Assembly (NCBI GenBank): GCA_005954745.1
Contig: CP040678.1
Span: 248,001-312,000, forward strand
DNA from: Halostella pelagica
GTDB lineage: Archaea > Halobacteriota > Halobacteria > Halobacteriales > Natronoarchaeaceae
Direction: 5' to 3'
DNA: 64,000 nt
The notes beneath the pieces were generated by a model. The model searched no databases. It was not told where the DNA came from and saw only the letters and a program-made list of their open reading frames with translations. Position numbers and translations under genes: made by a program. Every line of letters starts with the position of its first letter. Position 1 is the first letter of the stretch. Positions 1 to 64,000 of the stretch are shown here, piece by piece.

Positions 1-660
1 GAGCAGTTCCGCGCCGCGAGCGGCGTCCCCCTGAGCGGGGTCGCCCACCACGCCGTTTTCCGTGAACTCGGCCGAATCGTAGGCGAGGTTCGTGCCGCTC
101 ACCCAGTCGCCCCAACCGTCACTGGCACCGTCGCGTGCCGCCTCGATGCGATCCTCTCGCACCGACTCGGGGCGGACGTGCCGCAGGAGTGCGGTTTCGA
201 GGGGGCCGCCGTGACCCATGTCCGCGGCGTGGTCGCCGACGGCGTCGAACCAGGTGAACGGGACGGCGTACGCCTCGTCCTGTCGGGTTATCGTCCCGGC
301 GACTTCGCGGAGAGCGGGGACGTTACCGCCGTGACCGTTCGCGAGGACGACGCGGTCCCAGCCGTGGTGCGCGAGGCTGTCGACCGTCTCTCGGACGTAG
401 TCGCGGAAGGTGTCCTCGCTGACCCACAGCGTCCCAGGGAACTGGCGGTGCTCTTCGGCCACGCCGACCGAGACGGGCGGCGCGACGACCACCTCGCCGT
501 CGTACGCATCGACGCCCGCTTCGGCGACGGCTTCGGCGGTGATGGCGTCGGTCCCGAGCGCTGCGTGGGGACCGTGCTGTTCCGTGCTCCCCACGGGTAG
601 CACAGCCAGATCCGTCTCGGCGTCCGCGGCGTCCGTCCACGTGGCGTCGGTCAGATGCAC
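1..660 (-). CDS. Creatininase-family amidohydrolase (partial, 3' end outside window)
   Basis: The minus strand is open from a GTG start at 660 to the window edge, giving 220 codons of a family usually about 240-260 aa long. The N-terminal region has the family signature GSTEQHGPHAALGTD at about residues 24-38, where Glu, His and Asp are metal ligands. The NGHGGN motif follows further on. Family members are metal-dependent hydrolases of cyclic or formyl amides (creatinine amidohydrolase, FAPy deformylase ArfB, MftE), so the exact substrate is open. The gene is divergent from the small gene that starts at 746. The GTG start was chosen because the conserved region begins about 20 residues after it. 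Confidence 0.85.
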   Translation of the reverse strand, partial: MHLTDATWTDAADAETDLAVLPVGSTEQHGPHAALGTDAITAEAVAEAGVDAYDGEVVVAPPVSVGVAEEHRQFPGTLWVSEDTFRDYVRETVDSLAHHGWDRVVLANGHGGNVPALREVAGTITRQDEAYAVPFTWFDAVGDHAADMGHGGPLETALLRHVRPESVREDRIEAARDGASDGWGDWVSGTNLAYDSAEFTENGVVGDPAQGDAARGAELL

Positions 661-684
661 GTTCCGAGACTGCACGTCGGCGGG

Positions 685-692
685 CTTATATG
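685..692 (+). promoter_or_regulatory. TATA-like box upstream of the 746 gene
   Basis: An AT-rich CTTATATG box stands out from GC-rich surroundings, 54 bases before the start at 746. It would give a short leader of roughly 25-30 bases. Assignment is by position and composition only. Confidence 0.4.
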
Positions 693-745
693 TGGGGCAA
701 ACGGTTTGCCTTCGCTCGTCGTCGTTTCTCACGGGGGAAATCAGC

Positions 746-1090
746 ATGACAGACGACGATACGGAGATGGGGGTCGATTTCGGCGAGTTGAACGACCAGA
801 TCGAGAAGCACGAGTATCCGACAGATTCCGAGGAGTTACTGGACGAATACGGCGACGAAACAGTCACGTTCTCGGAAGGTGAGGCGACCGTCCGCGAACT
901 CCTCGGCCCGATGGGTGAACAGGAGTTCGCGAACCCCGAGGAAGTCCGTCAGTCCCTGCTCAACATGGTCGGCGACGAGGCGATCGGACGGAAAAACTAC
1001 AGTGACCGAACCCCGCCAGCGCCCGGCGAGGACCGCCAGGACGAGGGAGCGCCCGGCCAGGACGTGTCCGAGGACCAGGAGTCATTTTAA
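746..1090 (+). CDS. Small acidic haloarchaeal protein, DUF5789-like
   Basis: The product has 114 aa and is very acidic. Residues about 15-85 match the pattern of a haloarchaeal family that I recall as DUF5789: an EHEYPxDSEELLDEYGD-type start, then ELLGPMGEQEFANPEEVRQ, then a conserved MVGDEAIGRK motif. The C-terminal 30 residues are a low-complexity Pro/Asp/Glu tail. The function is unknown. The ATG at 746 starts exactly where the family begins; the reading frame is open further upstream, but that extension is not protein-like. A T-rich stretch follows the stop codon. Confidence 0.75.
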   Translation: MTDDDTEMGVDFGELNDQIEKHEYPTDSEELLDEYGDETVTFSEGEATVRELLGPMGEQEFANPEEVRQSLLNMVGDEAIGRKNYSDRTPPAPGEDRQDEGAPGQDVSEDQESF

Positions 1091-1371
1091 CGGGCTTTTT
1101 CGGCCCACACAGAGGGTAGTAACCCGAGGTTTCTCCGACTGTGTTGTGGGAGAGACTCCCGCGGTCGCTGTAACTGTGACTTACCTGGAGAAACAGAGCG
1201 CAACGGACTCTGTCTCTTATTCGGCCCGTGGCGATAGGGGATTGTACATCTACATGCCGCACAAAAACAGCGTACGGCGACGCGATACGAGGGCTGATCG
1301 GTCCAACGGAACGACAGTGACCGACCCACAGCAATTCGCCGTCGATCACTCCGGTGACTGGGGTGTTCACC

Positions 1372-2892
1372 GTGACCAACGATAGCGCGGCCGAGGCGAC
1401 GCGCGCGGTTGCTTCGCTTCAAGGGGACGGCGCTCCCATCGTCGTTTCGAACCGCCAACCGTACAGCCACGAGTACGAGGGCGGCGAAGTGACGGTCGAC
1501 CGACCCGCAGGAGGGTTGACTGCCGCGCTCGATCCGGTGTTACAGACTGTAAACGGGACGTGGGTCGCATGGGGAAGCGGTGACGCTGACCGTGACGCCA
1601 GCGACAACGGCGTTGTCGCCGTACCTCCCGACGACCCGTCGTACGACCTTCACCGCGTGTGGCTGGACGAGGAAGCGGTCGAAGGGTACTACTACGGCTT
1701 CAGTAACCAGATGCTGTGGCCGCTGTGCCACACCGACACGGCCCGGGCCTCGTTCTCCCAGGACGACTGGGAGCAGTACCGGAGCGTCAACGCGCAGTTC
1801 GCGGAGGCGGCGACGGCCGCCGCGGACCAGTCCTCTCCCGTCATCTGGTTTCAGGACTACCACCTGTCGCTCGCGCCGCGTATCGTCCGCGAACGCCTCC
1901 TCCCCGACGCGTTCTGCATGCACTTCTGGCATCTGCCCTGGCCGGGATGGGACGCGTTCAGGGTCTGTCCGCGGGCGGCCGCAGTACTCGACGGACTGCT
2001 CGCAAACGACCTCCTCGGCTTTCACACGCCGGAGTACTGTCAGCACTTCTTCGACTGCGTCGAACGGACGCTCGACGCGGCAGTCGACCGCGACACCGGA
2101 ACGGTGCGCTACCGCGGCGGGGTCACCACGGTACGGCCCTACCGTCTCGGCATCGACGCTGCGGCGCAGGCCAAACGCGCTCGGTCGTCCGAGGCAGCGG
2201 ACTTCGGGTCCGCGTTCCGCGAGACACACGGGATCCACGAGAACACGCGCCTCGTGCTCGGCGTCGACCGCCTCGATTACACGAAAGGTATCGAGCGACG
2301 CCTGGACGCGATCGAACGGCTCTTGGAGCGCTCGCCGGAGTGGCGAAACCGCCTCACGTTCGTCCAGAAGGGGGCCGAGAGCCGGAGTTCGATCCCGGCT
2401 TACAGCCGCCTCCAGACCCGCGTCGCAGAGCGGGTCGAGGAGATAAACGACCGCTTCGGTACTGACGACTGGCAACCCGTCGTCTACACCACGTCGATGT
2501 TCTCTCAGGAACACCTCGCCGGACTGTACCGCGAGGCGGACCTCGCGCTCGTCACGCCTATCCGCGACGGGATGAACCTGGTCTCCAAGGAGTTCGTCGC
2601 CGCACAGGTCGGCGACCCCGGAACGCTCGTCCTGAGCGAGTTCGCCGGCGCGGCCGAGGAGCTAGGGGAGGGTGCCGAACTGGTCAACCCGTACGACGTC
2701 GAAGCCGTGGCTGACGCCGTCGAACGCGGTCTGCGACTACCGACCAAGGAGCGCCAGCAGCGAATGCAGGTCGCCGGCACTCAGGTTCACGGGAACGACG
2801 TGTACGACTGGATCGCCGACCAGTTCCGGACCGCACGCTCGATACAGGCGGGCAAGCGATTCCCCGCCCAGCGCAGTCCTCAGTCACAGTGA
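1372..2892 (+). CDS. otsA: Alpha,alpha-trehalose-phosphate synthase (UDP-forming type, GT20)
   Basis: OtsA transfers glucose from a nucleotide sugar to glucose-6-phosphate to make trehalose-6-phosphate. The product is about 506 aa, normal for the family. Visible GT20 landmarks are VSNRQPY near the N-terminus, GGLTAALDPV, WFQDYHLSL, the HFWHLPWPGWD segment, GVDRLDYTKGIERRL in the donor-binding region, and DGMNLVSKEF near the C-terminal donor site. Three in-frame GTG codons (1354, 1363, 1372) could start it. The GTG at 1372 is preferred because a GGGGTG element lies a few bases upstream. The stop overlaps the ATG of otsB by one base, so the two are an operon for trehalose, a compatible solute. 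Confidence 0.93.
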   Translation: MTNDSAAEATRAVASLQGDGAPIVVSNRQPYSHEYEGGEVTVDRPAGGLTAALDPVLQTVNGTWVAWGSGDADRDASDNGVVAVPPDDPSYDLHRVWLDEEAVEGYYYGFSNQMLWPLCHTDTARASFSQDDWEQYRSVNAQFAEAATAAADQSSPVIWFQDYHLSLAPRIVRERLLPDAFCMHFWHLPWPGWDAFRVCPRAAAVLDGLLANDLLGFHTPEYCQHFFDCVERTLDAAVDRDTGTVRYRGGVTTVRPYRLGIDAAAQAKRARSSEAADFGSAFRETHGIHENTRLVLGVDRLDYTKGIERRLDAIERLLERSPEWRNRLTFVQKGAESRSSIPAYSRLQTRVAERVEEINDRFGTDDWQPVVYTTSMFSQEHLAGLYREADLALVTPIRDGMNLVSKEFVAAQVGDPGTLVLSEFAGAAEELGEGAELVNPYDVEAVADAVERGLRLPTKERQQRMQVAGTQVHGNDVYDWIADQFRTARSIQAGKRFPAQRSPQSQ

Positions 2893-3707
2893 TGTCCGGG
2901 GAGACCGATCCAGACAACGCTTCCGAGGAGGTCGCGGCCGCCGTGACTGCCGTGACTGAAGCGCTCGGAGACGCGGACGGTCTCGCGGCGTTCACCGACT
3001 TCGACGGGACGCTCGCACCGATCGTCGACCGTCCGGATGCGGCGAGGATAGCCCCCGCCGTCGAGGAAGAACTGGCGGTGCTCCGAGACCACCCCGAGAC
3101 GGTTGTCGCCGTCGTCAGCGGTCGCGCGCTTGACGACCTGCGCGAACGCGTCGGCGTCGACGGGATCGGTCTCGCCGGGAACCACGGCCTCGAACTCCAC
3201 GCGGGCGACGAGACGGTGGTCAACCCGGACGCCAAAGCCGCAAAAGAGACGATCGACGCGGTGTGCCAGCGCCTTCGCGAAACTATCGACGTCGCCGGTG
3301 CGGTCGTCGAGAACAAGGGCGTGACGGCGACGATCCATTACCGGATGGTCGACGACAGCGAGGTTCCTTTGGTGCGCGACCGCGTTCAGGACGCTATCGC
3401 GCCCACGTCGCTGCGACTCACCGAGGGCAAGGAAGTACTCGAACTCCGTCCGGACGTGGAGTGGGACAAGGGCCGTGCCGTCGAGTGGTTGCTCGACCAC
3501 CTCACGCCTGACGGGGAAAGGTGGACGCCGGTGTACGTCGGCGACGACACGACCGACGAGGCGGCCTTTCGCGCGCTGCCGCCCGAGGGAATCGGCGTGA
3601 AGGTCGGAGGCGAGGAGACGGCGGCGGACTATCGCGTCCGGGACGTGGACGACGTTCGCAGGTTCTTCGAGGGCGTCGTGGGATCCCCGGAACTGGGCGA
3701 CTCCTGA
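2892..3707 (+). CDS. otsB: Trehalose-6-phosphate phosphatase (HAD superfamily)
   Basis: OtsB dephosphorylates trehalose-6-phosphate to trehalose and completes the pathway begun by otsA. The product has 271 aa. HAD motif I is TDFDGTLAP (Asp36 nucleophile and Asp38 general acid), motif II is the VVSGR segment, and the C-terminal motif IV is [10 protein letters not shown]. The family NHGLE segment and the EVLELRP segment are present. The start ATG at 2892 shares one base with the otsA stop codon (TGATG). A GTG three bases earlier is less likely. Confidence 0.93.
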
Positions 3708-3804
3708 TGCAGTTCGCGTGAACGCTCCTCACTGTCGGCTGTACCTTCGGAACGATCCTCGGACTCCCCGGGACCCGATCTTCTAGGGCTCGCAGCCGAC
3801 GGTA

Positions 3805-5739
3805 TCAGTCGTCGGTAGTCTCGGTCCGTGCCTGGCGTTTCGCCGCTCGCTCGACGAACTCCTCCGGTAGCTCGTCGATTTCGCCGGCCTGAACGCCCCA
3901 GAGGTGGGCGTAGAGGCCGTCGTTTTCGAGCAGGTCCTCGTGTGTGCCCCGCTCGACGATCTGGCCGTCTTCGAGGACGACGATCTGGTCCGCGTCCTTG
4001 ATCGTCGACAGGCGGTGAGCGATCGCGAACGTGGTTCGGTCCGCGGTGAGTTTGTCCAGCGAGCGCTGGATGAGCATCTCCGTCTCCGTGTCCACGTCGC
4101 TGGTCGCCTCGTCGAGGATCAGGATCTCGGGGTCCTTGAGGATCGCTCGGGCGATGGATATCCGCTGGCGCTGGCCGCCGGAGAGTTTCACGCCCCGCTC
4201 GCCGATATCCGTGTCGTAGCCGTCAGGCAGGTTCTGGATGAACTCGTGGGCCTCGGCCATCTTCGCGGCTTCCTCTATCTCCGCTTCGTCCGCGTCGAAC
4301 GTCCCGTAGGTGATGTTTTCCTTGACCGTTCCATAGAACAGGAACGTCTCCTGGCTCACGTAGCCGATCGACCGCCGGAGACTTGGGATCGTCACGTCGC
4401 GGAGGTCGGTGCCGTCGATCTCGATGGCCCCCTCGTTCACGTCATACATCCGCAGGAGGAGTTTCAACACCGTCGACTTGCCGGCACCTGTCGGGCCGAC
4501 CAGCGCGAGAGTGTCTCCGCCCTCGACCTCGAACGAGACGTCCTCGATTATCGTCTCTGCCTCCTCGTAGCCGAAGGTCACGTCGTCGTAGACGACGTCG
4601 CCGTCGTCGACTGTGAGTTCATCGGCGGCGGGGTCTTCCTCGATCCGACTGGGCTCGTCCATCAGGCCGAAGATACGCTCGCTCGACGCGCGAGCGCGCT
4701 GGTACATGTTGATTATCTGCCCGAACTGCGCCATCGGCCAGATGAACCGCTGGGTGAGCAGGATGAACGTGACGAACTCGCCGCTGCTCAGCGTCCCGGT
4801 CAGCGGGCCGGGACCGCCGGCGCTCGCGGGCATGAGCACCCAGAGACCACCCGCGAGGAACGTGATGACGAAGCTCACGCCGGCGAGCAGGCGCAGTCCG
4901 GGGAAGAACTTGATCCGCGTCGCGATGGCGTCCCAGTTGGCGTCGAAGTAGTTCTGGGAGACGTCCTCGACGCGGTCCGACTCGTACTCCTCGGTGTTGC
5001 TCGTCTTGATCACCTGAATGCCGCCGAGGTTGTTCTCCAGGCGGGAGTTGACCTTCCCGACGCTGGAGCGGACGTCGGCGTACTTCGGCTGGATCGTCTC
5101 GATGAACTTCCAGGTGAACAGCCCGATCAGCGGCACGGCAACAAGCGCCACGAGGGCGAGTTGCCAGTTGTAGTAAAAGAGGATCCCGGCGATGCCGAGC
5201 ACCATCACCGACAGGCGAAACATGGAGTTCATCCCGTCGTTGAGAAAGCGCTCCAGGCGATTCACGTCGTTCGAGAGGATAGACATCATCTCCCCGGTCT
5301 GCTTGTCGGCGAAAAAGTCCATGTTCAGCCGCTGCATTTTGTCGTACGTGTCCGTCCGCACCGCGTGCTGGATGTTCTGTGCGAATGAGTTCCAGCCCCA
5401 GTTGCGGATCCAGTGAAACGCCGCACCGAACGTGAACGCGGCGGCGATCAGACCGACGGTGAATATCAGTTGACTCTCCGGGTCCGACGGCAGCCACGCG
5501 TCCGGGACCAGCCACAGCGCCGCGAAGGATTTCTCGTCCCGAAAGATGGCGTCGAGCGCGAACCCGAGCAGCACGGGCGGCACGAGGTCCAGCAACCGCG
5601 CGAAGATGCTCGCGACGAGTCCGACGACGAACTGAAACGCGTTTTCACGGCCGTACTCCCCGAACAACCGCCGCATCGGGTTCTCGGCGCTCTCGCGCTG
5701 TTCCTCGAACGGGTCGTCGTCCTCCGCGTGGATACCCAT
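3805..5739 (-). CDS. ABC transporter, exporter-type fused permease and ATPase
   Basis: This 644-aa half-transporter has an N-terminal six-helix exporter domain (about residues 30-330) followed by an ATPase domain. The ATPase part shows Walker A GPTGAGKST, the Q-loop YVSQE, signature LSGGQRQR, Walker B ILILDEATSDVD and the switch AIAHRLSTI. It therefore belongs to the MsbA/lipid or multidrug exporter class and probably works as a homodimer; the substrate cannot be read from sequence. It is alone in its transcription unit. A TTTTA element about 27 bases before the ATG fits leaderless transcription. The end lies about 100 bases from convergent otsB. Confidence 0.92.
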   Translation of the reverse strand: MGIHAEDDDPFEEQRESAENPMRRLFGEYGRENAFQFVVGLVASIFARLLDLVPPVLLGFALDAIFRDEKSFAALWLVPDAWLPSDPESQLIFTVGLIAAAFTFGAAFHWIRNWGWNSFAQNIQHAVRTDTYDKMQRLNMDFFADKQTGEMMSILSNDVNRLERFLNDGMNSMFRLSVMVLGIAGILFYYNWQLALVALVAVPLIGLFTWKFIETIQPKYADVRSSVGKVNSRLENNLGGIQVIKTSNTEEYESDRVEDVSQNYFDANWDAIATRIKFFPGLRLLAGVSFVITFLAGGLWVLMPASAGGPGPLTGTLSSGEFVTFILLTQRFIWPMAQFGQIINMYQRARASSERIFGLMDEPSRIEEDPAADELTVDDGDVVYDDVTFGYEEAETIIEDVSFEVEGGDTLALVGPTGAGKSTVLKLLLRMYDVNEGAIEIDGTDLRDVTIPSLRRSIGYVSQETFLFYGTVKENITYGTFDADEAEIEEAAKMAEAHEFIQNLPDGYDTDIGERGVKLSGGQRQRISIARAILKDPEILILDEATSDVDTETEMLIQRSLDKLTADRTTFAIAHRLSTIKDADQIVVLEDGQIVERGTHEDLLENDGLYAHLWGVQAGEIDELPEEFVERAAKRQARTETTDD

Positions 5740-5775
5740 CGGTATGGATCAGATCTTCCACGGTAAAAGAGATTT

Positions 5776-5790
5776 GTTTCGAACCGAAAC
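5776..5790. terminator. Short inverted repeat between two minus-strand genes
   Basis: GTTTCG and CGAAAC are separated by three bases, giving a 6-bp stem. It sits between the stop of the 5792-6061 gene and the promoter of the ABC transporter. It could be a weak terminator or an operator for the transporter; neither is shown. Confidence 0.25.
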
Positions 5791-5791
5791 A

Positions 5792-6061
5792 CTACAGCGT
5801 CCGCGACTCGACTTCGGGGTCGATGCCGGCCTCGACTAGATCCTGTCGGATGCGGTCCCGTAACGGCGACGGGACGGACTCTCTGGCGACCGGCACCGCA
5901 GTCGACCCGTCCCCTTTCACTTTCCAGTAGAGGACGCATTCGCTCGGTTCGTAATACTCGATACTGTACCGGTCGTCGGCACCTTCGTAGTGGACTCGCG
6001 CCGCGAACTCCTCCGCTTTCCACCCTTTCTGTGTCGCGAGGGCATTGACTGGGTCGGTCAT
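5792..6061 (-). CDS. Small conserved haloarchaeal protein of unknown function
   Basis: The product has 89 aa and begins MTDPVNALATQKGWKAEEF, with a central YYEPSECVLYWKVKGDG segment. I recognise it as a conserved haloarchaeal family (I recall the DUF7538 label, which needs checking). No catalytic motif, signal peptide or membrane helix is visible. Its ATG overlaps the stop of the DUF192 gene by four bases, so the two are co-transcribed and may be translationally coupled. Confidence 0.75.
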   Translation of the reverse strand: MTDPVNALATQKGWKAEEFAARVHYEGADDRYSIEYYEPSECVLYWKVKGDGSTAVPVARESVPSPLRDRIRQDLVEAGIDPEVESRTL

Positions 6062-6708
6062 GATCGTCTGACTGCCTCCCGTTCGGCGAGTTCGAGAGAC
6101 TCTCCGGTGGTGCTGGTCGTATTCTGGCTCACGTTTACAGTCGCGTTCTCGCTCTGGTTCGCTGTTCCGTTTCCGTACTCTATCTCGATGGTGTCTCCCT
6201 CGTCGATGTCGTTCGCGTCAGTGTATCCCCGTGGCACTTCGAGGACCCACTTCCCCCGACCGCTGTACTTCTGTTTCTCGCCGTCTTCGTTCGGTCCCGG
6301 CTTTGGCGCATCGTGGATAGACGTGATAGTCCGGTTCTCGCCGATGAAGATGATGTCGAGACCGAAGTCCATCTCGCGCATGACGTAGGTCAGGTCCTGT
6401 TCGTCGTCGTAGACGAAGAGCATTCCGGACCCGTTGTCCAGCGAGTCGTGTTCGCTCAATCCCGTGATCCGCTCCGACTGCGTGTCCGCGACTTCCGCGT
6501 CCACGACGGCGAGCACCTCGTCGCCGTCCCTGCCGTTCTCGCCGCCGTTTTCCGTGGTCTCGTTACCCCCATCTCGGACCGTCACCGTCGCCTGGTCGCG
6601 GTCTTCGGCGAAGGGGTTTTCGACGAACCCGGCCTGGACGGCGAATCCGCCGAGCAAGGCGACGACGACGAGGACCCCGGCGACGTTCAGGATCTGCCTG
6701 CGTTCCAT
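6058..6708 (-). CDS. Exported or membrane-anchored DUF192 protein
   Basis: The product has 216 aa. Residues about 7-27 form one hydrophobic N-terminal helix (signal or anchor) followed by an Asn/Glu/Gly-rich acidic linker. Residues about 68-185 are a DUF192 domain: ERITGLSEHDSL, GMLFVYDDEQDLTYVMREM, and FIGENRTITSIHDAP. The C-terminus is Asn/Thr-rich with several NxT/S sequons, consistent with N-glycosylation outside the cell. Function is unknown. A CACTTAGG-like box about 27 bases before the ATG fits a leaderless mRNA. It is the first gene of a two-gene unit with 5792-6061. Confidence 0.88.
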   Translation of the reverse strand: MERRQILNVAGVLVVVALLGGFAVQAGFVENPFAEDRDQATVTVRDGGNETTENGGENGRDGDEVLAVVDAEVADTQSERITGLSEHDSLDNGSGMLFVYDDEQDLTYVMREMDFGLDIIFIGENRTITSIHDAPKPGPNEDGEKQKYSGRGKWVLEVPRGYTDANDIDEGDTIEIEYGNGTANQSENATVNVSQNTTSTTGESLELAEREAVRRS

Positions 6709-6791
6709 GTCCGGACGGTCACTCTCGGGGCCCTAAGTGGTTCCGACGAGAAAGAAAACGTTATTCCTCGCGAGGGACTTGCAACGGATGC

Positions 6792-6865
6792 GGGCTTGTG
6801 GTCTAGTTGGTCATGACGCGGCCTTTACAAGGCCGAGATCAGCGGTTCAACTCCGCTCAAGCCCA
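6792..6865 (+). tRNA. tRNA-Val (anticodon TAC)
   Basis: A complete cloverleaf is visible: acceptor GGGCTTG pairs with CAAGCCC, the anticodon stem GGCCT/AGGCC encloses TAC, the T loop reads GGTTCAACTCC, and the discriminator is A at 6865. CCA is not encoded. A GTTATTCC box about 25-30 bases upstream is the probable promoter. Its last 19 bases overlap the 3' end of the convergent small zinc-ribbon gene. Confidence 0.95.
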
Positions 6866-6972
6866 CTCTCTTCGCGTACGACCGCCCCGCAGTCGGGACA
6901 CTTCTCGTCGACGATAGTCACCTGCGCGTCGCACTCCGGACAGTAGTCGCGGTAGCAGGCGCGGTCTCCCAT
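6847..6972 (-). CDS. 41-aa zinc-ribbon protein
   Basis: This very short frame starts ATG at 6972 and encodes MGDRACYRDYCPECDAQVT, followed by a second knuckle CPDCGAVV. The two CxxC pairs (CPEC and CPDC) are typical of the small zinc-ribbon proteins common in haloarchaea. Its stop codon lies inside the T arm of the convergent tRNA-Val gene, an overlap of 19 bases. The frame is open further upstream, but that part is not protein-like and lies opposite the acetyltransferase gene. Function unknown. Confidence 0.7.
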   Translation of the reverse strand: MGDRACYRDYCPECDAQVTIVDEKCPDCGAVVREESGLERS

Positions 6973-7063
6973 GACTGGATGGTGTCCACGCCGATGGACA
7001 AAACACCTTCGCCGCCCTTCTGTGACCCCTAACGCTTTCCTGTCGGCCATCGAAGCACACCCA

Positions 7064-7558
7064 ATGAGCGTTGAGGTCCGTCCCGCGACGACCGACGACG
7101 TGGCGGGCGTCCGTCGCGTCGCCCATGCGGCGTGGGAGGCGGCGTACGGCGACCTACTGGCCGCGGAAACGCGAGAACAGTGCCTCTCCGAGTGGTACTC
7201 GCCGGTGGCGGTCGAACGGGCCGTCACGGACACCTCGGTCGGCTACTTCGTCGCCGTCGACGACGACGTGGTGGGGTACGCGAGCGGCAGCACCGCTGGA
7301 ACGGAAGGGATCGGACACCTGTCGAGCATTTACGTCCATCCCGAGCACTGGGGCAATGGCGTCGGGTCTCGCCTTCTGGACGCTGCCGAACAGTTCTTGG
7401 CCGCCAAAGGGGTCCGGGAGGTCTGGATACGCGTCCTCGCCGAAAACAACCTCGGTATCGAGTTCTACCGCGCCAGGGGATACGAACGCGAAGAAACCCA
7501 GACTGCCGAACTCGGCGGTCGTTCGTACCGGGAACACGTCTTCCGCGGTCGGCTCTGA
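7064..7558 (+). CDS. GNAT-family N-acetyltransferase
   Basis: The product has 164 aa and covers one GNAT domain. N-terminal VRPATTDDVAGVRRVAHAAW leads to the core strands GYFVAVDDDVVGYASG and LSSIYVHPEHWGNGVGSRLL; the last segment is motif A (R/QxxGxG/A), here WGNGVG, which binds the acetyl-CoA pyrophosphate. The motif B region reads VLAENNLGIEFYRARGYE. The acceptor is unknown. The start at 7064 was chosen because homology begins there; upstream in-frame codons run into the promoter region. It precedes tRNA-Phe on the same strand. Confidence 0.88.
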   Translation: MSVEVRPATTDDVAGVRRVAHAAWEAAYGDLLAAETREQCLSEWYSPVAVERAVTDTSVGYFVAVDDDVVGYASGSTAGTEGIGHLSSIYVHPEHWGNGVGSRLLDAAEQFLAAKGVREVWIRVLAENNLGIEFYRARGYEREETQTAELGGRSYREHVFRGRL

Positions 7559-7636
7559 CCGGTTCTGTCCCGAATCGCCGTTCGGCGTAGCGTTTCGAAA
7601 TCCTTTTTGCCTACATCGACCGAGAAGTGAGTGCGC

Positions 7637-7710
7637 GCCGCCTTAGCTCAGACTGGGAGAGCACTCGACTGAAGATCGAGCTGTCCCCGGTTCAAATCCG
7701 GGAGGCGGCA
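7637..7710 (+). tRNA. tRNA-Phe (anticodon GAA), target of element integration
   Basis: Acceptor GCCGCCT pairs with AGGCGGC, the anticodon loop is CTGAAGA with GAA, and the T arm is CCCGGTTCAAATCCGGG. The discriminator is A at 7710 and CCA is not encoded. A TTTTTGC box about 30 bases upstream is a plausible promoter. The gene is intact, but its last 31 bases plus one more are repeated exactly at 27787-27818, so the integrated element starts inside it and restored its 3' end on insertion. Confidence 0.96.
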
Positions 7711-7711
7711 T
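7680..7711 (+). repeat. Left attachment site (attL), within tRNA-Phe
   Basis: These 32 bases run from the end of the anticodon arm through the T arm and acceptor stem, plus one base beyond the tRNA. They match 27787-27818 exactly; the bases on both sides differ between the copies. Confidence 0.93.
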
Positions 7712-7969
7712 GATTTTCCGAATCGTTCCGTATTGACCGTATAGCGCCGGATTTCGGCGGTATTGCCCCCGCGATTCGCGGAGAGATTTGAACCGGCTCA
7801 CGAACGCACCCTTCGCCGTCGGGCGGTTCATTACATTGTACGTACCGAGGCCCTTTCAGTCCTTCCCCTGTTACGGAATGGATTGTATAGAATTGACTCC
7901 TGTGCGTGGCGTTTTCGAGGGATAAGGAGTTCAACGATAGCAGTCTATTCCGAGGTCAACCGCGCGCGC

Positions 7970-8551
7970 TCACCGTAGGTGTTCGAGAATCTGTAGGATA
8001 CGGAATCCGAGTTCCCCGTAATCCTTCTCGGTCTGCCCTGCCCTCTCGCGCAGTGCTTCTATCCGCTCGGTGTACTCTTCGTTAATCACGAGTTCGAGTT
8101 CCGCGCCAGTTTCATTTTGGAACTCGTCAGCCATGTCGTAGAGACCCGTCAGTAGGTATTTTTCGTCACGGTTCCCGCGTACGACGGGCGACCAGAATTG
8201 GAACACGAACGAGTAGTCGTCGGCGTCGAAGAGGTCAGTGACGTACTCTCTGTCTGAATTGAACTTCCGCCACAGCCGTTCAAGGGTGTGCTGGTAGTCG
8301 TCGTTCCCGTATTCTGCCCATCGGTCGGTGTCGGGTTCCCCCGAGTAGTGAAGCCCGTCGATGTGGGTCACAACCTCGCAGGTGTAGACGACCCGTTCGC
8401 CTCTTTCGGTGCTGTCTACCCCTATTACGTCGATTTCGAGTTGGTCGCCTTGCTTTTGCGACCGCTGGTTGTACATCACCAACTCGCACCCTTCTACGAG
8501 TCGAAGGTACGAGCCGACGAGAAGTTCGCCTGACTCGGGCTGTTCGGTCAT
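7970..8551 (-). CDS. Element protein of unknown function, possibly nuclease-like
   Basis: The product has 193 aa and begins MTEQPESGELLVGSYLRLVE. I do not recognise a family. The N-terminal third has a pattern seen in PD-(D/E)xK folds: Glu20, then LEIDVIGVD with Asp41, then VYTCEVVTH with Glu59. However, Val stands where a Lys is expected, so catalysis is doubtful. The C-terminal half is acidic and helical. The ATG at 8551 was chosen over codons further upstream because the upstream extension is not protein-like and overlaps the divergent gene's promoter and start. It is the first gene inside the left end of the element. Confidence 0.6.
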   Translation of the reverse strand: MTEQPESGELLVGSYLRLVEGCELVMYNQRSQKQGDQLEIDVIGVDSTERGERVVYTCEVVTHIDGLHYSGEPDTDRWAEYGNDDYQHTLERLWRKFNSDREYVTDLFDADDYSFVFQFWSPVVRGNRDEKYLLTGLYDMADEFQNETGAELELVINEEYTERIEALRERAGQTEKDYGELGFRILQILEHLR

Positions 8552-8614
8552 ACGTCTACGCCGGAGTGATACCTGAAAAAATTGTTCGGAGTAGAGGAAC
8601 GTCGCTGTCGCTCT

Positions 8615-8623
8615 ATCATATAC
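8615..8623 (+). promoter_or_regulatory. TATA-like box for the 8655 gene
   Basis: ATCATATAC lies about 35 bases before the ATG at 8655, in the region between divergent genes. It would give a leader of only a few bases. Confidence 0.45.
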
Positions 8624-8654
8624 TTCTAATGACGACAACGACGAACAGGAACAC

Positions 8655-9041
8655 ATGACAAAAAGTGAGCGACCTTGGACAGAGAAAACCCCGGAAGAGT
8701 ACTTTTCCGAAGGTGGTGGGCCAGCCATAACCCGTTCCGATACAGAGTATCCAACAGACATTGGGAGAGAGGCATGGCTGTTGGAACAGGTTCCGAAAAT
8801 TGGCTCAAGTAAAGCCCGAGAGTTGTTACGAAGGTATGGTGTTGTTGCGGAAATACCCTACAAGGAACAGCCAAGACGAGTTGTGGCGAGTGTGAATAAG
8901 GTGAGTTGGGATACTGTTCAGCACCTACAGGCCACATTGGAGCATTTGAACGAAGAGGGGGCGATTAACGGGACTGAACGCGATTCTGACGGAAACCCGT
9001 ACACAGTATTCGAGCCAGCCGTCTTCGTTCAGGAAGATTAG
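8655..9041 (+). CDS. Element protein with helix-hairpin-helix-like motif
   Basis: The product has 128 aa. The middle segment, LEQVPKIGSSKARELLRRYG (about residues 43-62), looks like a helix-hairpin-helix DNA-binding motif of the PxIGxxxAxxLL type. The rest resembles no family I know, and the C-terminal half could be a small winged fold. A DNA-binding role is inferred from the motif only. The codon use is AT-richer than in the chromosomal neighbours, consistent with transfer. It is transcribed away from the 7970-8551 gene. Confidence 0.6.
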   Translation: MTKSERPWTEKTPEEYFSEGGGPAITRSDTEYPTDIGREAWLLEQVPKIGSSKARELLRRYGVVAEIPYKEQPRRVVASVNKVSWDTVQHLQATLEHLNEEGAINGTERDSDGNPYTVFEPAVFVQED

Positions 9042-9175
9042 GAACGTCAAGAGTGGTGCGTGAGCGCGGTCGCCGCCAGAGCGAGTGGTGTTGACCGTCG
9101 CTTCTGACGTGCGCTCTGCGGCTCTGTGCGGCAGTGTGAGCGGCCACTAATTCTTCTCGCGCATTGTCTATAGAG

Positions 9176-9197
9176 TTATAATTCCCTACAATTATAA
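9176..9197. promoter_or_regulatory. AT-rich palindrome upstream of the SWIM-gene promoter
   Basis: TTATAAT (9176-9182) and ATTATAA (9191-9197) form a perfect 7-bp inverted repeat with an 8-base spacer. It lies just upstream of the predicted TATA box, where haloarchaeal activator or repressor sites are found. It may be an operator. Confidence 0.4.
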
Positions 9198-9210
9198 TGC
9201 CACGGCACCT

Positions 9211-9218
9211 ACTATATT
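9211..9218 (+). promoter_or_regulatory. TATA-like box of the SWIM operon
   Basis: ACTATATT stands about 90 bases before the ATG at 9309. Transcription would start near 9240, giving a leader of about 70 bases that contains the inverted repeats at 9258-9307. Such a long leader is unusual in haloarchaea. Confidence 0.45.
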
Positions 9219-9257
9219 GTACGGAGTCACTGTCTCTTCGGGGTAATCTCGCTACGA

Positions 9258-9307
9258 GAAAGCCCGGCGCTTGGGACGCCGGACAGTGGCTTTCGGGAGT
9301 GAAAGCC
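9258..9307 (+). promoter_or_regulatory. Structured mRNA leader with two exclusive hairpins
   Basis: GAAAGCC occurs at 9258-9264 and again at 9301-9307. Its complement GGCTTTC occurs once, at 9288-9294. The first copy can pair with it to form a nested stem closed over an inner CGGCG/CGCCG hairpin (9265-9269 with 9277-9281). The second copy can pair with it instead, across a 6-base loop, ending two bases before the ATG. The two pairings exclude each other and the second would hide the start region. This looks like a translational switch; the ligand or trigger is unknown. Confidence 0.5.
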
Positions 9308-9308
9308 A

Positions 9309-9797
9309 ATGCAAACTACGTCTGCCGAGAGGCATGAGAGTACCGACCTCGAACAGCGCGATGTACGCGCCCTGACGGAGTACATGACGACCCTTCCGCT
9401 CGGGGGCGACGTGTACTCCGTGACCACGCAGAGCGGGTCAGAGTACCGTGTGGACTCCCGTGAGGGACGCTGTACGTGCCCCGACCACGAGTACCGAGAA
9501 GTCCGGTGCAAGCACATCCGCCGTGTCGCCTTCGCCACTGGCGAGCGTCCGGTTCCCGCATGGGTGGACGCCGACGAGGTAGACGCCCAACTTGGGGAAC
9601 ACGTCGAAGAGACGCCGAAGGTCGCCGCGACCGACGGAGGCGTGACTCTCGGAGAGTTCGGTGCTGACGACCGCGACGACGACGACCGTCCAGACGACTG
9701 CGGATGCGCTCCCTGCATGAACGAACTGCCGTGCTGGCCGTGCTACAGGGATGGCTTCGAAGAGCCGAACCCCCACGCGACGGAGGGCGACGAATGA
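9309..9797 (+). CDS. SWIM zinc-finger protein with a second cysteine cluster
   Basis: The product has 162 aa. Residues 55-69 form a SWIM zinc finger (CxCx9CxH: Cys55, Cys57, Cys67, His69), as in GRCTCPDHEYREVRCKHI; SWIM domains bind DNA or proteins and occur in haloarchaeal elements. An acidic linker follows, then a dense Cys cluster (Cys131, 133, 136, 142, 145) that may bind a second metal. It is the first gene of a three-gene unit whose junctions overlap by four bases (ATGA). The upstream structured leader probably controls it. A regulatory role is inferred. Confidence 0.82.
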   Translation: MQTTSAERHESTDLEQRDVRALTEYMTTLPLGGDVYSVTTQSGSEYRVDSREGRCTCPDHEYREVRCKHIRRVAFATGERPVPAWVDADEVDAQLGEHVEETPKVAATDGGVTLGEFGADDRDDDDRPDDCGCAPCMNELPCWPCYRDGFEEPNPHATEGDE

Positions 9798-9931
9798 CGG
9801 ACACTCCGATGTGTCCCGGTTGCGGCAGGGAACTCGAATACGGCGCACTGTTGGATTGCGTGACCGGCCAGCGCGGATGGGCCTGTGACGAGTGCAACGT
9901 GGCCTACTCGTCGCTTGAGGTGGGACAATGA
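9794..9931 (+). CDS. 45-aa zinc-ribbon protein
   Basis: The frame starts with an ATG overlapping the SWIM-gene stop by four bases and encodes MTDTPMCPGCGRELEYGALL followed by a second pair CDEC in a WACDECNVAYSS context. Two CxxC knuckles suggest one treble-clef or ribbon zinc site. It ends in an ATGA overlap with the next gene. Function is unknown; it may be a small nucleic-acid-binding or adaptor protein of the element. Confidence 0.7.
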   Translation: MTDTPMCPGCGRELEYGALLDCVTGQRGWACDECNVAYSSLEVGQ

Positions 9932-10209
9932 CCCGACCGTCTCCGGCGGCGGCTCTGAACGGTGCTCGGACAGGTCACATTTGCGACCGGTGCAATCGAG
10001 GAATCAGAACTGGCGACAAGACGGTCGCCTATGCCACCTACTACGAGCGTGGCGGGTGGGCGCTCCGGCGAATCTGGTGTGACGAGTGCGGTGATAGGGC
10101 TATCAGCAACGGAACGGAAGGCGCTGACGAGGTAGTTGTAGAAGCAGTCTACTGGCAGGGTAGACTCGTCTCGGTGAATACTGTAGACCGGAGCCGTCCA
10201 TCGGATTGA
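9928..10209 (+). CDS. Small zinc-finger protein, third gene of the SWIM unit
   Basis: The product has 93 aa. CDRCNRGI and, about 30 residues later, WCDECGD give two CxxC pairs that can form a zinc site around a basic, aromatic-rich middle. The C-terminal part (EVVVEAVYWQGRLVSV) looks like beta strands. The ATG overlaps the previous stop by four bases. It is followed by about 185 bases without a gene. No family is recognised. Confidence 0.7.
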   Translation: MTRPSPAAALNGARTGHICDRCNRGIRTGDKTVAYATYYERGGWALRRIWCDECGDRAISNGTEGADEVVVEAVYWQGRLVSVNTVDRSRPSD

Positions 10210-10360
10210 GTAGAAGCGTGAGAGAGGCCGCTTAATACACTCTTCCGATATACCTCTATTCTTACATAATTTTGGAACGTCTGATAGCCATATCAAGCCA
10301 CCAAATACGGCCAGAAACTCCCAATACCCCTATTGAACATAACAAAGTTGTCATGAAATT

Positions 10361-10370
10361 ACTTAATTGA
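10361..10370 (+). promoter_or_regulatory. TATA-like box for the 10395 gene
   Basis: ACTTAATTGA lies 25-34 bases before the ATG at 10395, the correct spacing for a leaderless transcript. The same ACTTAATTG core is used again at 21641. Confidence 0.5.
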
Positions 10371-10394
10371 CTGACGAACCAATAGGAACATGCG

Positions 10395-10901
10395 ATGGAG
10401 CGAAATGTACGACAATCCGTCTGCAATGACTTGAGGGAGAAGTACGAGGATGTAGACCTCGAAGCGGTGTTTACGAGAGTCTACCCGGACGACCGTCAAC
10501 TGGTTCCGTTGGCACGTTGGGAAATTAAAAACAAAATCAAACAGTGGGTGCTATCTGACGAAGAAAAGTACCTAATTAGTGGGAGAATGGGTCACCTGCC
10601 ATTAGAACAGTGTGTCTATCCTGAATATCACAAAGAGATAGACGTATCACTCGACCGTTTCATAAACGACTGCCTACGATTCGGTCTTCTGAAAGAGACT
10701 GCCCGTGGTAAGTACGAGATGGTAGAAACCGACCCGGTTGTCTTGGAGTCCGAACGTGACGGTATTAGAATTGAATGTAGGTGGCAAAAGCCGTACACTC
10801 TCTACCGACACCGCATGAACACCTCGGGGAAACTCGACGTGAAGGCCAACGGCGACCCTGCGGTCGAGGGCGTCACGGCTCAAGACCCGCTCGCTTGGTG
10901 A
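10395..10901 (+). CDS. Element protein of unknown function
   Basis: The product has 168 aa. The first 120 residues contain charged helices and an FINDCLRFGLLKETARGKYEM segment that resembles the recognition part of a winged helix. No family is recognised. The last 35 residues change abruptly to higher-GC codon use, starting near base 10800. This suggests that the 3' end comes from a different source or was fused during element rearrangement. It is convergent with the DUF45 metalloprotease gene, with only four bases between their stop codons. Confidence 0.6.
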   Translation: MERNVRQSVCNDLREKYEDVDLEAVFTRVYPDDRQLVPLARWEIKNKIKQWVLSDEEKYLISGRMGHLPLEQCVYPEYHKEIDVSLDRFINDCLRFGLLKETARGKYEMVETDPVVLESERDGIRIECRWQKPYTLYRHRMNTSGKLDVKANGDPAVEGVTAQDPLAW

Positions 10902-10905
10902 TGAA

Positions 10906-11628
10906 CTACAGGTCGTCTTCGCTGAAAATCAGCCGTACACTGTTCTCTTCCAGCCACTCGGCCTTATCCTTGTAGTTGGGAACGTGTTCCTCGACTAACT
11001 GCCAGAACGCTCGCCCGTGGTGTTGTTCGGTTAGGTGAGCGAGTTCGTGAACGACGAGATAACCAACAACGTCGGGTGGAGCCATGATAAGCCGCCAGTT
11101 CAGACTGATTGTCCCGCCAGTCGAGCAACTTCCCCACCGTGTACGCTGGTTTCGGAGTTCGAGTTTTTCGTACTCGACACCCATCCGCTCGGCGTAGTGG
11201 TCGGTACGGTCGGTGAGATAGTCCCGCGCCCGGTTCCGGTAGAAGTTTTCGAGAACTTGCTTGACCGACGACTGCTTGACCGCACTCTTTCGGAGCCGAA
11301 TCGAATCTTTGTCTACCCCGTGCTTTCGGCGGGATTCTATGACGATTTCCCGGTCTTCACCGAGGAATGGGAAGCGCTCACCAGCCTCGAAAGTCCGGTC
11401 GGGGACTTGCTTGCGGTAGGTGTCGTACTTCCGTTGCTGGTCTACCACCCACGCCGCGTTCTCTTTCAGCAACCTCAATGGACGAACATCCTCGGACTCG
11501 GGAACGACAACCGTCACGCCGTGTATATCCACGTCAATTCGGGGTTCGGTAGCGTCGGCACTGTGGCGTACCTCGTACTCGATGGGGTTCCCCAACAGGT
11601 CGATTTTCCGAGGTTGTGCTTTAGCCAT
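10906..11628 (-). CDS. YgjP-like (DUF45, M48-type) metallopeptidase of the restriction operon
   Basis: The 240-aa product has the YgjP/DUF45 signature: RTRWGSCS at about residues 163-170 and then HELAHLTEQHHGRAFW, giving an HExxH zinc site (His194, Glu195, His198) with a third His at 203 or 204. Members often sit next to type I restriction genes; their role there is not established. The ATG overlaps the hsdR stop by eight bases (ATGGCTAA), the same overlap as at the other junctions of the operon. A TTG nine bases upstream is a less likely start. Confidence 0.85.
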   Translation of the reverse strand: MAKAQPRKIDLLGNPIEYEVRHSADATEPRIDVDIHGVTVVVPESEDVRPLRLLKENAAWVVDQQRKYDTYRKQVPDRTFEAGERFPFLGEDREIVIESRRKHGVDKDSIRLRKSAVKQSSVKQVLENFYRNRARDYLTDRTDHYAERMGVEYEKLELRNQRTRWGSCSTGGTISLNWRLIMAPPDVVGYLVVHELAHLTEQHHGRAFWQLVEEHVPNYKDKAEWLEENSVRLIFSEDDL

Positions 11629-14596
11629 TGTTGGCAATCAGGTAGTTCCGAATCGCGTCTACGAAATCGTCGTCGTCCTGAATCAAGTGCCCGAGGTCGT
11701 ACTGCTTGACCAGCACATCCAGCAAGATACGCTCGATTTCCGCGATAGTCTGCTGGTTCGTCTTCCACCCGTGGTAGCCACGGTCAACGCGGTCGCGGAA
11801 CTGCGAAACGATTTCTTCAGCCACTTCTTCGGCTTGTTCCTCGGACTCGATAGCCTCGGGTGTCTCTTCGGTCAGGTGGGTATAAATAGCGAACTCGGCG
11901 TCTTCCATCCCCTTCTCGTCGGCCTCGGCTTCTACGTCCAGAATCTCTTCTTCAACGGCCTTGAGCGCTTCAACAGCCTCGGGGTCGCCTATCTCGTCAC
12001 CCTGCCAGCGCTCTACTATGTCGGTCACGCGCTCGCTCAAGCGCTTGTAGCGCGGGTTCTGGTTCTCCCGAGGGTGTAGATGTTCACGGGTCGCGTGGGC
12101 AATCTGCGAGGCCTTCACGCCGGGATTATCCAGCCCTTCCACGTCTTCGAGGTATTCCTCACCGAGTTTGTACGTCGGGAAGTCCCGCTTGATTTCCCCG
12201 ATTTCGACGTTCTCGCTGATTATCTCGCGGGTCTTTTCCTGCATGTCTTCTTCGGGGTCGTCGTCGCCGGACGTGGTTCGCTTGAACGCGACGTGAACCC
12301 GGCTCAACCACTTGTAGTCGTCTTCGATACCGTCCTGAATGAGCCGTTTGTCGGGCGCGACAGCCTCATACAGCGATTGGAGCCGCCGGAAGCCCTGTTT
12401 GAACTGGCGGCGTTCGGGATGGGTGCTGACACGCTCCACCGCCTCGTAGGCGGCTTCTTGAGTGTCGTTCTTCGGAATCCCCTCGAAGATACCCATGACC
12501 GATTCCAACTGGTCTTTGAGGTCGTCGTAGAGTTCGCTCTTGTCGCGGGCGGCGTAGGCCTTCGTCTCGTCGTCGTAGTCCAGTGCCTCGTCGATGTTCT
12601 CGAAGACGCCTTGGAAGTCCACTATCTCGCCGTTCTCCTTCCCCTCGGCAGGCCGATTTGTCCGGGCGATAGCCTGCATGAGCGTGTGGTTCTTGAGGTT
12701 CCGGTCGAGATAGATGGTCTTCAGAATCGGGGCGTCGAAGCCCGTCAACAGCATGTTGTGGACGACCAGCAGTTTCGGGTTCTCGTCCTCTTTGAACGAC
12801 TTGATGATACTGTCGCGCTCGTCGGGGTCTGTGTGGAACTGCTGAATCAAGTCCGGGTCGTCGTTGGTGGTCGTGTAGAGAACTTCCACCTCTTCCTCGC
12901 CGCGACGGTCGATTAGTCGTTCGCCGTACATGGCGGCTGACCGGCGGCTCGGTGTGACGACCATCCCCTTCCAGCCGTTCGGGGAAACGTGGTCGGTATA
13001 GTGCTGGTCGATTTCCTCGACGGCCTTGTCTACACGGGGTTCGATTTCTGCGAGCGTGGTCGTGTTGACCGCCTCGCGGATGAACTCGCGCTTCTCGTCT
13101 TTGATGAGGCCTCGAAACTCTTGGTCGAACTCTTCGTCAAGCCCGGCCTCGTCAATCTTCCACTCCATTTCGTGCCGGAGCGTGAAGTAAACGGGCAGAA
13201 TCAGGCCGTCCTCGATACCTTCTTTGACCGTGTACTGGTGTAGGTACCGTTCGCCGGTTCGGTAGTCTTCACCGTCGGGTGAGAACTCACGGAAGGTGTT
13301 TCGGGCCTTCTGTGTCTCACCTTCCCTTACGGGGGTACCGGTGAAGCCGAAGTGGTAGCAGTCCGGAAGCGCGTTGTCGAGACGACTCCCGAGGTCGGCT
13401 TCCATGAATCGGTGGGCCTCGTCGCTCATGACGATTACCTCGTCGTTGCCTTGCGCGTCCGGCTCTACGTCTTGGAACTTCTGAATGGTCGTAAGAACGA
13501 GTTCGCTCTGGCCCTCTTCTATGAGTTCTTCGAGATGGTCGATAGAGTCGGCTTCCGTCCAGCGTTCGAGGGAGAGATTCGCCAACTGGTCGCGCATTTG
13601 GGAGTTCAGTTTGTCCGTGTCCACGATAATGAAGACCTGCGGGTTGTCGGCCATGTTTCGGGACAGCAGGTTCTCGGCGGCGTAGAGCATGGTGAAGGAC
13701 TTCCCTGACCCCTGTGTGTGCCAGATAAGGCCGGTCTTGTCCTCGCCCTTAGCCACCCGGTCGAGAATCGCGTTCACGGCGTAGTACTGCATGTACCGAG
13801 GGACAATTTTCGCGTCCCCGCCAGCGCGGCGCTCGAAGAAGACGAAGTTCTTCAGCAGGTCGAGAAGCGAGCCGGGATTGCATAGCGCCTTCACCGCCTT
13901 CCGCATTTCGTTGTCCTCGGCGTACTCGTCGGGGGCGTCGTTCCACGGCTCGTAGAACTCGCGGGGCGCACCGACCGCGCCGTAACGCAATTCCATCGTG
14001 TCGGCGGCGACATTGAACAGGCCGGGGGCGAACAGCCGGGGAACGTTCTCTTGGTAGGCCAGCAGGTCGCTCACGGCGTCGTGCCAGTCGTTGTCCTGTG
14101 CCCGGCTCTTGAGTTCCATCGTGACGAGCGGAATCCCGTTGACGAAGAGGTTCACGTCCGGGCGGATGGTCGTCTCCCGCGACACCGAGAACTGATTCAC
14201 GGCGTGGAAGGTGTTGTTCTCGGGGTTCTCGTAGTCTATCAGGTCTACGTAGACGGTCTTCGTCACCCCATCGGGGCGTCGGACGGAGAAGGTCTTCCCC
14301 TTGGTCAGCAGTTGGTAGAAGGCCCGATTGCCGTCTATCAGGTTCTCGCTGTCGAGGTCGCGCTTCAGGGACGAAATGAATTTCTCGACGTTTTCCTCGG
14401 TCACGTCCTTGTTCAGCGCTATGACCTGTTCAGCCAGTAAGTCCCAATAGACGATTTCGTGGCTCTGTCGGTCGTATGCGGCGTCGAGGGCGCTTGCGCC
14501 ACGGTCGCCGTCCTCTCCGTAGGTATCCCACCCGACGGTATTGAGCCACGAGAGAAGCGAGTGTTCAACGCCCTCTTCGGATGGGTGGTCAGCCAT
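11621..14596 (-). CDS. hsdR: Type I restriction enzyme, endonuclease/translocase subunit HsdR
   Basis: HsdR cleaves DNA after ATP-driven translocation, together with HsdM and HsdS. The product has 991 aa, full length. The N-terminal PD-(D/E)xK nuclease shows RPDVNLF (Asp147) and MELKS (Glu161, Lys163). The SF2 motor follows: Walker A HTQGSGKS (about 293-300), DEAH at 392-395, FGFTGTP motif III, and a second RecA domain with LLTGFDAPIL and QAIARTNR. The C-terminal 250 residues are helical and probably bind HsdM. The start overlaps the hsdS stop by eight bases. All key residues are present, so it is probably active. Confidence 0.95.
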   Translation of the reverse strand: MADHPSEEGVEHSLLSWLNTVGWDTYGEDGDRGASALDAAYDRQSHEIVYWDLLAEQVIALNKDVTEENVEKFISSLKRDLDSENLIDGNRAFYQLLTKGKTFSVRRPDGVTKTVYVDLIDYENPENNTFHAVNQFSVSRETTIRPDVNLFVNGIPLVTMELKSRAQDNDWHDAVSDLLAYQENVPRLFAPGLFNVAADTMELRYGAVGAPREFYEPWNDAPDEYAEDNEMRKAVKALCNPGSLLDLLKNFVFFERRAGGDAKIVPRYMQYYAVNAILDRVAKGEDKTGLIWHTQGSGKSFTMLYAAENLLSRNMADNPQVFIIVDTDKLNSQMRDQLANLSLERWTEADSIDHLEELIEEGQSELVLTTIQKFQDVEPDAQGNDEVIVMSDEAHRFMEADLGSRLDNALPDCYHFGFTGTPVREGETQKARNTFREFSPDGEDYRTGERYLHQYTVKEGIEDGLILPVYFTLRHEMEWKIDEAGLDEEFDQEFRGLIKDEKREFIREAVNTTTLAEIEPRVDKAVEEIDQHYTDHVSPNGWKGMVVTPSRRSAAMYGERLIDRRGEEEVEVLYTTTNDDPDLIQQFHTDPDERDSIIKSFKEDENPKLLVVHNMLLTGFDAPILKTIYLDRNLKNHTLMQAIARTNRPAEGKENGEIVDFQGVFENIDEALDYDDETKAYAARDKSELYDDLKDQLESVMGIFEGIPKNDTQEAAYEAVERVSTHPERRQFKQGFRRLQSLYEAVAPDKRLIQDGIEDDYKWLSRVHVAFKRTTSGDDDPEEDMQEKTREIISENVEIGEIKRDFPTYKLGEEYLEDVEGLDNPGVKASQIAHATREHLHPRENQNPRYKRLSERVTDIVERWQGDEIGDPEAVEALKAVEEEILDVEAEADEKGMEDAEFAIYTHLTEETPEAIESEEQAEEVAEEIVSQFRDRVDRGYHGWKTNQQTIAEIERILLDVLVKQYDLGHLIQDDDDFVDAIRNYLIANNG

Positions 14597-15884
14597 GCTG
14601 TGCGATTTCCTCCGGAACCTTGATGTTCGCGTCGGTGGTTCGGACTGTTCCAGACAGCAGGTCTTGCATGAGGCCCTGCTTTAGACGGCGGAGGCGTTCC
14701 ACTTCAGATTCAGAGTGTTCGGCCTGTTCATCGAATATAGAAAGTGCCTCCGCTATCTCTTCTTGCTCTTCTCTTGGCGGCACCGGTACCTTGAGATTCA
14801 TCAAATCGCCCTGCGAGATACTCTTGATGTTCCCCGTCGTCGTAATCCGCTTTATCGACTTGACCCCGATTTCGCTGTTGAAGTACTGTGCGTAGAACAT
14901 GGGGTTAACCTCATCGTTCAGTCGCACCTGAACCATGTTCGATTCCACAACTGCCGTTTCGTCCATTTCAGGCACATACGTACAGTCGCCAGCACCCCAA
15001 CCCGCTTGCGCGTGCCTTGCGAAGACTAAATCCCCTTCAGCCGTCGCGTACTTGTCTATATCATCCTCGTCAAGATGAACACGCTCGCTGATGGGTTCGT
15101 CCAGCGTTACCCCGCCAAATATATCACCCATTTTGATGATTGGATAAGGGCCACCATAGTCGTCGCTTTCTACGTAGATACCGTTCTGGCTTAATTCGAC
15201 TAACTCCGAGAACTCTCGAACGTCCCAATGTGCCGGGAGTTCCCCCATCCATGCGCTCTTTGTTTTGGGGCTTCCAATGCCCTCGTGTATGAGGCTTTGA
15301 GCCACTCCCTTCTTCGCAAGTTCAGTTTGCTCACGGACTTGTTCGGTTATCTGAATCGCTCTGTCGATGTTATAGAGTACCGTAGCGATTCGACGCTGTT
15401 CTTCAAGCGAGGGAAGACCGAACTCGAAGTTGCTGAAAAGGTTCCACGAGGTGCGTGGCATACGAGTACCAGCGGAGGTACGTCTCCCGTAGTCGTAGGC
15501 TGACTTTGAACTCAATCGGTACAGCAGGTACTTTGCGTTGATACCCTCTTCCGCGACGATTGGGAATATATCAGTCGAAGCAACGCCCTCGAAATCGGGC
15601 TGTGCGGATTTCTCAAGGTTGGGCCGGAGTTTTGCGAACAGAATATCTCCGGCCTCAAAACGTCGTTTTGTGCTTGATAGGCCGTCAACCGGTTCCCACT
15701 CCGGGTACGGTGTGTTGGGGTCGATATGTTCGAGTCCGACATGCCTATCCAAGTCCACTTCCTTCGGGTCAACGTTTTCCGACCGCTTTCGAGATACATC
15801 TTCAAGCCGCACCTCTCGCCACCTCTGTCCCTGTTCGTCCTCTGAATCATCCAGTCTCTCGTCCAGTCCGACTTCTTCACTCAT
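14589..15884 (-). CDS. hsdS: Type I restriction-modification specificity subunit HsdS
   Basis: The product has 431 aa with the usual two-fold plan. The first target-recognition domain spans about residues 20-160. The central conserved helix follows SLEEQRRIATVLYNIDRAIQ. The second target-recognition domain begins at GELPAHWDVREFSEL (about 220-375). The distal conserved region is PPREEQEEIAEALSIFDEQ. The two half-domains differ, so the target should be a bipartite asymmetric sequence; it cannot be read from the protein. The start overlaps the hsdM stop by eight bases (ATGAGTGA). GC content is lower than in hsdM or hsdR, as often seen in exchanged specificity domains. Confidence 0.94.
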   Translation of the reverse strand: MSEEVGLDERLDDSEDEQGQRWREVRLEDVSRKRSENVDPKEVDLDRHVGLEHIDPNTPYPEWEPVDGLSSTKRRFEAGDILFAKLRPNLEKSAQPDFEGVASTDIFPIVAEEGINAKYLLYRLSSKSAYDYGRRTSAGTRMPRTSWNLFSNFEFGLPSLEEQRRIATVLYNIDRAIQITEQVREQTELAKKGVAQSLIHEGIGSPKTKSAWMGELPAHWDVREFSELVELSQNGIYVESDDYGGPYPIIKMGDIFGGVTLDEPISERVHLDEDDIDKYATAEGDLVFARHAQAGWGAGDCTYVPEMDETAVVESNMVQVRLNDEVNPMFYAQYFNSEIGVKSIKRITTTGNIKSISQGDLMNLKVPVPPREEQEEIAEALSIFDEQAEHSESEVERLRRLKQGLMQDLLSGTVRTTDANIKVPEEIAQHG

Positions 15885-17382
15885 AGTTCAGTGCCTCCAT
15901 GTGGCTGTCCATCCGCGCTTCTATCTCGTCACGCTCGGCCTGCAAATCGCGTAGTTTCCCGAGTTCTTCCTGTACGTTTATGTCCTCTTCAGGCTCGGTC
16001 GTATCGACGTAGAGCGCGATATTCAGGTTGTAATCGTTCTCCCGAATCTCGTCCAGTTTGACCGTTCTACTGACGCGCTCTTCAGTCGTCCAGTTCCGGA
16101 AGTTCTCGACGATGTGGTCAAGACCGTCCTCGGTCAATTCATTCTGGTTCGACAGTTCCCGGTAGAAGTCTTCGTCGGCGGCGTGAACGAATTGTACCTC
16201 GTTCGTTCTCTCGTCGGGCTTGTCGGTGTTCAGGATGAGAATCGCACTTGGAATCGCGTTATTCTGAAAGAGGTTCTCGGGAAGCCCGACGATGGCTTCC
16301 ACAAGGTCGTCTTCGAGCATTGATTCACGGTACTTGCTCTCGTGCTTACGGAACAGAACGCCGTGGGGAATGACGATAGCCGCCTTCCCCCCCGAGTCGT
16401 CGCCTCGGTCGGGGTCTTTCAGTTGCTCGGCCATGTGCATAATGAAACTGTAGTCGCCCCGGTCGGCGCGGGGGAGTTTCTCGGCCCAATGGAAGCGACC
16501 ATACGGGTCGTCCTGAAGCCCGTCCTTGTCCCAATCGACGGAGAACGGGAAGTTAGCCAGCACCCGGTCGAAGCGCGTGAGTTCGTTGTCGTCCTCGTTG
16601 GTGAACGCGGGACTCGACAGCGAGTCCTCGCGCTCGATGGTGCCATTCAGGCCGTGAATCGAGAGGTTCATCTTCGCAATCGCCGCAATGTCCGGATTGA
16701 TTTCCTGCCCGGTGAAGGTCATCTTCGAGGGGTCGCCACCCTGTTCCTCGCGGTAGTAGCGAGCGGCCTCAATGAGCATACCACCCGAGCCGACGGTCGG
16801 GTCGTGGAAGGTGTGGCCGTCCTCGAACTCGTCCACGAGACGAACGCAGAGATTGACGATGTGGGGCGGCGTAAAGAACTGGCCGCCGGATTTGCCTTCC
16901 TCTTCCGCGAAGTGGCGAACCAAGTCCATGTACGCCTCTCCGAGCATGTCCGGCGGGATACTGTCCCGGTCGAGGTCGTACTTCGAGAGGTGTTCAACGA
17001 GTTTCCCGAGCCGGTCGTCGTCCAGCGCGTCGGCGTCAATGTAGTCAGCCCGGAAGAGGCCCTGAAGTTCGGGGTTCTCGTCGGTGAGCGCGTCGAAGGC
17101 CTCGTTCAGTTCCTTGTCCACATTGTCCGAGACGGAACGAAGGTCGTCCCACAGATACCCCTCGGGAACGACCGGAATGTCGTACAGGTTCTCCCGGCGG
17201 GCGAAGTCCTCGCCGTACTCTTCGAGGTTCTGCTGGTACTGCTTCTCGAACTCGTCGGAAATCGACTTGTAGTAGACGAGCGGCAGAATGTACTCCTTGT
17301 AATCGGTCGGGTCTACAGCGTCACGAATAATGTCGGCGCATTTGAAAAGATGTGAGTCCAGTTCTTCCAACGAGAGGGTCAT
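15877..17382 (-). CDS. hsdM: Type I restriction-modification DNA methyltransferase subunit HsdM
   Basis: HsdM is an N6-adenine methyltransferase acting in the HsdM2-HsdS complex. The product has 501 aa. The N-terminal helical domain (about 1-150) is followed by GQFFTPPHIV and AdoMet motif I DPTVGSGGM (194-202). Motif IV reads NFPF (277-280) rather than the usual NPPF; other catalytic-region features (GQEINPD, FDRVLANFPF) are intact, so this is probably a clade variant. It is the first gene of the operon. The start ATG at 17382 fits the family N-terminus. Upstream bases 17383-17497 hold no gene. Confidence 0.95.
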   Translation of the reverse strand: MTLSLEELDSHLFKCADIIRDAVDPTDYKEYILPLVYYKSISDEFEKQYQQNLEEYGEDFARRENLYDIPVVPEGYLWDDLRSVSDNVDKELNEAFDALTDENPELQGLFRADYIDADALDDDRLGKLVEHLSKYDLDRDSIPPDMLGEAYMDLVRHFAEEEGKSGGQFFTPPHIVNLCVRLVDEFEDGHTFHDPTVGSGGMLIEAARYYREEQGGDPSKMTFTGQEINPDIAAIAKMNLSIHGLNGTIEREDSLSSPAFTNEDDNELTRFDRVLANFPFSVDWDKDGLQDDPYGRFHWAEKLPRADRGDYSFIMHMAEQLKDPDRGDDSGGKAAIVIPHGVLFRKHESKYRESMLEDDLVEAIVGLPENLFQNNAIPSAILILNTDKPDERTNEVQFVHAADEDFYRELSNQNELTEDGLDHIVENFRNWTTEERVSRTVKLDEIRENDYNLNIALYVDTTEPEEDINVQEELGKLRDLQAERDEIEARMDSHMEALNYE

Positions 17383-17497
17383 ATGCCTCTCATTTCATGC
17401 GAGCGTGTTATTTGCTCCGGTGAAGTTCGGAGACAACGAGTGCAAGGTTATCGAACAGACCCCTGCGTGTTCCAACCCGGCTGGTGGGGCGTTCTGT

Positions 17498-18214
17498 TTA
17501 TTCGCCGGAACTGGTGGGGGTATGCACCCCTTCTTCGATTTCTACTCGCCGTTCCTGAATCTGTGCGCGAATCTCTTCGAGTGCGGCGTTCTGGTTGTGG
17601 TCGAAGTCCGGGTCGTCAGTCGAGTTGAACGGCACACCGTCGTTCCGGTAGGTATCCCCCGGTGGCTCTTCGAGCGCGAAATCTCCCCCCTCGACAGCCT
17701 CTACAAAGTCCCACGGCGCGTACCAAGTCCACGGGCCTTCCTCTTCCAAGTCGCTCACATCCACGTCGTCAACTACGACAAATCGGAACTTCTGGTCGGG
17801 GAACGTCTCTTCGTACAGGTCTTGAACGAGCCGTAGGCCGTCACGGCGGCGTGGCTTCCAGTAGTCCTCGAACTGGCTGTTCTCGTAGTTGTATTCCTCG
17901 CCCGTGACGTACTCTTCCCATGCGTATTCGGCCTCTCGAATCCCCGGAATCTTCGCTTCGGTGCGTAGGTGCTGATTGCCAGTCGCAAAGACCGAAATCT
18001 CTTCGACGTGCGCCCAAAATTGGAGCCAGCCGATAGGGACGGCCCTATGTTCGGGGTGCGGGTTGACAGAGACAGTCGAATCTCTGTCGAAACACAGCAC
18101 GATTCTTTCCGTCGATTCGTGGTTGCTCACTGGCGACCCCGTACATTTCATAGGATAGGACGGAATTTCAGGATTCTGGCTGTCCTCACTTGACGCCGAC
18201 GAGCGCGGAGTCAT
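17498..18214 (-). CDS. HAD-like protein of unknown function
   Basis: The product has 238 aa from ATG 18214. Residues about 38-85 resemble a HAD phosphatase core: VLCFDRDSTVSVNP has the DxDx(T/S) motif I, and EISVFATGNQHL resembles motif II (Thr then Asn). I recall similar haloarchaeal proteins with FDRDGTV and WATGNQ. The rest is acidic and contains an RRRDGLRLVQDLYEETFPD helix. Later HAD motifs are only tentative (VVVDDVDVSDL). Alternative starts are GTG 18304 and ATG 18151. It is upstream of hsdM on the same strand, possibly in the same transcript. The role is unknown. Confidence 0.65.
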   Translation of the reverse strand: MTPRSSASSEDSQNPEIPSYPMKCTGSPVSNHESTERIVLCFDRDSTVSVNPHPEHRAVPIGWLQFWAHVEEISVFATGNQHLRTEAKIPGIREAEYAWEEYVTGEEYNYENSQFEDYWKPRRRDGLRLVQDLYEETFPDQKFRFVVVDDVDVSDLEEEGPWTWYAPWDFVEAVEGGDFALEEPPGDTYRNDGVPFNSTDDPDFDHNQNAALEEIRAQIQERRVEIEEGVHTPTSSGE

Positions 18215-18343
18215 TGAAGAGTACTCAACCGTCTTCTGACGTGGCTGACAGACCGCTTTCAATACCCCTATCAGGGTTGCTAAAACGCTAATATCCCTAC
18301 TCACAAACCCTAATTCTATACTTTAATAATTTTAGTACGTAAG

Positions 18344-18349
18344 TTATTA
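18344..18349 (+). promoter_or_regulatory. TATA-like box of the primase-polymerase operon
   Basis: TTATTA lies 29-34 bases before the ATG at 18378. The whole stretch 18305-18370 is unusually AT-rich and lies between divergent units, so it probably also holds the promoter for the minus-strand HAD-like gene (TTATTAAAG near 18320-18335). Confidence 0.45.
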
Positions 18350-18377
18350 ACACCTGTGTACACTAATTAGGAACGTC

Positions 18378-18515
18378 ATGGCAGAGAACCAGTTCACGGC
18401 GATTCCAGTCAAGCCAGATACACGAGATAGAGTGCGGTCACTGAAACGCGGGGGCGAAGACTACGACACGCTCCTTCGTAAAATGGCCGACCAGTACGAC
18501 CCGGAGGCCAACTAA
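18378..18515 (+). CDS. 45-aa antitoxin-like small protein
   Basis: This short frame encodes MAENQFTAIPVKPDTRDRVR followed by a KRGGEDYDTLLRKMADQYDP segment. The layout (a short beta strand, a DTRDRVRSLK helix, then a YDTLLRKM helix) matches the small ribbon-helix-helix or VapB-like antitoxin family widespread in haloarchaea. No toxin of the PIN or RelE type follows; the next gene encodes an unrelated acidic protein. It may therefore act as a DNA-binding autoregulator of the operon. The stop overlaps the next ATG by one base (TAATG). Confidence 0.7.
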   Translation: MAENQFTAIPVKPDTRDRVRSLKRGGEDYDTLLRKMADQYDPEAN

Positions 18516-18811
18516 TGCCGTCCGACCAGTCCACCTCATTGACCATCGAGGTGTTGCCGAATCAAGACGCGTTCGAGCGTGCAATTGAGGCGATTACGGG
18601 GGATTCGTCAGAGTCGGTTTCCGAAGAGCGGCTTCGGAGGGAAATCATTGAGGATTACTGTACACTGCCGGAATCAAGCGACGGGCCAGAACAGGCAGTT
18701 CTGATTGCTGAAGCCGTCGAAAAAGGCCTTCTCAAGCGCGACGACGAAGGTCTGCTTCGGCTAAACAACTCGACCCACGTCGCGTCGGTAAGTGAGACTC
18801 GTATCCGATGA
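18515..18811 (+). CDS. Small acidic element protein of unknown function
   Basis: The product has 98 aa and contains a helical charged region ERLRREIIEDYCTLPE and a C-terminal LIAEAVEKGLLKRDDEGLLRL that resembles the end of a winged helix. No family is recognised. It is tightly packed in an operon: its ATG shares a base with the preceding stop, and its own stop is followed directly by the next ATG (TGAATG). It may assist the primase-polymerase encoded downstream or regulate it. Confidence 0.6.
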   Translation: MPSDQSTSLTIEVLPNQDAFERAIEAITGDSSESVSEERLRREIIEDYCTLPESSDGPEQAVLIAEAVEKGLLKRDDEGLLRLNNSTHVASVSETRIR

Positions 18812-18919
18812 ATGACCGAAGGAAAGCGCCGTGGCCGGAAAGTTCCCACGCCCGTCCGGCCCGACTTCGTTGCCCGCCGACTGATACCCACGACAGACAA
18901 CTATGGCAACTCAAGATAG
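18812..18919 (+). CDS. Possible 35-aa basic protein
   Basis: The frame begins MTEGKRRGRKVPTPVRPDFV and is rich in Arg, Lys and Pro. It starts immediately after the preceding stop and overlaps the first 17 bases of the primase-polymerase gene. The gap-free spacing supports translation, but nothing else does. It could be a small nucleic-acid-binding protein or merely a leader frame. Confidence 0.35.
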   Translation: MTEGKRRGRKVPTPVRPDFVARRLIPTTDNYGNSR

Positions 18920-20498
18920 CGTCTATAACACTATAGGATTATCGGCACAGCAGAGATTCAGGAATCAACGCCGGGTATCCTCGCGTACTCACAACGTCGA
19001 ACTGGCGTTTTCCGCACGTCGGAAGGAACAGAGAGTCCGCAATCAGATTCAGAACGAGCGGTATCACCGTGACGGTGATTACGCTCCCCGACTCTCGACT
19101 CGTCAGTGCGACCACGACGAACACGATAACTCGGAGTGTATCTGTGACTGCACTGACTCCGAACGCGCTGAATTGCTCCAGAACTACCTACAGGTCTTGG
19201 CACAGCACGGATGGGACTCGCCTCGACTCATGCCTGTAGGTTCGGAAGGTAAAGCGCCCTATATCGCAGAACGCCACATCGGCCTCACACAGCCGAAAAT
19301 CCACGACTTGCTATACTCCCCTGAAGAAGCAATAGAGGCTGTTAGAACCGGCGCTATTGGCTTCTGCTTGTACGCAGACCGCCCCGAACACAACACCGAG
19401 GGACTGGTTTTTCTCGACCGTGACGAACCAGACCAGTGGCCCGACCTTGGTGAAACCGTCCGCGTCGTGTCAGGCTCGGGAACTGGCGACCACCTCACAT
19501 TCGCCGCAGATGGTGAGATTGAAAACGCGAAGGGCAAAGCGGAGTTATCGGGAATCGGGTCGGTGCGAGGGCCGAACTGGTTCGTCGTCCTTCCCGGCTC
19601 GGTACACCCGAGCGGTGGTATCTACCACATGGACGAGAATCCCGGCATGGCTGAACTGTCACCCGGCCAACTTCCGAGAGAGTTACAGCAAGGGCCACTT
19701 CCGGCGTCGGAACTACCGGACGGGGTGGTATCCGGTGCCACGTCGAACCTCAATCCGAGAGCCAGCCTTCAGTCGGGCTTCTCTGCCGACGAAGTGACCA
19801 ACAACATTGGGATTCCCCTCGAAGACGTGCGGCAGGTGTCGAGATGGTTAGATTACCTTCTTTCGGTGATTGACCCGAACGAGTACGAAAGTTTGAGCGA
19901 GGCCGACCAAGCGACGGTTCGATACCTGTTGATTTGGCGATTCGAGCCGACCGACATTGCTCGTATCCTTCGGGACTGCCGCGACCGTCGCGGACAAGTT
20001 AACGGTGAAGACCATCCGCACAAACTGTGGCGCGACGGCTATGTCGAGCGGACAATCACGAACACAGGTATCCCATATCAGGTTGACCCGGATTTGGGGA
20101 AGGCACTTGTCGAAGACGCCAAGGCCACGAAAGGACGCAGACCTTCAGCCGGGTCGAAATCGCTTCGGGGAGTACGAGACGCATTTCGGAACCTCGGCAC
20201 CGAACTGACGACGACCGAGATAGTGGAAAGTCCCGACGTTGATTGGCGTGGCTCGAAGAAGGGTTCTGTAAAGAGGCGTGTACGTCGTTGCCTCGATATT
20301 TTCGATAGTGCCGGGTACATCGAATCGCAACGAGACGGACGACAAATCATCTATATCGGAGAAGGAATCACCAGCCTACGCATACCGGGCGACTCTGAAT
20401 GGTACCAGCGAACTGCCGTGCTGATGGACGAAGAATTAGGCCCTGCTGATATGGGTATCGAGAGCGAGCAAGGTGAGAGGCGGAATGAAGCGAAGTAA
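18903..20498 (+). CDS. Primase-polymerase (PrimPol-like) replication protein
   Basis: The product has 531 aa. Residues about 100-245 fit the archaeo-eukaryotic PrimPol core of plasmids and viruses: GKAPY, then FLDRDEP with the DxD metal site (Asp172, Asp174), SGSGTGDH (190-197, catalytic His), and PNWFVVLPGSVHPSGGIY (about 225-241). A Cys/His-rich stretch (Cys69, 79, 81, 83) could be a zinc stem. Residues about 420-510 look like a winged-helix domain (IVESPDVDWRGS, YIESQRDGRQIIYI). No helicase motif is present, so it would need a host helicase such as MCM. It is the best marker that the element can or could replicate autonomously. Confidence 0.8.
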   Translation: MATQDSVYNTIGLSAQQRFRNQRRVSSRTHNVELAFSARRKEQRVRNQIQNERYHRDGDYAPRLSTRQCDHDEHDNSECICDCTDSERAELLQNYLQVLAQHGWDSPRLMPVGSEGKAPYIAERHIGLTQPKIHDLLYSPEEAIEAVRTGAIGFCLYADRPEHNTEGLVFLDRDEPDQWPDLGETVRVVSGSGTGDHLTFAADGEIENAKGKAELSGIGSVRGPNWFVVLPGSVHPSGGIYHMDENPGMAELSPGQLPRELQQGPLPASELPDGVVSGATSNLNPRASLQSGFSADEVTNNIGIPLEDVRQVSRWLDYLLSVIDPNEYESLSEADQATVRYLLIWRFEPTDIARILRDCRDRRGQVNGEDHPHKLWRDGYVERTITNTGIPYQVDPDLGKALVEDAKATKGRRPSAGSKSLRGVRDAFRNLGTELTTTEIVESPDVDWRGSKKGSVKRRVRRCLDIFDSAGYIESQRDGRQIIYIGEGITSLRIPGDSEWYQRTAVLMDEELGPADMGIESEQGERRNEAK

Positions 20499-20884
20499 CC
20501 CGTAACAATACACTGTTGTCTGTCCCCTTCTTCTCCCCCCGTCTCCTTCCTATGTGTATCTGTGTCCGGAATTAATCTCGTTGACATTACTGATAAAGCG
20601 CTGATAGGGATAATAGCAGAGCGTCGAAGGCAGACCGACCAAAATCAGGTTGGGATGTGGGACTCCTACTCGGGTGTTCTGAAATCGACACCGGGGGTGT
20701 TTTTCATAGAACCCCACCGGGGCGTCTCCTTGTTCATTCCCTATATCGGAATGAGGGGGGTGAAGAGGGCAAATCGAATCGACCGGCTATCCCGATACCT
20801 TTCATTTTCAGCAAGGGGCGAAACCGGGAGAAACCGATTTTAGAGGCTCTAACCCCGGTTTAGACGAGGGCAGAGAAGACCATA

Positions 20885-20949
20885 GCAGGGCGCTACAGGC
20901 CACAGGGGCCGTCTCTGGTGGGGGCCAGCCCCGACCTGTAGCACCCTGC
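20885..20949 (+). ncRNA. Long hairpin, possible structured RNA
   Basis: The 15-base arms 20885-20899 and 20935-20949 pair with a single mismatch (C opposite A), enclosing a 35-base loop that is itself rich in G and C runs. The chance of such a long pairing between two specific nearby segments is low. It could be a small RNA, a transcription terminator of the primase operon, or an origin hairpin. Confidence 0.4.
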
Positions 20950-21006
20950 TTACACGTTCGCAAGAGCAGGCACAGACACCAGTAGAGCAGACAGGCAGGG
21001 GTCGGT

Positions 21007-21089
21007 GGGGTACCCCCGTAGGGGACGGGTAGGGGTGCGAGAGAAGGGGAATACAGGGGGGTCGGGGGTTGGCCCGGTGGGGGATGGGG
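21007..21089 (+). repeat. Array of G runs on the plus strand (potential G-quadruplex)
   Basis: At least eight runs of three to six G occur in 83 bases (near 21007, 21021, 21027, 21032, 21046, 21056, 21064, 21079 and 21086), with almost no C runs on that strand apart from the ones near 21012 and 21073. Four-run groups with short spacers could fold as G-quadruplexes. The strand asymmetry resembles that near replication origins or structured RNAs. Confidence 0.55.
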
Positions 21090-21096
21090 AACCACC

Positions 21097-21258
21097 CTAC
21101 TCGCTGACCGGCTCGTAGCGCTCACCGTCTACGAGAAAGCCGTCTCCCACCCGTTCCACAGGCAGACCCTCCTTCCACGCGCCATATCCGATTTGGCGCT
21201 TCGAGAGACGACGACCGGATTCCACCCCCTTGAACACGGTGTCTATCGGGTAGGTCAT
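21097..21258 (-). CDS. Small element protein, 53 aa
   Basis: The frame starts ATG at 21258 and encodes MTYPIDTVFKGVESGRRLSK followed by an RQIGYGAWKEGLP segment and ends ERYEPVSE. The amino-acid mix is typical of small haloarchaeal element proteins, with a short basic patch and a predicted beta hairpin at the end. No family is recognised. No clear TATA box lies 25-30 bases upstream. It lies next to the G-run array, whose transcription it would oppose. Confidence 0.45.
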   Translation of the reverse strand: MTYPIDTVFKGVESGRRLSKRQIGYGAWKEGLPVERVGDGFLVDGERYEPVSE

Positions 21259-21380
21259 ATGCCACGATTGGCGCTGGCCGGTATCGAGACTTTCGGTGGT
21301 GGCCGATAGCCGCGATTTGTTCAGCGTGCCTCGCTCTCGCTCTGTATGTTCGTTTTAGCGGTGATATTTCGGCAGTAGTT

Positions 21381-21626
21381 TCACGTACTCGTGAAGCGAT
21401 ACAGCGGCTCATACAGGCCGCATAGCCGGTCTTGAGTATCGTCCCCGTCGGCGTGGGTTGTGTGTCGGCGTCGGTCTTCGAGGGCGAGAGGGGTGGACTG
21501 CTGGCCGAGAAGGGGCTGATGGCGGCCTTCGGGAACGGCCTCTTCACGTAGTTCGAGTGTGGTGGCGCTTAAGTAATATTTCAGGCTCGGCTCCGAGACT
21601 CCGGACACCCTCGATTCCACTTTCAC
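21381..21626 (-). CDS. Possible small element protein from a GTG start
   Basis: The frame from GTG 21626 (or 21620) encodes about 81 aa, including a SLKYYLSATTLELREEA segment. An AT-rich box at 21641-21650 lies 20-25 bases upstream on this strand, compatible with leaderless transcription. There is no recognisable domain. An overlapping minus frame at 21122-21547 is worse in codon use. This call is tentative. Confidence 0.3.
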   Translation of the reverse strand: MKVESRVSGVSEPSLKYYLSATTLELREEAVPEGRHQPLLGQQSTPLALEDRRRHTTHADGDDTQDRLCGLYEPLYRFTST

Positions 21627-21640
21627 CTTGGTTGTCGAAC

Positions 21641-21650
21641 ACTTAATTGC
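21641..21650 (+). promoter_or_regulatory. TATA-like box, possibly bidirectional
   Basis: ACTTAATTGC is 20-26 bases before the ATG at 21667, fitting a leaderless mRNA. Its core is nearly self-complementary (CACTTAATTG read on the other strand gives CAATTAAGTG), so it could also drive the minus-strand frame at 21381-21626. Confidence 0.45.
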
Positions 21651-21666
21651 CAGTGACTCGTCAGAT

Positions 21667-22062
21667 ATGAACATGGTAGCAGAAGCCCTTCAGTACGTGT
21701 CGAATCACCTCGACACCATCATGACTGGCCTGACTATGGCAGTGGTTGGAATCAGTGTCTATGAAGCAAGAGACGGATTCTTCCTGTTCAACGGGGACTT
21801 CCAAGGGAAATACGGAGCGTTGCTGATATTCGTGGGAACGCTCTTCGGTGCGTCTCTCATAACCCCGATGGTGAGCAATATGTGGGAACAGTCACTCCCG
21901 CACATTCCGCCCGGACAACTACTCGGTACGATTCTCGTTCTCGGTATGCTCGGTGTCAATAAGGCCGCAGAGTGGAACTTCTTCGATATTAAGTCGCTTC
22001 CTGTCTACGGACTCGGTGTCGTCCTGATAGCGAATCCCGAACTCATACACACTGTAGCGTAG
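21667..22062 (+). CDS. Small multi-pass membrane protein of the element
   Basis: The product has 131 aa. Three or four hydrophobic segments are visible: about residues 16-33 (IMTGLTMAVVGISVY), 47-66 (YGALLIFVGTLFGASLI), 81-99 (GQLLGTILVLGMLGV) and 110-127 (LPVYGLGVVLIANPEL). It lacks any motif known to me. Its size and hydrophobicity would suit a holin-like, channel-like or anchor protein. The ATG at 21667 was chosen over an earlier start because the TATA box at 21641 would otherwise lie inside the coding sequence. Confidence 0.65.
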   Translation: MNMVAEALQYVSNHLDTIMTGLTMAVVGISVYEARDGFFLFNGDFQGKYGALLIFVGTLFGASLITPMVSNMWEQSLPHIPPGQLLGTILVLGMLGVNKAAEWNFFDIKSLPVYGLGVVLIANPELIHTVA

Positions 22063-22150
22063 AGGCGACACCGAGTAAGGTACTCTTCTGCTACGCCATT
22101 TCGTCCAAGCGACCGGCAGGTTGGCTCGTGGAAGTTAGCCGCCGTGCGAA

Positions 22151-22157
22151 TTTATTA
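22151..22157 (+). promoter_or_regulatory. TATA-like box for the 22184 mini-gene
   Basis: TTTATTA starts 33 bases before the ATG at 22184, correct for a leaderless transcript of the small zinc-finger gene. Confidence 0.5.
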
Positions 22158-22183
22158 AACTCTGTCATCATGTTTCGGATAGC

Positions 22184-22282
22184 ATGGCACGGAATCCGAA
22201 ATGCCCCCGGTGTGGCAGTTTCAACGTAACTCGAACGCACGGTATGAAGAGTTGCCAAGACTGCGGGAAGAGTTGGGACTGA
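22184..22282 (+). CDS. 32-aa zinc-finger mini-protein
   Basis: The frame encodes MARNPKCPRCGSFNVTRTHG followed by MKSCQDCGKSWD. The CPRC and CQDC pairs make one zinc ribbon that resembles the N-terminal ribbon of some transposases and transcription factors. A well-placed TATA box supports expression. It ends just before the convergent helix-turn-helix gene. It could be a free-standing DNA-binding ribbon or a relic of a larger protein. Confidence 0.6.
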   Translation: MARNPKCPRCGSFNVTRTHGMKSCQDCGKSWD

Positions 22283-22300
22283 CAAGTCGAAACGACGCAC

Positions 22301-22693
22301 CTATGCCTCGGCCTGCTCCGGTTCAGATTCCGACTCACCGAGTTCGTCCAATCGGCCATAGGTTACGTCGTCGAGGTCTTCACTGGTCAGGCCGTATCGA
22401 GAGAGATACTTCCGGACAGTCGTCGCCGTACAGTCGAACTCGTCGCGGGCCGCTATTTCGTCCGCTGACAGTCCTTGCTCGACATACAATTGGCGTAGGG
22501 TATCCTCGTGACGCCACGGTCGAAGGATACCGAGACGTTCCATGTGGACGGTCACACGGGCTGTCTCTACGCCTAACTCGAACGCGATGGTTCGAGGGGG
22601 CAGCCCGCGCTCGTGATAGCAGTGCCAGAGGAAATCATGGTCGCGCCACGGTTCGGATTCAGGGACGCGCTCGTCAGGGAGTCGGAAGGTCAT
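22301..22693 (-). CDS. Helix-turn-helix DNA-binding protein
   Basis: The product has 130 aa and appears to hold two helix-turn-helix units. The first is YHERGLPPRTIAFELGVETA with a following recognition helix (about residues 27-56). The second is LYVEQGLSADEIAARDEFDC followed by TATTVRKYLSRYGL (about 68-102). Such tandem HTH proteins regulate or resolve mobile elements in haloarchaea. The C-terminal tail is acidic. The ATG at 22693 fits the first conserved residues. It is likely an element regulator. Confidence 0.75.
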   Translation of the reverse strand: MTFRLPDERVPESEPWRDHDFLWHCYHERGLPPRTIAFELGVETARVTVHMERLGILRPWRHEDTLRQLYVEQGLSADEIAARDEFDCTATTVRKYLSRYGLTSEDLDDVTYGRLDELGESESEPEQAEA

Positions 22694-22786
22694 AGCCGAG
22701 ACTACGTGATTCGTGCCAGTAATTCGTTCGGTGGCAACATTCTACGACAGGTAGGACGAGAAAGCACCACTCAATACAAAAAGGAG

Positions 22787-23284
22787 TTAGACCAGATTAG
22801 CCACCAGTTGCAGGGAGAACCCCCCGGCGAGTAGACCCAAACCAGTTACGCGAACTCGCGTAGATGTTGATTCCACCTCTGACCGAATCCGTCGATATAC
22901 CTTTCCTGTATCGAGAATATCGGCTTCATTCCAATCGCAATTCGGTTCATATCTCGCTTCGACATATTCTTCACCCCAATTGAAATCAATGTCAGACGGC
23001 GAAAATCCACCCCGTTGCTCTATCGCTATTTCCATGAGTTCATCACCAATATCCTCTGCCGACGCTTCTTCAACCGGGTCTATTTCTTCAATCTCCCTAA
23101 CGAGACTATTGAAGCCCACCTCACCTCTCTGAACTCCTTCGGCTTCCATTTTTTCGCGGGCACGACGTAGACGACCGAACTCAAACCGCTGTGCAAGCAG
23201 AGGAACGTCCGGAACTGCAAGAATGAGGGCACCGAGAATATCGCAAGCCAGTCCAATACTCGTGAGAAGTGATGAAATCATCAT
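22787..23284 (-). CDS. Membrane-anchored element protein of unknown function
   Basis: The product has 165 aa, with a hydrophobic N-terminal segment (about residues 4-30, LLTSIGLACDILGALILAVPDVPLL) and a second at the C-terminus (VTGLGLLAGGFSLQLVANLV, about 146-165). The middle is a charged soluble part containing a basic helix FGRLRRAREKM and an acidic region. No family is recognised. It lies 17 bases downstream of the HsdR-N-like gene on the same strand, suggesting co-transcription and possibly a membrane partner for that nuclease-like protein. Confidence 0.6.
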   Translation of the reverse strand: MMISSLLTSIGLACDILGALILAVPDVPLLAQRFEFGRLRRAREKMEAEGVQRGEVGFNSLVREIEEIDPVEEASAEDIGDELMEIAIEQRGGFSPSDIDFNWGEEYVEARYEPNCDWNEADILDTGKVYRRIRSEVESTSTRVRVTGLGLLAGGFSLQLVANLV

Positions 23285-23301
23285 GGTGTATTCTGAAGCA
23301 A

Positions 23302-24465
23302 TCAGAGCATATCGTCGGTCGTCTCTGCTGACCGAAGCGCTCCAAGAGTAGTATATCGAAGACCTTGCGGGTACTTCGTCTCGTAGGGAACCGGGTCTTC
23401 CAACTCGTACAGACTCTCCGGTTCGAAGCGAATCACCATCTTATCCTCTGCGATTTTCGCACCATCAGCGTACTCTTCGATGGGACGAGACAGTTCAGCC
23501 TCCTCGGGTGGAACTACGTCCTTGACCGTAGCCATGTATTTCACTTGACGCACGTCGCCAGTCACGTACATCGCTACATACTCGAACTCGCTCCCGACGC
23601 GAACAAAACCCCACGCGTTGTTCTCTTTCAGGAAGGGTAGGCCGGACTCTTTCGTCGGGAATACTGCGACCTTCGCGTTCTCGTCGCCATCCACCTCGGC
23701 GCGTTTAATCCGACCGGTGATGTGATTGTCCGTGGGTTCGATTCCACCACCCCCACCACCGCCTATTGGGTCGTCCGTACCCCCACCGCCGTCGGCGTCG
23801 ATTTCCGAGTCTATGTCTTCCACGAGCCGGTCAATCATTTCCTTCGCTTGGGTTTCTGCCAGTGACGAGATAGAGTCAGAAACCTCGTCAGCCAGCAGGT
23901 TCGAGAGTTCAACCGCCAAGTCGTCCTTGTCCGCTTCGAGAGTTTGACGGGCTTCACGGAGTTCGTTGATTCGACCGAGTATCTTCCCCGATTCGCCCGA
24001 CTCGATAGCGTCTTTCTCGTAGGCTTTCAAAACGGCAAGACGGTTGGGTAGGTCTTCGAGGTCTACGTCACCGACCTGCTGAACGTTCACGTTCGAGGCG
24101 TCCACACGGCGCTGAAAGAAGCGGTACTGCTTCCCATTCGTCAGAATCCCGTAGTTAACGTTCTTATTCATCATATAGGACGAGAGTTGTTCGTCGTGGT
24201 CGGCAGTCAGGGCCGTGTCCGCGCCTTTCGCTTCGAGAAATGCGACTGGCGTTCCATCGAGAATCAGCGCGTAATCGACCTTGTATGTCTGCCCGAACGC
24301 TTCGACAGAGTACTCAAGTTGGGTGTTCTGCGGAATCTGCCAATCGAGAAGAGCCAAGAAGTCACGCAGGATAGCCGCCTTCGTGTTCGCCTCGTCCATC
24401 TGCGGAGAAGAGTTGAGAACGGCGTCAGATTGTTGAACGTAATCCCGAATAGACTCCCTATTCAT
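23302..24465 (-). CDS. Orphan HsdR-N-type nuclease-domain protein
   Basis: The product has 387 aa. Residues about 20-140 match the HsdR N-terminal nuclease fold: NTKAAILRDFLALLDW, then VDYALILDGTPVAFLEAKG with the PD-(D/E)xK residues (Asp74, Glu88, Lys90), then YGILTNGKQYRFFQ. A coiled-coil-like helical region (about 160-230), a poly-Gly linker (GGGGGGG) and a C-terminal beta-rich domain follow. No ATPase motor is present, so it is not a type I HsdR. Similar stand-alone proteins are annotated as type I restriction enzyme HsdR N-terminal domain proteins; a defence function is plausible but unproven. Confidence 0.82.
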   Translation of the reverse strand: MNRESIRDYVQQSDAVLNSSPQMDEANTKAAILRDFLALLDWQIPQNTQLEYSVEAFGQTYKVDYALILDGTPVAFLEAKGADTALTADHDEQLSSYMMNKNVNYGILTNGKQYRFFQRRVDASNVNVQQVGDVDLEDLPNRLAVLKAYEKDAIESGESGKILGRINELREARQTLEADKDDLAVELSNLLADEVSDSISSLAETQAKEMIDRLVEDIDSEIDADGGGGTDDPIGGGGGGGIEPTDNHITGRIKRAEVDGDENAKVAVFPTKESGLPFLKENNAWGFVRVGSEFEYVAMYVTGDVRQVKYMATVKDVVPPEEAELSRPIEEYADGAKIAEDKMVIRFEPESLYELEDPVPYETKYPQGLRYTTLGALRSAETTDDML

Positions 24466-24539
24466 CCTATCCTGTCACGTCACAGGGACGGTTTATCAAA
24501 CCCTATGAACGGATGTGACGGCTCCGTTGAGTTCAAGTA

Positions 24540-25046
24540 TCAAAGAACATCGCCGTGAATCAAAGACCAGAGACGGTGGGTTATCACTAACAGCGTCAAG
24601 AAGTAGTGAGCCATCAACGTGTAGACGATACCACTCACGACAAATGCAAGCCCCGAGCCAGCGGTACCACCTATGCGCGATACCACGATTCCAAAGACCA
24701 GACAGATTATGAGAACAACGCCGGCCAAAATTGCGTAGAGGGTGAACTCCTTCGTCTTTCTGACCGTCTTCTGTTCGTAAGGGTGGCTACCATCCTTGTC
24801 ATACCTCATGAGAAGGATGATTGTATTAATCGAGAACCCCGTCAGGACGCTCAATACAGAGGCGGAAGCCGTGATGAAACCCGACCAAAGCACGACATAG
24901 TTGGCGAGAACGAAGCCAACGACAGCGGGGAAAACGACGAAGACAACGCCCAAGAAGACGTAATCGAACGGATTCTTTAGACCAGTCTCTTGACCGAGGG
25001 ACGAATAGTGGTCGCTGATAATACTCCCAATGTTGCCGAATATCAT
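24540..25046 (-). CDS. Four-helix membrane protein of a two-gene module
   Basis: The 168-aa product has four predicted membrane helices at about residues 28-50, 54-79, 101-123 and 131-156, with a short soluble charged loop (about 80-100, RYDKDGSHPYEQKTVRKTKE) between helices 2 and 3. Both ends are short. No family is recognised. Its ATG overlaps the stop of the upstream 331-aa soluble protein gene by four bases (ATGA), so the two are made together. Size and topology resemble the membrane effector of two-gene phage-defence systems such as RexAB or Kiwa; homology is not claimed. Confidence 0.7.
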   Translation of the reverse strand: MIFGNIGSIISDHYSSLGQETGLKNPFDYVFLGVVFVVFPAVVGFVLANYVVLWSGFITASASVLSVLTGFSINTIILLMRYDKDGSHPYEQKTVRKTKEFTLYAILAGVVLIICLVFGIVVSRIGGTAGSGLAFVVSGIVYTLMAHYFLTLLVITHRLWSLIHGDVL

Positions 25047-26038
25047 CGTTCGACGTTGGCTGTCCCGGTGACTGGTTCTACAATCTGGTCGTCCAAAATG
25101 TCGTTGGCCAGTTCATTCGCTTCGCTTCGGAGAGAGCGTGCGGTAATCAGGCCCGAGTCGGTACGGAGTTTGTCGCTCTCAAGGTCTTTCCGCATAGCGA
25201 CTTCCTCATTCAGTAGCGAGAATGTCTCACTTCGACCACCGTCCTTCTGAATGGTCACGGTGAAGTTCTCCACATCGTCGCTAACAATTGTCCCGAAGTG
25301 CTTGTCCGTGTCTTTGAGGCTTGCCGCTTTGCTTTTCAACTTCTCGAAACTCCCGCCGTGTTCAGGACGGAGAACAATAGAGCGAGTCCCGACTTCCTCG
25401 GTACTTAATCCCTTCAACAACTCCATCCGACTCTCGTCGTCCCCCGGAATCTTCCGGACATTAATGTCTAACTTGGCAATCCGGTCGGCCTCAATCACCT
25501 TCTCAAGCACCTCTTCTGTGGTGACAGGCTCCATCTTCATTGTGTAGTCCGTCACTCCCGAGAGACAGGTCTGCTCAATATGCTTCTTCAACTTCCCCTT
25601 CACGCCAATCCGGTTCACTTGGTGAAGGATGATTAGGGCGGTCTGGCCATTATCGTATGGCTTGCCTTCGCGTGTTTGGGGAAGATAGATAAGGAAGTAC
25701 AGCGGCATTTGCTCGGCTTCGTCTTCTCCTTTCAGGTGAGTCATGTCGCCTGATTCAACATCACGGATTTCGGCCTCATATCCGTGGTAGCCTGTAGACA
25801 CGACACCTTCGATTATATTCCCGTCCCGGTGGTACTCTTCAATGATGAACGTCTTGTCGTTGCTCGAAGGCTCAAGATTGGATTCTTGCTTCTCGAAGAG
25901 ATTCTCCATCGAGTCGAGAATGTGGTTTTCATCGAACGCTGTATCGTGGGCGTGCAATTGAGTGAGGTTGTAGCCGTTGTCAGGATTACCGTGTTCGTAT
26001 ATCTTGAAAGAATATGGGACGAGTTTCTCTGAAGGCAT
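25043..26038 (-). CDS. 331-aa soluble partner of the four-helix membrane protein
   Basis: The product begins MPSEKLVPYSFKIYEHGNPD and has no membrane segment or known catalytic motif. A beta-rich N-terminal half contains MPLYFLIYLPQTREGKPYDN and ALIILHQVNRIGVKGKLKKH. The C-terminal half contains a TIVSDDVENFTVTIQKDGGRS strand pair and a final helix. I do not recognise a family. The gene is separated from the downstream membrane-protein gene only by an ATGA overlap. A sensor or ligand-binding role controlling the membrane partner is inferred from this layout. Codon use is AT-richer than in the chromosomal flanks. Confidence 0.68.
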   Translation of the reverse strand: MPSEKLVPYSFKIYEHGNPDNGYNLTQLHAHDTAFDENHILDSMENLFEKQESNLEPSSNDKTFIIEEYHRDGNIIEGVVSTGYHGYEAEIRDVESGDMTHLKGEDEAEQMPLYFLIYLPQTREGKPYDNGQTALIILHQVNRIGVKGKLKKHIEQTCLSGVTDYTMKMEPVTTEEVLEKVIEADRIAKLDINVRKIPGDDESRMELLKGLSTEEVGTRSIVLRPEHGGSFEKLKSKAASLKDTDKHFGTIVSDDVENFTVTIQKDGGRSETFSLLNEEVAMRKDLESDKLRTDSGLITARSLRSEANELANDILDDQIVEPVTGTANVER

Positions 26039-26088
26039 TGGCTGGCACCTCGGAGCGAATTAACATAAAAGTGGATACTATCTGTAGT

Positions 26089-26226
26089 TTATAGGTCGCC
26101 AATCAGGCGGGCTTGAGCGACCGCGAGCGCCTTCTCTTCGTCCGTTTCCGCACCGGCCATATCGTGAACTTCACTCTCGTCGTCGGGCAAATTGATTTCG
26201 GGGGACTTGTTCTGTTCGTCGCTCAT
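26089..26226 (-). CDS. 45-aa acidic protein
   Basis: The frame encodes MSDEQNKSPEINLPDDESEV followed by an acidic helix with KALAVAQARLIGDL at the end. It lies in the run of small minus-strand genes between the integrase and the two-gene module. Composition is typical of a real haloarchaeal protein. No function is evident. Confidence 0.55.
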   Translation of the reverse strand: MSDEQNKSPEINLPDDESEVHDMAGAETDEEKALAVAQARLIGDL

Positions 26227-26284
26227 ACACCTATATCAGTCGCAATGCGGGAACTTCTTTCGCTGGTTGGGCGGCTGATTACAG

Positions 26285-26506
26285 TCACGGTGGACGCAGG
26301 TCACGCCAGCGAAAGTCTTCGACGCTACCCTCTTCGAGTTCGACGCGGAATAGCAGTGAATCGCGCTCGTCCCCGGTAGCCCGACCGGCGTCGTCTTCGA
26401 GGATGGTAACGACCGTCCCGTGTTCCCCGTGATAGCGCTCATGGTCGGGGTCAGTCTCGTCGGGTATGTCCACACGAACGCGGTCGCCCTCGGAGAACCG
26501 TTGCAT
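26285..26506 (-). CDS. Small SH3/KOW-like haloarchaeal protein
   Basis: The 73-aa product begins MQRFSEGDRVRVDIPDETDP and continues through HGEHGTVVTILEDDAG to a final FRWRDLRPP. The pattern GDRVRVDIP...HGxHGTVV...RWRDLRPP is that of a conserved haloarchaeal family (I recall DUF8139) and resembles an SH3-like beta barrel with a KOW-type glycine. It is common in haloarchaeal plasmids and proviruses. The ATG at 26506 fits the family start; longer frames upstream are not protein-like. Confidence 0.7.
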   Translation of the reverse strand: MQRFSEGDRVRVDIPDETDPDHERYHGEHGTVVTILEDDAGRATGDERDSLLFRVELEEGSVEDFRWRDLRPP

Positions 26507-26531
26507 ACCGTAGAAAAGTGACGGGGACGAG

Positions 26532-26684
26532 TTAGTCCTGTCTTCTCTCCGTCCACTCGCACCCGCAAGATTCGCAGGTGTAGTGTTCCTTGGTAATGGT
26601 CGGCTCTTCCTTCTCGAACATCCACACGTCGCTGTCGTCGCCACAACGCGGGCAAGTCGCGTCTACGCGGCGGGCGATAGGCAT
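26532..26684 (-). CDS. 50-aa zinc-ribbon protein
   Basis: The frame encodes MPIARRVDATCPRCGDDSDV and, after about 20 residues, YTCESCGCEWTERRQD. The CPRC and CESC pairs make a TFIIS-like zinc ribbon with an aromatic strand between them. It follows the integrase gene by only a few bases on the same strand and is probably co-transcribed with it. It may be an accessory nucleic-acid-binding protein. Confidence 0.7.
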   Translation of the reverse strand: MPIARRVDATCPRCGDDSDVWMFEKEEPTITKEHYTCESCGCEWTERRQD

Positions 26685-26691
26685 AGGGCTA

Positions 26692-27711
26692 TCACACCCC
26701 GTCAAGATACCCACGACGCTGTTCCACCTTCTGTTCCTCACTCCGTTTGTCGTAGTGTTTGTCCAACACGTCCGGGCCAACGTTCATGCGGTCACTCACG
26801 ACCTTTTCCGGTACATCCTTCGAAAGATGTTGGGTGATACTGCCACGCCGAATGTCGTGTGGTGAGACGTTGACCGGACACTTGCTGTAGCCGTTGTAGT
26901 GCGTCCCCTCACAGGATTCCGGGTCGCGGTTCCGGGGACAGTCCACGCCGTAGTAGCAAGGCCGAGTGACCTTGTAGACGGTTTCTCGGACGTTGCCCCG
27001 TGAGAGGCGACCGTACCGACTCGTGACGAGTGGCTTCCGACCGTAGTCGTCCCGCGTGTTTGGTCGGTTGTGTTCGATGTAGCCGTCGATTACGCTACAG
27101 ACCGTGCCGCTCAATGCGACGATTCGCTCGCCTTCTTTTCCGTTCTTGAGTGCGGTTCCGGTTTCGGGCCGGTGACGGATTTCGAGGGTTTCGCGCTCCG
27201 AATCGTAGTCTCCGAGGTCAAGCGAATGGAATGCCCCGAGACGAATCCCCGTGTGCCACAGTATTTCGAGGATAGCGTGGCCTCGGGTGGCGTACTCGTA
27301 CTGTCGGAGGTATTCTAACACAGCCTCGGCCTGTTCGGCTGGCAGAATGCTTTCGCTCTGTTCGTCTTCCTTCGAGAGCGTGGGCATGATGATTTTCTCG
27401 TGAAGCCCCTGCGGCACCGCGTCAATGGACTCACACCACCGAATGAAGACACGGAGCGCGTCGAGGTTCCCTTCCAAAGTGACGGGCTTGAGGTCGCCAT
27501 CGTCGCGCCGCCACGTTCGGAACTCTTGGAGTTTCCGTCCGGTGAGGTCGTTCATGTTGTCTATGTCGGCTACCTCGTTGCACCACCGAATGAAGTGCTT
27601 CAGCCGGTAGTGATAGCCGTCAAGGGTCGATTGGGATACCTCACGCTTGCGAGCGTCGAGGTACATTTCCTTTGCGCGTTCCGGTGAGATTGGTTGGAGT
27701 TCCTGACTCAT
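26692..27711 (-). CDS. Tyrosine recombinase (integrase) of the element
   Basis: The product has 339 aa. The N-terminal SAM-like DNA-binding domain spans about residues 10-105. The catalytic domain has Arg157 in HTGIRLGAFHSL, His285 and Arg288 in SPHDIRRGS, and the nucleophile Tyr320 in DKHYDKR. A Cys-rich insert between them (Cys252, 258, 267, 278) may bind zinc, as in other haloarchaeal integrases. It sits 76 bases inside attR and points into the element, the usual place for a tRNA-targeting integrase. The ATG at 27711 is preferred over a GTG at 27720. Confidence 0.94.
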   Translation of the reverse strand: MSQELQPISPERAKEMYLDARKREVSQSTLDGYHYRLKHFIRWCNEVADIDNMNDLTGRKLQEFRTWRRDDGDLKPVTLEGNLDALRVFIRWCESIDAVPQGLHEKIIMPTLSKEDEQSESILPAEQAEAVLEYLRQYEYATRGHAILEILWHTGIRLGAFHSLDLGDYDSERETLEIRHRPETGTALKNGKEGERIVALSGTVCSVIDGYIEHNRPNTRDDYGRKPLVTSRYGRLSRGNVRETVYKVTRPCYYGVDCPRNRDPESCEGTHYNGYSKCPVNVSPHDIRRGSITQHLSKDVPEKVVSDRMNVGPDVLDKHYDKRSEEQKVEQRRGYLDGV

Positions 27712-27786
27712 TTCGACCACCGAAACGCCCTACCTGCGAGGGTGTGAGCCGACCCCGGTCAAGACTGAGAACTGCCAGAGGGCGGC

Positions 27787-27818
27787 GCTGTCCCCGGTTC
27801 AAATCCGGGAGGCGGCAT
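27787..27818 (+). repeat. Right attachment site (attR), copy of the tRNA-Phe 3' end
   Basis: A perfect 32-base copy of 7680-7711. It contains only the T arm and acceptor 3' strand, not a whole tRNA. It marks where the original tRNA-Phe 3' end was displaced by integration. Confidence 0.93.
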
Positions 27819-28284
27819 CCTCTCACCGCTCGATTGATGACCGACAGCATCCACGCCTTCCTGCGTTTCCGTCGTCGTGCGAGTTCAACCGGTGACTGGA
27901 CGCACCCCGCCACGTCCGGCGTTCTGCAATGACCGAAACGGACTCAGGGAACCTAGTTCTTTCGCCCATTTGTGATTTTCATACGCGCCATCTCGGTCTC
28001 CGCGTAGGGGTGGCCTGAGGCAGAGTGGTGGCCGTCACTGCTCCGCCCAATGGAGTACGTTTCCACAAGTCTTTCAACACATCTGATGCTCGGCCGCGGC
28101 GCCTTCCTCGGTGGTGTACTGTACCGCTTACCTTCGCCAGTTTTGTTATGGATGGCCGAACGGGGTGAACACAGCAACGTCATACCACTGGGCACTACGT
28201 GCGCGACCGAATAGCTATAGGGTGGGTTGACACACTTGTGTTTGCTGTCCTCCTAATTTTGTTGTTTGTTACCGCACCCAAATC
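27819..28284. other. Intergenic region right of the element
   Basis: About 465 bases with no supportable gene. A minus frame at 27953-28195 has no recognisable domain. An AATTTTG stretch about 30 bases before the ATG at 28285 may be the promoter of the epimerase pseudogene. This is the DNA that followed tRNA-Phe before integration. Confidence 0.5.
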
Positions 28285-29320
28285 ATGGAATACTTCGTAA
28301 CTGGTGCAACCGGCTTCGTTGGGTCGCACGTGGTCGATAAGTTAGTGGAACGAGAAGATGAAGTTATACGCCCTCACCCGTGACCGGCCGAATGCCAGCC
28401 ACCTCCCGGATGAGGTTACCATCATTGAAGGCGATATCACCGAAAAGGAAAGTATACGGGACGGGATGACAGCTGTTGACGGCGTCTTTCATATTGCAGG
28501 CTGGTACCGAATTGGCCCCGGACCGCGGCGTGCGGACCACGCTGAGAAAATTAACGTAGATGGGACACGGACCGTGTTGGAACTCGTCGACGAACTTGAC
28601 ATCCCGAAGGCCGTCTACACAAGCACGGTCGCGGTCAACTCAGATACCGATGGTGAGGTTGTCGACGAGTCGTATCGCCACGATGGCAACCATATCTCTG
28701 TCTATGACCGGACGAAGTGGCAAGCTCACTACGAGGTTGCCAAGCCGATGGCCGACGAGGGAGTACCAGTCGTCATTATTCAACCGGGCATCGTTTACGG
28801 ACCGGGTGACACAAGTGACCTCCGTCCTATGTGGCGGGACTACCTGCAGGAAGACCTGCCTGTTATTCCTCGAGGCGTCGATGCATGCTGGGACCACGTT
28901 GAAGATACAGCGCAAGCCCATCTCCTTGCGATGGAACATGGGAAGGAAGGGGAGGAATACATCGTCTGCGGGGAGCAAAGGACCTTCGTCGAAATGTTCG
29001 AGTTGGCCGAGACGATTACTGGTATCCCAGCGCCTCGGTCGGTCTCACCCTTGTTGTTCCGAGCGTTTGCTCCGGCCATGAAGGTCGCTGAACGGTTTGT
29101 TAGACCGCCCGAAGGCTTCGAATCTGAGTTCTTGTATCGTATGGGAGGAACGACATGGCTTGGAGACAATACGAAAGCCAAACGTGAACTTGGGATAGAG
29201 CATCGTCCCATCGAGGAAGGTCTCCGTGAGTATCTTGAATGGGAGTTAGACCAACTCGAAGCGGAAGGGGAAATGATCAAAGGGCCAACTCAAGAAGCAA
29301 CACCGGACAAGGCAGTGTAA
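28285..29320 (+). pseudogene. Frameshifted NAD-dependent epimerase/dehydratase
   Basis: From ATG 28285 the first frame encodes MEYFVTGATGFVGSHVVDKL, the Rossmann GxxGxxG start of an extended SDR, and then hits a stop after 34 codons. From about 28367 the next frame continues without a gap as YALTRDRPNASHLPDEVTII, with the catalytic region VYDRTKWQAHYEVAK (YxxxK) and QPGIVYGPGD, to 29320. One extra A near 28366 explains the shift. The combined length (about 345 aa) is normal. Either a recent frameshift or a sequence error is possible. A truncated product from ATG 28358 would lack the cofactor motif. Confidence 0.8.
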
Positions 29321-29680
29321 ACAACGAGCAAACCAGAAGGTCGTGTCAATAAAGTACACGTCGACGGTGTGTTTCTCGGCGGCATAGTACGGTCCTCCTT
29401 CGCCATTAGGTGATGCCGGGCCAAGATGTAGTGAACACACTGCCGCGCCGTCGCACAACAGTATTGGTTTTCACCCCCGTCGGGGCGTCTGCTTAGAGTG
29501 ACACGAGAACCTTAGACTATTTGTCGTAAAACGCCCTCACTAAGGGGTATACTGATGGGTAATACCGAGATGGGTCAGGGACAAGCTAGCGACTGATAAC
29601 TCTCCGATATCACCCTCTTTGTTGAGAGAGCCCCGCTTCAACTGATCGTGAGAGAGGAAAACGACAGGAAATTCGATGCC
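29321..29680. other. Gene-free region between convergent genes
   Basis: About 360 bases between the epimerase pseudogene and the cupredoxin gene. No supportable gene or RNA is seen. The stretch 29360-29420 has loose resemblance to 28100-28160 on the other side of the pseudogene, but not enough to call a repeat. Confidence 0.35.
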
Positions 29681-30904
29681 CTATACAGGCATAACTGGAG
29701 TGCCGTCCGGCTGAAGGATCCACCACACACCGCCGGACCCCTGCCCGTTGGCATCGCCCGGCGCTTCATCCCGAGCGTAGTTGTATACGGGCCAACCGTT
29801 GGCGACCACCTGGGTTTCTCCGTCCTCGCGCTCGAACACGTCGAGCGCCGCCTGGACGTCCTCACCAGCGGTGGGTTCACCATCGACACTAAGAGGAAGC
29901 CACAGGTCGGCACAATCGTCACGACAATTACTCTCTCGCATACCTTTGGGATCCTGAGCGAACATGTACAACGTCATTCCGTCCGAGTCGACCAAGATGT
30001 CGCCGTACTCGTCGTGGCTGCGGACTTGAACGGTCGGAACCGCCGTTTCGCCGTCTTCCTCGGGGGCTTGGAGTCCATCTGGGAAGCGGTCGATATCACC
30101 GAGTACCGCTTCGAACGGCACCGACCCCTGGTTCTGGATCGTAGATGGGTCAAGCGACGGGGCACTGAGGATTTCCTGCGGTGTCAGGAACGTCCATTCA
30201 CAGTCCTCGTTTTGCTCGCTCGGTGCGTTGAGGTCGTGTTCGAGGAACTCCTTGCTGAACGGAGCGAGGAGTGGCGGGTCCTGGCTTCCCTCGAACGTGT
30301 CCACGTAGTCTGGGATGTCCTCCTCCGCCAGGTCACCGACAACGATTCGCATGTTCATCCCGAGAACGTGGTGGGGACCACAGTACAGGTCATACACCCC
30401 TTCTTCGTCGAACTGGTAGAGCCAAGCCCCACCGACGTTGAGAACGGGCGATGAAAACGGTGGAACTCCTTCCGGAACCCGCCGCTGGAAGCCCATCCCT
30501 GGGTGATAGGCGGTGATCGTGTGGTCTGGTCCCTGCAGTGTGAACTGCACGACGTCGCCGGACTGCACGTTCAAGCCAGCCGGTTCGAAGTGGAAGAAGG
30601 GCGGTCGGCTCGGGTTCTGTGGGTCTTCCGGGAGTTCCGTGTGAAGTCCGACTTCGTGATCCGGATCGAGGTCTTCCGGGACCTCCCCGGCGTCCGGTGT
30701 TGCAAATCCATAATAGGAGTCGAGTTGCGATTGTTCATTCTCGCCGTCGTCCTCATCTCTTTCGTGGGCTGTTGTGACCCCGCTACCGAGCGTGAGCGCG
30801 GTGCCGACGCCGAGGATTTTCAGCAGCGAACGTCGCTCGAAGCCGGGCCAGTCTATCGGTTTGTCGGACGGTTCCTCTGTCGGATCGGGGCTGGATGCTG
30901 GCAT
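29681..30904 (-). CDS. Tat-exported cupredoxin fused to lipoprotein-type repeats
   Basis: The 407-aa product has a twin-arginine signal (ERRSLLKILGVGTALTLGSG, about residues 23-42). Residues about 105-190 form a type 1 copper (plastocyanin-like) domain, with GPDHTI (His128) and YCGPHHVLGMNM (Cys175, His178 or 179, Met183) as likely ligands. The last 110 residues match the secreted-repeat pattern (GMTLYMFAQDPKG...CADLWLPL and WPVYNYARDEAPG...WWILQPDG) found in lipoproteins of unknown function (PF03640-type). It is probably a cell-surface electron carrier. The ATG at 30904 places the Tat motif correctly. Confidence 0.85.
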   Translation of the reverse strand: MPASSPDPTEEPSDKPIDWPGFERRSLLKILGVGTALTLGSGVTTAHERDEDDGENEQSQLDSYYGFATPDAGEVPEDLDPDHEVGLHTELPEDPQNPSRPPFFHFEPAGLNVQSGDVVQFTLQGPDHTITAYHPGMGFQRRVPEGVPPFSSPVLNVGGAWLYQFDEEGVYDLYCGPHHVLGMNMRIVVGDLAEEDIPDYVDTFEGSQDPPLLAPFSKEFLEHDLNAPSEQNEDCEWTFLTPQEILSAPSLDPSTIQNQGSVPFEAVLGDIDRFPDGLQAPEEDGETAVPTVQVRSHDEYGDILVDSDGMTLYMFAQDPKGMRESNCRDDCADLWLPLSVDGEPTAGEDVQAALDVFEREDGETQVVANGWPVYNYARDEAPGDANGQGSGGVWWILQPDGTPVMPV

Positions 30905-31102
30905 TACAACCACGATCGAATTATTTTCTGACTCCGCTATCCCTTTTCTTGGTGAACAACGTTCACGCTACGAACAGCGAAGACGGGGTGAACGATGCCC
31001 TCAAACAGTGCGTCTCTCCGAACCACCAAAGCGCATCTCTCCGAACACTGTGATCAAAGAGAGTCACGTTATCCGAATGGAGGCACGCTATCGAGCGGTC
31101 GA

Positions 31103-31894
31103 TTACACAGTGATCGCGTCAGGCTTCACCGGTCTCGACTTTTCCCGGCAGGTTTCGAAGAGGTCGACTGCCCATGCGCAGACTGTCTCGTCGTCAGTTA
31201 TCAGTCCAGCTTTGAGAACCCCCTGCTTGTCAGTGAGGTTAATTCCGACGGTGCCGTCGACGATCCCAACCGAAATCGGGATCTCCTCGCAGATGGAATA
31301 GCGCGCGTTGTCCTCATCGAGCATCTCGCGGAACTGCTGTGCCGAGCGCGGATGGTTTCGGATGACATCTAAGGCCTCAGGTGTGAGGACCAGTTCGACT
31401 CGCGTGTCTCCGTGCACGGTCAACTTCCACTGGTTCTCAATGAATACTGGGGCGGCCGCACGTGCGATGCCCCGCACCCAATCGCCGGAGCGATGGAATT
31501 CGACTATCCGTCGTATGAGCGCGGTCGCGTCACTTCCATCGAGAAGGATGATCTCGGCGTCGCGGAGACATCGGACGTCGAACGTCACTATATCGGTCGG
31601 TAACCACTGCAAGGGTTCACGTAACTGATTCTCGACCTCCATCTCTTCCATCAGTTGTGTAAACTCGTCACACACCCATTCGCCGAGAGGAGTCATCTCG
31701 TACGATTGTCCCGAATTCTCGATCCAATTGCGATCCTCGAATTCGCGGAGAATCCGCGCGATGGTTACCCGAGACGCATCCACTTGGTCGCGGACCTCGT
31801 TTCGGCTCCGTCGCCCCTCGACGAGCGTCTCAAAGACCGCCACCCGGTTCTCCGAGTTCGCGAGAAACGCGATGTCGTCGAGTGCGGAATTCAT
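31103..31894 (-). CDS. Winged-helix transcriptional regulator (paralog 1)
   Basis: The product has 263 aa. The N-terminal 70 residues are a winged helix: FLANSENRVAVFETLVEGRR, then SRNEVRDQVDASRVTIARILREFEDRNWI as the recognition helix and wing start. A larger C-terminal domain (about 80-260) is shared with the divergent gene at 32555 (LREPLQWLPTDIVTF compared with LRDSWHWLPTDASGF), and ends in a sensor-like beta-rich region. It belongs to a haloarchaeal ArsR/HTH-type regulator family; the ligand is unknown. The ATG at 31894 aligns with the paralog's domain start better than 31969. Confidence 0.85.
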   Translation of the reverse strand: MNSALDDIAFLANSENRVAVFETLVEGRRSRNEVRDQVDASRVTIARILREFEDRNWIENSGQSYEMTPLGEWVCDEFTQLMEEMEVENQLREPLQWLPTDIVTFDVRCLRDAEIILLDGSDATALIRRIVEFHRSGDWVRGIARAAAPVFIENQWKLTVHGDTRVELVLTPEALDVIRNHPRSAQQFREMLDEDNARYSICEEIPISVGIVDGTVGINLTDKQGVLKAGLITDDETVCAWAVDLFETCREKSRPVKPDAITV

Positions 31895-32554
31895 GTGGGT
31901 TGGTAGCACGCCACAATTCAAGAATCTACCGAGGGGTGCTAAAACGGTAATGTCGCCACAGTTGAACATCTGCTGCTGGGTATCACACGCTTCGAGGACG
32001 ACACGTGGTCAGGGGATGCGTTCGGATTGTTGCTTCTACAGTTCCGATTCGTTCGCAAGTCCATCCCGCTGGCTCCGTGCGGCTCTTCTGTCACGGTAAC
32101 TGAACTCGTCGGGAGATCTCCTCTGTATCCATCAGACGGTTTCTATCGACGTTGTAGTCGTCAGCACTGTCTGCGGGGCTCGGAGAGTGTCACTTCGGCC
32201 TTTTGAGCGACCCCTTTCATCACGGGTTCGCTGGGCCGTTTCCGTCGGATACGTGAGCGGACGAACGCTCCACCGTCCGCGACCAAACTGGCGCTATGGG
32301 TCTGATCAGTGACTGCACCGATCGCGTCCGGTGTGTTCACGCCGTAATCGACGAAGACACCGCGAACGGATTAGACGGGATAACACGAAGCGTCGGCTCC
32401 GAGAACGTTCGAGTGGAGACCAGACTCCGGAGAGGTATGATCGATGTCGGCAACGAAACAGGAGAAGCAACTTGGTGTCGTCGAACTACCCACTGACTGA
32501 TACGGCCTGCCCAACAACAGTTCAACACACAATTGAGGTGAGCATATCCACAAG
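31895..32554. other. Long gap between the divergent regulator paralogs
   Basis: 660 bases with no convincing gene; a plus frame at 32296-32496 has no recognisable motif. AT-rich patches occur near 31900-31960 and 32490-32545 and probably hold the two promoters. This may be decayed coding sequence. Confidence 0.4.
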
Positions 32555-33379
32555 ATGAGCGCTCGAACCCGGAAAACGCACGATTCGAGTACCCCATTCG
32601 ACGATGTCGAGTTTCTCGCGCGGTCGGCCCACCGCGTGACCGCACTCAACGCCCTGGATAGATGTCCGCACAGTCGAGCCGACCTTCTGGAGATCACGGG
32701 CGTGTCGCAGTCTACGATCGGGCGGACGCTACGCGAATTCGAAGACCGTCGATGGATTCGCAGAGACGGACGACATTACGAGGCGACGCAACTGGGTTCG
32801 TTCGTCGCGGTGGGGCTGCAGGAGCTGCTCGACCGGCTCGAAACGGAGCAGACGCTCCGCGACAGCTGGCACTGGCTCCCGACTGACGCGAGCGGATTCA
32901 CCGTCGAGATGTGGGCGGACGCAGTCGTAACGACTGCCGAGTCGGACGACCCATACCGGCCGGTGAACCGCTTCCTGTCTCTCCTTCGGGAGACCGAGCG
33001 CTTCCAGTTCGTCGGGTTCGAAATCGCCCTGCTGGAACCATGTCTGGACGAACTCTGTCAGCGGATCCGCAACGGCATGGACACGGAGATAATCGACCCA
33101 CCGAATGTTGTCGAATACGTCCGCTCGCACTACCCGGAACAAGCGGCCAGAGTGCTGGAGAGCGACAATTTCACTCTCCGAATACACGACGACTTACCGT
33201 CCTACGGGGTCGGTATCTTCGACGACCGTGTCGCCATTAGCGGCTACGATCCCGACAGCGGAACGGTGCGGGTGCTGATCGATTCCGATGCCGCCGTGGC
33301 ACGCGACTGGGCGGAATCGATCTACAGGTCGTACCGACGCGAAAACCAAACGCTCGCGCTCGAAACGTCCACGGGGTAA
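32555..33379 (+). CDS. Winged-helix transcriptional regulator (paralog 2)
   Basis: The 274-aa product has a winged helix at about residues 15-85: FLARSAHRVTALNALDRCPH, SRADLLEITGVSQSTIGRTLREFEDRRWI and a wing. The C-terminal domain aligns with paralog 1 (WHWLPTDASGF, IHDDLPSYGVGIFDDRVAISG compared with ICEEIPISVGIVDGTVGINL). Both genes therefore come from one duplication and are transcribed away from each other. No catalytic residues are visible. The ATG at 32555 is chosen because the HTH begins about 15 residues later. Confidence 0.86.
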   Translation: MSARTRKTHDSSTPFDDVEFLARSAHRVTALNALDRCPHSRADLLEITGVSQSTIGRTLREFEDRRWIRRDGRHYEATQLGSFVAVGLQELLDRLETEQTLRDSWHWLPTDASGFTVEMWADAVVTTAESDDPYRPVNRFLSLLRETERFQFVGFEIALLEPCLDELCQRIRNGMDTEIIDPPNVVEYVRSHYPEQAARVLESDNFTLRIHDDLPSYGVGIFDDRVAISGYDPDSGTVRVLIDSDAAVARDWAESIYRSYRRENQTLALETSTG

Positions 33380-33611
33380 CGGGTTCCGTGAGCGACGCTG
33401 GGCCGTACAGCCCAGCCGTATGCCGGATCTGCCTTTGGCCCTCTGTCCGAAAGGGCTCCGGTGACGGTACAAGTCGGGTCCCGGACCGCGTCCCAATCGC
33501 AGCCAGTGACCAGTTTTCATCGGCTGCAAGAACGGCGGTGAGTAGTGGACTTTCGGTCGATAGCTACCTTATCCTCGCCCTCGTGTCGTCTCTTGCGGAG
33601 GACGATACACT

Positions 33612-33785
33612 ATGGCTGATGCACACCGACTCGACTGCGAGAACGAAGCCGCCGATTGTCGCTTCATCATCCAATCGGAAAACGAAGCGGAAGCCATCGA
33701 ACTGGCCAAGAACCACATGCGAGACGACCACGGACAGGAGTACACCGACGACGAACTACGGGAGGAACACCTCCAAGCCGTGTAG
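33612..33785 (+). CDS. DUF1059 small protein
   Basis: The 57-aa frame begins MADAHRLDCENEAADCRFII and contains an EAEAIELAKNHMRDDHG segment. The spacing of two Cys, then Glu-rich helix and HxxxxHG-like end (KNHMRDDHGQEY) fits the DUF1059 family of small putative metal-binding proteins. It is followed after four bases by a membrane-protein gene on the same strand. The function of the family is unknown. Confidence 0.75.
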   Translation: MADAHRLDCENEAADCRFIIQSENEAEAIELAKNHMRDDHGQEYTDDELREEHLQAV

Positions 33786-33789
33786 ACCA

Positions 33790-34287
33790 ATGGCGTCAAC
33801 TGAACAGACGGTCAGGGACGAACCGGCCGAGGTCGAACACAACGCGAAGCTCCGGAACGGGTCCGTACTGATGACGCTCGCCGGCGTGGCGTTCATCGGC
33901 TACGGAGTCGTGTTTCTGGTGCTGAATTTCGTCGGGAGCGGCTTCGAAATCGGAGTGAGTACGCTCGGCGGGACGACTCCGGAGGACCTGAACCCAACCG
34001 TCGCCTACTACATCAGTCACCTACACGTCGCCACGGCAGCGTTCATCATCTCGACGGGTATCGCCGTCGCGGGCCTGTCGTGGTACGGAATCCGCCAGCG
34101 GCTCAGATGGGCGTTGGCCACCGCAGTCGTGACTGCCGTCGTCGGCCTGGCCCTTGCGTTACCGATGCACTGGACCGGGGATGCGTTCGCCCACGACTGG
34201 GTAACGCATCTCGCCCCGATCTATCTGGCGACGCTGGTCTTCGTCGTCGGTGCAGTCCTGTCGTACCAGGGGATGCACGCGTCGTAG
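33790..34287 (+). CDS. Small four-helix membrane protein
   Basis: The product has 165 aa with four hydrophobic segments (about residues 26-47, 76-97, 103-122 and 138-158). After an acidic N-terminus comes SVLMTLAGVAFIGYGVVFLV. His residues occur in or near the helices (SHLHVATAAF and LPMHWTGDAFAHDWVTHL), which could bind heme or metal, but no family is recognised. It lies four bases after the DUF1059 gene and probably shares its transcript. Confidence 0.72.
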   Translation: MASTEQTVRDEPAEVEHNAKLRNGSVLMTLAGVAFIGYGVVFLVLNFVGSGFEIGVSTLGGTTPEDLNPTVAYYISHLHVATAAFIISTGIAVAGLSWYGIRQRLRWALATAVVTAVVGLALALPMHWTGDAFAHDWVTHLAPIYLATLVFVVGAVLSYQGMHAS

Positions 34288-34333
34288 CCACCGCGACACG
34301 ATATTTTTCATGATACAAGATGCGACGGTGATC

Positions 34334-34504
34334 ATGCATGTGGGCGACACACAGCTACCCTTCTCGGAATATCTGTATCGGGTCGTCCTGCATCTACTTG
34401 CATTCGCTGCGGTCGCTGTCAGTACCCGATTGTGGGTCGGTGTAATCGATAGGATGACGACGGAGCCCGCATCCGGAGCGGATTTTGAAGAACGCGACAG
34501 CTGA
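34334..34504 (+). CDS. Small single-helix membrane protein, 56 aa
   Basis: From ATG 34334 the product is MHVGDTQLPFSEYLYRVVLH followed by a hydrophobic stretch LLAFAAVAVSTRLWVGVI and an acidic tail. An ATATTTTT box at 34301-34308 is 26-33 bases upstream, which favours this start over ATG 34310. Function unknown. Confidence 0.55.
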   Translation: MHVGDTQLPFSEYLYRVVLHLLAFAAVAVSTRLWVGVIDRMTTEPASGADFEERDS

Positions 34505-34653
34505 GACGAGAAAAGTTCCTCGGCCTCACCGGATCGTAGGCGCTGAAGATCGAATACCGCCCTGCATTCGTCGGTGCGTCCAGTAGCGCGACTCCGTCCG
34601 GGACAGCATAAACAAGAACCTATTCGCTTCCCGATGCGCGTACCCTTCAGTAG

Positions 34654-35457
34654 TTATTCGCTTCCCGACCGCTCGCCCTCGTAGTCGTCGAGCCAGCCGC
34701 TGACGGTCTGTTGTAGCGCACCGGTCGTACTTCCGAGATTGAGGATCTGGTAGCCGTTCGACGCTTTTTCGTTCACGTCGTCCATCCCGAAGCCGAGGCC
34801 GCCGACGGGGACGTCCGCGTCGACGGCTCTTGAACGGACCGTCTCGACGGCGTCCTGCACGTCGGGGTGGTCGACCTCGCCCGGGTGTCCGAGCGACACT
34901 GAGAGGTCGAGCGGGCCGATGAAGACGAATCCCAGTTCCGGAACGGCAAGGATTTCGTCCAGGTTCTCGACCGATTCCCGGTTCTCGATCGTCACGCCCA
35001 CGAGCGTTTCGCGGTCCTCGGTTTCGACGTAGTCGTCGGCGAGCCCCCAACGCCGTGCGCGCGGAGCAGCCAGACCGCGGTCGCCTGCGCCGTCGTCGTA
35101 CCGGAACCGCGCGGACCGGACCGCCTCGCGGACCTCCGCCGCCGTCTCCACGCGCGGGAGAAACACGTTTCTGACGCCGAGATCCAGCGCCTTCCGGACC
35201 AGCGTCGGGTCGGTGTCGGGAAGTCGGACCAGTGCTTCGACGCCCGTCCGCTCGGCCGCGCGCAGAAGATCCTCGACCGTTCCCGCGTCCCACGGATCCG
35301 GGCCGCCGTGTTCGAAGTCGAGCCAGACGAAGTCGAGCCCGAGTTCGCCGTAAAACTCCACGAGCGATGGACTGTACGTGTTGTCGAGCAGGCCCACTGC
35401 GACTTCCCCATCGTTCAGCGTCGCTGCGAGGTCGTTTGTCGGTTGTGCGTTCCCCAT
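34654..35457 (-). CDS. HpcH/HpaI-family aldolase
   Basis: The product has 267 aa and the (beta/alpha)8 layout of class II 2-oxo-acid aldolases. Landmarks are GLLDNTYSPSLVEFYGELGL, FVWLDFEHGG, ALVRLPDTDPTLVRKALDLG, GVRNVFLPRVETAAEV (with a metal-binding Glu) and FIGPLDLSVSLG (metal-binding Asp). Members cleave 4-hydroxy-2-oxo acids such as 4-hydroxy-2-oxoheptanedioate, 2-keto-3-deoxy acids or garosamine-type substrates. The usual RxxxYG-type segment appears as RARRWGLADDYVE. The specific substrate is not predictable. The ATG at 35457 fits the family start. Confidence 0.87.
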   Translation of the reverse strand: MGNAQPTNDLAATLNDGEVAVGLLDNTYSPSLVEFYGELGLDFVWLDFEHGGPDPWDAGTVEDLLRAAERTGVEALVRLPDTDPTLVRKALDLGVRNVFLPRVETAAEVREAVRSARFRYDDGAGDRGLAAPRARRWGLADDYVETEDRETLVGVTIENRESVENLDEILAVPELGFVFIGPLDLSVSLGHPGEVDHPDVQDAVETVRSRAVDADVPVGGLGFGMDDVNEKASNGYQILNLGSTTGALQQTVSGWLDDYEGERSGSE

Positions 35458-35575
35458 GGACCGACGACACTCCCGGTTTCGATAAACGTAGTGGAGCCGG
35501 TCCGTGTTGTCAGTTCTCAGGATGCACAGAGGTCGCTCTCGCGTCGACTGGGGGAGCGTGTCGACACCCGAGCGC

Positions 35576-35935
35576 CTATTCGGTGACTTCCATACAGGCC
35601 TCGTGAACGATCTCGTTGTTCTCATCGGGCCGCCGCGACTGCCCCGGGACTATCGGTTCGCCACAGGCCGAACAGCGTAGCTCCACGTCCTCGCTGTCCG
35701 TTTCGATACCGATCTCCGCTTCCAGCCCTTCAGATTCACTCGTCGCTGTATATCCGACTGCGACCGCTCCGACGCCCGCAAGCGTCCCGGTCAATCGCTT
35801 CCCCTTCCGAAACGACCTGAGCGCTACGGCACCAAGAACGACAGTGAGAAGTGTCCGAGCCAGCCGGTCACGATCTTCGATCTCCTTGCTCAACTCCATA
35901 TCTCGTAGATCGGGCTCCGTGTCCTTGAAGTTCAT
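35576..35935 (-). CDS. Membrane-associated zinc-ribbon protein
   Basis: The 119-aa product has an acidic N-terminus, two weak hydrophobic stretches (LARTLLTVVLGAVALRSF and TGTLAGVGAVAVGYTA, about residues 25-62), and a C-terminal half-ribbon with CSACGEPI then HEACME, that is CxxC plus HxxC. It may tether a zinc ribbon to the membrane. It is a conserved type in haloarchaea, with no known function. It lies upstream of the aldolase on the same strand. Confidence 0.68.
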   Translation of the reverse strand: MNFKDTEPDLRDMELSKEIEDRDRLARTLLTVVLGAVALRSFRKGKRLTGTLAGVGAVAVGYTATSESEGLEAEIGIETDSEDVELRCSACGEPIVPGQSRRPDENNEIVHEACMEVTE

Positions 35936-36155
35936 TCATCCTGGTCGATACGCGAGATCCGCGCAAGTGGCGGAGACGACGGTTCGCGTTTCCGGGCGTC
36001 CGGCCACGAGCGTCGGCAGAAACCGGTCCGCGTGAGAAAGCGGAACTAGATCTGCCGGCGGAACGCGCGCAGTTCAGCGTACGCGGCGTCGTACTCGTCG
36101 TCGACGTCGGACATATCGGGCGTTCGACCGGCCGGACCAAAGCCCTGCTTCCCGA

Positions 36156-37388
36156 TCACTTCTCCCCGTTTCGGTCGCCGAACCACAGGGTCAGCGGCGT
36201 CGCCGTCGACCCGTGAGCGACTATCGACCCGGCGACGATCAGGCTCGTGACGTCCCACACTGACCGATGTCCGGTGTGTCGAACGGCGAGGGTCGCATAG
36301 AAGACGGCGGCGACGCCGATAGGGCCGAACCAGCCGACGAACGCGGCATCGCGTCGACCGTCGAGCGGGTCCAACCACCGGCACAGCGCGAAGACCATCG
36401 GTAGCCGCCTGAATAGGAGGACGGCGACGACGAGTACGAGGCCGGACGCGCCCAGCGACTCCCACGCGGCCCAGGGTACGGCCATCCCGAAGAGCACGAA
36501 CACGGGGACGGTGAACAGTTGATTGACGACTTCCTGAAACCGCTGTCCCTCGATCTCGTCGGCCGGGTCGACAAGGACGCTGTAGATGTACCCGGCTGCA
36601 AACACCGCGAGGATACCGTCGCTCCCGAGCAGTTTCACCGTTCCAAGTACGGCGAACGTGAGCCCGACGGTCACCGTGAGCAACGACGTGTCGTCCAGGT
36701 ACTCCTGCTCACTCGTCCAGCGTTCTACCGCGCCCGCGACGCCTCCGACGAGGACACCGATCACCACTGCACCGGCGACTTCCCAGAGCAACGTCTCGGT
36801 CAGCCAGCCGACGGCTACCGTCTCGGCCGGGTGCGACAGGGCGAAGATGGCGAGAAAGACGAAGGGGTACGCACCGCCGTCGTTGGCTCCCGCTTCGCCC
36901 GACAGGAAGTTCCGGACGGTTTTCGGGATGTTCTCCGCGGCTGTCCCGCCGGTGACGATGGTGTTCGCGATAACGGGGTCCGTCGGCGTCACGGCCGCGC
37001 CGACGAGGAGCGAGACCCACAGCGGCAGGTCGAGTACGAAATAGGTCAGCAGTCCGCTCGTGAGCCACATGAACGTCATTCCGACGACGAGTATCGTTCC
37101 GAGCGACCGCGCCTGCCGCCGGAAGTAGTCGTCGGGGATGCGCAACGCGATGCTCATCACGGCTATCGCCACGGTGAATCGCGCGAACTGCTCGAGTATC
37201 GCCAACGGATCGCCGAACCGGGCGAGAGTCAGGAGGTCGAATCCCTGCGGTCCGACCGCGACCCCGACCAGCGTGGCAGCCATCGGAGCCGAGAGGACGT
37301 ACACCCTACTCTGTAACATCCCAGAAAACAGGCCGAGTACCAGTGCCAGACCCCCGATAACCGTCAGTCCGACGTTCAACGCCTCCAT
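36156..37388 (-). CDS. Cation/proton antiporter (CPA1/NhaP-type)
   Basis: The 410-aa product has 11-12 hydrophobic helices. It carries the CPA1 ion-binding elements GAAVTPTDPVIANTIV (helix 4-5 unwound region, Asp) and FLSGEAGANDGGAYPF (the Asn-Asp pair of electroneutral Na+/H+ exchangers). Further conserved elements are SDGILAVFAAGYIYS and WFGPIGVAAVFYATLA. It extrudes Na+ and is expected in a halophile. No C-terminal regulatory domain is present. It is a single gene with its own promoter. Confidence 0.9.
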   Translation of the reverse strand: MEALNVGLTVIGGLALVLGLFSGMLQSRVYVLSAPMAATLVGVAVGPQGFDLLTLARFGDPLAILEQFARFTVAIAVMSIALRIPDDYFRRQARSLGTILVVGMTFMWLTSGLLTYFVLDLPLWVSLLVGAAVTPTDPVIANTIVTGGTAAENIPKTVRNFLSGEAGANDGGAYPFVFLAIFALSHPAETVAVGWLTETLLWEVAGAVVIGVLVGGVAGAVERWTSEQEYLDDTSLLTVTVGLTFAVLGTVKLLGSDGILAVFAAGYIYSVLVDPADEIEGQRFQEVVNQLFTVPVFVLFGMAVPWAAWESLGASGLVLVVAVLLFRRLPMVFALCRWLDPLDGRRDAAFVGWFGPIGVAAVFYATLAVRHTGHRSVWDVTSLIVAGSIVAHGSTATPLTLWFGDRNGEK

Positions 37389-37444
37389 CGTCCGTGTTTC
37401 GCCGTTCAGTGACTAAACGGTCCGTGTGGTTCGCTCCAGTGCCG

Positions 37445-37738
37445 CTACGCGCCGAGCCAGGACCCGGTAGACACTTCTTTGCCGCGGTCCCGGCAGATGT
37501 CGGCACCTTTCTGTCGCACCTCCCGCGCACGCGGCAACTGCTTTTCGTCCCGGATCGTCGCCTCGATCCAGTCGGCGAGTTCGCGCGCCGCGTCATCGCC
37601 GGCGATCGCTCGCGCTTCGCGGAGCGCCTTCTTGTACGCCTGTCGTCGGTGGTCGTACTGCGACTTCCGCCTGGCGGCTTCGGTGAGCGCCCCGTCTTTC
37701 GCGGCGTCTATCTCCCGAAGTGCGTCGTTTACGTCCAT
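37445..37738 (-). CDS. Small helical haloarchaeal protein
   Basis: The 97-aa product (MDVNDALREIDAAKDGALTE at the start) is almost entirely charged helix, ending GADICRDRGKEVSTGSWLGA. The pattern recalls a conserved haloarchaeal family without an assigned function. It may form a coiled coil. It is divergent from msrB, with about 100 bases between them. The ATG at 37738 is preferred because the upstream extension is not protein-like. Confidence 0.65.
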   Translation of the reverse strand: MDVNDALREIDAAKDGALTEAARRKSQYDHRRQAYKKALREARAIAGDDAARELADWIEATIRDEKQLPRAREVRQKGADICRDRGKEVSTGSWLGA

Positions 37739-37842
37739 GTCCGACTGTTCGACGCGAACCGGCAAAAACGCACACCGCGTGGTCGTGTCTGGCCGCGGAG
37801 ACCGGCACAACACCCATGTCTTCAGGGACCCTACGCACGAGC

Positions 37843-38256
37843 ATGCCGAACGACACAGCGTCCGACGACCTGCCGGACTCCGAGGCGGAGTGGCGCGAAC
37901 GACTGACCGACGAGGAGTACGAGATGCTCCGAGAGGGCGGGACCGAACCGCGCGGAAGCGGCGAGTACCTCGACCAGAAAGCGGACGGGACGTACGCCTG
38001 TGCCGGGTGCGGTGCCGACCTGTTCGACTCGGAGACGAAATACGAGTCCGGGTCCGGGTGGCCGAGCTTCTGGGACGCCGTCGACGACGACCGTATCGAG
38101 TCCCGTCCCGACACCAGTCTCGGCATGGAGCGGACCGAAATCGTCTGCGCTCGCTGCGGTGGCCATCTGGGCCACGTCTTCGACGACGGGCCGGACCCGA
38201 CCGGAAAGCGCTACTGCGTCAACTCCGCTTCGCTTGACTTCGACGGCGATCAGTAA
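37843..38256 (+). CDS. msrB: Peptide-methionine (R)-S-oxide reductase
   Basis: MsrB reduces methionine-R-sulfoxide in proteins. The 137-aa product has the structural zinc Cys pairs YACAGCGADLF (Cys53, Cys56) and VCARCGGHLG (Cys102, Cys105). The substrate-binding SGSGWPSFW and the catalytic GKRYCVNSASLDF (Cys125) are present. No second resolving Cys is obvious at the usual position, so recycling may use another route. The ATG at 37843 is chosen because an earlier start would place it far outside the family length. Confidence 0.95.
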   Translation: MPNDTASDDLPDSEAEWRERLTDEEYEMLREGGTEPRGSGEYLDQKADGTYACAGCGADLFDSETKYESGSGWPSFWDAVDDDRIESRPDTSLGMERTEIVCARCGGHLGHVFDDGPDPTGKRYCVNSASLDFDGDQ

Positions 38257-38363
38257 TTCCCGCTTTCACTGTGTAGCCCCGGATTCTCGCCTGCCGGGCC
38301 GGCGATCACTCCCTTGAGTGAGGGGTGCGAATCCATAAGGAAACTCACGGGGGACGATCCCGT

Positions 38364-38573
38364 ATGGATCTTCCCAGCCCGACCGAATCCGGCGGCGTGT
38401 TCCGGTATCTGATGGCGTTCCTGCTGGTCGTCCTCGCTATCCTCCTGCTGTACGCTCTCACGGTCGCGGCGGGACTGCTTCCGCCGCCGACGTGGTTCCC
38501 CGCTCCCGGCACGGAAGGGACCGAGTCGGGGCTGAGAACAGCGGCGCTCGCAGCCGTCACCGGAACCGCCTAA
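38364..38573 (+). CDS. Small single-pass membrane protein
   Basis: The 69-aa product starts MDLPSPTESGGVFRYLMAFL and has one long hydrophobic helix (about residues 13-38) followed by a Pro/Gly-rich tail. It is likely a real small haloarchaeal membrane protein. No function is known. Confidence 0.6.
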   Translation: MDLPSPTESGGVFRYLMAFLLVVLAILLLYALTVAAGLLPPPTWFPAPGTEGTESGLRTAALAAVTGTA

Positions 38574-38608
38574 CGTCTCCGTCCTCTGAATGCGACTCCG
38601 CTGACCGT

Positions 38609-38965
38609 TCACTCTGTGATGTCGAAGTATCGGTCGTAGTGGTTCGCACACCCCGGATTGAACGCAGCGCCGCAGTGCGGACACGCGTCATCGCAGTATA
38701 AATACGCCCGAACGGAAAGCGTCGTCCCGCAAGCGCCGCACAGAACCGCCGCCTCGTCGAACGCGTCGCGCGGCCACCGCTCGATATCGTGGTCGGCGAC
38801 CGCCTCGTGGCAGCGGAAACAGGGGTAGTACGCGCCGCAGCAGGCGAACTGTAGCGCGACCACGTCTCTCGGGCCGTCGTAATGGACACACCGTGTCTCG
38901 TGGTCCACTTCGACGCCGCGGACTGTCTCACGGCCGACTGTAACCGACACTTCTCGCTGCGTCAC
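38609..38965 (-). CDS. CHY zinc-finger protein
   Basis: The product has 118 aa. It shows the CHY-finger order: ETRCVHYDGPRDVVALQFAC, then CCGAYYPCFRCHEAVADHD, a tryptophan-rich WPRDAFDEAAVLCGACG, and a terminal ACPHCGAAFNPGCANHYDRYF. Conserved Cys and His residues can bind three zinc ions. Stand-alone CHY proteins in bacteria and archaea have no settled function (in eukaryotes the domain is in ubiquitin ligases and chaperone-like proteins). Confidence 0.9.
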   Translation of the reverse strand: MTQREVSVTVGRETVRGVEVDHETRCVHYDGPRDVVALQFACCGAYYPCFRCHEAVADHDIERWPRDAFDEAAVLCGACGTTLSVRAYLYCDDACPHCGAAFNPGCANHYDRYFDITE

Positions 38966-39016
38966 GGTTGTGATCCCCTGCCCATCGCGTGCTCGGTCAC
39001 GGTCGTAAACTCTCCG

Positions 39017-39616
39017 TCATTCCGTGCGCGGACAGTCGTAGGTATCGCGGACCGTGTCGGCAAGCAGTCCGCCTTTCTCTATCGTGAGGTAGACGATGAC
39101 GAACGGGTCTGCGGCGGGGCGGATGACGAACACCTCGAACGGCCGTTCCTCGCCGTCAGCGAGGCGGTCGATCAGTGGTTCGAGCGGTCGCATTCCGTCC
39201 CGAAACTCGCCGAACAGGTCGCGTTCGCCGCCCTGTTCGGCGAACGTGTAGACGACGCCGTTCGCCTCGCCGTCCGTGCTGTAGGTCACGTCCGCGTTCA
39301 TCCCGGCACCGTCCGCGCGGGCGTCCCGCCAGGTCTCCTGGGCGGCGTCGAAGACAGTGTCCGCACCGTCGACGAACTCGATCACCGTCCGGTCCAGTAC
39401 GTCGATGTCGGCCACCCGTGGAGTCTCGTCTTCCCACGCTATCGTGGCGTCGATCCGATAGCCCGGTTCGAGTTCGTCGACCGCGGACTGGGCGTCGCCG
39501 TGGCCCGTCTTCGACACGTAGGTCGGGTCCATCGTATCCACGTCGAGAAACAGCCACTCGTCGCCCTCTCGCGTCCCCTCAAGCACCCGGAACCGCCCGC
39601 TCGTACTCGGTTGCAC
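39017..39616 (-). CDS. DUF6663-like haloarchaeal protein
   Basis: The 199-aa acidic product begins MQPSTSGRFRVLEGTREGDE and ends with the stretch FVIVYLTIEKGGLLADTVRD followed by TYDCPR, which I recognise as the conserved end of the DUF6663 family. A conserved middle reads MNADVTYSTDGEANGVVYTF. No enzyme motif is apparent. The start ATG matches the family N-terminus. Confidence 0.78.
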   Translation of the reverse strand: MQPSTSGRFRVLEGTREGDEWLFLDVDTMDPTYVSKTGHGDAQSAVDELEPGYRIDATIAWEDETPRVADIDVLDRTVIEFVDGADTVFDAAQETWRDARADGAGMNADVTYSTDGEANGVVYTFAEQGGERDLFGEFRDGMRPLEPLIDRLADGEERPFEVFVIRPAADPFVIVYLTIEKGGLLADTVRDTYDCPRTE

Positions 39617-39800
39617 GTCGGATGGTTGTCGTCCGTCTCCTAAAGACTCGTCGCGTCGGCTCCCGAGCCGAGTAAACTGCAGACAACTCAGACTCTATTT
39701 ATTTATTTTCCTTCCATAATCCGGGGATATGTCTCCTTCCTTCAAGACATATAATCACACGGAATCGATCATTGGTGTATTAATTCACTGCAACATAGGC

Positions 39801-39809
39801 TCTTATACT
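39801..39809 (+). promoter_or_regulatory. TATA-like box for the 39838 gene
   Basis: TCTTATACT lies 29-37 bases before the ATG at 39838 in an AT-rich intergenic stretch (39680-39830). Confidence 0.45.
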
Positions 39810-39837
39810 ATCACGTTGCACTCGTAGACGAGACAAA

Positions 39838-40068
39838 ATGAGCACGCAACAGGCTTTCCAGAGCAGATCCGTTCAGTCGATCCCCGCCGAACTCGATTCG
39901 CCCCGCGCGAAACTCGTCTACCTTCAGCTGTCGGTCACGGGCGAAACGTCTATAGATGACCTCCAGTCCGCACTGGACATGCAGAAGATCACCCTGTTCG
40001 GCATCCTCAATACGCTGACGACCCACGGGTTCGCCGAGAAGCACGGCGACACCGTCGCGCCGGCCTGA
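39838..40068 (+). CDS. Small helix-turn-helix protein
   Basis: The 76-aa product has a single predicted HTH: KLVYLQLSVTGETSIDDLQS, followed by ALDMQKITLFGILNTLTTHG as recognition helix, then a short wing FAEKHGDTVAP. It resembles the DNA-binding domain of TrmB or MarR-type regulators without a ligand-binding part. It probably works as a dimer. The ATG is placed 29-37 bases downstream of a TATA-like box. Confidence 0.75.
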   Translation: MSTQQAFQSRSVQSIPAELDSPRAKLVYLQLSVTGETSIDDLQSALDMQKITLFGILNTLTTHGFAEKHGDTVAPA

Positions 40069-40406
40069 GGGGATCGCAATTCGTTTCGGTATCTCGCCGA
40101 GCGGGGTCGGCAAACACCGGGACACAGTTACAGAAATCCCTATGAGACGCCCGTTCGACACGCGCTGTCGAACGATGTCGTTGACCCGCGAGCGCGAACC
40201 TATTGCCTACTGACGCCCGTTTTTTCCCGTCGCCCCGTACCCGTTCGCGGGACCCCGTTTCCGACCGTACTGCGTCGGTTTCGTCGTTGATACACTGTCG
40301 GACAGCCGTCAGTACTGTTTCGTCAGTCGTCGCGCGCCGAGACCCGTTGACAGTACGGCTTCGAAGGGTTTATTCGCGCGGTCAGCCTCAGTACCCTGTA
40401 ATAACC
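40069..40406. promoter_or_regulatory. Upstream region of the ribosomal protein L10e gene
   Basis: About 340 bases without a supportable gene. A GTTTATTC box near 40368-40375 lies about 32-39 bases before the ATG at 40407 and is the probable promoter. Confidence 0.5.
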
Positions 40407-40937
40407 ATGTCAGACAAGCCAGCCTCGATGTACCGGAACATCGACAAGCCACCGTACACGCGACGCGAGTACATCACCGGCATTCCCGGATCGAAGATCG
40501 CACAGCACAAGATGGGGAACGCCGACACTGACCCCGAGGACTACCCCGTTCAGATCAGCCTCGAAGTCGAGGAAGAGGTCCAACTCCGCCACGGTTCGAT
40601 GGAAGCCGCTCGCCTGTCGGCCAACCGCCACATGCTCAAGGAGGTCGGACAGGAGAACTACAAGATGATCCTGCGGAAGTTCCCCCACCACGTCATCCGG
40701 GAGAACAAGCAGGCGACCGGTGCGGGTGCGGACCGTGTCTCCGACGGGATGCGCCAGGCCTTCGGGAAGATCGTCGGCACCGCCGCCCGTATCCAGAACG
40801 GCGAGCGCATCTTCACCGTCTGGTGCGAGGTCGAGGACGCGGACGTCGCCAAGGAAGCGTTCCGCCGCGCCTACAACAAGATCTCCCCGCCGTGTCGCAT
40901 CGTCGTCGAGCGCGGCGAGGAAGAACTCATCTCGTAG
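40407..40937 (+). CDS. rpl10e: 50S ribosomal protein L16 (L10e family)
   Basis: The 176-aa product begins [20 protein letters not shown], contains the archaeal/eukaryotic L10e elements [38 protein letters not shown] and [16 protein letters not shown], and ends with an acidic tail. L10e is the archaeal counterpart of bacterial L16 and lies near the A-site tRNA on the large subunit. An in-frame start at 40203 can be ignored because the ATG at 40407 gives the full family length. It stands apart from the main ribosomal operons. Confidence 0.96.
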
Positions 40938-41009
40938 ACGCGACTGTTCGCCGCGGAATCGCGACCCGTTTTCACGCGGTTTTTTCGTCCCGTAGTCGTT
41001 TGTACCGCT

Positions 41010-41900
41010 ATGCTACGACTGGCGGTCGCCAACCGCGAAGAGACGTTCGAGCGGATGGCCGACCCCCTCGAAGAACGCGGTATCGAGGCCGTTCACGTCC
41101 CGGCGCGCGAACGAGCGATCGCTTTGACCGGCGACGATCCGTTCGACGCCACCGACGACGGCCGGTTCGCTCCCGACGGGTTCGATGCCGGATTCGTGTT
41201 CCCGGGCCGGATAATGGAGGGCGGTGCCGTCGACGCCCTCCTCGACGTGCCGTGGCTCAACGGCCGTGAGGCCGTCCTCACGTCGCGGAACAAGGGCGCT
41301 GTAATAGCGGAACTTGGTCAAGCGGGACTGCCCGTTCCCGAGACGGTGATGGTGTCGAACCCTGCCGACCGGGCCGACCTGGTCGACGCGTTCGAACGGT
41401 TCGACCCGCCCGTCGTCGTCAAGCCGAACTCAGCGACCCGCGGCGCGGGCGTGGCGAAAGCGCACGACCTCGACTCCTTTCTCGGCGTCGTCGACTATCT
41501 CGACCTGGTCCACGACTACCGAGCGACCGGCGACAAGACGTTTCTCGTCCAGGAGTACCTGCCCGAGGCGACGGATTACCGGGCGATGGTCGTCGACGGC
41601 GAGTTCGTCGGCGCGGTCGAGCGCCGCCTTCCGGGGGACGCGCTGGCGGCGGGGCAGTGGAAACACAACGTCCACCGGGGGGCAGTCGCCGAGGGAGTTG
41701 ACCTGTCCGCGGAACTGTGCCGCCTCGCAGAGCGGACGGCGGCGACGCTTGGTGTTCGGTTCCTCGGGGTCGACCTCCTCGTCACGCCTGACCGGACGGT
41801 GGTCAACGAGACGAACGCCCGGCCGACGATAGACGCGGCGACGAAGTATCGACCGGACTTCTACGACAGGATAGCAACCGCGATCAGAGACCTCGTCTGA
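41010..41900 (+). CDS. RimK-type ATP-grasp ligase
   Basis: The product has 296 aa. Residues about 95-290 form an ATP-grasp fold: GLPVPETVMVSNPADRADLV, PPVVVKPNSATRGAGVAKA (glycine-rich loop with Lys), FLVQEYLPEATDYRAMVVDG, and NETNARPTIDAATKYRPDFY with the Mg-binding Asn/Glu. This class includes RimK, MptN and CofF-like enzymes that add glutamate or other acids to a peptide or cofactor; the substrate is not decided here. It follows the L10e gene by about 70 bases on the same strand. A ribosomal or coenzyme F420/tetrahydromethanopterin target would fit known haloarchaeal members. Confidence 0.85.
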   Translation: MLRLAVANREETFERMADPLEERGIEAVHVPARERAIALTGDDPFDATDDGRFAPDGFDAGFVFPGRIMEGGAVDALLDVPWLNGREAVLTSRNKGAVIAELGQAGLPVPETVMVSNPADRADLVDAFERFDPPVVVKPNSATRGAGVAKAHDLDSFLGVVDYLDLVHDYRATGDKTFLVQEYLPEATDYRAMVVDGEFVGAVERRLPGDALAAGQWKHNVHRGAVAEGVDLSAELCRLAERTAATLGVRFLGVDLLVTPDRTVVNETNARPTIDAATKYRPDFYDRIATAIRDLV

Positions 41901-41959
41901 CGGCGGTTCGGAGCGGACGGATGCTGACGGCGACTTCGGATACCGTTCTGCCGGGGAGT

Positions 41960-42358
41960 TCAGTTAACGTCGATGTCGGCGGAGTCGTCGCCCGCGCGAT
42001 CGAACGACACTTCGAGGACGCCGTTGTTGTAGGTGGCCGATGCGGAGTGTTCGTCGACCCGCACGGGGAGCGAGACGCGCTCGTCGTACTCGCGGCGTTC
42101 GCTGGCGGCGCTGATGGTGAGCACCTTTCCGTCGCACTGGAGTTCGATGTCGTCTTTCTCCACGCCGGGCAGGTCCGCGACGACGCGGATCTGTTCGTCG
42201 GTCTCGTGGATGTCGACGTGGGTGTCGGATCCGAACCCGGCCGAACTCTCGAAACGCATGTCGGCACTACCGGTGCCGGCACCCATCATCTCGTTCATCA
42301 TCCGCTCTATCTCCCGGAACAGGTCGTCGAAAGGCTCGTCGCGGTCGTCGCGTCGCAT
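41960..42358 (-). CDS. Hsp20-family small heat-shock protein
   Basis: The 132-aa product has a short N-terminal region (MRRDDRDEPFDDLFREIERM), an alpha-crystallin domain (VDIHETDEQIRVVADLPGVEKDDIELQ...), and the C-terminal conserved NNGVLEVSFDR (beta 8-9). The terminal IxI-type motif appears as SADIDVN, so the oligomer anchor may be weak. It is an ATP-independent chaperone that holds unfolded proteins. It lies about 100 bases from the type II GAPDH gene on the same strand. Confidence 0.92.
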   Translation of the reverse strand: MRRDDRDEPFDDLFREIERMMNEMMGAGTGSADMRFESSAGFGSDTHVDIHETDEQIRVVADLPGVEKDDIELQCDGKVLTISAASERREYDERVSLPVRVDEHSASATYNNGVLEVSFDRAGDDSADIDVN

Positions 42359-42457
42359 ACGACACCGTAGGGACAGCGCGGGCAAAAACCTTCTGTCAGT
42401 CGCGGATGTCGCCAGACACTGACGACGCAGAAACCAGAATCGGCGTCCGGGCCGCGC

Positions 42458-43471
42458 TCAGATGCCGAGGTCGAGCGCCTCGTTCGTTCGCTCGATGCTC
42501 TCCTCGGCGTCGGCGAGTTCGGACACTGCACGGAGCGCGTCGACGTTCTCCGGGACGACGTCGCTCTCCTGGTGGATCGCCTGAAAGAGGAACAGCTCGT
42601 CGTCCTCCATCGTTATCGACTCCTCCCAGATGCAGTTCTCCCAGATGTCACCTCGCGGGCGGCCGACGTCCCGAGCGAGTTCCTTGAGCTTGCCGGGACC
42701 GTCGATCCGCATCCCTTCGGGGACGAGGAACAGCCGAGACTCGTCGGCCAGCAACTCCTTCACTTCGGCGGCGTCGGGCGCGGAGCCGAGCTGGACGTTG
42801 ATACTGTGGACGTGCATCAGCGTCGACGGGACCTTCAGCCCGGCGGTGTGGATGTCGAGGTCCGGGAAAACCGTCTGAACGTCCGGACCGTGGTGGGACG
42901 GCAACTCGACCGGGTCCGGGAGAATGTCGTCGATCGGACCGCGGTTCGACTGGTCGGGGTCGCCGCCGCGGCGGACGAGCGTCGCGCGGACCTGCTCTAC
43001 ACCGTACGCCTCGTACAGCGGTGCGAGAAGGCGCGACAGTCCGGTCGTGTTGCAGGAGACGACCCGCACGTACTGCTCGCCGAGTGCTTCGGAGTAGTTA
43101 GCGCGGGCGTTGAAACTGGTTTCGGCGACGTCCGGCGCTTCGGCCCCTTGGAACAGCGCCGGCGTGTCGTGGTTCTCGTACAGCGGTTTGTTCTCTGCAC
43201 CTATGCCGCCGGGCGTCGCGTCGACGACGACGTCGCTTTCGGCGACGAGGTCGTCGACGGTTCCGTCGACGTCGAGACCGGCCGTCTCGAACTCTCCCAC
43301 CCCGTCGGCACCCGCTACGTACAGCGAGTAACCGGCGCGGTCGGCACTCTCGGCGACGAAGTCCGCCGACGTCTTCGCGACGCCGTGGACTTCCATGTCC
43401 GGTTGCGCCTGGACGGCGTCCGCGACGCGTTTCCCGATAGTGCCGTACCCGTTGATGCCCACATGGAGCAT
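42458..43471 (-). CDS. gapII: Type II (archaeal) glyceraldehyde-3-phosphate dehydrogenase
   Basis: The product has 337 aa. [20 protein letters not shown] is the NAD(P) Rossmann start, [13 protein letters not shown] carries the catalytic Cys, and [19 protein letters not shown] and HHGPDVQTV are archaeal-type signatures. In Haloferax volcanii the type II enzyme was reported as the gluconeogenic one and the type I enzyme as the glycolytic one. Here, too, both sit together. A strong GGAGGAGGT Shine-Dalgarno lies just upstream of the ATG at 43471, unusual among the leaderless genes around it. Confidence 0.95.
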
Positions 43472-43474
43472 ATG

Positions 43475-43483
43475 ACCTCCTCC
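43475..43483 (-). promoter_or_regulatory. Shine-Dalgarno sequence of gapII
   Basis: GGAGGAGGT on the minus strand lies three bases before the ATG at 43471 and matches the 16S rRNA 3' end well. It confirms the start codon and implies a leadered transcript. Confidence 0.65.
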
Positions 43484-43728
43484 GACGTTGATGGGGATAA
43501 CCTTTTCGTGTCAATATGATAGATTTTAACTCGAAATTGAGTAGTGGCGGGGGAATTCAGGGGACGTAGCCGGCCTTCTCTCGATGCAAGTTAACTACTC
43601 CCTATGAAATAAATATTACCTATCCGAACTTTTCTCGGTGTGGGCGTCGTGTCTCCCGTCGTCGACCGCGGAACACCTGACTGTCTTTCGATAGCTTCGA
43701 GAGCTCTCAGATCGCCGGTTTGTTGGAT

Positions 43729-43739
43729 AAATACTTTAC
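43729..43739 (+). promoter_or_regulatory. TATA-like box of gapI
   Basis: AAATACTTTAC lies 24-34 bases before the ATG at 43763, the classical distance for a leaderless haloarchaeal transcript. Confidence 0.55.
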
Positions 43740-43762
43740 TGCCCGCCCTCTATTATTCAGAT

Positions 43763-44848
43763 ATGAGTAAAGATTCAGATGCTACGCGTACGGTCGCGGA
43801 GAGTGCCGATCCCATCAGAATCGGGCTGAACGGGTTCGGTCGCATCGGCCGGAACGTCTTCCGGGCGGCGATGGACACGGCCGGCGCGGAGGTCGTCGGC
43901 ATCAACGACGTGATGGACAGCGAGGACATGGCGTACCTTCTGGAGTACGACACCGTTCACAGCACGCTCGACGGCGTCGACCTCGACGGCGACGAACTCA
44001 CCGTCGGCGACCTCTCCGTTCCGCTCCTCTCCGAGAAGGACCCCGCAAAGCTCCCGTGGGACGAGTACGACGTCGACGTCGCCTTCGAGTGCACCGGTCT
44101 CTTCCGGACCTACGACGACGCGTACAAACACGTCGAGGCCGGCGCGGACAAAGCCGTCATCTCCGCTCCGCCGAAGGGCGAGACGGAGGTCAAGACGATC
44201 GTCTACGGCGTCAACGACGACGAGTACGAGGGCGAGGACGTGGTCTCGAACGCCTCCTGTACGACGAACAGCGTCTCCCCCGTCGCGAAGGTGTTAGACG
44301 AGGAGTTCGGCATCGAGTCCGGCATGCTGACCACGGTCCACGCCTACACCGGGTCCCAGAACCTCATCGACGGGCCGAAGGCAAAGACCCGACGCGGCCG
44401 CGCTGCAGCGGAGAACATCGTCCCGACGTCGACCGGTGCCGCGAAGGCGACGACGGAAGTCCTGCCGGAACTGGCCGGAAAACTCGACGGCATGGCGATG
44501 CGCGTCCCCGTCCCCGACGGGTCCATCACGGACTTCACCGTCGACCTCGAAGCGGACGCCTCCGCCGAGGAGGTCAACGAGGCGTTCAAGCGGGCCGCCC
44601 GCGGCGACCTGGAAGGCGTTCTCGGCTACACCGAAGACGAGGTCGTCTCTCGCGACATCGTCGGCGTTCCCTTCTCGTCGCTGGTCGACCTCCAGTCGAC
44701 GATGGAAGTCGAGGCCGAAGACGGCCTGATCAAGGTACTCGCCTGGTACGACAACGAGTACGGCTTCGCGAATCGGATGCTAGACGTCGCCGGGCTCGTC
44801 AGCGAGAAGGAAACGGACAAGTCCGCAGAGGTTGAGCCTTCGGCCTGA
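43763..44848 (+). CDS. gapI: Type I glyceraldehyde-3-phosphate dehydrogenase
   Basis: The product has 361 aa. PIRIGLNGFGRIGRNVFRAA is the Rossmann start, SNASCTTNSVSPVAKVL has the catalytic Cys with the bacterial-type SCTTN motif, and TSTGAAKATTEVLPEL and WYDNEYGFANRMLDVA are standard. It oxidises glyceraldehyde-3-phosphate in glycolysis. It heads an operon with pgk, whose ATG lies six bases after the stop. The N-terminal 18 residues form an acidic extension typical of halophiles. The ATG at 43763 fits the leaderless TATA box. Confidence 0.95.
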   Translation: MSKDSDATRTVAESADPIRIGLNGFGRIGRNVFRAAMDTAGAEVVGINDVMDSEDMAYLLEYDTVHSTLDGVDLDGDELTVGDLSVPLLSEKDPAKLPWDEYDVDVAFECTGLFRTYDDAYKHVEAGADKAVISAPPKGETEVKTIVYGVNDDEYEGEDVVSNASCTTNSVSPVAKVLDEEFGIESGMLTTVHAYTGSQNLIDGPKAKTRRGRAAAENIVPTSTGAAKATTEVLPELAGKLDGMAMRVPVPDGSITDFTVDLEADASAEEVNEAFKRAARGDLEGVLGYTEDEVVSRDIVGVPFSSLVDLQSTMEVEAEDGLIKVLAWYDNEYGFANRMLDVAGLVSEKETDKSAEVEPSA

Positions 44849-44854
44849 GTCCGA

Positions 44855-46066
44855 ATGTTCCAAACTCTCGACGACCTCGCGCCCGATCAGCGACTGCTGG
44901 TCCGCCTCGACCTGAACGCGCCCATCGAAGACGGCCGCGCGCAGGACCACCGCCGGTTCGAGCGTCACGCAGACACGGTGCAGGAACTGGTCGACGACGG
45001 CCACGCAGTCGTCCTGATGGCTCACCAGGGCCGTCCGGGCCGAGATACGTTCGTCTCGCTGGAATCTCACGCCGACGTGCTCGCCTCCCATCTCGACCGT
45101 GCGGTCTCGTTCGTGGACGACGTGTACGGCGACGACGCCCTGTCCGCCATCGACGACACCGAGAGAGGCGACGTTCTCCTGCTGGAGAACGTCCGCTTTC
45201 TCGAAGACGAGGAGTTGGGCGACCGTTCGCCCGAGGACCACGCCCGGAGCGAGTTCGTACAGACGCTCGCGCCGGAGTTCGACGCCTACGTCAACGACGC
45301 CTACTCCGCGGCCCACCGCGCACACGCTTCTATCGTCGGTTTCCCGCAGGCGATGGACGCCTACGCCGGCCGCGTGATGGTCGACGAGTACGAGTACAAC
45401 ACCAGCATCGAACGCCGCGACTTCGACGGCAAAGTGACGATGGCGCTCGGCGGCACCAAAGCCGAGGACGTCATCGCCGCCATGGACCACCTGGACGAGA
45501 CGGTCGACCAGTTCCTGCTCGGCGGCGTCGTCGGCGAACTGTTTCTCCGCTCGGCGGGCTATCCAGTCGGCTACGATCTCCCTGACGGGACGGGCCTCTA
45601 CGACGACAACTACGAGAAAAACGAGGCGATCATAGAGCGCGTGCTCGACGAGTACGGCGACCGTATCGCGCTCCCCGAGGACATGGCGTACGAGGACGAG
45701 AGCGGTGACCGCGCCGAACACGACGTCGACGACATCGACGAAAAGTCAGTTTCCTACATGGATGTCGGCCACGGCACCGTCGAGACGTACGCTCCCCACA
45801 TCGAGGAGTCCGAGGCCGTCCTCGTAAAGGGTGCGCTCGGCGTCTTCGAGGACGAGCGGTTCAATTACGGGACCGTCGAAGTGCTCCGCGCAGTCGCCGA
45901 CTCCGACTGCTTCTCGGTCGTCGGCGGCGGCGATACCTCCCGTACCGTCACGATGTACGACTTGGGCGAGGAGAACTTCGACCACCTCTCGATCGCTGGC
46001 GGCGCGTATCTCCGCGCACTCACCGGGGAACCGCTCGCGGCCGTCGAGGCACTGCGTCAGGAGTGA
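44855..46066 (+). CDS. pgk: Phosphoglycerate kinase
   Basis: The 403-aa product makes 3-phosphoglycerate and ATP from 1,3-bisphosphoglycerate. VRLDLNAPIEDGR and DHRRFERHADTVQEL are the substrate-binding N-domain elements, then LMAHQGRPGRDTFVSL, LLLENVRFLEDEE, a YVNDAYSAAHRAHAS segment and the C-terminal VVGGGDTSRTV nucleotide loop. It is translated next to gapI. The glycine-rich GGTKAEDVIAAMDHL segment lacks some residues of the bacterial form, which is common in archaeal PGKs. Confidence 0.95.
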   Translation: MFQTLDDLAPDQRLLVRLDLNAPIEDGRAQDHRRFERHADTVQELVDDGHAVVLMAHQGRPGRDTFVSLESHADVLASHLDRAVSFVDDVYGDDALSAIDDTERGDVLLLENVRFLEDEELGDRSPEDHARSEFVQTLAPEFDAYVNDAYSAAHRAHASIVGFPQAMDAYAGRVMVDEYEYNTSIERRDFDGKVTMALGGTKAEDVIAAMDHLDETVDQFLLGGVVGELFLRSAGYPVGYDLPDGTGLYDDNYEKNEAIIERVLDEYGDRIALPEDMAYEDESGDRAEHDVDDIDEKSVSYMDVGHGTVETYAPHIEESEAVLVKGALGVFEDERFNYGTVEVLRAVADSDCFSVVGGGDTSRTVTMYDLGEENFDHLSIAGGAYLRALTGEPLAAVEALRQE

Positions 46067-46161
46067 GCGCGCCGAGCGATCGGATCCCAGCCGCTGGGAG
46101 TTCGATCACCCACGGGTACCGTCCGCGGAACCGAATGGATTCAGGCGGGGATCTGTTCCGG

Positions 46162-46872
46162 TCACCCGATCTTATCCGTCGTGTTGACCGTGATATCCGG
46201 TATTTCGACGTGGTCCGGACGGGAGACAGCGAACGTTATCGCCTCCGCCACGTCGGACGGGTTCAGCGCCCGGCCGTCCCACTCCTCCCAGTCGTTCATC
46301 TCGCTGGCGACCGGTCCCGGCATGACGATCGTCACCCGGACATCCTCTTCGGACATCTCCTTCCGGAGGGACCGGCAGAACCCGTTGACGCCGAACTTCG
46401 ACGCAGTGTAGGCGCTCCCGCCCTCAGCGGGATAGCGAGCGTTCATCGAAGACACGGCGACGATGTCACCCCCGTCCGACGCGAGCATGGCGGGCAACGC
46501 GGCGTGAGTCGTGTTCATCACCCCGAGCAGGTTGACCCGGACCTGCCGCCGAAAGTCAGCCCTGTCAGCGTCCGCGACCGGGTCGGATCGGAGCACGCCG
46601 GCGTTGTTGACGAGGATATCGACGCTACCGAACGCGTCCCGCGTCTCCTCGACCATCGCTGTGACCTCGTCCTCGTCGGCGACGTCGGTCGGAACGACGA
46701 GCGCTCTCCCGTTCTCGATCTCGTCGGCGATCTCCTCCAGTCGGTCCTCGCGACGGGCCACCAGCGCAACGGCACAGCCCTCGCGTGCAAGCGCCCTTGC
46801 CGTCGCCTCGCCGATTCCCGACGACGCCCCGGTCACTATTGCTGTCCTGTCAGCCAAATCCATATCTGCCAT
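46162..46872 (-). CDS. Short-chain dehydrogenase/reductase
   Basis: The product has 236 aa. The classical SDR motifs are TGASSGIG (cofactor loop, about residues 15-22), NNAG (about 90-93), Ser in VSSMNARYPAEGG, YTASK (catalytic Tyr and Lys) and MPGPVASEM. The residue after the second strand is Arg-Arg (VARREDRLEEI), favouring NADP(H). The substrate is unknown. It is convergent with pgk. Confidence 0.9.
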   Translation of the reverse strand: MADMDLADRTAIVTGASSGIGEATARALAREGCAVALVARREDRLEEIADEIENGRALVVPTDVADEDEVTAMVEETRDAFGSVDILVNNAGVLRSDPVADADRADFRRQVRVNLLGVMNTTHAALPAMLASDGGDIVAVSSMNARYPAEGGSAYTASKFGVNGFCRSLRKEMSEEDVRVTIVMPGPVASEMNDWEEWDGRALNPSDVAEAITFAVSRPDHVEIPDITVNTTDKIG

Positions 46873-46915
46873 GTAGAGTGCCTCCTGATAAACGTCTCCG
46901 CTCCACGAACGGAGT

Positions 46916-46924
46916 CGTTTTATG
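46916..46924 (+). promoter_or_regulatory. TATA-like box of the 46948 gene
   Basis: GTTTTATGT begins 32 bases before the ATG at 46948, which fits a leaderless transcript. Confidence 0.5.
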
Positions 46925-46947
46925 TGATATAGTAATCCACGTCGACT

Positions 46948-48042
46948 ATGACTGAGGCGGGGACGGATATCGACACGGCCGAACTCGAAACGTTCCTTTC
47001 GAGCGAATTAGACGTGGGCGGGGTCGAAACCGAGGTAGTTCACGATGGGCTCAATCTGTCCATCGTGATCTCGACACCCGAGGACGAGTCAGCATACGTT
47101 CTGCGACGGCCGAACAAGCTGAGACACACGGAGTCGTTTAACGAGTTGCGTCAGGAGTACAGTGTGTTGCAACTGCTCGGAGAGACCGCCGTACCCGCTC
47201 CGGAACCGGTCCTGATTTGCGAGGACAACCCGGATATCGATGACCCGTTTCTGGTGATGACGTATCTCGACGGAGAGACGATCCCACTGGGTTCCGCACC
47301 GCCCGAACGGTTTCGAAACACGGCAGCGCGCGACCGGATCGCCACCGTCCTGACCGATACGCTCGCCGAGATCCACACGGTAGACGCGGAGCAGTTCGCG
47401 GACGTGTGTGAACGGCAGACGACGGAGGCACAGGTCGAACGCGTCATCGACCAACTCGGCAATGCGACCCGGGTGACCGGACACGATCCCCCCGCACTCT
47501 GGGATGTCGCGGACTGGCTTCGGGACAACGTCCCGTCGGACACCGAGACGGCCCTCGTTCACGGGGATTACCGGCCGAGCAACGTTCTCTTCGGGGGGAC
47601 GGACAGGCCCGAGATCACCGGTGTTCTCGACTGGGAAACGGCGTTTCTCGGCGACCCGCTGACCGAACTCGGATACCTTCTGCTCCGGTGGCGAGACGAC
47701 GGCGACCCGACGCCGTCACTTGCCGGAATTCGGGACCGATGTTCGAACGAGGACGTGATACAGGACCTGAACGAAACCAACGACCGTGGGCTCGCTCCGT
47801 TCACCAACGAACCGGGCAGTCCCAGCCGACGGGACCTCATCGCTCGGTACGAGGACGAGACGGGGATGCCGTTCGAAAACGAGCGGTTCTACCGAGCGTT
47901 CGCGGCGTTTACGCTCGCGACTGTTTGGGAGGATCTCCACCGCCACCAGATAGAAGCCGGGGCGGAGTCCGACTGGGAGCCGTACGTCGATTACATGGCG
48001 CTGATAGCTGATAGTATCGCCAGCGGGGAGTTCCGGCTTTAG
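46948..48042 (+). CDS. Phosphotransferase-family (APH-like) protein
   Basis: The 364-aa product is of the ACAD10/APH kinase type. Residues about 55-85 carry YVLRRPNKLRHTESFNELRQ (phosphate-binding Lys region). The catalytic loop is LVHGDYRPSNVLF (HxDxxxxN: His, Asp, Asn). Then comes ITGVLDWETAFLGDPLTELG, with the DFG-like Asp and Glu-rich motif. Substrates in this family include hydroxy-acyl intermediates and small metabolites, so it should not be called antibiotic resistance. It has its own promoter and is alone on the plus strand. Confidence 0.86.
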   Translation: MTEAGTDIDTAELETFLSSELDVGGVETEVVHDGLNLSIVISTPEDESAYVLRRPNKLRHTESFNELRQEYSVLQLLGETAVPAPEPVLICEDNPDIDDPFLVMTYLDGETIPLGSAPPERFRNTAARDRIATVLTDTLAEIHTVDAEQFADVCERQTTEAQVERVIDQLGNATRVTGHDPPALWDVADWLRDNVPSDTETALVHGDYRPSNVLFGGTDRPEITGVLDWETAFLGDPLTELGYLLLRWRDDGDPTPSLAGIRDRCSNEDVIQDLNETNDRGLAPFTNEPGSPSRRDLIARYEDETGMPFENERFYRAFAAFTLATVWEDLHRHQIEAGAESDWEPYVDYMALIADSIASGEFRL

Positions 48043-48173
48043 GCGAGTTCGGTATCAGTGGCTCTCTCCGTCTCACGGGCGAGTTCACGTCGAACTCTAC
48101 CACTTTCTACGCCGCCACCGCTCGCAGTTAGCGACCGCCCACGCTTTTCCCGGCCGTCGCCGTACCGGCGCAC

Positions 48174-48674
48174 ATGCGAATCGGCATCGTCTCCGACACG
48201 CACGACAACGTCGACGTGGTCGAGCGGGCGGTCGAACACTTCGAGCGCGAGGACGTCGACGCCGTCGTCCACTGCGGCGATTTCGTTGCGCCGTTCTCCG
48301 CGACGCCGTTCGAGCGCGAGGCGTGGGAGTTCCACGCCGTCCGGGGGAACAACGACGGCGAGTGGAACCTGCAGGCGGCGGTCGAGGCGTTCGGCACGTA
48401 CCACGGCGAGATGGCCGAACTGACGCTCGACGGCACCGACTTCGCGGTGTATCACGGCACCAGCATGCCCATCGTGCAGGCGCTGGTCGAGCGCGGCGAG
48501 TACGACTACGTCCTCCACGGGCACACCCACCAGTGCGCTCACGAGGAGGGCGGAACCGTCCGGATCAATCCGGGAGGCATCTGGATCCCGCCCGCGCCCG
48601 AACCGCTCCACGTCGCCGTCCTCGATACGGACGCCGGCGAGGTCGCGTTCGAGCGGATAGAAGACAAGGACTAA
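48174..48674 (+). CDS. YfcE-type metallophosphoesterase
   Basis: The product has 166 aa and the compact calcineurin-like fold: MRIGIVSDTHDNVDVVERAV (metal ligands Asp and His), VVHCGDFV, RGNNDGEWN, YHGT, HGHTHQC. It hydrolyses phosphodiesters; the physiological substrate is unknown. Length is normal for YfcE/MJ0936-type enzymes. The gene is followed by an aminopeptidase gene after about 26 bases, suggesting one transcript. Confidence 0.9.
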   Translation: MRIGIVSDTHDNVDVVERAVEHFEREDVDAVVHCGDFVAPFSATPFEREAWEFHAVRGNNDGEWNLQAAVEAFGTYHGEMAELTLDGTDFAVYHGTSMPIVQALVERGEYDYVLHGHTHQCAHEEGGTVRINPGGIWIPPAPEPLHVAVLDTDAGEVAFERIEDKD

Positions 48675-48699
48675 CCTCCCGCCCCGCGCACGTCTCCCC

Positions 48700-49650
48700 A
48701 TGAGCGACCTCCGGAACTCCGCCGAGACGGCGGTCGAACAGTGTCTGAACCTCGGGACCGAGGAGTCCTGCGCCGTCGTCACCGATGACAAGCGCGAGGC
48801 GATCGGCGAGGCGCTGTACGAGGTGGCGAGCGAGATCACCGACGACGCGACGCTCCTGCGGTACCCGCCGGGTGACCAGCACGGCGAGGAACCGCCGGCC
48901 CCCGTCGCGGCGGCGATGCGGGAGGCCGACGTGTTTCTCGCACCGACGACGAAGAGCCTGAGCCACACCCGCGCACGCGGCGAGGCCTGCGAGGCGGGCG
49001 CTCGCGGCGCGACCCTCCCCGGCATCACTGAAGAGGTGTTCACCACGGGACTGGACGCCGATTACGAGTCCATCGCCGCCGAGTGCGAGGCGATGCTGGA
49101 ACGGGTAGGCGACGCGGAGGAGGTCCGCGTGACGACGGAGCGCGGCACCGACATCACGTTCTATCCGGGCGACCGCGAGTGGCTCTCGGACACCGGCATG
49201 GTCCGCGACCCGGGCGACTTCTCTAACCTGCCCGCGGGCGAGGTGTTCGTCAGCCCCGAGAGCGCCGACGGGACGTACGTTGTCGACGGGACGATGATGC
49301 CCCACGGCCTGCTCGACGACGGCGAGACCCTGGAGTTCGAAGTCGAAGACGGCTACGTCACCTCGATCAGCGACGACGACATCCGCGGACAGGTTGAGGC
49401 GGCAGCCGACGAGGTGGGCGACGCGGCGTACAACCTCGCCGAACTCGGCATCGGGACGAACGTCGCCGTCACGGAACTCGTCGGGTCTGTTCTGTTAGAC
49501 GAGAAAGCCGGCGGCACTGTCCACATCGCCCTCGGCGACGACGCGGGCATCGGCGGCGACACGGACGCCCCTATCCACCTCGACGGGATCATCCGCGACC
49601 CGACGGTGTACGCGGACGGCGAAGCCGTCGAACTACCGGAGGGGGTCTGA
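48700..49650 (+). CDS. M29-type (aminopeptidase T-like) protein
   Basis: The 316-aa product contains the family segments FLAPTTKSLSHTRARGEACE, GATLPGITEEVFTTGLDADY, RVTTERGTDITFYPGDREW and the metal-site region LAELGIGTN, with GTVHIALGDDAGIGGDTDAPIHLDGI near the C-terminus. Family members are metal-dependent leucyl aminopeptidases. The His and Glu metal ligands appear in the GTVHIALGD and HLDGI stretches. A start at 48700 matches the family. Confidence 0.85.
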   Translation: MSDLRNSAETAVEQCLNLGTEESCAVVTDDKREAIGEALYEVASEITDDATLLRYPPGDQHGEEPPAPVAAAMREADVFLAPTTKSLSHTRARGEACEAGARGATLPGITEEVFTTGLDADYESIAAECEAMLERVGDAEEVRVTTERGTDITFYPGDREWLSDTGMVRDPGDFSNLPAGEVFVSPESADGTYVVDGTMMPHGLLDDGETLEFEVEDGYVTSISDDDIRGQVEAAADEVGDAAYNLAELGIGTNVAVTELVGSVLLDEKAGGTVHIALGDDAGIGGDTDAPIHLDGIIRDPTVYADGEAVELPEGV

Positions 49651-49711
49651 GACGCGGCCTCGGCGGTCGTTCCGCGCCGTCCTTTTGGCAGTGCCCTGCG
49701 TACACGTCTGT

Positions 49712-50857
49712 ATGGTACTCCGACGCACGGCCGCCTGGTTCGTCGCGGTGACGGGCGCGCTGGTCGCGGTCAGCGGGCGAGCGCGAGCGCACGTCAGGTA
49801 CGTCACTGAGGGGTCAGGGGATCCCGTCGACGCGATTCGGTTCGTCGTCGACGTGTTGGGCGATCCGGTGAACGCCGCGTTGTTCGCGGGCGGTGGCCTC
49901 GCTCTCGCCGCGACGGTCGCCGGATACCTTCGATTCCGACCGGCCGCGTATGATCTGGCCGTGTTGCGGACCACGCTCCAGGAGTATGTCGACCTCGTCC
50001 CGTGGATGCTCCGCCTGAGCGTCGGGCTCCCCCTCGTCGGCGCGGGCTTCGCGGGCTACTTCTTCAGCCCTGCCGTCCCTGCGGTGACGCGGCTGTTTCA
50101 GGTCGGCATCGGCTTCTTCCTGCTTTTCGGGTTCGCAACGCGGTTCGTCGCCGCTATCGGCCTGATCGGCTACCTCGTGCGCCTCCCGTTCGATCCCCTG
50201 CTCCTCCTCGCGAGCGAGTACGTCGGTGCCTTGCTAGCTATCGTCCTCGTCGGAAGCGGCCGGCCCAGTGCCGACCAGATGTTCAAGGAACTCGCGGACA
50301 ACGACCGGACGATGTACTCCGAGATCGACCCCGTCCGGGGCGTCTCCCGTCGGTTCGACGCTCTCGTCTCCCCCTACGAGGACTACGCGGCGACGGCCGT
50401 CAGGATCGCTCTTGGCGTCAATTTCATCATCCTCGGGTTCGTCGAGAAGCTACTGAACCCTGGCCGCGCGCTCCAGGTCGTCGAGAAGTACGATCTGACT
50501 GCGGTCGTCCCGGTCGAACCCGGTATGTGGGTCGTCGGTGCCGGTCTGACGGAGATGGCGCTGGGGTTCATACTGATACTGGGGCTGTTCACTCGCGCCA
50601 GTGCCGCCGTCGCGTTCGTCCTGTTCACCACCACGCTGTTCGGCCTGGCCGACGACCCCGTCATCGCGCACATCTCGCTGTTCGGCCTCGCGTCGTTGCT
50701 GTTCATCACGGGTAGCGGCCCCCTCGCGCTCGACAACTGGCTTCACGGTCGAACGGCGACGGTCGACACGTCGACGACCGGAACCGAGGAAGCGACGGAT
50801 GTCGAGGAAGCGCCAGCCGGAGATGTCGGAGCCGGCGGCCCATCTGAGTCCGAGTAA
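49712..50857 (+). CDS. DoxX-family membrane protein
   Basis: The 381-aa product has two DoxX-like halves, each with about four helices. LSVGLPLVGAGFAGYFFSPA begins the first, and AVRIALGVNFIILGFVEKLL the second. The N-terminus has a signal-like or extra helix followed by a HVRYVTEGSGDPVDAIRFVV region. The C-terminal 50 residues are acidic, without helices. The function of such proteins is uncertain (quinol-oxidase or sulfur-metabolism association). An earlier GTG start at 49685 is possible but less likely. Confidence 0.8.
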   Translation: MVLRRTAAWFVAVTGALVAVSGRARAHVRYVTEGSGDPVDAIRFVVDVLGDPVNAALFAGGGLALAATVAGYLRFRPAAYDLAVLRTTLQEYVDLVPWMLRLSVGLPLVGAGFAGYFFSPAVPAVTRLFQVGIGFFLLFGFATRFVAAIGLIGYLVRLPFDPLLLLASEYVGALLAIVLVGSGRPSADQMFKELADNDRTMYSEIDPVRGVSRRFDALVSPYEDYAATAVRIALGVNFIILGFVEKLLNPGRALQVVEKYDLTAVVPVEPGMWVVGAGLTEMALGFILILGLFTRASAAVAFVLFTTTLFGLADDPVIAHISLFGLASLLFITGSGPLALDNWLHGRTATVDTSTTGTEEATDVEEAPAGDVGAGGPSESE

Positions 50858-51055
50858 CGGTTCCGCGAGTGACGGCTGTGGGCCGGAACCGCCCGCTTGC
50901 TACGACTCCGCCCCGAGATCGTAGCCGTCGCTCTGTAATCGAGTGAGTTCGCTGTCCCCGACGGATACATCGCTTCTACCGATACGTACGATGCCCGGAC
51001 GACCGCTAACGTGAGACTCCGATCCCTTTTACGCTCACGGCCAGTACAACCGGGT

Positions 51056-51712
51056 ATGACTGAGGTTTCCGAGCGGGTCGGGGTCACGTGCCCGTCCTGT
51101 TCACCGGACGTCGAAACCGTCCACGAGGTGCTCAAGCCCGGTGGACAGGCAACGGTCCGCTGTACGGAGTGTAGCCACGTTCACAAGACGAGTATCGAGA
51201 CTGACGAGGACGTCACGCGGGACGTCGTCGTTTCGCAGGAAGGTGAGTCGTTCACCGCGACCGTCGAGGCCCCGCCCGAGGAGAGCGTCGCCGTCGGCGA
51301 GGAGTTCGTTCTCGAAACCGAAGAGGCGATCATGACCGTTCGCATCACCGGTCTGGAAGTCGGCGAACAGCGACGGGTGGAGGAAGCGAGCGTCGAAGAC
51401 GTCGAAACGTTCTGGACCCGTGCAGTCGGCAACGTCAGCGTCAACACGACGATCCACCCGAAAGAAGGGACCGGCGGTCGCGAGGATACTCGAAGCATCG
51501 ACGTCCACGTACCGGGCGACTACCAGTTCGAAGTCGGTGAAACCGAATCATTCGGCGACGAGGAGTTCACCGTCGAAGGGATCGCGATCCGCGACGACGC
51601 CGAGGGGTACCGGTTCGACAAACTCGACTACGAGGGCGACAGCGCGATGGCGAAAGACATCAACCGCCTGTACGCACGCGACGAGACGACGTCCGCCTGG
51701 TCCGCCTGGTAA
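51056..51712 (+). CDS. HVO_0476-family zinc-finger protein
   Basis: The 218-aa product begins with a zinc ribbon: VTCPSCSPDVETVHEVLKPG and RCTECSHVHKTS, giving CxxC/CxxC ligands. A beta-rich domain follows, with EEAIMTVRITGLEVGEQRRV, and ends in an acidic region. I recognise it as the HVO_0476 family, conserved in haloarchaea next to pcm genes. The exact function is not known. The next gene, pcm, starts three bases after the stop, so the two are co-transcribed. Confidence 0.83.
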   Translation: MTEVSERVGVTCPSCSPDVETVHEVLKPGGQATVRCTECSHVHKTSIETDEDVTRDVVVSQEGESFTATVEAPPEESVAVGEEFVLETEEAIMTVRITGLEVGEQRRVEEASVEDVETFWTRAVGNVSVNTTIHPKEGTGGREDTRSIDVHVPGDYQFEVGETESFGDEEFTVEGIAIRDDAEGYRFDKLDYEGDSAMAKDINRLYARDETTSAWSAW

Positions 51713-51715
51713 GCC

Positions 51716-52354
51716 ATGTTCGGGGGTGGGAACAACTACGTGGACCGACGGGACAAGCTCGTCGACCGACTCGCGAAGCGGGTCGACGACGAGGCGACGC
51801 TGGAGGCGATGCGTGCGGTCCCGCGTCACGAGTTCGTCCCCGAGACTCGGCGCAACAGGGCCTACGAGGACCACCCGTTGCCGATCGGCGACGACCAGAC
51901 TATCAGCGCGCCGCACATGGTCGCCATCATGACGGACGTGCTCGATCTCTCGCCCGGCGAGACGGTGCTGGAAATCGGCACTGGGTGCGGGTACCACGCC
52001 GCTGTCACCGCCGAAGTCGTCGGGGCTGAGAGCGTCTATAGCGTCGAATACAGCGCCGCTCTCGCCGAACGGGCACACGAAACGCTCGCGAGCCTCGGCT
52101 ACGGCGAGATATCGATCCGTCAGGGAGACGGCCACGAGGGGTGGCCCGACCACGCCCCCTACGACGCCGCGTATCTCACCTGTGCGACTGCATCAGTGCC
52201 GGACGCCGTCCTCGAACAGGTTCGGACCGGCGGTCGGGTCCTCGCTCCCGTCGGGAACCGCCGTCAGCGGCTCGAACTGCTCCGCAAGACCGAGGTCGGC
52301 CTCGAACGCGAGGACCACGGTGGCGTCCGGTTCGTGGAGATGCGCGGGAAGTAA
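51716..52354 (+). CDS. pcm: Protein-L-isoaspartate O-methyltransferase
   Basis: This enzyme methylates isoaspartate residues formed in aged proteins. The 212-aa product carries the family motif AVPRHEFVPETRRNRAYEDH, PLPIGDDQTISAPHMVAIM (the QTISxP substrate motif), the AdoMet loop LEIGTGCGYHAAVTAEVV and PYDAAYLTCATASVPDAVLE. All expected catalytic segments are present. It belongs to the same small operon as the zinc-finger gene upstream. Confidence 0.94.
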   Translation: MFGGGNNYVDRRDKLVDRLAKRVDDEATLEAMRAVPRHEFVPETRRNRAYEDHPLPIGDDQTISAPHMVAIMTDVLDLSPGETVLEIGTGCGYHAAVTAEVVGAESVYSVEYSAALAERAHETLASLGYGEISIRQGDGHEGWPDHAPYDAAYLTCATASVPDAVLEQVRTGGRVLAPVGNRRQRLELLRKTEVGLEREDHGGVRFVEMRGK

Positions 52355-52473
52355 CGCCACGACGTCACAACGCGGCCGGGAGCCGCGATTGTTTCTCCGC
52401 GTTGATAGGACAGGGACAGACAGTCCCGGACCCAAGCGCGCGATTCTTAACCGTCGAGGTCGGTAGATCGAGT

Positions 52474-53205
52474 ATGGAACCCGCCGTACTGCGCGACGAC
52501 ATGGTCGACAGCCTCGAACACGAGGCCAAGGGGGTCGTCCGGAGCGACCGCCTCAGCGTCGCCATGCGCGCGGTGCCGCGCCACGAGTTCGTCACGGACG
52601 AGCGGGCCGCCTACGCCGACACCGCACACGAACGCCTCGGCACGCGTGTCCTCGCGCCCAGCACCGCCGCACGCCTGCTTGAAGCGCTCCAGCCCGAGCC
52701 GGACGACTCGGTTCTCGTCGTCGGCGCTGGCGTCGGCTACACCGCGGCCGTCCTCGCCGAGATCGCGGGCGAGGCGAACGTACACGCTATCGACATCACC
52801 CGCCGCGTCGTACTCGACGCGCGGGAGAACCTCGCGGACGCCGGCTACGAGGGCGTTCTGGTCGACTGCCGCGATGGCGCAGATGGTCTTCCCGAGTACG
52901 CTCCCTTCGACCGCATCCTGCTGGAGGCCGCCGCCGTTCAGCCGCCGGACGCCCTCCTCGACCAGCTCGCAGACGACGGGCGCCTCGTGATGCCGATGGG
53001 CACGAAACAACAAACGCTGACTGCGGTCGAGAACGACGGGTCGACGTCGCTCGGTTCCGTCGCGTTCTCGCCGCTGCTCGTCGAGGGTGAGCAGTCCGGA
53101 TCAATCGAACGCAACCGGACGGCCCGCGAGGACCGCGAGATCGCCAGACGCGAGGCGCAGTCCCGTCGCGGGTGGGAACAGGACTGGATAAACTGGGACG
53201 GCTGA
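52474..53205 (+). CDS. PCMT-like methyltransferase, divergent paralog
   Basis: The 243-aa product resembles Pcm: MRAVPRHEFVTDERAAYADT, an AdoMet loop LVVGAGVGYTAAVLAEI, PFDRILLEAAAVQPPDALLD. However, the QTISxP substrate motif of the real enzyme is replaced (GTRVLAPSTAARLLEA, with no Gln-Thr-Ile-Ser), and the C-terminus is extended and charged. It may methylate another substrate or have lost isoaspartate activity. It follows pcm on the same strand, separated by about 120 bases. Confidence 0.85.
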   Translation: MEPAVLRDDMVDSLEHEAKGVVRSDRLSVAMRAVPRHEFVTDERAAYADTAHERLGTRVLAPSTAARLLEALQPEPDDSVLVVGAGVGYTAAVLAEIAGEANVHAIDITRRVVLDARENLADAGYEGVLVDCRDGADGLPEYAPFDRILLEAAAVQPPDALLDQLADDGRLVMPMGTKQQTLTAVENDGSTSLGSVAFSPLLVEGEQSGSIERNRTAREDREIARREAQSRRGWEQDWINWDG

Positions 53206-53358
53206 CAGTGCGGGACCGGCGGTCGGTGTTTTATCTCTCCGGCTTCGGCTCCGTCTCCCAGCCGACCCGTCCGCGTCTCATACTGTCGGCTGTCACTTCG
53301 GAACGGTACTCGGACCTCCGAGGGTTCGATACCATTCAAGGGATGACACCCGACAGTA

Positions 53359-53808
53359 TCAGTCTTGGACCACGAGTATCGCCGTGTTCGCTCTCCGGTC
53401 GACGTACTCGTCGCCGCTCGGCGGTTTGATATCCACCTCCAGTTCACCCTCGTCCTGATTCGGCCCGAGTTCCGGCGAGACGGCGATAGTCGCCGTCCCG
53501 TCGTCGCCGGTCGTCGCCGTCTTCGTTTCGTCGAGGTCTGCCGAATCGCCGCGCACGACGACCGTCGCGTCGGCCACGGAGTTCCCGTCCTCGTCGACGA
53601 CCAGCACTTCGAGATCCTGGTTCCCCGGTGTCACTACATCCGGGGACGGCTCCGCGTCGAGTTCGGTCACCGCGAGGCTACCGACGCCGCTCAACATGTT
53701 CATCATTACGCCGAGACTGGCGACGCCGACGACGAGTGCGATGACGAGTCGGATCGGTAACCCTTCGATAGCGCGTTCGTCGTCGGCGAATCGGTCGAAC
53801 GTTCGCAT
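53359..53808 (-). CDS. Membrane-anchored Ig-like (carboxypeptidase-regulatory-like) protein
   Basis: The 149-aa product has a basic N-terminus, a hydrophobic helix (about residues 18-38, LPIRLVIALVVGVASLGVMM) and an outer domain (about 60-149) with repeated beta strands: LEVLVVDEDGNSVADATVVV, ATTGDDGTATIAVSPE. This pattern is a carboxypeptidase-regulatory-like or Ig-like fold. The N-terminal arrangement recalls type IV pilin-like haloarchaeal proteins (I recall DUF7382), but a prepilin cleavage site is not obvious. It is divergent from the HerA-like gene. Confidence 0.72.
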   Translation of the reverse strand: MRTFDRFADDERAIEGLPIRLVIALVVGVASLGVMMNMLSGVGSLAVTELDAEPSPDVVTPGNQDLEVLVVDEDGNSVADATVVVRGDSADLDETKTATTGDDGTATIAVSPELGPNQDEGELEVDIKPPSGDEYVDRRANTAILVVQD

Positions 53809-53883
53809 GGCCCGGTGTGGCCCCGGTTTCCTACATAAACCCTCGTCCGGGGGTTGAAATACGATGGTGGGCCCACACCCGCT

Positions 53884-54963
53884 GTGACTCCGGACGACCG
53901 ACCCCACGACCCGTCCGCCGACGGTCCTCGGACCGACGTGATCGGCCGCGCGGACGCCGACGGGCCGACGGCTGCCCTCGGCCGTTTCCGCGCTCGCGAC
54001 GGGAGTTCCGGTGCGCCGTGTCGCCTCGACGTCGACGGTCCCCACGCCGCGCTCGTCGTCGGTAAGCGAGGATACGGCAAGTCCTACACTCTCGGCGTCC
54101 TCGCGGAAGAGCTCTCCCGCGCATCGGGCGTCGCTCCCATCGTCGTCGATCCGATGGGTGTGTTCGACGGGTTAGCGGCGGACGGCGGCGACGTGACGGG
54201 GTGCGTTCGGTCGTCGCCGTCGGTGACGGCAGACGCCGTCCCGCCGCGAGCGTGGTGCGAGATGCTCGGTCTCGAACCCTCGTCTGGCGCGGGCGCGCTG
54301 GTGTGGCAGTCGGCGGCTGCCGCGGGGTCGCTCGCGGAGATGCGAGCGAGAGCAAGCGACGCCGACGCTCCCGCCGAGCAGCGCCGGGCGGCGTCGAACC
54401 ACCTCGCGCTCGCTGATTCGTGGGGCGTGTTCGCGCCGGACGGCCTGACCGCCGCTGACATCGCGTCCGGGGCGGTGACCGTTCTCGACGTATCCGGACT
54501 CTCCGAAGCCGCGATGAACGCGGTCGTCCGTGCCGTCGCCGCGGGGGTGTACGAGGCGCGGGTCAGTCGGTCGATTGACCGCCTGCCGTGGGTTCTCGTC
54601 GACGAGGCGCACGCCTTCTTCGACGGCGTAGCGGGCCCGGCGCTTCGACGGCTCCTGACTCGCGGCAGACATCCCGGCGTCAGCCTCGTCGCGGCGACGC
54701 AACGGCCCAGCGCACTCCCCGCGGTCGCCGTCTCGCAGGCCGATCTGGTGCTGGCCCATCGGTTGACATCTCGGGCAGACCGCGAGGCGTTGGAAGCCGC
54801 GCGTCCGACGTACATGGGAGCGTCGTTCGCCGAACGGTCGCCGACTAACCCGGGCGAGATCACGCTCGTCGATGACGCCAGCGAGGCAGTTCACGCGGTG
54901 CGTGTTCGAGAGCGGGACACGGTTCACGGCGGAGCGAGTCCGCGGGCGAGCGATGAGAATTGA
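53884..54963 (+). CDS. HerA/VirB4-like ATPase (DUF87 type)
   Basis: The 359-aa product is a RecA-type ATPase: Walker A VVGKRGYGKSYTLGVLAEEL (Lys and Ser), a Walker B segment LPWVLVDEAHAFFDG with DE, and LLTRGRHPGVSLVAATQRPS as sensor motif. The second half carries the GxxxGEITL-like end. HerA family members pump DNA or act with NurA; there is no nurA next to it here. The GTG at 53884 is the best start; a TTG lies 30 bases earlier. Confidence 0.83.
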   Translation: MTPDDRPHDPSADGPRTDVIGRADADGPTAALGRFRARDGSSGAPCRLDVDGPHAALVVGKRGYGKSYTLGVLAEELSRASGVAPIVVDPMGVFDGLAADGGDVTGCVRSSPSVTADAVPPRAWCEMLGLEPSSGAGALVWQSAAAAGSLAEMRARASDADAPAEQRRAASNHLALADSWGVFAPDGLTAADIASGAVTVLDVSGLSEAAMNAVVRAVAAGVYEARVSRSIDRLPWVLVDEAHAFFDGVAGPALRRLLTRGRHPGVSLVAATQRPSALPAVAVSQADLVLAHRLTSRADREALEAARPTYMGASFAERSPTNPGEITLVDDASEAVHAVRVRERDTVHGGASPRASDEN

Positions 54964-54983
54964 GTCTGCCAGTAGCCGCACCA

Positions 54984-55042
54984 CTCGGCGATGAAACGGC
55001 CCGCTAAGAAGTCGAGTTTCGGAAGAAGCGCCCGAGGCGGGA
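54984..55042 (+). repeat. 59-bp repeat, first copy (ends inside tRNA-Asp copy 1)
   Basis: This segment and 55253-55311 match at 57 of 59 bases. In the first copy the last 14 bases are the 3' end of tRNA-Asp; in the second copy the tRNA 3' end is followed by unrelated sequence. It shows that the tRNA-Asp 3' end with its flank was duplicated. Confidence 0.8.
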
Positions 55043-55101
55043 TTTGAACCCGCGTCACGACCGTGACAGGGTCATATGATGGGCCACTACACCACCCGGG
55101 C
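55029..55101 (-). tRNA. tRNA-Asp (anticodon GTC), copy 1
   Basis: Minus-strand cloverleaf: acceptor GCCCGGG pairs with CTCGGGC, the anticodon loop is CTGTCAC, T arm GCGGGTTCAAATCCCGC, discriminator G. CCA is not encoded. A CTTAATA box about 30-38 bases upstream on the minus strand is a plausible promoter. The 73 bases are identical to copy 2. Confidence 0.95.
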
Positions 55102-55252
55102 TTTCCTCTGCAATCGTACGTTCTGCCTGCCATTATTAAGGGGTGTCGATTTCGGCCTGGACCCGTGTGGATAGTCACCGCCCTGCAGTCCGACGTGCGA
55201 CTCGTCGTGTTCAAATCCCTTTGTCAGTTTCCACACGTTTTCAGCGGCGTCG

Positions 55253-55311
55253 CTCGGCGATGAAACGTCTCGCTAAGAAGTCGAGTTTCGGAAGAAGCGC
55301 CCGAGGCGGGA
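55253..55311 (+). repeat. 59-bp repeat, second copy with truncated tRNA-Asp 3' end
   Basis: Nearly identical to 54984-55042 (two mismatches). It contains the last about 16 bases of tRNA-Asp and then diverges. No complete tRNA follows here. The truncated end is likely a relic of insertion, excision or unequal crossover. Confidence 0.75.
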
Positions 55312-55333
55312 GTACGCGATTCCGTCGCGCACG

Positions 55334-55354
55334 CCGACTGACGAAGTCAGTCGG
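55334..55354. repeat. Perfect 9-bp hairpin between the tRNA-Asp copies
   Basis: CCGACTGAC and GTCAGTCGG flank a three-base GAA loop. It lies in the relic region just after the truncated tRNA-Asp 3' end. It could be a terminator or recombination remnant. Confidence 0.5.
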
Positions 55355-55486
55355 AATTTGAACCATCTGGACTTCGGTCGCGGCGCTCCCTCGTCCCGTA
55401 GTTCAAATCACGGACGCGCCGCTCTTCGATTTTGCAGGTGTTCGCGACACGCAAGGCGGTCGCTCGAAGGGTAGAAATCGAAGAAG

Positions 55487-55559
55487 CGCCCGAGGCGGGA
55501 TTTGAACCCGCGTCACGACCGTGACAGGGTCATATGATGGGCCACTACACCACCCGGGC
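55487..55559 (-). tRNA. tRNA-Asp (anticodon GTC), copy 2
   Basis: The 73-base cloverleaf is identical to copy 1, but its 3' flank differs from that copy for all but the last few bases. It has its own upstream CTTAAG box at about 55591-55597 on the minus strand. Both copies therefore look functional. Confidence 0.95.
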
Positions 55560-55860
55560 TGAACGCATCCTATCGTATCCGGGTTACACCCTTAAGACTT
55601 TCCAAAGATCCCCGCCGTGTGAGTGACCTGCGCACGTCCGCAGTCGGGCAGATCCGTGCCATCTCCCCACAAACGATTTATACTCTTCTCACGTCGTTCT
55701 GGATACCTGATCGACAATACAGCTGATCTCGGCCGCCGTCGGATCCGCCCTTTTCTTGCGTAGCCGCGCGTGCCAATTGACTTGGTAAGCCTTAAATCCT
55801 CCCCGTGTGTAACTCACTGTAGTATCTCGTGATAGCCGCTTCTTCCCTAGTCAGACACAC
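55560..55860 (+). promoter_or_regulatory. Promoter and leader region of the RNA polymerase operon
   Basis: Two TATA-like boxes are visible, TTTATAC near 55677-55683 and CTTAAATC near 55791-55798. The second would start transcription about 40 bases before the rpoH ATG at 55861. The rest of the 300 bases holds no gene. Confidence 0.5.
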
Positions 55861-56088
55861 ATGGTAGACGTAAGCCAACACAACCTGGTACCAGAGCACT
55901 CCGTCCTCGACGAGGCCGAGGTCGACGAGGTGCTGGCCGAGTACGACATAGACCGGACCGACTTGCCGAAGATCAAACGCGCCGACCCCGCGCTGCCGGA
56001 CGAGGCCGAGGTGGGCAACGTGATCGAGATCATCCGGGACTCCCGAACAACAGACCAAGCAGTCGTGTACCGACTGGTCGTAGAATAA
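55861..56088 (+). CDS. rpoH: DNA-directed RNA polymerase subunit H (RPB5-like)
   Basis: The 75-aa product is the small archaeal RpoH (C-terminal part of eukaryotic RPB5): [20 protein letters not shown], then [20 protein letters not shown] and a conserved end VVYRLVVE. It binds the polymerase jaw. The stop is followed at once by rpoB'' (ATG at 56090). It is the first gene of the operon. Confidence 0.96.
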
Positions 56089-56089
56089 T

Positions 56090-57658
56090 ATGGAACAAGA
56101 AGACAGACGTTCGATCTCGAAGGAGTATTTCGGAAAAGAACGGCTCGCTGAACACCACTACCGCTCGTTTAACGCCTTCCTTAACCGTGGAATGCAGGAG
56201 GTCGTCAACGAGAAAGAGACTATCGACACAGACATCGGCGACAAGGAGGGCGAGGAACCGGTTCACGTCGAACTCGGCGACGTCCGCATCGTGACGCCGC
56301 GCGTTCGCGAGGCCGACGGTAGCGAAGAACTGCTGTATCCGCAGGAAGCCCGTCTCCGTAACATCACCTACGCCGCGCCCGTGTTCATGGAGATGGAGAT
56401 CGTCAAGGGCGACCCCGAGGAGGGCGAAGACCGAGTCGTCGACAGCACCGAGACGAAGGTCGGTCGCATGCCGATCATGGTCGGCTCGGACAAGTGTAAC
56501 ATCGCAGGATTCTCCGACGAGGAGCTAATCGAGATCGGCGAAGACCCCGCTGACCCCGGCGGCTACTTCATCGTCAACGGCTCCGAACGTGTGCTGATGA
56601 CGAGCGAGGACCTCGCGCCGAACAAGATCCTCGCCGAGTACGACACGAAGTACGGCGACGAGATCCAGGTCGCGAAGACGTTCTCACAGCGCCGGGGGTA
56701 CCGCGCGCTGGTTCTCGTCGAGCGAACCCGTGACGGCCTGCTCGAAGTGTCGTTCCCGTCGGTTTCGGGGAGCATCAACTTCGTCACGCTCGTCCGGGCG
56801 CTCGGCCTGGAATCCGACGAGGAGATCGTTCACCGCGTCTCCGACGACCCGGAGATAGTGAAGTTCATGCTGGAGAACCTGGAGGCGGCCGACGTCCAGA
56901 CTGAGGAAGGTGCCATCGAGGAACTCGGCGAACGCGTCGCCAGCGGCCAGGGCAAGAACTACCAGCTAAAGCGTGCGAACTACGTCATCGACCGCTATCT
57001 CCTCCCGCACCTCCACGAGGAAGGCGTCGACGAGGAGGACGTCCGAATCAACAAGGCGTACTACCTCTGCCGGATGGCCGAGGCCTGCTTCGAACTCGCG
57101 CTCGGCCGCCGCGAGTCCGACGACAAGGACCACTACGCGAACAAGCGGCTGAAGGTCAGCGGCGACCTGATGCGGGACCTTTTCCGGACGGCGCTGAACA
57201 AGCTCGCCCGGGACGTGAAGTACCAGCTCGAACGCGCGAACATGCGCAACCGTCAGCTGTCGGTCAACACCGTTGTCCGCTCGGACGTACTGACCGAACG
57301 GCTGGAACACCCCATCGCGACCGGGAACTGGGTAGGCGGCCGCTCCGGCGTCTCCCAGCTCGTCGACCGGACGAACTTCATGGGCGTCCTGTCGCACCTG
57401 CGACGGCTGCGCTCGCCGCTTAGCCGTTCGCAGCCTCACTTCGAGGCGCGTGACCTGCACGCGACTCAGTGGGGACGCATCGGCCCGTCGGAGACGCCCG
57501 AGGGACCGAACTGCGGCCTGGTGAAGAACTTCGCGCAGGCGATGGAGCTCTCGCAGAACGTCGAGGACGAACAGGGACTGAAACGAGAACTGGCGTCGAT
57601 GGGTGTCGAGGGCATCCCCGGCATCGAAGGCGTCGACCGACGCGCGGAGGGGGACTAA
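56090..57658 (+). CDS. rpoB2: DNA-directed RNA polymerase subunit B''
   Basis: The 522-aa product is the N-terminal half of the split archaeal second-largest subunit. It includes RSISKEYFGKERLAEHHYRS near the start, GSERVLMTSEDLAPN, the lobe and fork region TVVRSDVLTERLEHP, NWVGGRSGVSQLVDRTNFMG and the conserved end RIGPSETPEGPNCGLVKNFA. The split from B' is a feature of halobacteria and methanogens. It is followed by rpoB' after three bases. Confidence 0.97.
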   Translation: MEQEDRRSISKEYFGKERLAEHHYRSFNAFLNRGMQEVVNEKETIDTDIGDKEGEEPVHVELGDVRIVTPRVREADGSEELLYPQEARLRNITYAAPVFMEMEIVKGDPEEGEDRVVDSTETKVGRMPIMVGSDKCNIAGFSDEELIEIGEDPADPGGYFIVNGSERVLMTSEDLAPNKILAEYDTKYGDEIQVAKTFSQRRGYRALVLVERTRDGLLEVSFPSVSGSINFVTLVRALGLESDEEIVHRVSDDPEIVKFMLENLEAADVQTEEGAIEELGERVASGQGKNYQLKRANYVIDRYLLPHLHEEGVDEEDVRINKAYYLCRMAEACFELALGRRESDDKDHYANKRLKVSGDLMRDLFRTALNKLARDVKYQLERANMRNRQLSVNTVVRSDVLTERLEHPIATGNWVGGRSGVSQLVDRTNFMGVLSHLRRLRSPLSRSQPHFEARDLHATQWGRIGPSETPEGPNCGLVKNFAQAMELSQNVEDEQGLKRELASMGVEGIPGIEGVDRRAEGD

Positions 57659-57661
57659 CAC

Positions 57662-59494
57662 ATGAGTCAGCAACAAGAACGCGAGGCGAAAGTCTACGTC
57701 AACGGGAGCCTGGTCGGGACCCACCCGGACCCGAACCAGCTCGCGGAACAGATCCGAGAAGCACGGCGACGCGGTGACGTCAGCGAGATGGTGAACGTCT
57801 CGGTGAAAGACCGCACTCGCGAAGTTATCGTCAACGCGGACGCGGGACGCGCCCGCCGCCCGCTGCTCGTCGTCGAAGAAGGCGAGACGCTCGTCTCCGA
57901 CGACGAGATCGCAGCCGTCAAAGACGGGTCGCTCGACTTCGACGACCTTGTCGATAGCGGTTACATCGAATTCATCGACGCCGAGGAGGAAGAAGACATC
58001 TACGTCGCCGTCGACAACGACGACGTCTCCGTCGACCACACGCACATGGAGATCGACCCGCAGCTGATATTCAGTATCGGGTCGGGCATGATCCCGTACC
58101 CGGAACACAACGCCTCGCCGCGCATTACGATGGGCGCGGGGATGGTCAAGCAGTCGCTCGGCCTGCCGGCGGCGAACTACCGCATCCGCCCGGACACGCG
58201 CCAGCATCTCCTGCATTACCCGCAGCTCTCGATGGTCAAGACCCAGACTACCGAGCAGATCGGCTACGACGACCGCCCTGCGGCGCAGAACTTCGTCGTC
58301 GCGGTCATGTCCTACGAGGGGTTCAACATCGAGGACGCGCTCGTGCTCAACGGCGGGTCGGTCGACCGAGCGCTCGCCCGTTCGCACTTCCTGCGCACCT
58401 ACGAGGGCGAGGAACGGCGCTACCCCGGCGGACAGGAGGACCGCTTCGAGATCCCGAGCCAGGACGTCCGCGGCGCTCGCGGCGAGGACGCCTACACGCA
58501 TCTGGACGAGGACGGCCTCGTGAACCCGGAGACGCAGGTCGACGAGAACAGCGTCCTGCTCGGCAAGACGAGCCCGCCCCGGTTCCTCGAAGAACCGGAC
58601 GACATGGGCGGTCTATCGCCCCAGAAACGCCGCGAGACGAGCGTCACCATGCGCTCGGGTGAGAGCGGCGTGGTCGACACGGTGACGCTGATGGAGGGCG
58701 AGGACGGCTCCAAGCTCTCGAAAGTGTCCGTCCGCGACGAGCGTATCCCCGAACTCGGGGACAAGTTCGCGTCGCGACACGGCCAGAAGGGTGTCGTCGG
58801 TCACATCGCTCCCCAGGAGGACATGCCGTTCACGCAGGAGGGGGTCGTGCCGGACCTCATCCTGAACCCGCACGCGCTACCGTCGCGGATGACAGTCGGC
58901 CACGTACTGGAGATGATCGGCGGTAAGGTCGGGTCGCTCGAAGGCCGCCGCGTCGACGGGACCGCCTTCACCGGCGAGGACGAGGACGAACTCCGCGGGT
59001 CGCTGGAGGAGAAAGGCTTCGACTCCAGCGGGAAGGAGATCATGTACTCCGGCGTCACCGGCGAGAAGATCGAGGCGGAGATCTTCGTCGGGACCATTTT
59101 CTACCAGAAGCTCTACCACATGGTCTCGAACAAGCTGCACGCTCGCTCGCGCGGGCCGGTGCAGGTGTTGACCCGCCAGCCGACCGAGGGCCGCGCCCGC
59201 GAGGGCGGCCTACGCGTCGGGGAGATGGAACGCGACGTTCTCATCGGGCACGGCGCGGCGATGGCACTCAAGGAACGACTCCTCGACGAGTCCGACCGAG
59301 AGTTCATCCACGTCTGTGGCAACTGCGGAATGAGTGCCGTCGAGAACGTCGAGCAACAGCGCGTCTACTGTCCGAACTGCGACGAGGAGACGGACGTCCA
59401 CGAGATCGAGATGAGCTACGCGTTCAAGCTCCTGCTAGACGAGATGAAGGCGCTCGGTATCGCGCCGCGACTGGAACTGGAGGACGCAGTCTAA
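57662..59494 (+). CDS. rpoB1: DNA-directed RNA polymerase subunit B'
   Basis: The 610-aa C-terminal half of the second-largest subunit. Landmarks: [88 protein letters not shown], the zinc site CGNCGMS...CPNCDEE and the terminal [19 protein letters not shown]. All metal- and nucleic-acid-binding segments are present. Stop and next ATG are one base apart. Confidence 0.97.
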
Positions 59495-59495
59495 C

Positions 59496-62459
59496 ATGCC
59501 CACGAACCAGACACCCAAAGAGATCGGCGAAATCAGCTTCGGGCTGATGGACCCCGAGGAGTATCGGGACATGAGCGCCACGAAGATCATCACGGCCGAC
59601 ACCTACGACGACGACGGGTTCCCCATCGACATGGGGTTGATGGACCCGCGTCTGGGCGTCATCGACCCCGGCCTGGAGTGCAAGACCTGCGGACAGCACT
59701 CCGGTTCCTGTAACGGTCACTTCGGCCACATCGAACTCGCCGCGCCCGTCATCCACGTCGGCTTCACGAAGCTCATTCGCCGTCTGCTTCGAGGGACCTG
59801 CCGCGAGTGCTCGCGGCTCACGCTGACGGAGGACGAAAAACAGGAGTTCCTCGACCAGCTCCAGACGACGAAAGACCTCGATAACGACGTCAACGACGTG
59901 ACGAAGGCCGCCATCCGGCAGGCCCGCAAGGCGGACCGTTGTCCGCACTGCGGCGAGGTCCAGTTCGACATCAACCACGAGAAACCGACGACGTACTACG
60001 AGGTTCAGCAGGTCCTCTCCAGCGAGTACCCGGAACAGATCGCCGCAGCGATGCAGGGCGACGACGAGGAGGACGAGGAGCCGACCAGCCCCAACGAACT
60101 CGCCGAGAAGACGGACATCGTCCTCTCGCGCGTCAACGAGATCCTCTCGGGCGAGTTCCGACCGCGCAAGGAGGACCGCAAGGCGATAGAGAAGGCCCTC
60201 GGGATCGACCTCACCGAGGAGGACATGAACAAGCTGATGCCGAGTGACATCCGGGACTGGTTCGAGGACATCCCGGACGAGGACATCGAGGTACTCGGCA
60301 TCAACCCCGAGCGTTCCCGACCCGAGTGGATGATCCTGACGGTGCTACCGGTGCCGCCGGTGACGGCCCGTCCCTCCATCACGCTCGACAACGGCCAGCG
60401 GAGCGAGGACGACCTCACGCACAAGCTGGTCGACATCATCCGCATCAACCAGCGGTTCATGGAGAACCGCGAGGCCGGTGCGCCCCAACTGATCATCGAG
60501 GACCTCTGGGAACTGCTGCAGTACCACGTCACGACGTTCATGGACAACGAGATCAGCGGGACGCCGCCGGCGCGTCACCGCTCCGGCCGCCCGCTGAAAA
60601 CGCTCAGTCAGCGCCTCAAGGGCAAGGAAGGCCGCTTCCGCGGCTCCCTGTCCGGGAAGCGCGTTAACTTCTCTGCCCGTACCGTCATCTCCCCGGACCC
60701 GACGCTCAGTCTGAACGAGGTCGGCGTCCCCGACCGCGTCGCCAAGGAGATGACCCAGACGATGAACGTCAACGACCGGAACCTCCGGGACGCTCGTCGC
60801 TACGTCTCCAACGGTCCCGAGGGTCACCCCGGCGCGAACTACGTCCGACGACCGGACGGTCGCCGGCTGAAGGTGACCGAGAAGAACTGCGAGGAGCTCG
60901 CGGAGAAGGTCGAACCGGGCTGGGAGGTGAACCGTCACCTCATCGACGGCGACATCGTCGTCTTCAACCGCCAGCCGTCGCTCCACCGGATGTCTATCAT
61001 GGCCCACGAAGTCGTCGTGATGCCGTACAAGACGTTCCGGCTGAACACCGTCGTCTGCCCGCCGTACAACGCGGACTTCGACGGCGACGAGATGAACATG
61101 CACGCCCTGCAAAACGAGGAGGCCCGCGCGGAGGCGCGCGTCCTCATGCGCGTGCAGGAACAGATCCTCAGCCCGCGCTTCGGGGAGAACATCATCGGGG
61201 CCATCCAGGACCACATCAGCGGGACGTACCTGCTGACACACACGAACCCCGAGTTCAACGAGACGCAGGCACTGGACCTGCTGCGCGCTACGCGCATCGA
61301 CGAACTGCCCGAACCGAGCGGGACGTACGAGGACGGCGAACCGTACTGGACCGGACGGGACGCCTTCTCGGAGCTCCTGCCCGACGACCTCAACCTGGAG
61401 TTCACGAGCGAGGCCGGCGACACGGTCGTCGTCGAGGACGGCCAGCTCGTCGAGGGCACCATCGACGAGGGCGGCGTCGGCGCGTTCGGCGGCGAAGTCG
61501 TCGACACCATCGCCAAGGTGTACGGCAAGACGCGAGCCCGACAGTTCATCAACGAGGTCGCCTCGCTGGCGATGCGCTCTATCATGCACTTCGGGTTCTC
61601 CATCGGCATCGACGACGAGACGGTGCCGCAGGTCGCCGAGGAGCGCATCAACGAGACGATCACCGACGCGAACGACCGCGTCGAGGAGCTGATCGAGTCG
61701 TACGAGAACGGCGACCTCGAGTCGCTCCCGGGCCGCACCGTCGACGAGACGCTGGAGATGAAGATCATGCAGACGCTCGGCCGCGCGCGTGACAACGCGG
61801 GCGACATCGCGGAGGAGCACTTCGACGACGATAACCCGGCAGTCGTGATGGCCGAGTCCGGGGCGCGTGGGTCGCTGCTCAACCTGACTCAGATGGCCGG
61901 CTGTGTCGGCCAGCAGGCGGTCCGCGGCGAGCGGATCAACCGCGGCTACGAGGACCGCACCCTGAGTCACTACAAGCCCGACGACCTGTCGGCCGACGCC
62001 CACGGCTTCGTACAGAACTCATACACGAACGGCCTGACCCCGCGGGAGTTCTTCTTCCACGCGATGGGTGGCCGAGAGGGTCTGGTCGACACGGCAGTCC
62101 GGACGTCGAAGTCCGGATACCTGCAGCGCCGTCTCATCAACGCCCTGTCCGAACTGGAGACGCAGTACGACGGTACCGTCCGCGACACCGGCGACACCAT
62201 CGTCCAGTTCGAGTTCGGAGAGGACAGCACCAGTCCCGTGAAGGTCTCCTCCGGCGAGGAGAACGACATCGACGTCGACAGGATCGCCGACCGGGTTCTG
62301 GAAGCCGAGTTCGACGGCGACGAACTCCAGGAGTTCCTCGGCGAGAAGCAACCGGCAACCAATCTCTCGGAACACGCCGAATCCCGGCGGATGGACGCCG
62401 CCGGTGACCGCGGCGCAACGAGCGTCGCTTCCGAAGCCCCCCAGGTGAACGATGACTGA
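59496..62459 (+). CDS. rpoA1: DNA-directed RNA polymerase subunit A'
   Basis: The 987-aa clamp and catalytic subunit. The N-terminal zinc site reads [20 protein letters not shown] and a second CxxC is CPHCGE. The lid/rudder and template-binding region [20 protein letters not shown] follows, and the catalytic loop is [10 protein letters not shown], whose three Asp coordinate Mg2+. The trigger-loop side ends near [15 protein letters not shown]. The last about 90 residues are a halophile-type acidic extension. The stop overlaps the rpoA'' ATG by eight bases. Confidence 0.97.
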
Positions 62460-63654
62460 GATCACCGACGACATCGAGGCCGTCGTGGAGGACACGAACC
62501 TCCCGAAGCGGCTGAAAGACCAGGTGTACAGCACGGTCGACGAGCGAGACGGCGTCACGGTCGAGCAGGCCGACCAGATCGCAAAGGCGGTCGAGAACCG
62601 CTATCTCGACACGCGGGTCGACCCGCTCGACCCGGTCGGCACCGTCTCCGCGCAGTCGATCGGCGAACCTGGCACCCAGATGACGATGAACACGTTCCAC
62701 TACGCGGGCGTCGCGGAGATCGACGTCACGCAGGGGCTTCCGCGGCTCATCGAACTCGTCGACGCTCGGAAAACTCCCGACACGCCGATGATGACGGTGT
62801 TTCTGGAGGACGAGTACGCCGACGACCGCGAGCGCGCCCACGAGGTCGTCTGGGGGATCGAGGCGACGAAGATCCTCGCGCTCGGCGACATCTCCACGAA
62901 CGTCGCCGACATGCGCGTCCAGATCAGCCTGAACGAGGACACGCTGCAGGAACGCTGGCCGCGCGTCGACAGCACGGACGAGATCGCCGGCGAGATCGCC
63001 GGGATCATCGAGGACTCGCTGGGCGTCACGACGGTCCAGGACGGGACCAGCGTCGAGTTCGGCCCCGAGGAGCCCAGTTACCGCGACCTCCTGCAACTCG
63101 TCGAGGAACTGCGCGACATCACCTTCAAGGGTATCGAGGAGGTCAGCCGCGTCGTCATTCGCAAGGAGGAGCTAGACTCCGGCGAGGAGTTCGTCCTCTA
63201 CACCGAGGGGTCCGCATTCGGCGACGTGCTCTCTATCGAGGGCGTCGACGCCTCCCGAACGACCTGCAACAACATCCACGAGATCTACCGCAATCTCGGC
63301 GTCGAGGCCGCCCGCGAGGCGATCATCAACGAGACGATGGACACGCTCGAAGAGCAGGGGCTTGACGACGTGAACGTCCGGCACCTGATGCTGGTCTCGG
63401 ACATCATGACCAACGAGGGGACGATCGAGTCTATCGGCCGGCACGGGATCTCCGGGTCGAAAGACTCCGTGCTGGCCCGCGCCGCGTTCGAGGTGACCGT
63501 CAATCACCTGCTCGACGCCGCCATCCACGGCGAGGTCGACGACCTGAACGGCGTCACCGAGAACGTCATCGTCGGCAAGCCGATCAAGCTGGGTACCGGC
63601 GACGTCGACCTCAAGATGGGGTCGTTCAGCCGGCAGTCCGGACAGGCTGACTGA
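62452..63654 (+). CDS. rpoA2: DNA-directed RNA polymerase subunit A''
   Basis: The 400-aa C-terminal part of the largest subunit. [20 protein letters not shown] is the trigger loop; [40 protein letters not shown] and [20 protein letters not shown] are the family C-terminal segments. Its start overlaps the rpoA' stop by eight bases and its stop overlaps nusA by one base (TGATG). This organisation is the usual archaeal one. Confidence 0.97.
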
Positions 63655-64000
63655 TGCCGACACGCACCCTCACCGACGCTGCACGGCAGTTCATCGCCGC
63701 CTTCGAGGAGGCGACCGACGCAACGGCGCGGGACTGCGTCGTCTTCGAGGGTGAGTCCGACGACGCGGCGGACTCGGCCGACGACGGACCGGGCGACGAC
63801 CGCGTGGTCATCCTCGTGACCGCGGGCGAGATGGCGGAGGCCATCGGTCCCGGCGGTCAGCACGTCCGCCGCGTCGAGGACCGTATCGGCAGGGACGTCA
63901 AACTCGTCGAGGACGCCGACACAGCCGAGGCGTTCGTCGCCAACGCCCTGTCGCCCGCAGCGGTGTACAACGTGACGATAAGCGAGGACGACGAAACGAT
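63654..64000 (+). CDS. nusA: NusA-like KH-domain transcription factor (partial at window end)
   Basis: The first 115 residues are visible: [20 protein letters not shown], an acidic linker, and a KH-domain core VVILVTAGEMAEAIGPGGQH followed by VRRVEDRIGRDVKLVEDADT. Archaeal NusA is about 140 aa and is co-transcribed with the polymerase genes. The reading frame continues past the window. Confidence 0.92.
   Translation, partial: MPTRTLTDAARQFIAAFEEATDATARDCVVFEGESDDAADSADDGPGDDRVVILVTAGEMAEAIGPGGQHVRRVEDRIGRDVKLVEDADTAEAFVANALSPAAVYNVTISEDDET

Follow-up and report, generated by a model that had tools for sequence, protein, structure and literature searches.

Haloarchaeal mRNAs are mostly leaderless, and a leader that can apparently fold in two ways in front of a start codon raises the question of what it does and how it came to be there. 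Here this question is posed by an operon in the window, the whole 64,000-nucleotide stretch of Halostella pelagica contig CP040678.1 that was analysed. Its first gene (9309..9797, + strand) encodes a 162-aa SWIM zinc-finger protein (PF04434 above its cut-off). A 45-aa Cys-rich ORF (9794..9931, +) overlaps the SWIM stop codon (ATGA) and is likely translationally coupled to it, and the stop codon of this ORF is overlapped in turn by a 93-aa Cys-rich ORF (9928..10209, +). Upstream, 8655-9041 lies on the same strand as the leader and has no Pfam match. Type I restriction R and S genes adjoin the operon (11621-15884, -). A preliminary description of this DNA had correctly located two copies of GAAAGCC (9258-9264 and 9301-9307) and one of the complement GGCTTTC (9288-9294) ahead of the SWIM gene, and had proposed that both copies compete for the complement within a leader of about 70 bases.

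Predicted fold of the SWIM operon leader

The best promoter matrix match in 9150-9240 is a BRE and TATA box, TTCCCTACAATTATAA (9182..9197, +; anchor T at 9192), whose score of 11.5 is close to the family median of 11.9 and which predicts a transcript start at about 9221. Together with a match to the covariance model R2 described below, this gives a predicted leader RNA of 88 nt (9221..9308, +), longer than first proposed. The 5' strand of helix P0, GGAGTCACTGTC (9223..9234), pairs at 12 of 12 positions, G-U included, with its 3' strand, GACAGTGGCTTT (9282..9293). P0 thereby closes a three-way junction with two hairpins, P1 (9241..9265; GGGU..UCUCG CUA CGAGA..GCCC), which includes the first GAAAGCC copy, and P2 (9266..9280; GGCG-CUUGGGA-CGCC), whose loop carries a YUNR U-turn motif (UUGG). 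In the alternative predicted helix, P3, TGGCTTTC (9287..9294) pairs with GAAAGCCA (9301..9308), which lies flush against the ATG at 9309, and the loop GGGAGT (9295..9300) holds a Shine-Dalgarno-like GGAG. The last bases of the P0 3' strand double as the P3 5' strand, so P3 and the outer half of P0 are mutually exclusive.

The predicted energies of the P0 and P3 states are identical, at -35.7 kcal/mol each, although nearest-neighbour energies apply poorly at molar salt. Taken alone, the window leader folds only moderately better than shuffled sequences (z about -2.5), and therefore comparison with relatives had to decide; the strong evidence for the predicted structure is comparative, not its folding energy.

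The leader matches a widespread haloarchaeal RNA family

We gathered SWIM homologs from haloarchaeal genomes; 31 of them, spread over many genera, have a common upstream layout. Each of these leaders was folded as a nascent transcript that stops where the P3 5' strand ends, and with small departures all gave one architecture, a long P0 closing P1 and P2. Once complete, the transcript has P3, immediately before the ATG, as an alternative, and the P0/P3 overlap runs through the whole set. Because P3 was out of register when all leaders were aligned with MAFFT, a first covariance model, R1, was trained on nine leaders and omitted P3. R1 matched 183 of 391 haloarchaeal genomes and scored the window leader at 20.1 bits (E 0.0061, search within the window). 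A second model, R2, built from an alignment of 114 R1 matches that did not include the window leader, matched 209 of the 391 genomes and 67 of 86 genera, and found the window leader (9223-9293) with 36.5 bits and E 4.9e-7. In a phylum-wide sample of 295 genomes there were no matches outside the order, all 22 matching genomes belonging to it. By these model matches, the predicted 88-nt leader belongs to a family of putative cis-regulatory RNAs that is widespread in haloarchaea.

The 114-match alignment is itself fitted to the model and has six antisense or spurious rows; in it, 96.8% of cells are paired against 78.6% in shuffles, changes on both sides occur in 22 of 23 pairs, and 466 cells carry double changes, where shuffles give 137. 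Sliding one strand by a single column lowers the paired cells to about 40%. Cells are paired at 97.4% in P1 (113 rows) and 99.1% in P2, the P0 helices covary across the family, and G-U pairs replace G-C and A-U in the family helices. P3, which lies outside the model, ends 0-1 nt from the ATG in 95 of 97 leaders (gap 0 in 84, 1 in 11), and its own-pairing score is 16.2, compared with 11.2 ± 0.3 (maximum 11.85) when strands are swapped between leaders. The energies of the two states are near balance in the family and exactly equal in the window. Shine-Dalgarno 4-mers stand between the end of P0 and the ATG in 59 of 100 leaders (shuffled 30.2 ± 4.5), which supports a ribosome-binding sequence that would be open in the P0 state and closed in the P3 state. 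YUNR turns are typical of antisense recognition, and the P2 loop has one, in sense or antisense, in 87 of 108 leaders (shuffled 34.6 ± 4.9). The conserved unpaired bases are C-U-C-G in the junction, an A in the P1 loop (103/106) and a U in the P2 loop (98/108).

The design also holds in the weaker matches, inspected singly, some of which have an additional hairpin in the P3 loop. Such a hairpin marks a one-family subgroup (L178, at G040:C67:50100-51600, and L179, L180, L181 and L183) that precedes short Arg-rich ORFs of the type MI(P/A)YxxxR.K.LAR.. and can occur as tandem copies about 494 bp apart; in L179 the Arg-rich ORF overlaps a Zn-type ORF. The genome of the window holds a second copy of the RNA (L177, G000:C1:1055661-1055727, -) before a Cys-rich protein, MNKSNPETQEGDDSSLIEDIYQINYISLGEGAATCQVCG. 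Relatives also lie on plasmids of Halobacterium and Haloarcula marismortui, and a short-P0 copy on pNRC200 of Halobacterium NRC-1 (L171 1921-2004, before VNG_RS11530) is missed by R2. On the Haloarcula marismortui plasmid pNG500 the leader lies at about 31747-31818, and the ATG on pNRC200 is at about position 219773 of its record. The short-P0 subtypes further comprise L016-L026 and the leaders of BJ1 and Humcor1 described below.

Genes and surroundings of the leaders

The first gene behind the leader carries a SWIM motif in 44 of 95 cases; the other 51 encode small proteins rich in Cys, proteins bearing twin-arginine signals and unknown proteins. One cluster may hold several leader copies. 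Some SWIM homologs lack this leader, L022, L028 and L031 among them; these three, with L030 and L032, have SWIM genes behind another GC-rich leader that looks structured, for example GCCCCAGYGGGGTGAGGGGCGTCC...CGCCTGTC. By eye, L085, L087 and L088 lie near nuclease-like or Cas-like genes.

A divergent gene for a small winged-helix protein is present at at least 28 of the 50 loci with enough upstream sequence, while the window locus has none upstream of 9182. The TATA box is flanked by operator-like repeats. Within the 60 bases upstream of P0 in L052-L086, direct or inverted repeats of differing sequence stand on both sides of the TATA box, and these are probably operators of the divergent winged-helix proteins.

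An in-frame motif reads as a promoter facing the leader

Unrelated genes behind the leader have a motif in common, CWWGARNSYNNCG, at +24 to +36, counted from the A of the ATG. Its most constant positions are A28 (99/106), C35 (101/106) and G36 (100/106), and position 26, a third codon position, is A or T in 102 of 106. Conservation at third codon positions excludes a shared N-terminal peptide as the cause, and the motif therefore acts at the nucleotide level. Pairing of the motif with the leader was also considered and rejected, because the two are no more complementary than shuffled sequences and do not covary.

A weight matrix derived from the sense promoters, run along the antisense strand, gave one sharp peak at +28 (mean score 3.1; background -14.9, sd 3.2). 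Of 80 offsets, this position scored highest in 80 of 106 relatives (1.3 by chance) and was among the top three in 101. Because of this peak, the motif reads as a promoter that faces back over the leader and would start transcription at the base before the ATG. This predicted promoter is weak, with a median score of 3.5 against 11.9 for the sense promoters. In the SWIM gene of the window, +28 is likewise the best of the 80 offsets (score 3.9). The predicted antisense promoter there occupies 9333..9345 (-; antisense CGGTACTCTCATG), and by the anchor+29 rule introduced below the predicted cis-antisense RNA (9221..9308, -) would begin at 9308 and be complementary to the leader.

Probable relatives in halovirus immunity regions

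The halovirus phiH1 has an antisense system, T1/T(ant), for which the source is Stolt & Zillig 1993 (PMID 7683366, as relayed in PMC6210493 and PMC4284463). Its annotated mapped starts are 38582 for T1 and 38732 for the antisense T(ant), with the ATG at 38733. The anchor+29 rule returns both exactly and gives 34555 for a third transcript, T4, mapped at 34556; the 29-nt spacing was taken from phiH1, and what is independent of this choice is that a single spacing accounts for the three mapped starts and that the antisense match of phiH1 lies at +28, the position seen in the other genes. In phiCh1, the leader has P0 AGAGCAAGCG/CGCTTGCTC and GCTC/GAGC flush at the ATG; the P0/P3 overlap is kept with altered letters, and A28, C35 and G36 are kept in a different N-terminus. 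By inspection, BJ1 and Humcor1 have a short-P0 version between a leftward gene, annotated as winged-helix in BJ1, and the early operon. In BJ1 (L184 1671-1722) the P3-flush ATG at 1722 lies 17 codons inside the annotated ORF7; the annotated GTG start is probably 17 codons too early, and the ATG fits better.

R2 does not detect phiH1, BJ1 or Humcor1, whose membership in the family rests on inspection, and BLAST with the consensus leader and a DNA pattern gave no matches among phages and viral contigs because the viral copies are divergent subtypes. Since the early-lytic leaders of phiH1 and phiCh1 have overlapping P0 and P3 helices, an ATG flush with P3 and the motif in frame, the leader module probably arose in viruses, in early operons and immunity regions, and from there reached host islands and plasmids.

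Alternative explanations

The switch of the preliminary description, in which GGCTTTC alternates between the copies at 9258 and 9301, draws on perfect 7-bp complementarity to both in the window. The half of it that is P3, before the start codon, is a real and conserved pairing. The one with the first copy is coincidental: pairing at 7 of 7 positions with the P3 5' strand is found for the pre-ATG segment in 36 of 107 leaders and for the P0 5' strand in 37, and for the 9258 segment in none. It is already gone in the close relatives L034 and L007, where P3 is GGCCTTC/GAAGACC, and the first GAAAGCC copy is accounted for by the conserved purine-AA of the P1 loop and the 3' strand of P1. When forced, the fold reaches only -28.9 kcal/mol, 6.8 kcal/mol worse than the P0 or P3 state, and we give this arrangement next to no credence. 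Two mutually exclusive stems thus do exist, conserved in homologs as had been put forward for checking, with P0 (9223-9234/9282-9293) and not the 9258 stem as the second one. The description left control at either translation or transcription; a structured, switch-like leader is strongly supported, and translational control is the natural reading because P3 abuts the start codon in nearly all relatives, a position that gives no support to a terminator or attenuator. The upstream partner P0, the wide family, the antisense promoter and the viral connection were all absent from that description.

Among the other explanations, a metabolite or ion riboswitch, with the junction as aptamer, a ligand choosing P0 or P3 and the antisense promoter incidental, has the most to recommend it, since the layout resembles an aptamer with an expression platform and the unpaired bases listed above are conserved. 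We nevertheless consider it unlikely. The controlled genes have no evident common pathway, SWIM genes being joined by many unrelated small proteins, the variation of the P2 loop fits YUNR antisense recognition, and the bases of the antisense promoter rank among the most conserved features. As the preliminary description had anticipated, no known riboswitch class is recognised: Rfam gave only chance matches to the window leader (up to E 5) and none at gathering score to three related clusters. Autoregulation through binding of the SWIM protein to its own leader would suit the commonest first gene and leaves the 51 of 95 without the motif unexplained, as well as the SWIM homologs without this leader; it is very improbable. 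Still harder to believe is an element acting as DNA, either a recombination site or operator palindromes, even though inverted repeats are present, operator-like repeats surround the TATA box and the family occurs on plasmids, viruses and islands. Against it stand the fixed position between TATA box and start codon, the strand common to two helices and the replacement of G-C and A-U by G-U pairs.

Proposed mechanism

We consider it quite likely that the leader family is a translational switch controlled by a cis-antisense RNA. Completion of P0 would leave the Shine-Dalgarno-like loop and the start region single-stranded and the operon translatable (ON), whereas formation of P3 would close both (OFF). 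The antisense RNA may pair with the leader, probably from the P2 loop, and so silence the message, in parallel with phiH1, where T(ant) exposes the T1 leader to an RNase that removes the ribosome-binding region of T1 (review PMC4284463). For the window leader, antisense control is extrapolated from phiH1, the one member in which antisense transcription has been shown, by others. In the window the leader would govern SWIM translation, with the overlapping downstream ORFs following by translational coupling through ATGA. The complete model joins a bistable junction leader to a full-length cis-antisense RNA whose promoter lies in codons 9-13, in more than 65 haloarchaeal genera; it would derive from halovirus lysis/lysogeny control, be reused by host islands and plasmids, and by its choice between P0 and P3 decide which of the two, ribosome or antisense RNA, takes the start region. 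To this whole we assign an even chance.

According to a dRNA-seq study, control via structured leaders is not typical in haloarchaea (PMC4983044). With the present family, about half of the sampled haloarchaeal genomes have a structured leader that is probably under antisense control. A lone observation, made in one virus in 1993, becomes a general system open to testing, and a puzzling nucleotide motif within unrelated genes is accounted for. Its many natural variants are available for the study of archaeal RNA switches, and the plasmid copies in Halobacterium and Haloarcula marismortui allow laboratory work.

Comparison with known systems

We found no paper describing the family in the open-access literature; a partial description in the original phiH papers is possible. 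The antisense principle in phiH1 is already known. What appears to be new is the bistable fold with its conservation, the spread of this fold into host genomes and the antisense promoter inside the reading frame. The published account of T1/T(ant), as relayed in the later articles, concerns one virus and describes no conserved fold, switch or wider family. T1/T(ant) shares with the family a transcript start at the base of P0, a strand that serves both P0 and the stem next to the ATG, an antisense start one base ahead of the ATG (predicted at 9308, -, in the window), and A28, C35 and G36 in frame at equal distance. The T1 leader differs in its length of 151 nt, its longer P0 and P1 and a P3 of 4-5 bp, and the phiCh1 leader is also longer, with a P3 of only about 4-5 bp. 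The immunity region of the phiH1 type has a divergent winged-helix repressor gene, shared by the relatives counted above and missing from the window locus.

The T4 leader of phiH1, opposite repR, folds as the same junction: its mapped start is the first base of a 16-bp P0, it has P1, a P2 with a CUGGUA loop and a divergent repressor, and it has a counterpart in phiCh1. It differs in that its P3, GCCTTC/GAAGGC, does not stand before an ATG and no in-frame antisense motif is seen.

Translational riboswitches and archaeal r-protein leaders (PMC7247131) resemble the family in that alternative stems expose or close the start region. The haloarchaeal family is set apart from them by its antisense promoter and by having no common regulated pathway, no known ligand and no Rfam match. 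A parallel in design is offered by the antisense systems of plasmid copy-number control, CopA/CopT and pMV158 RNAII, which likewise combine a structured leader, a countertranscript and a U-turn loop. They are bacterial and have no homology to the haloarchaeal leader, which is distinguished from them by its predicted P0/P3 switch at the start codon and by an archaeal promoter, as we read the motif, inside the reading frame.
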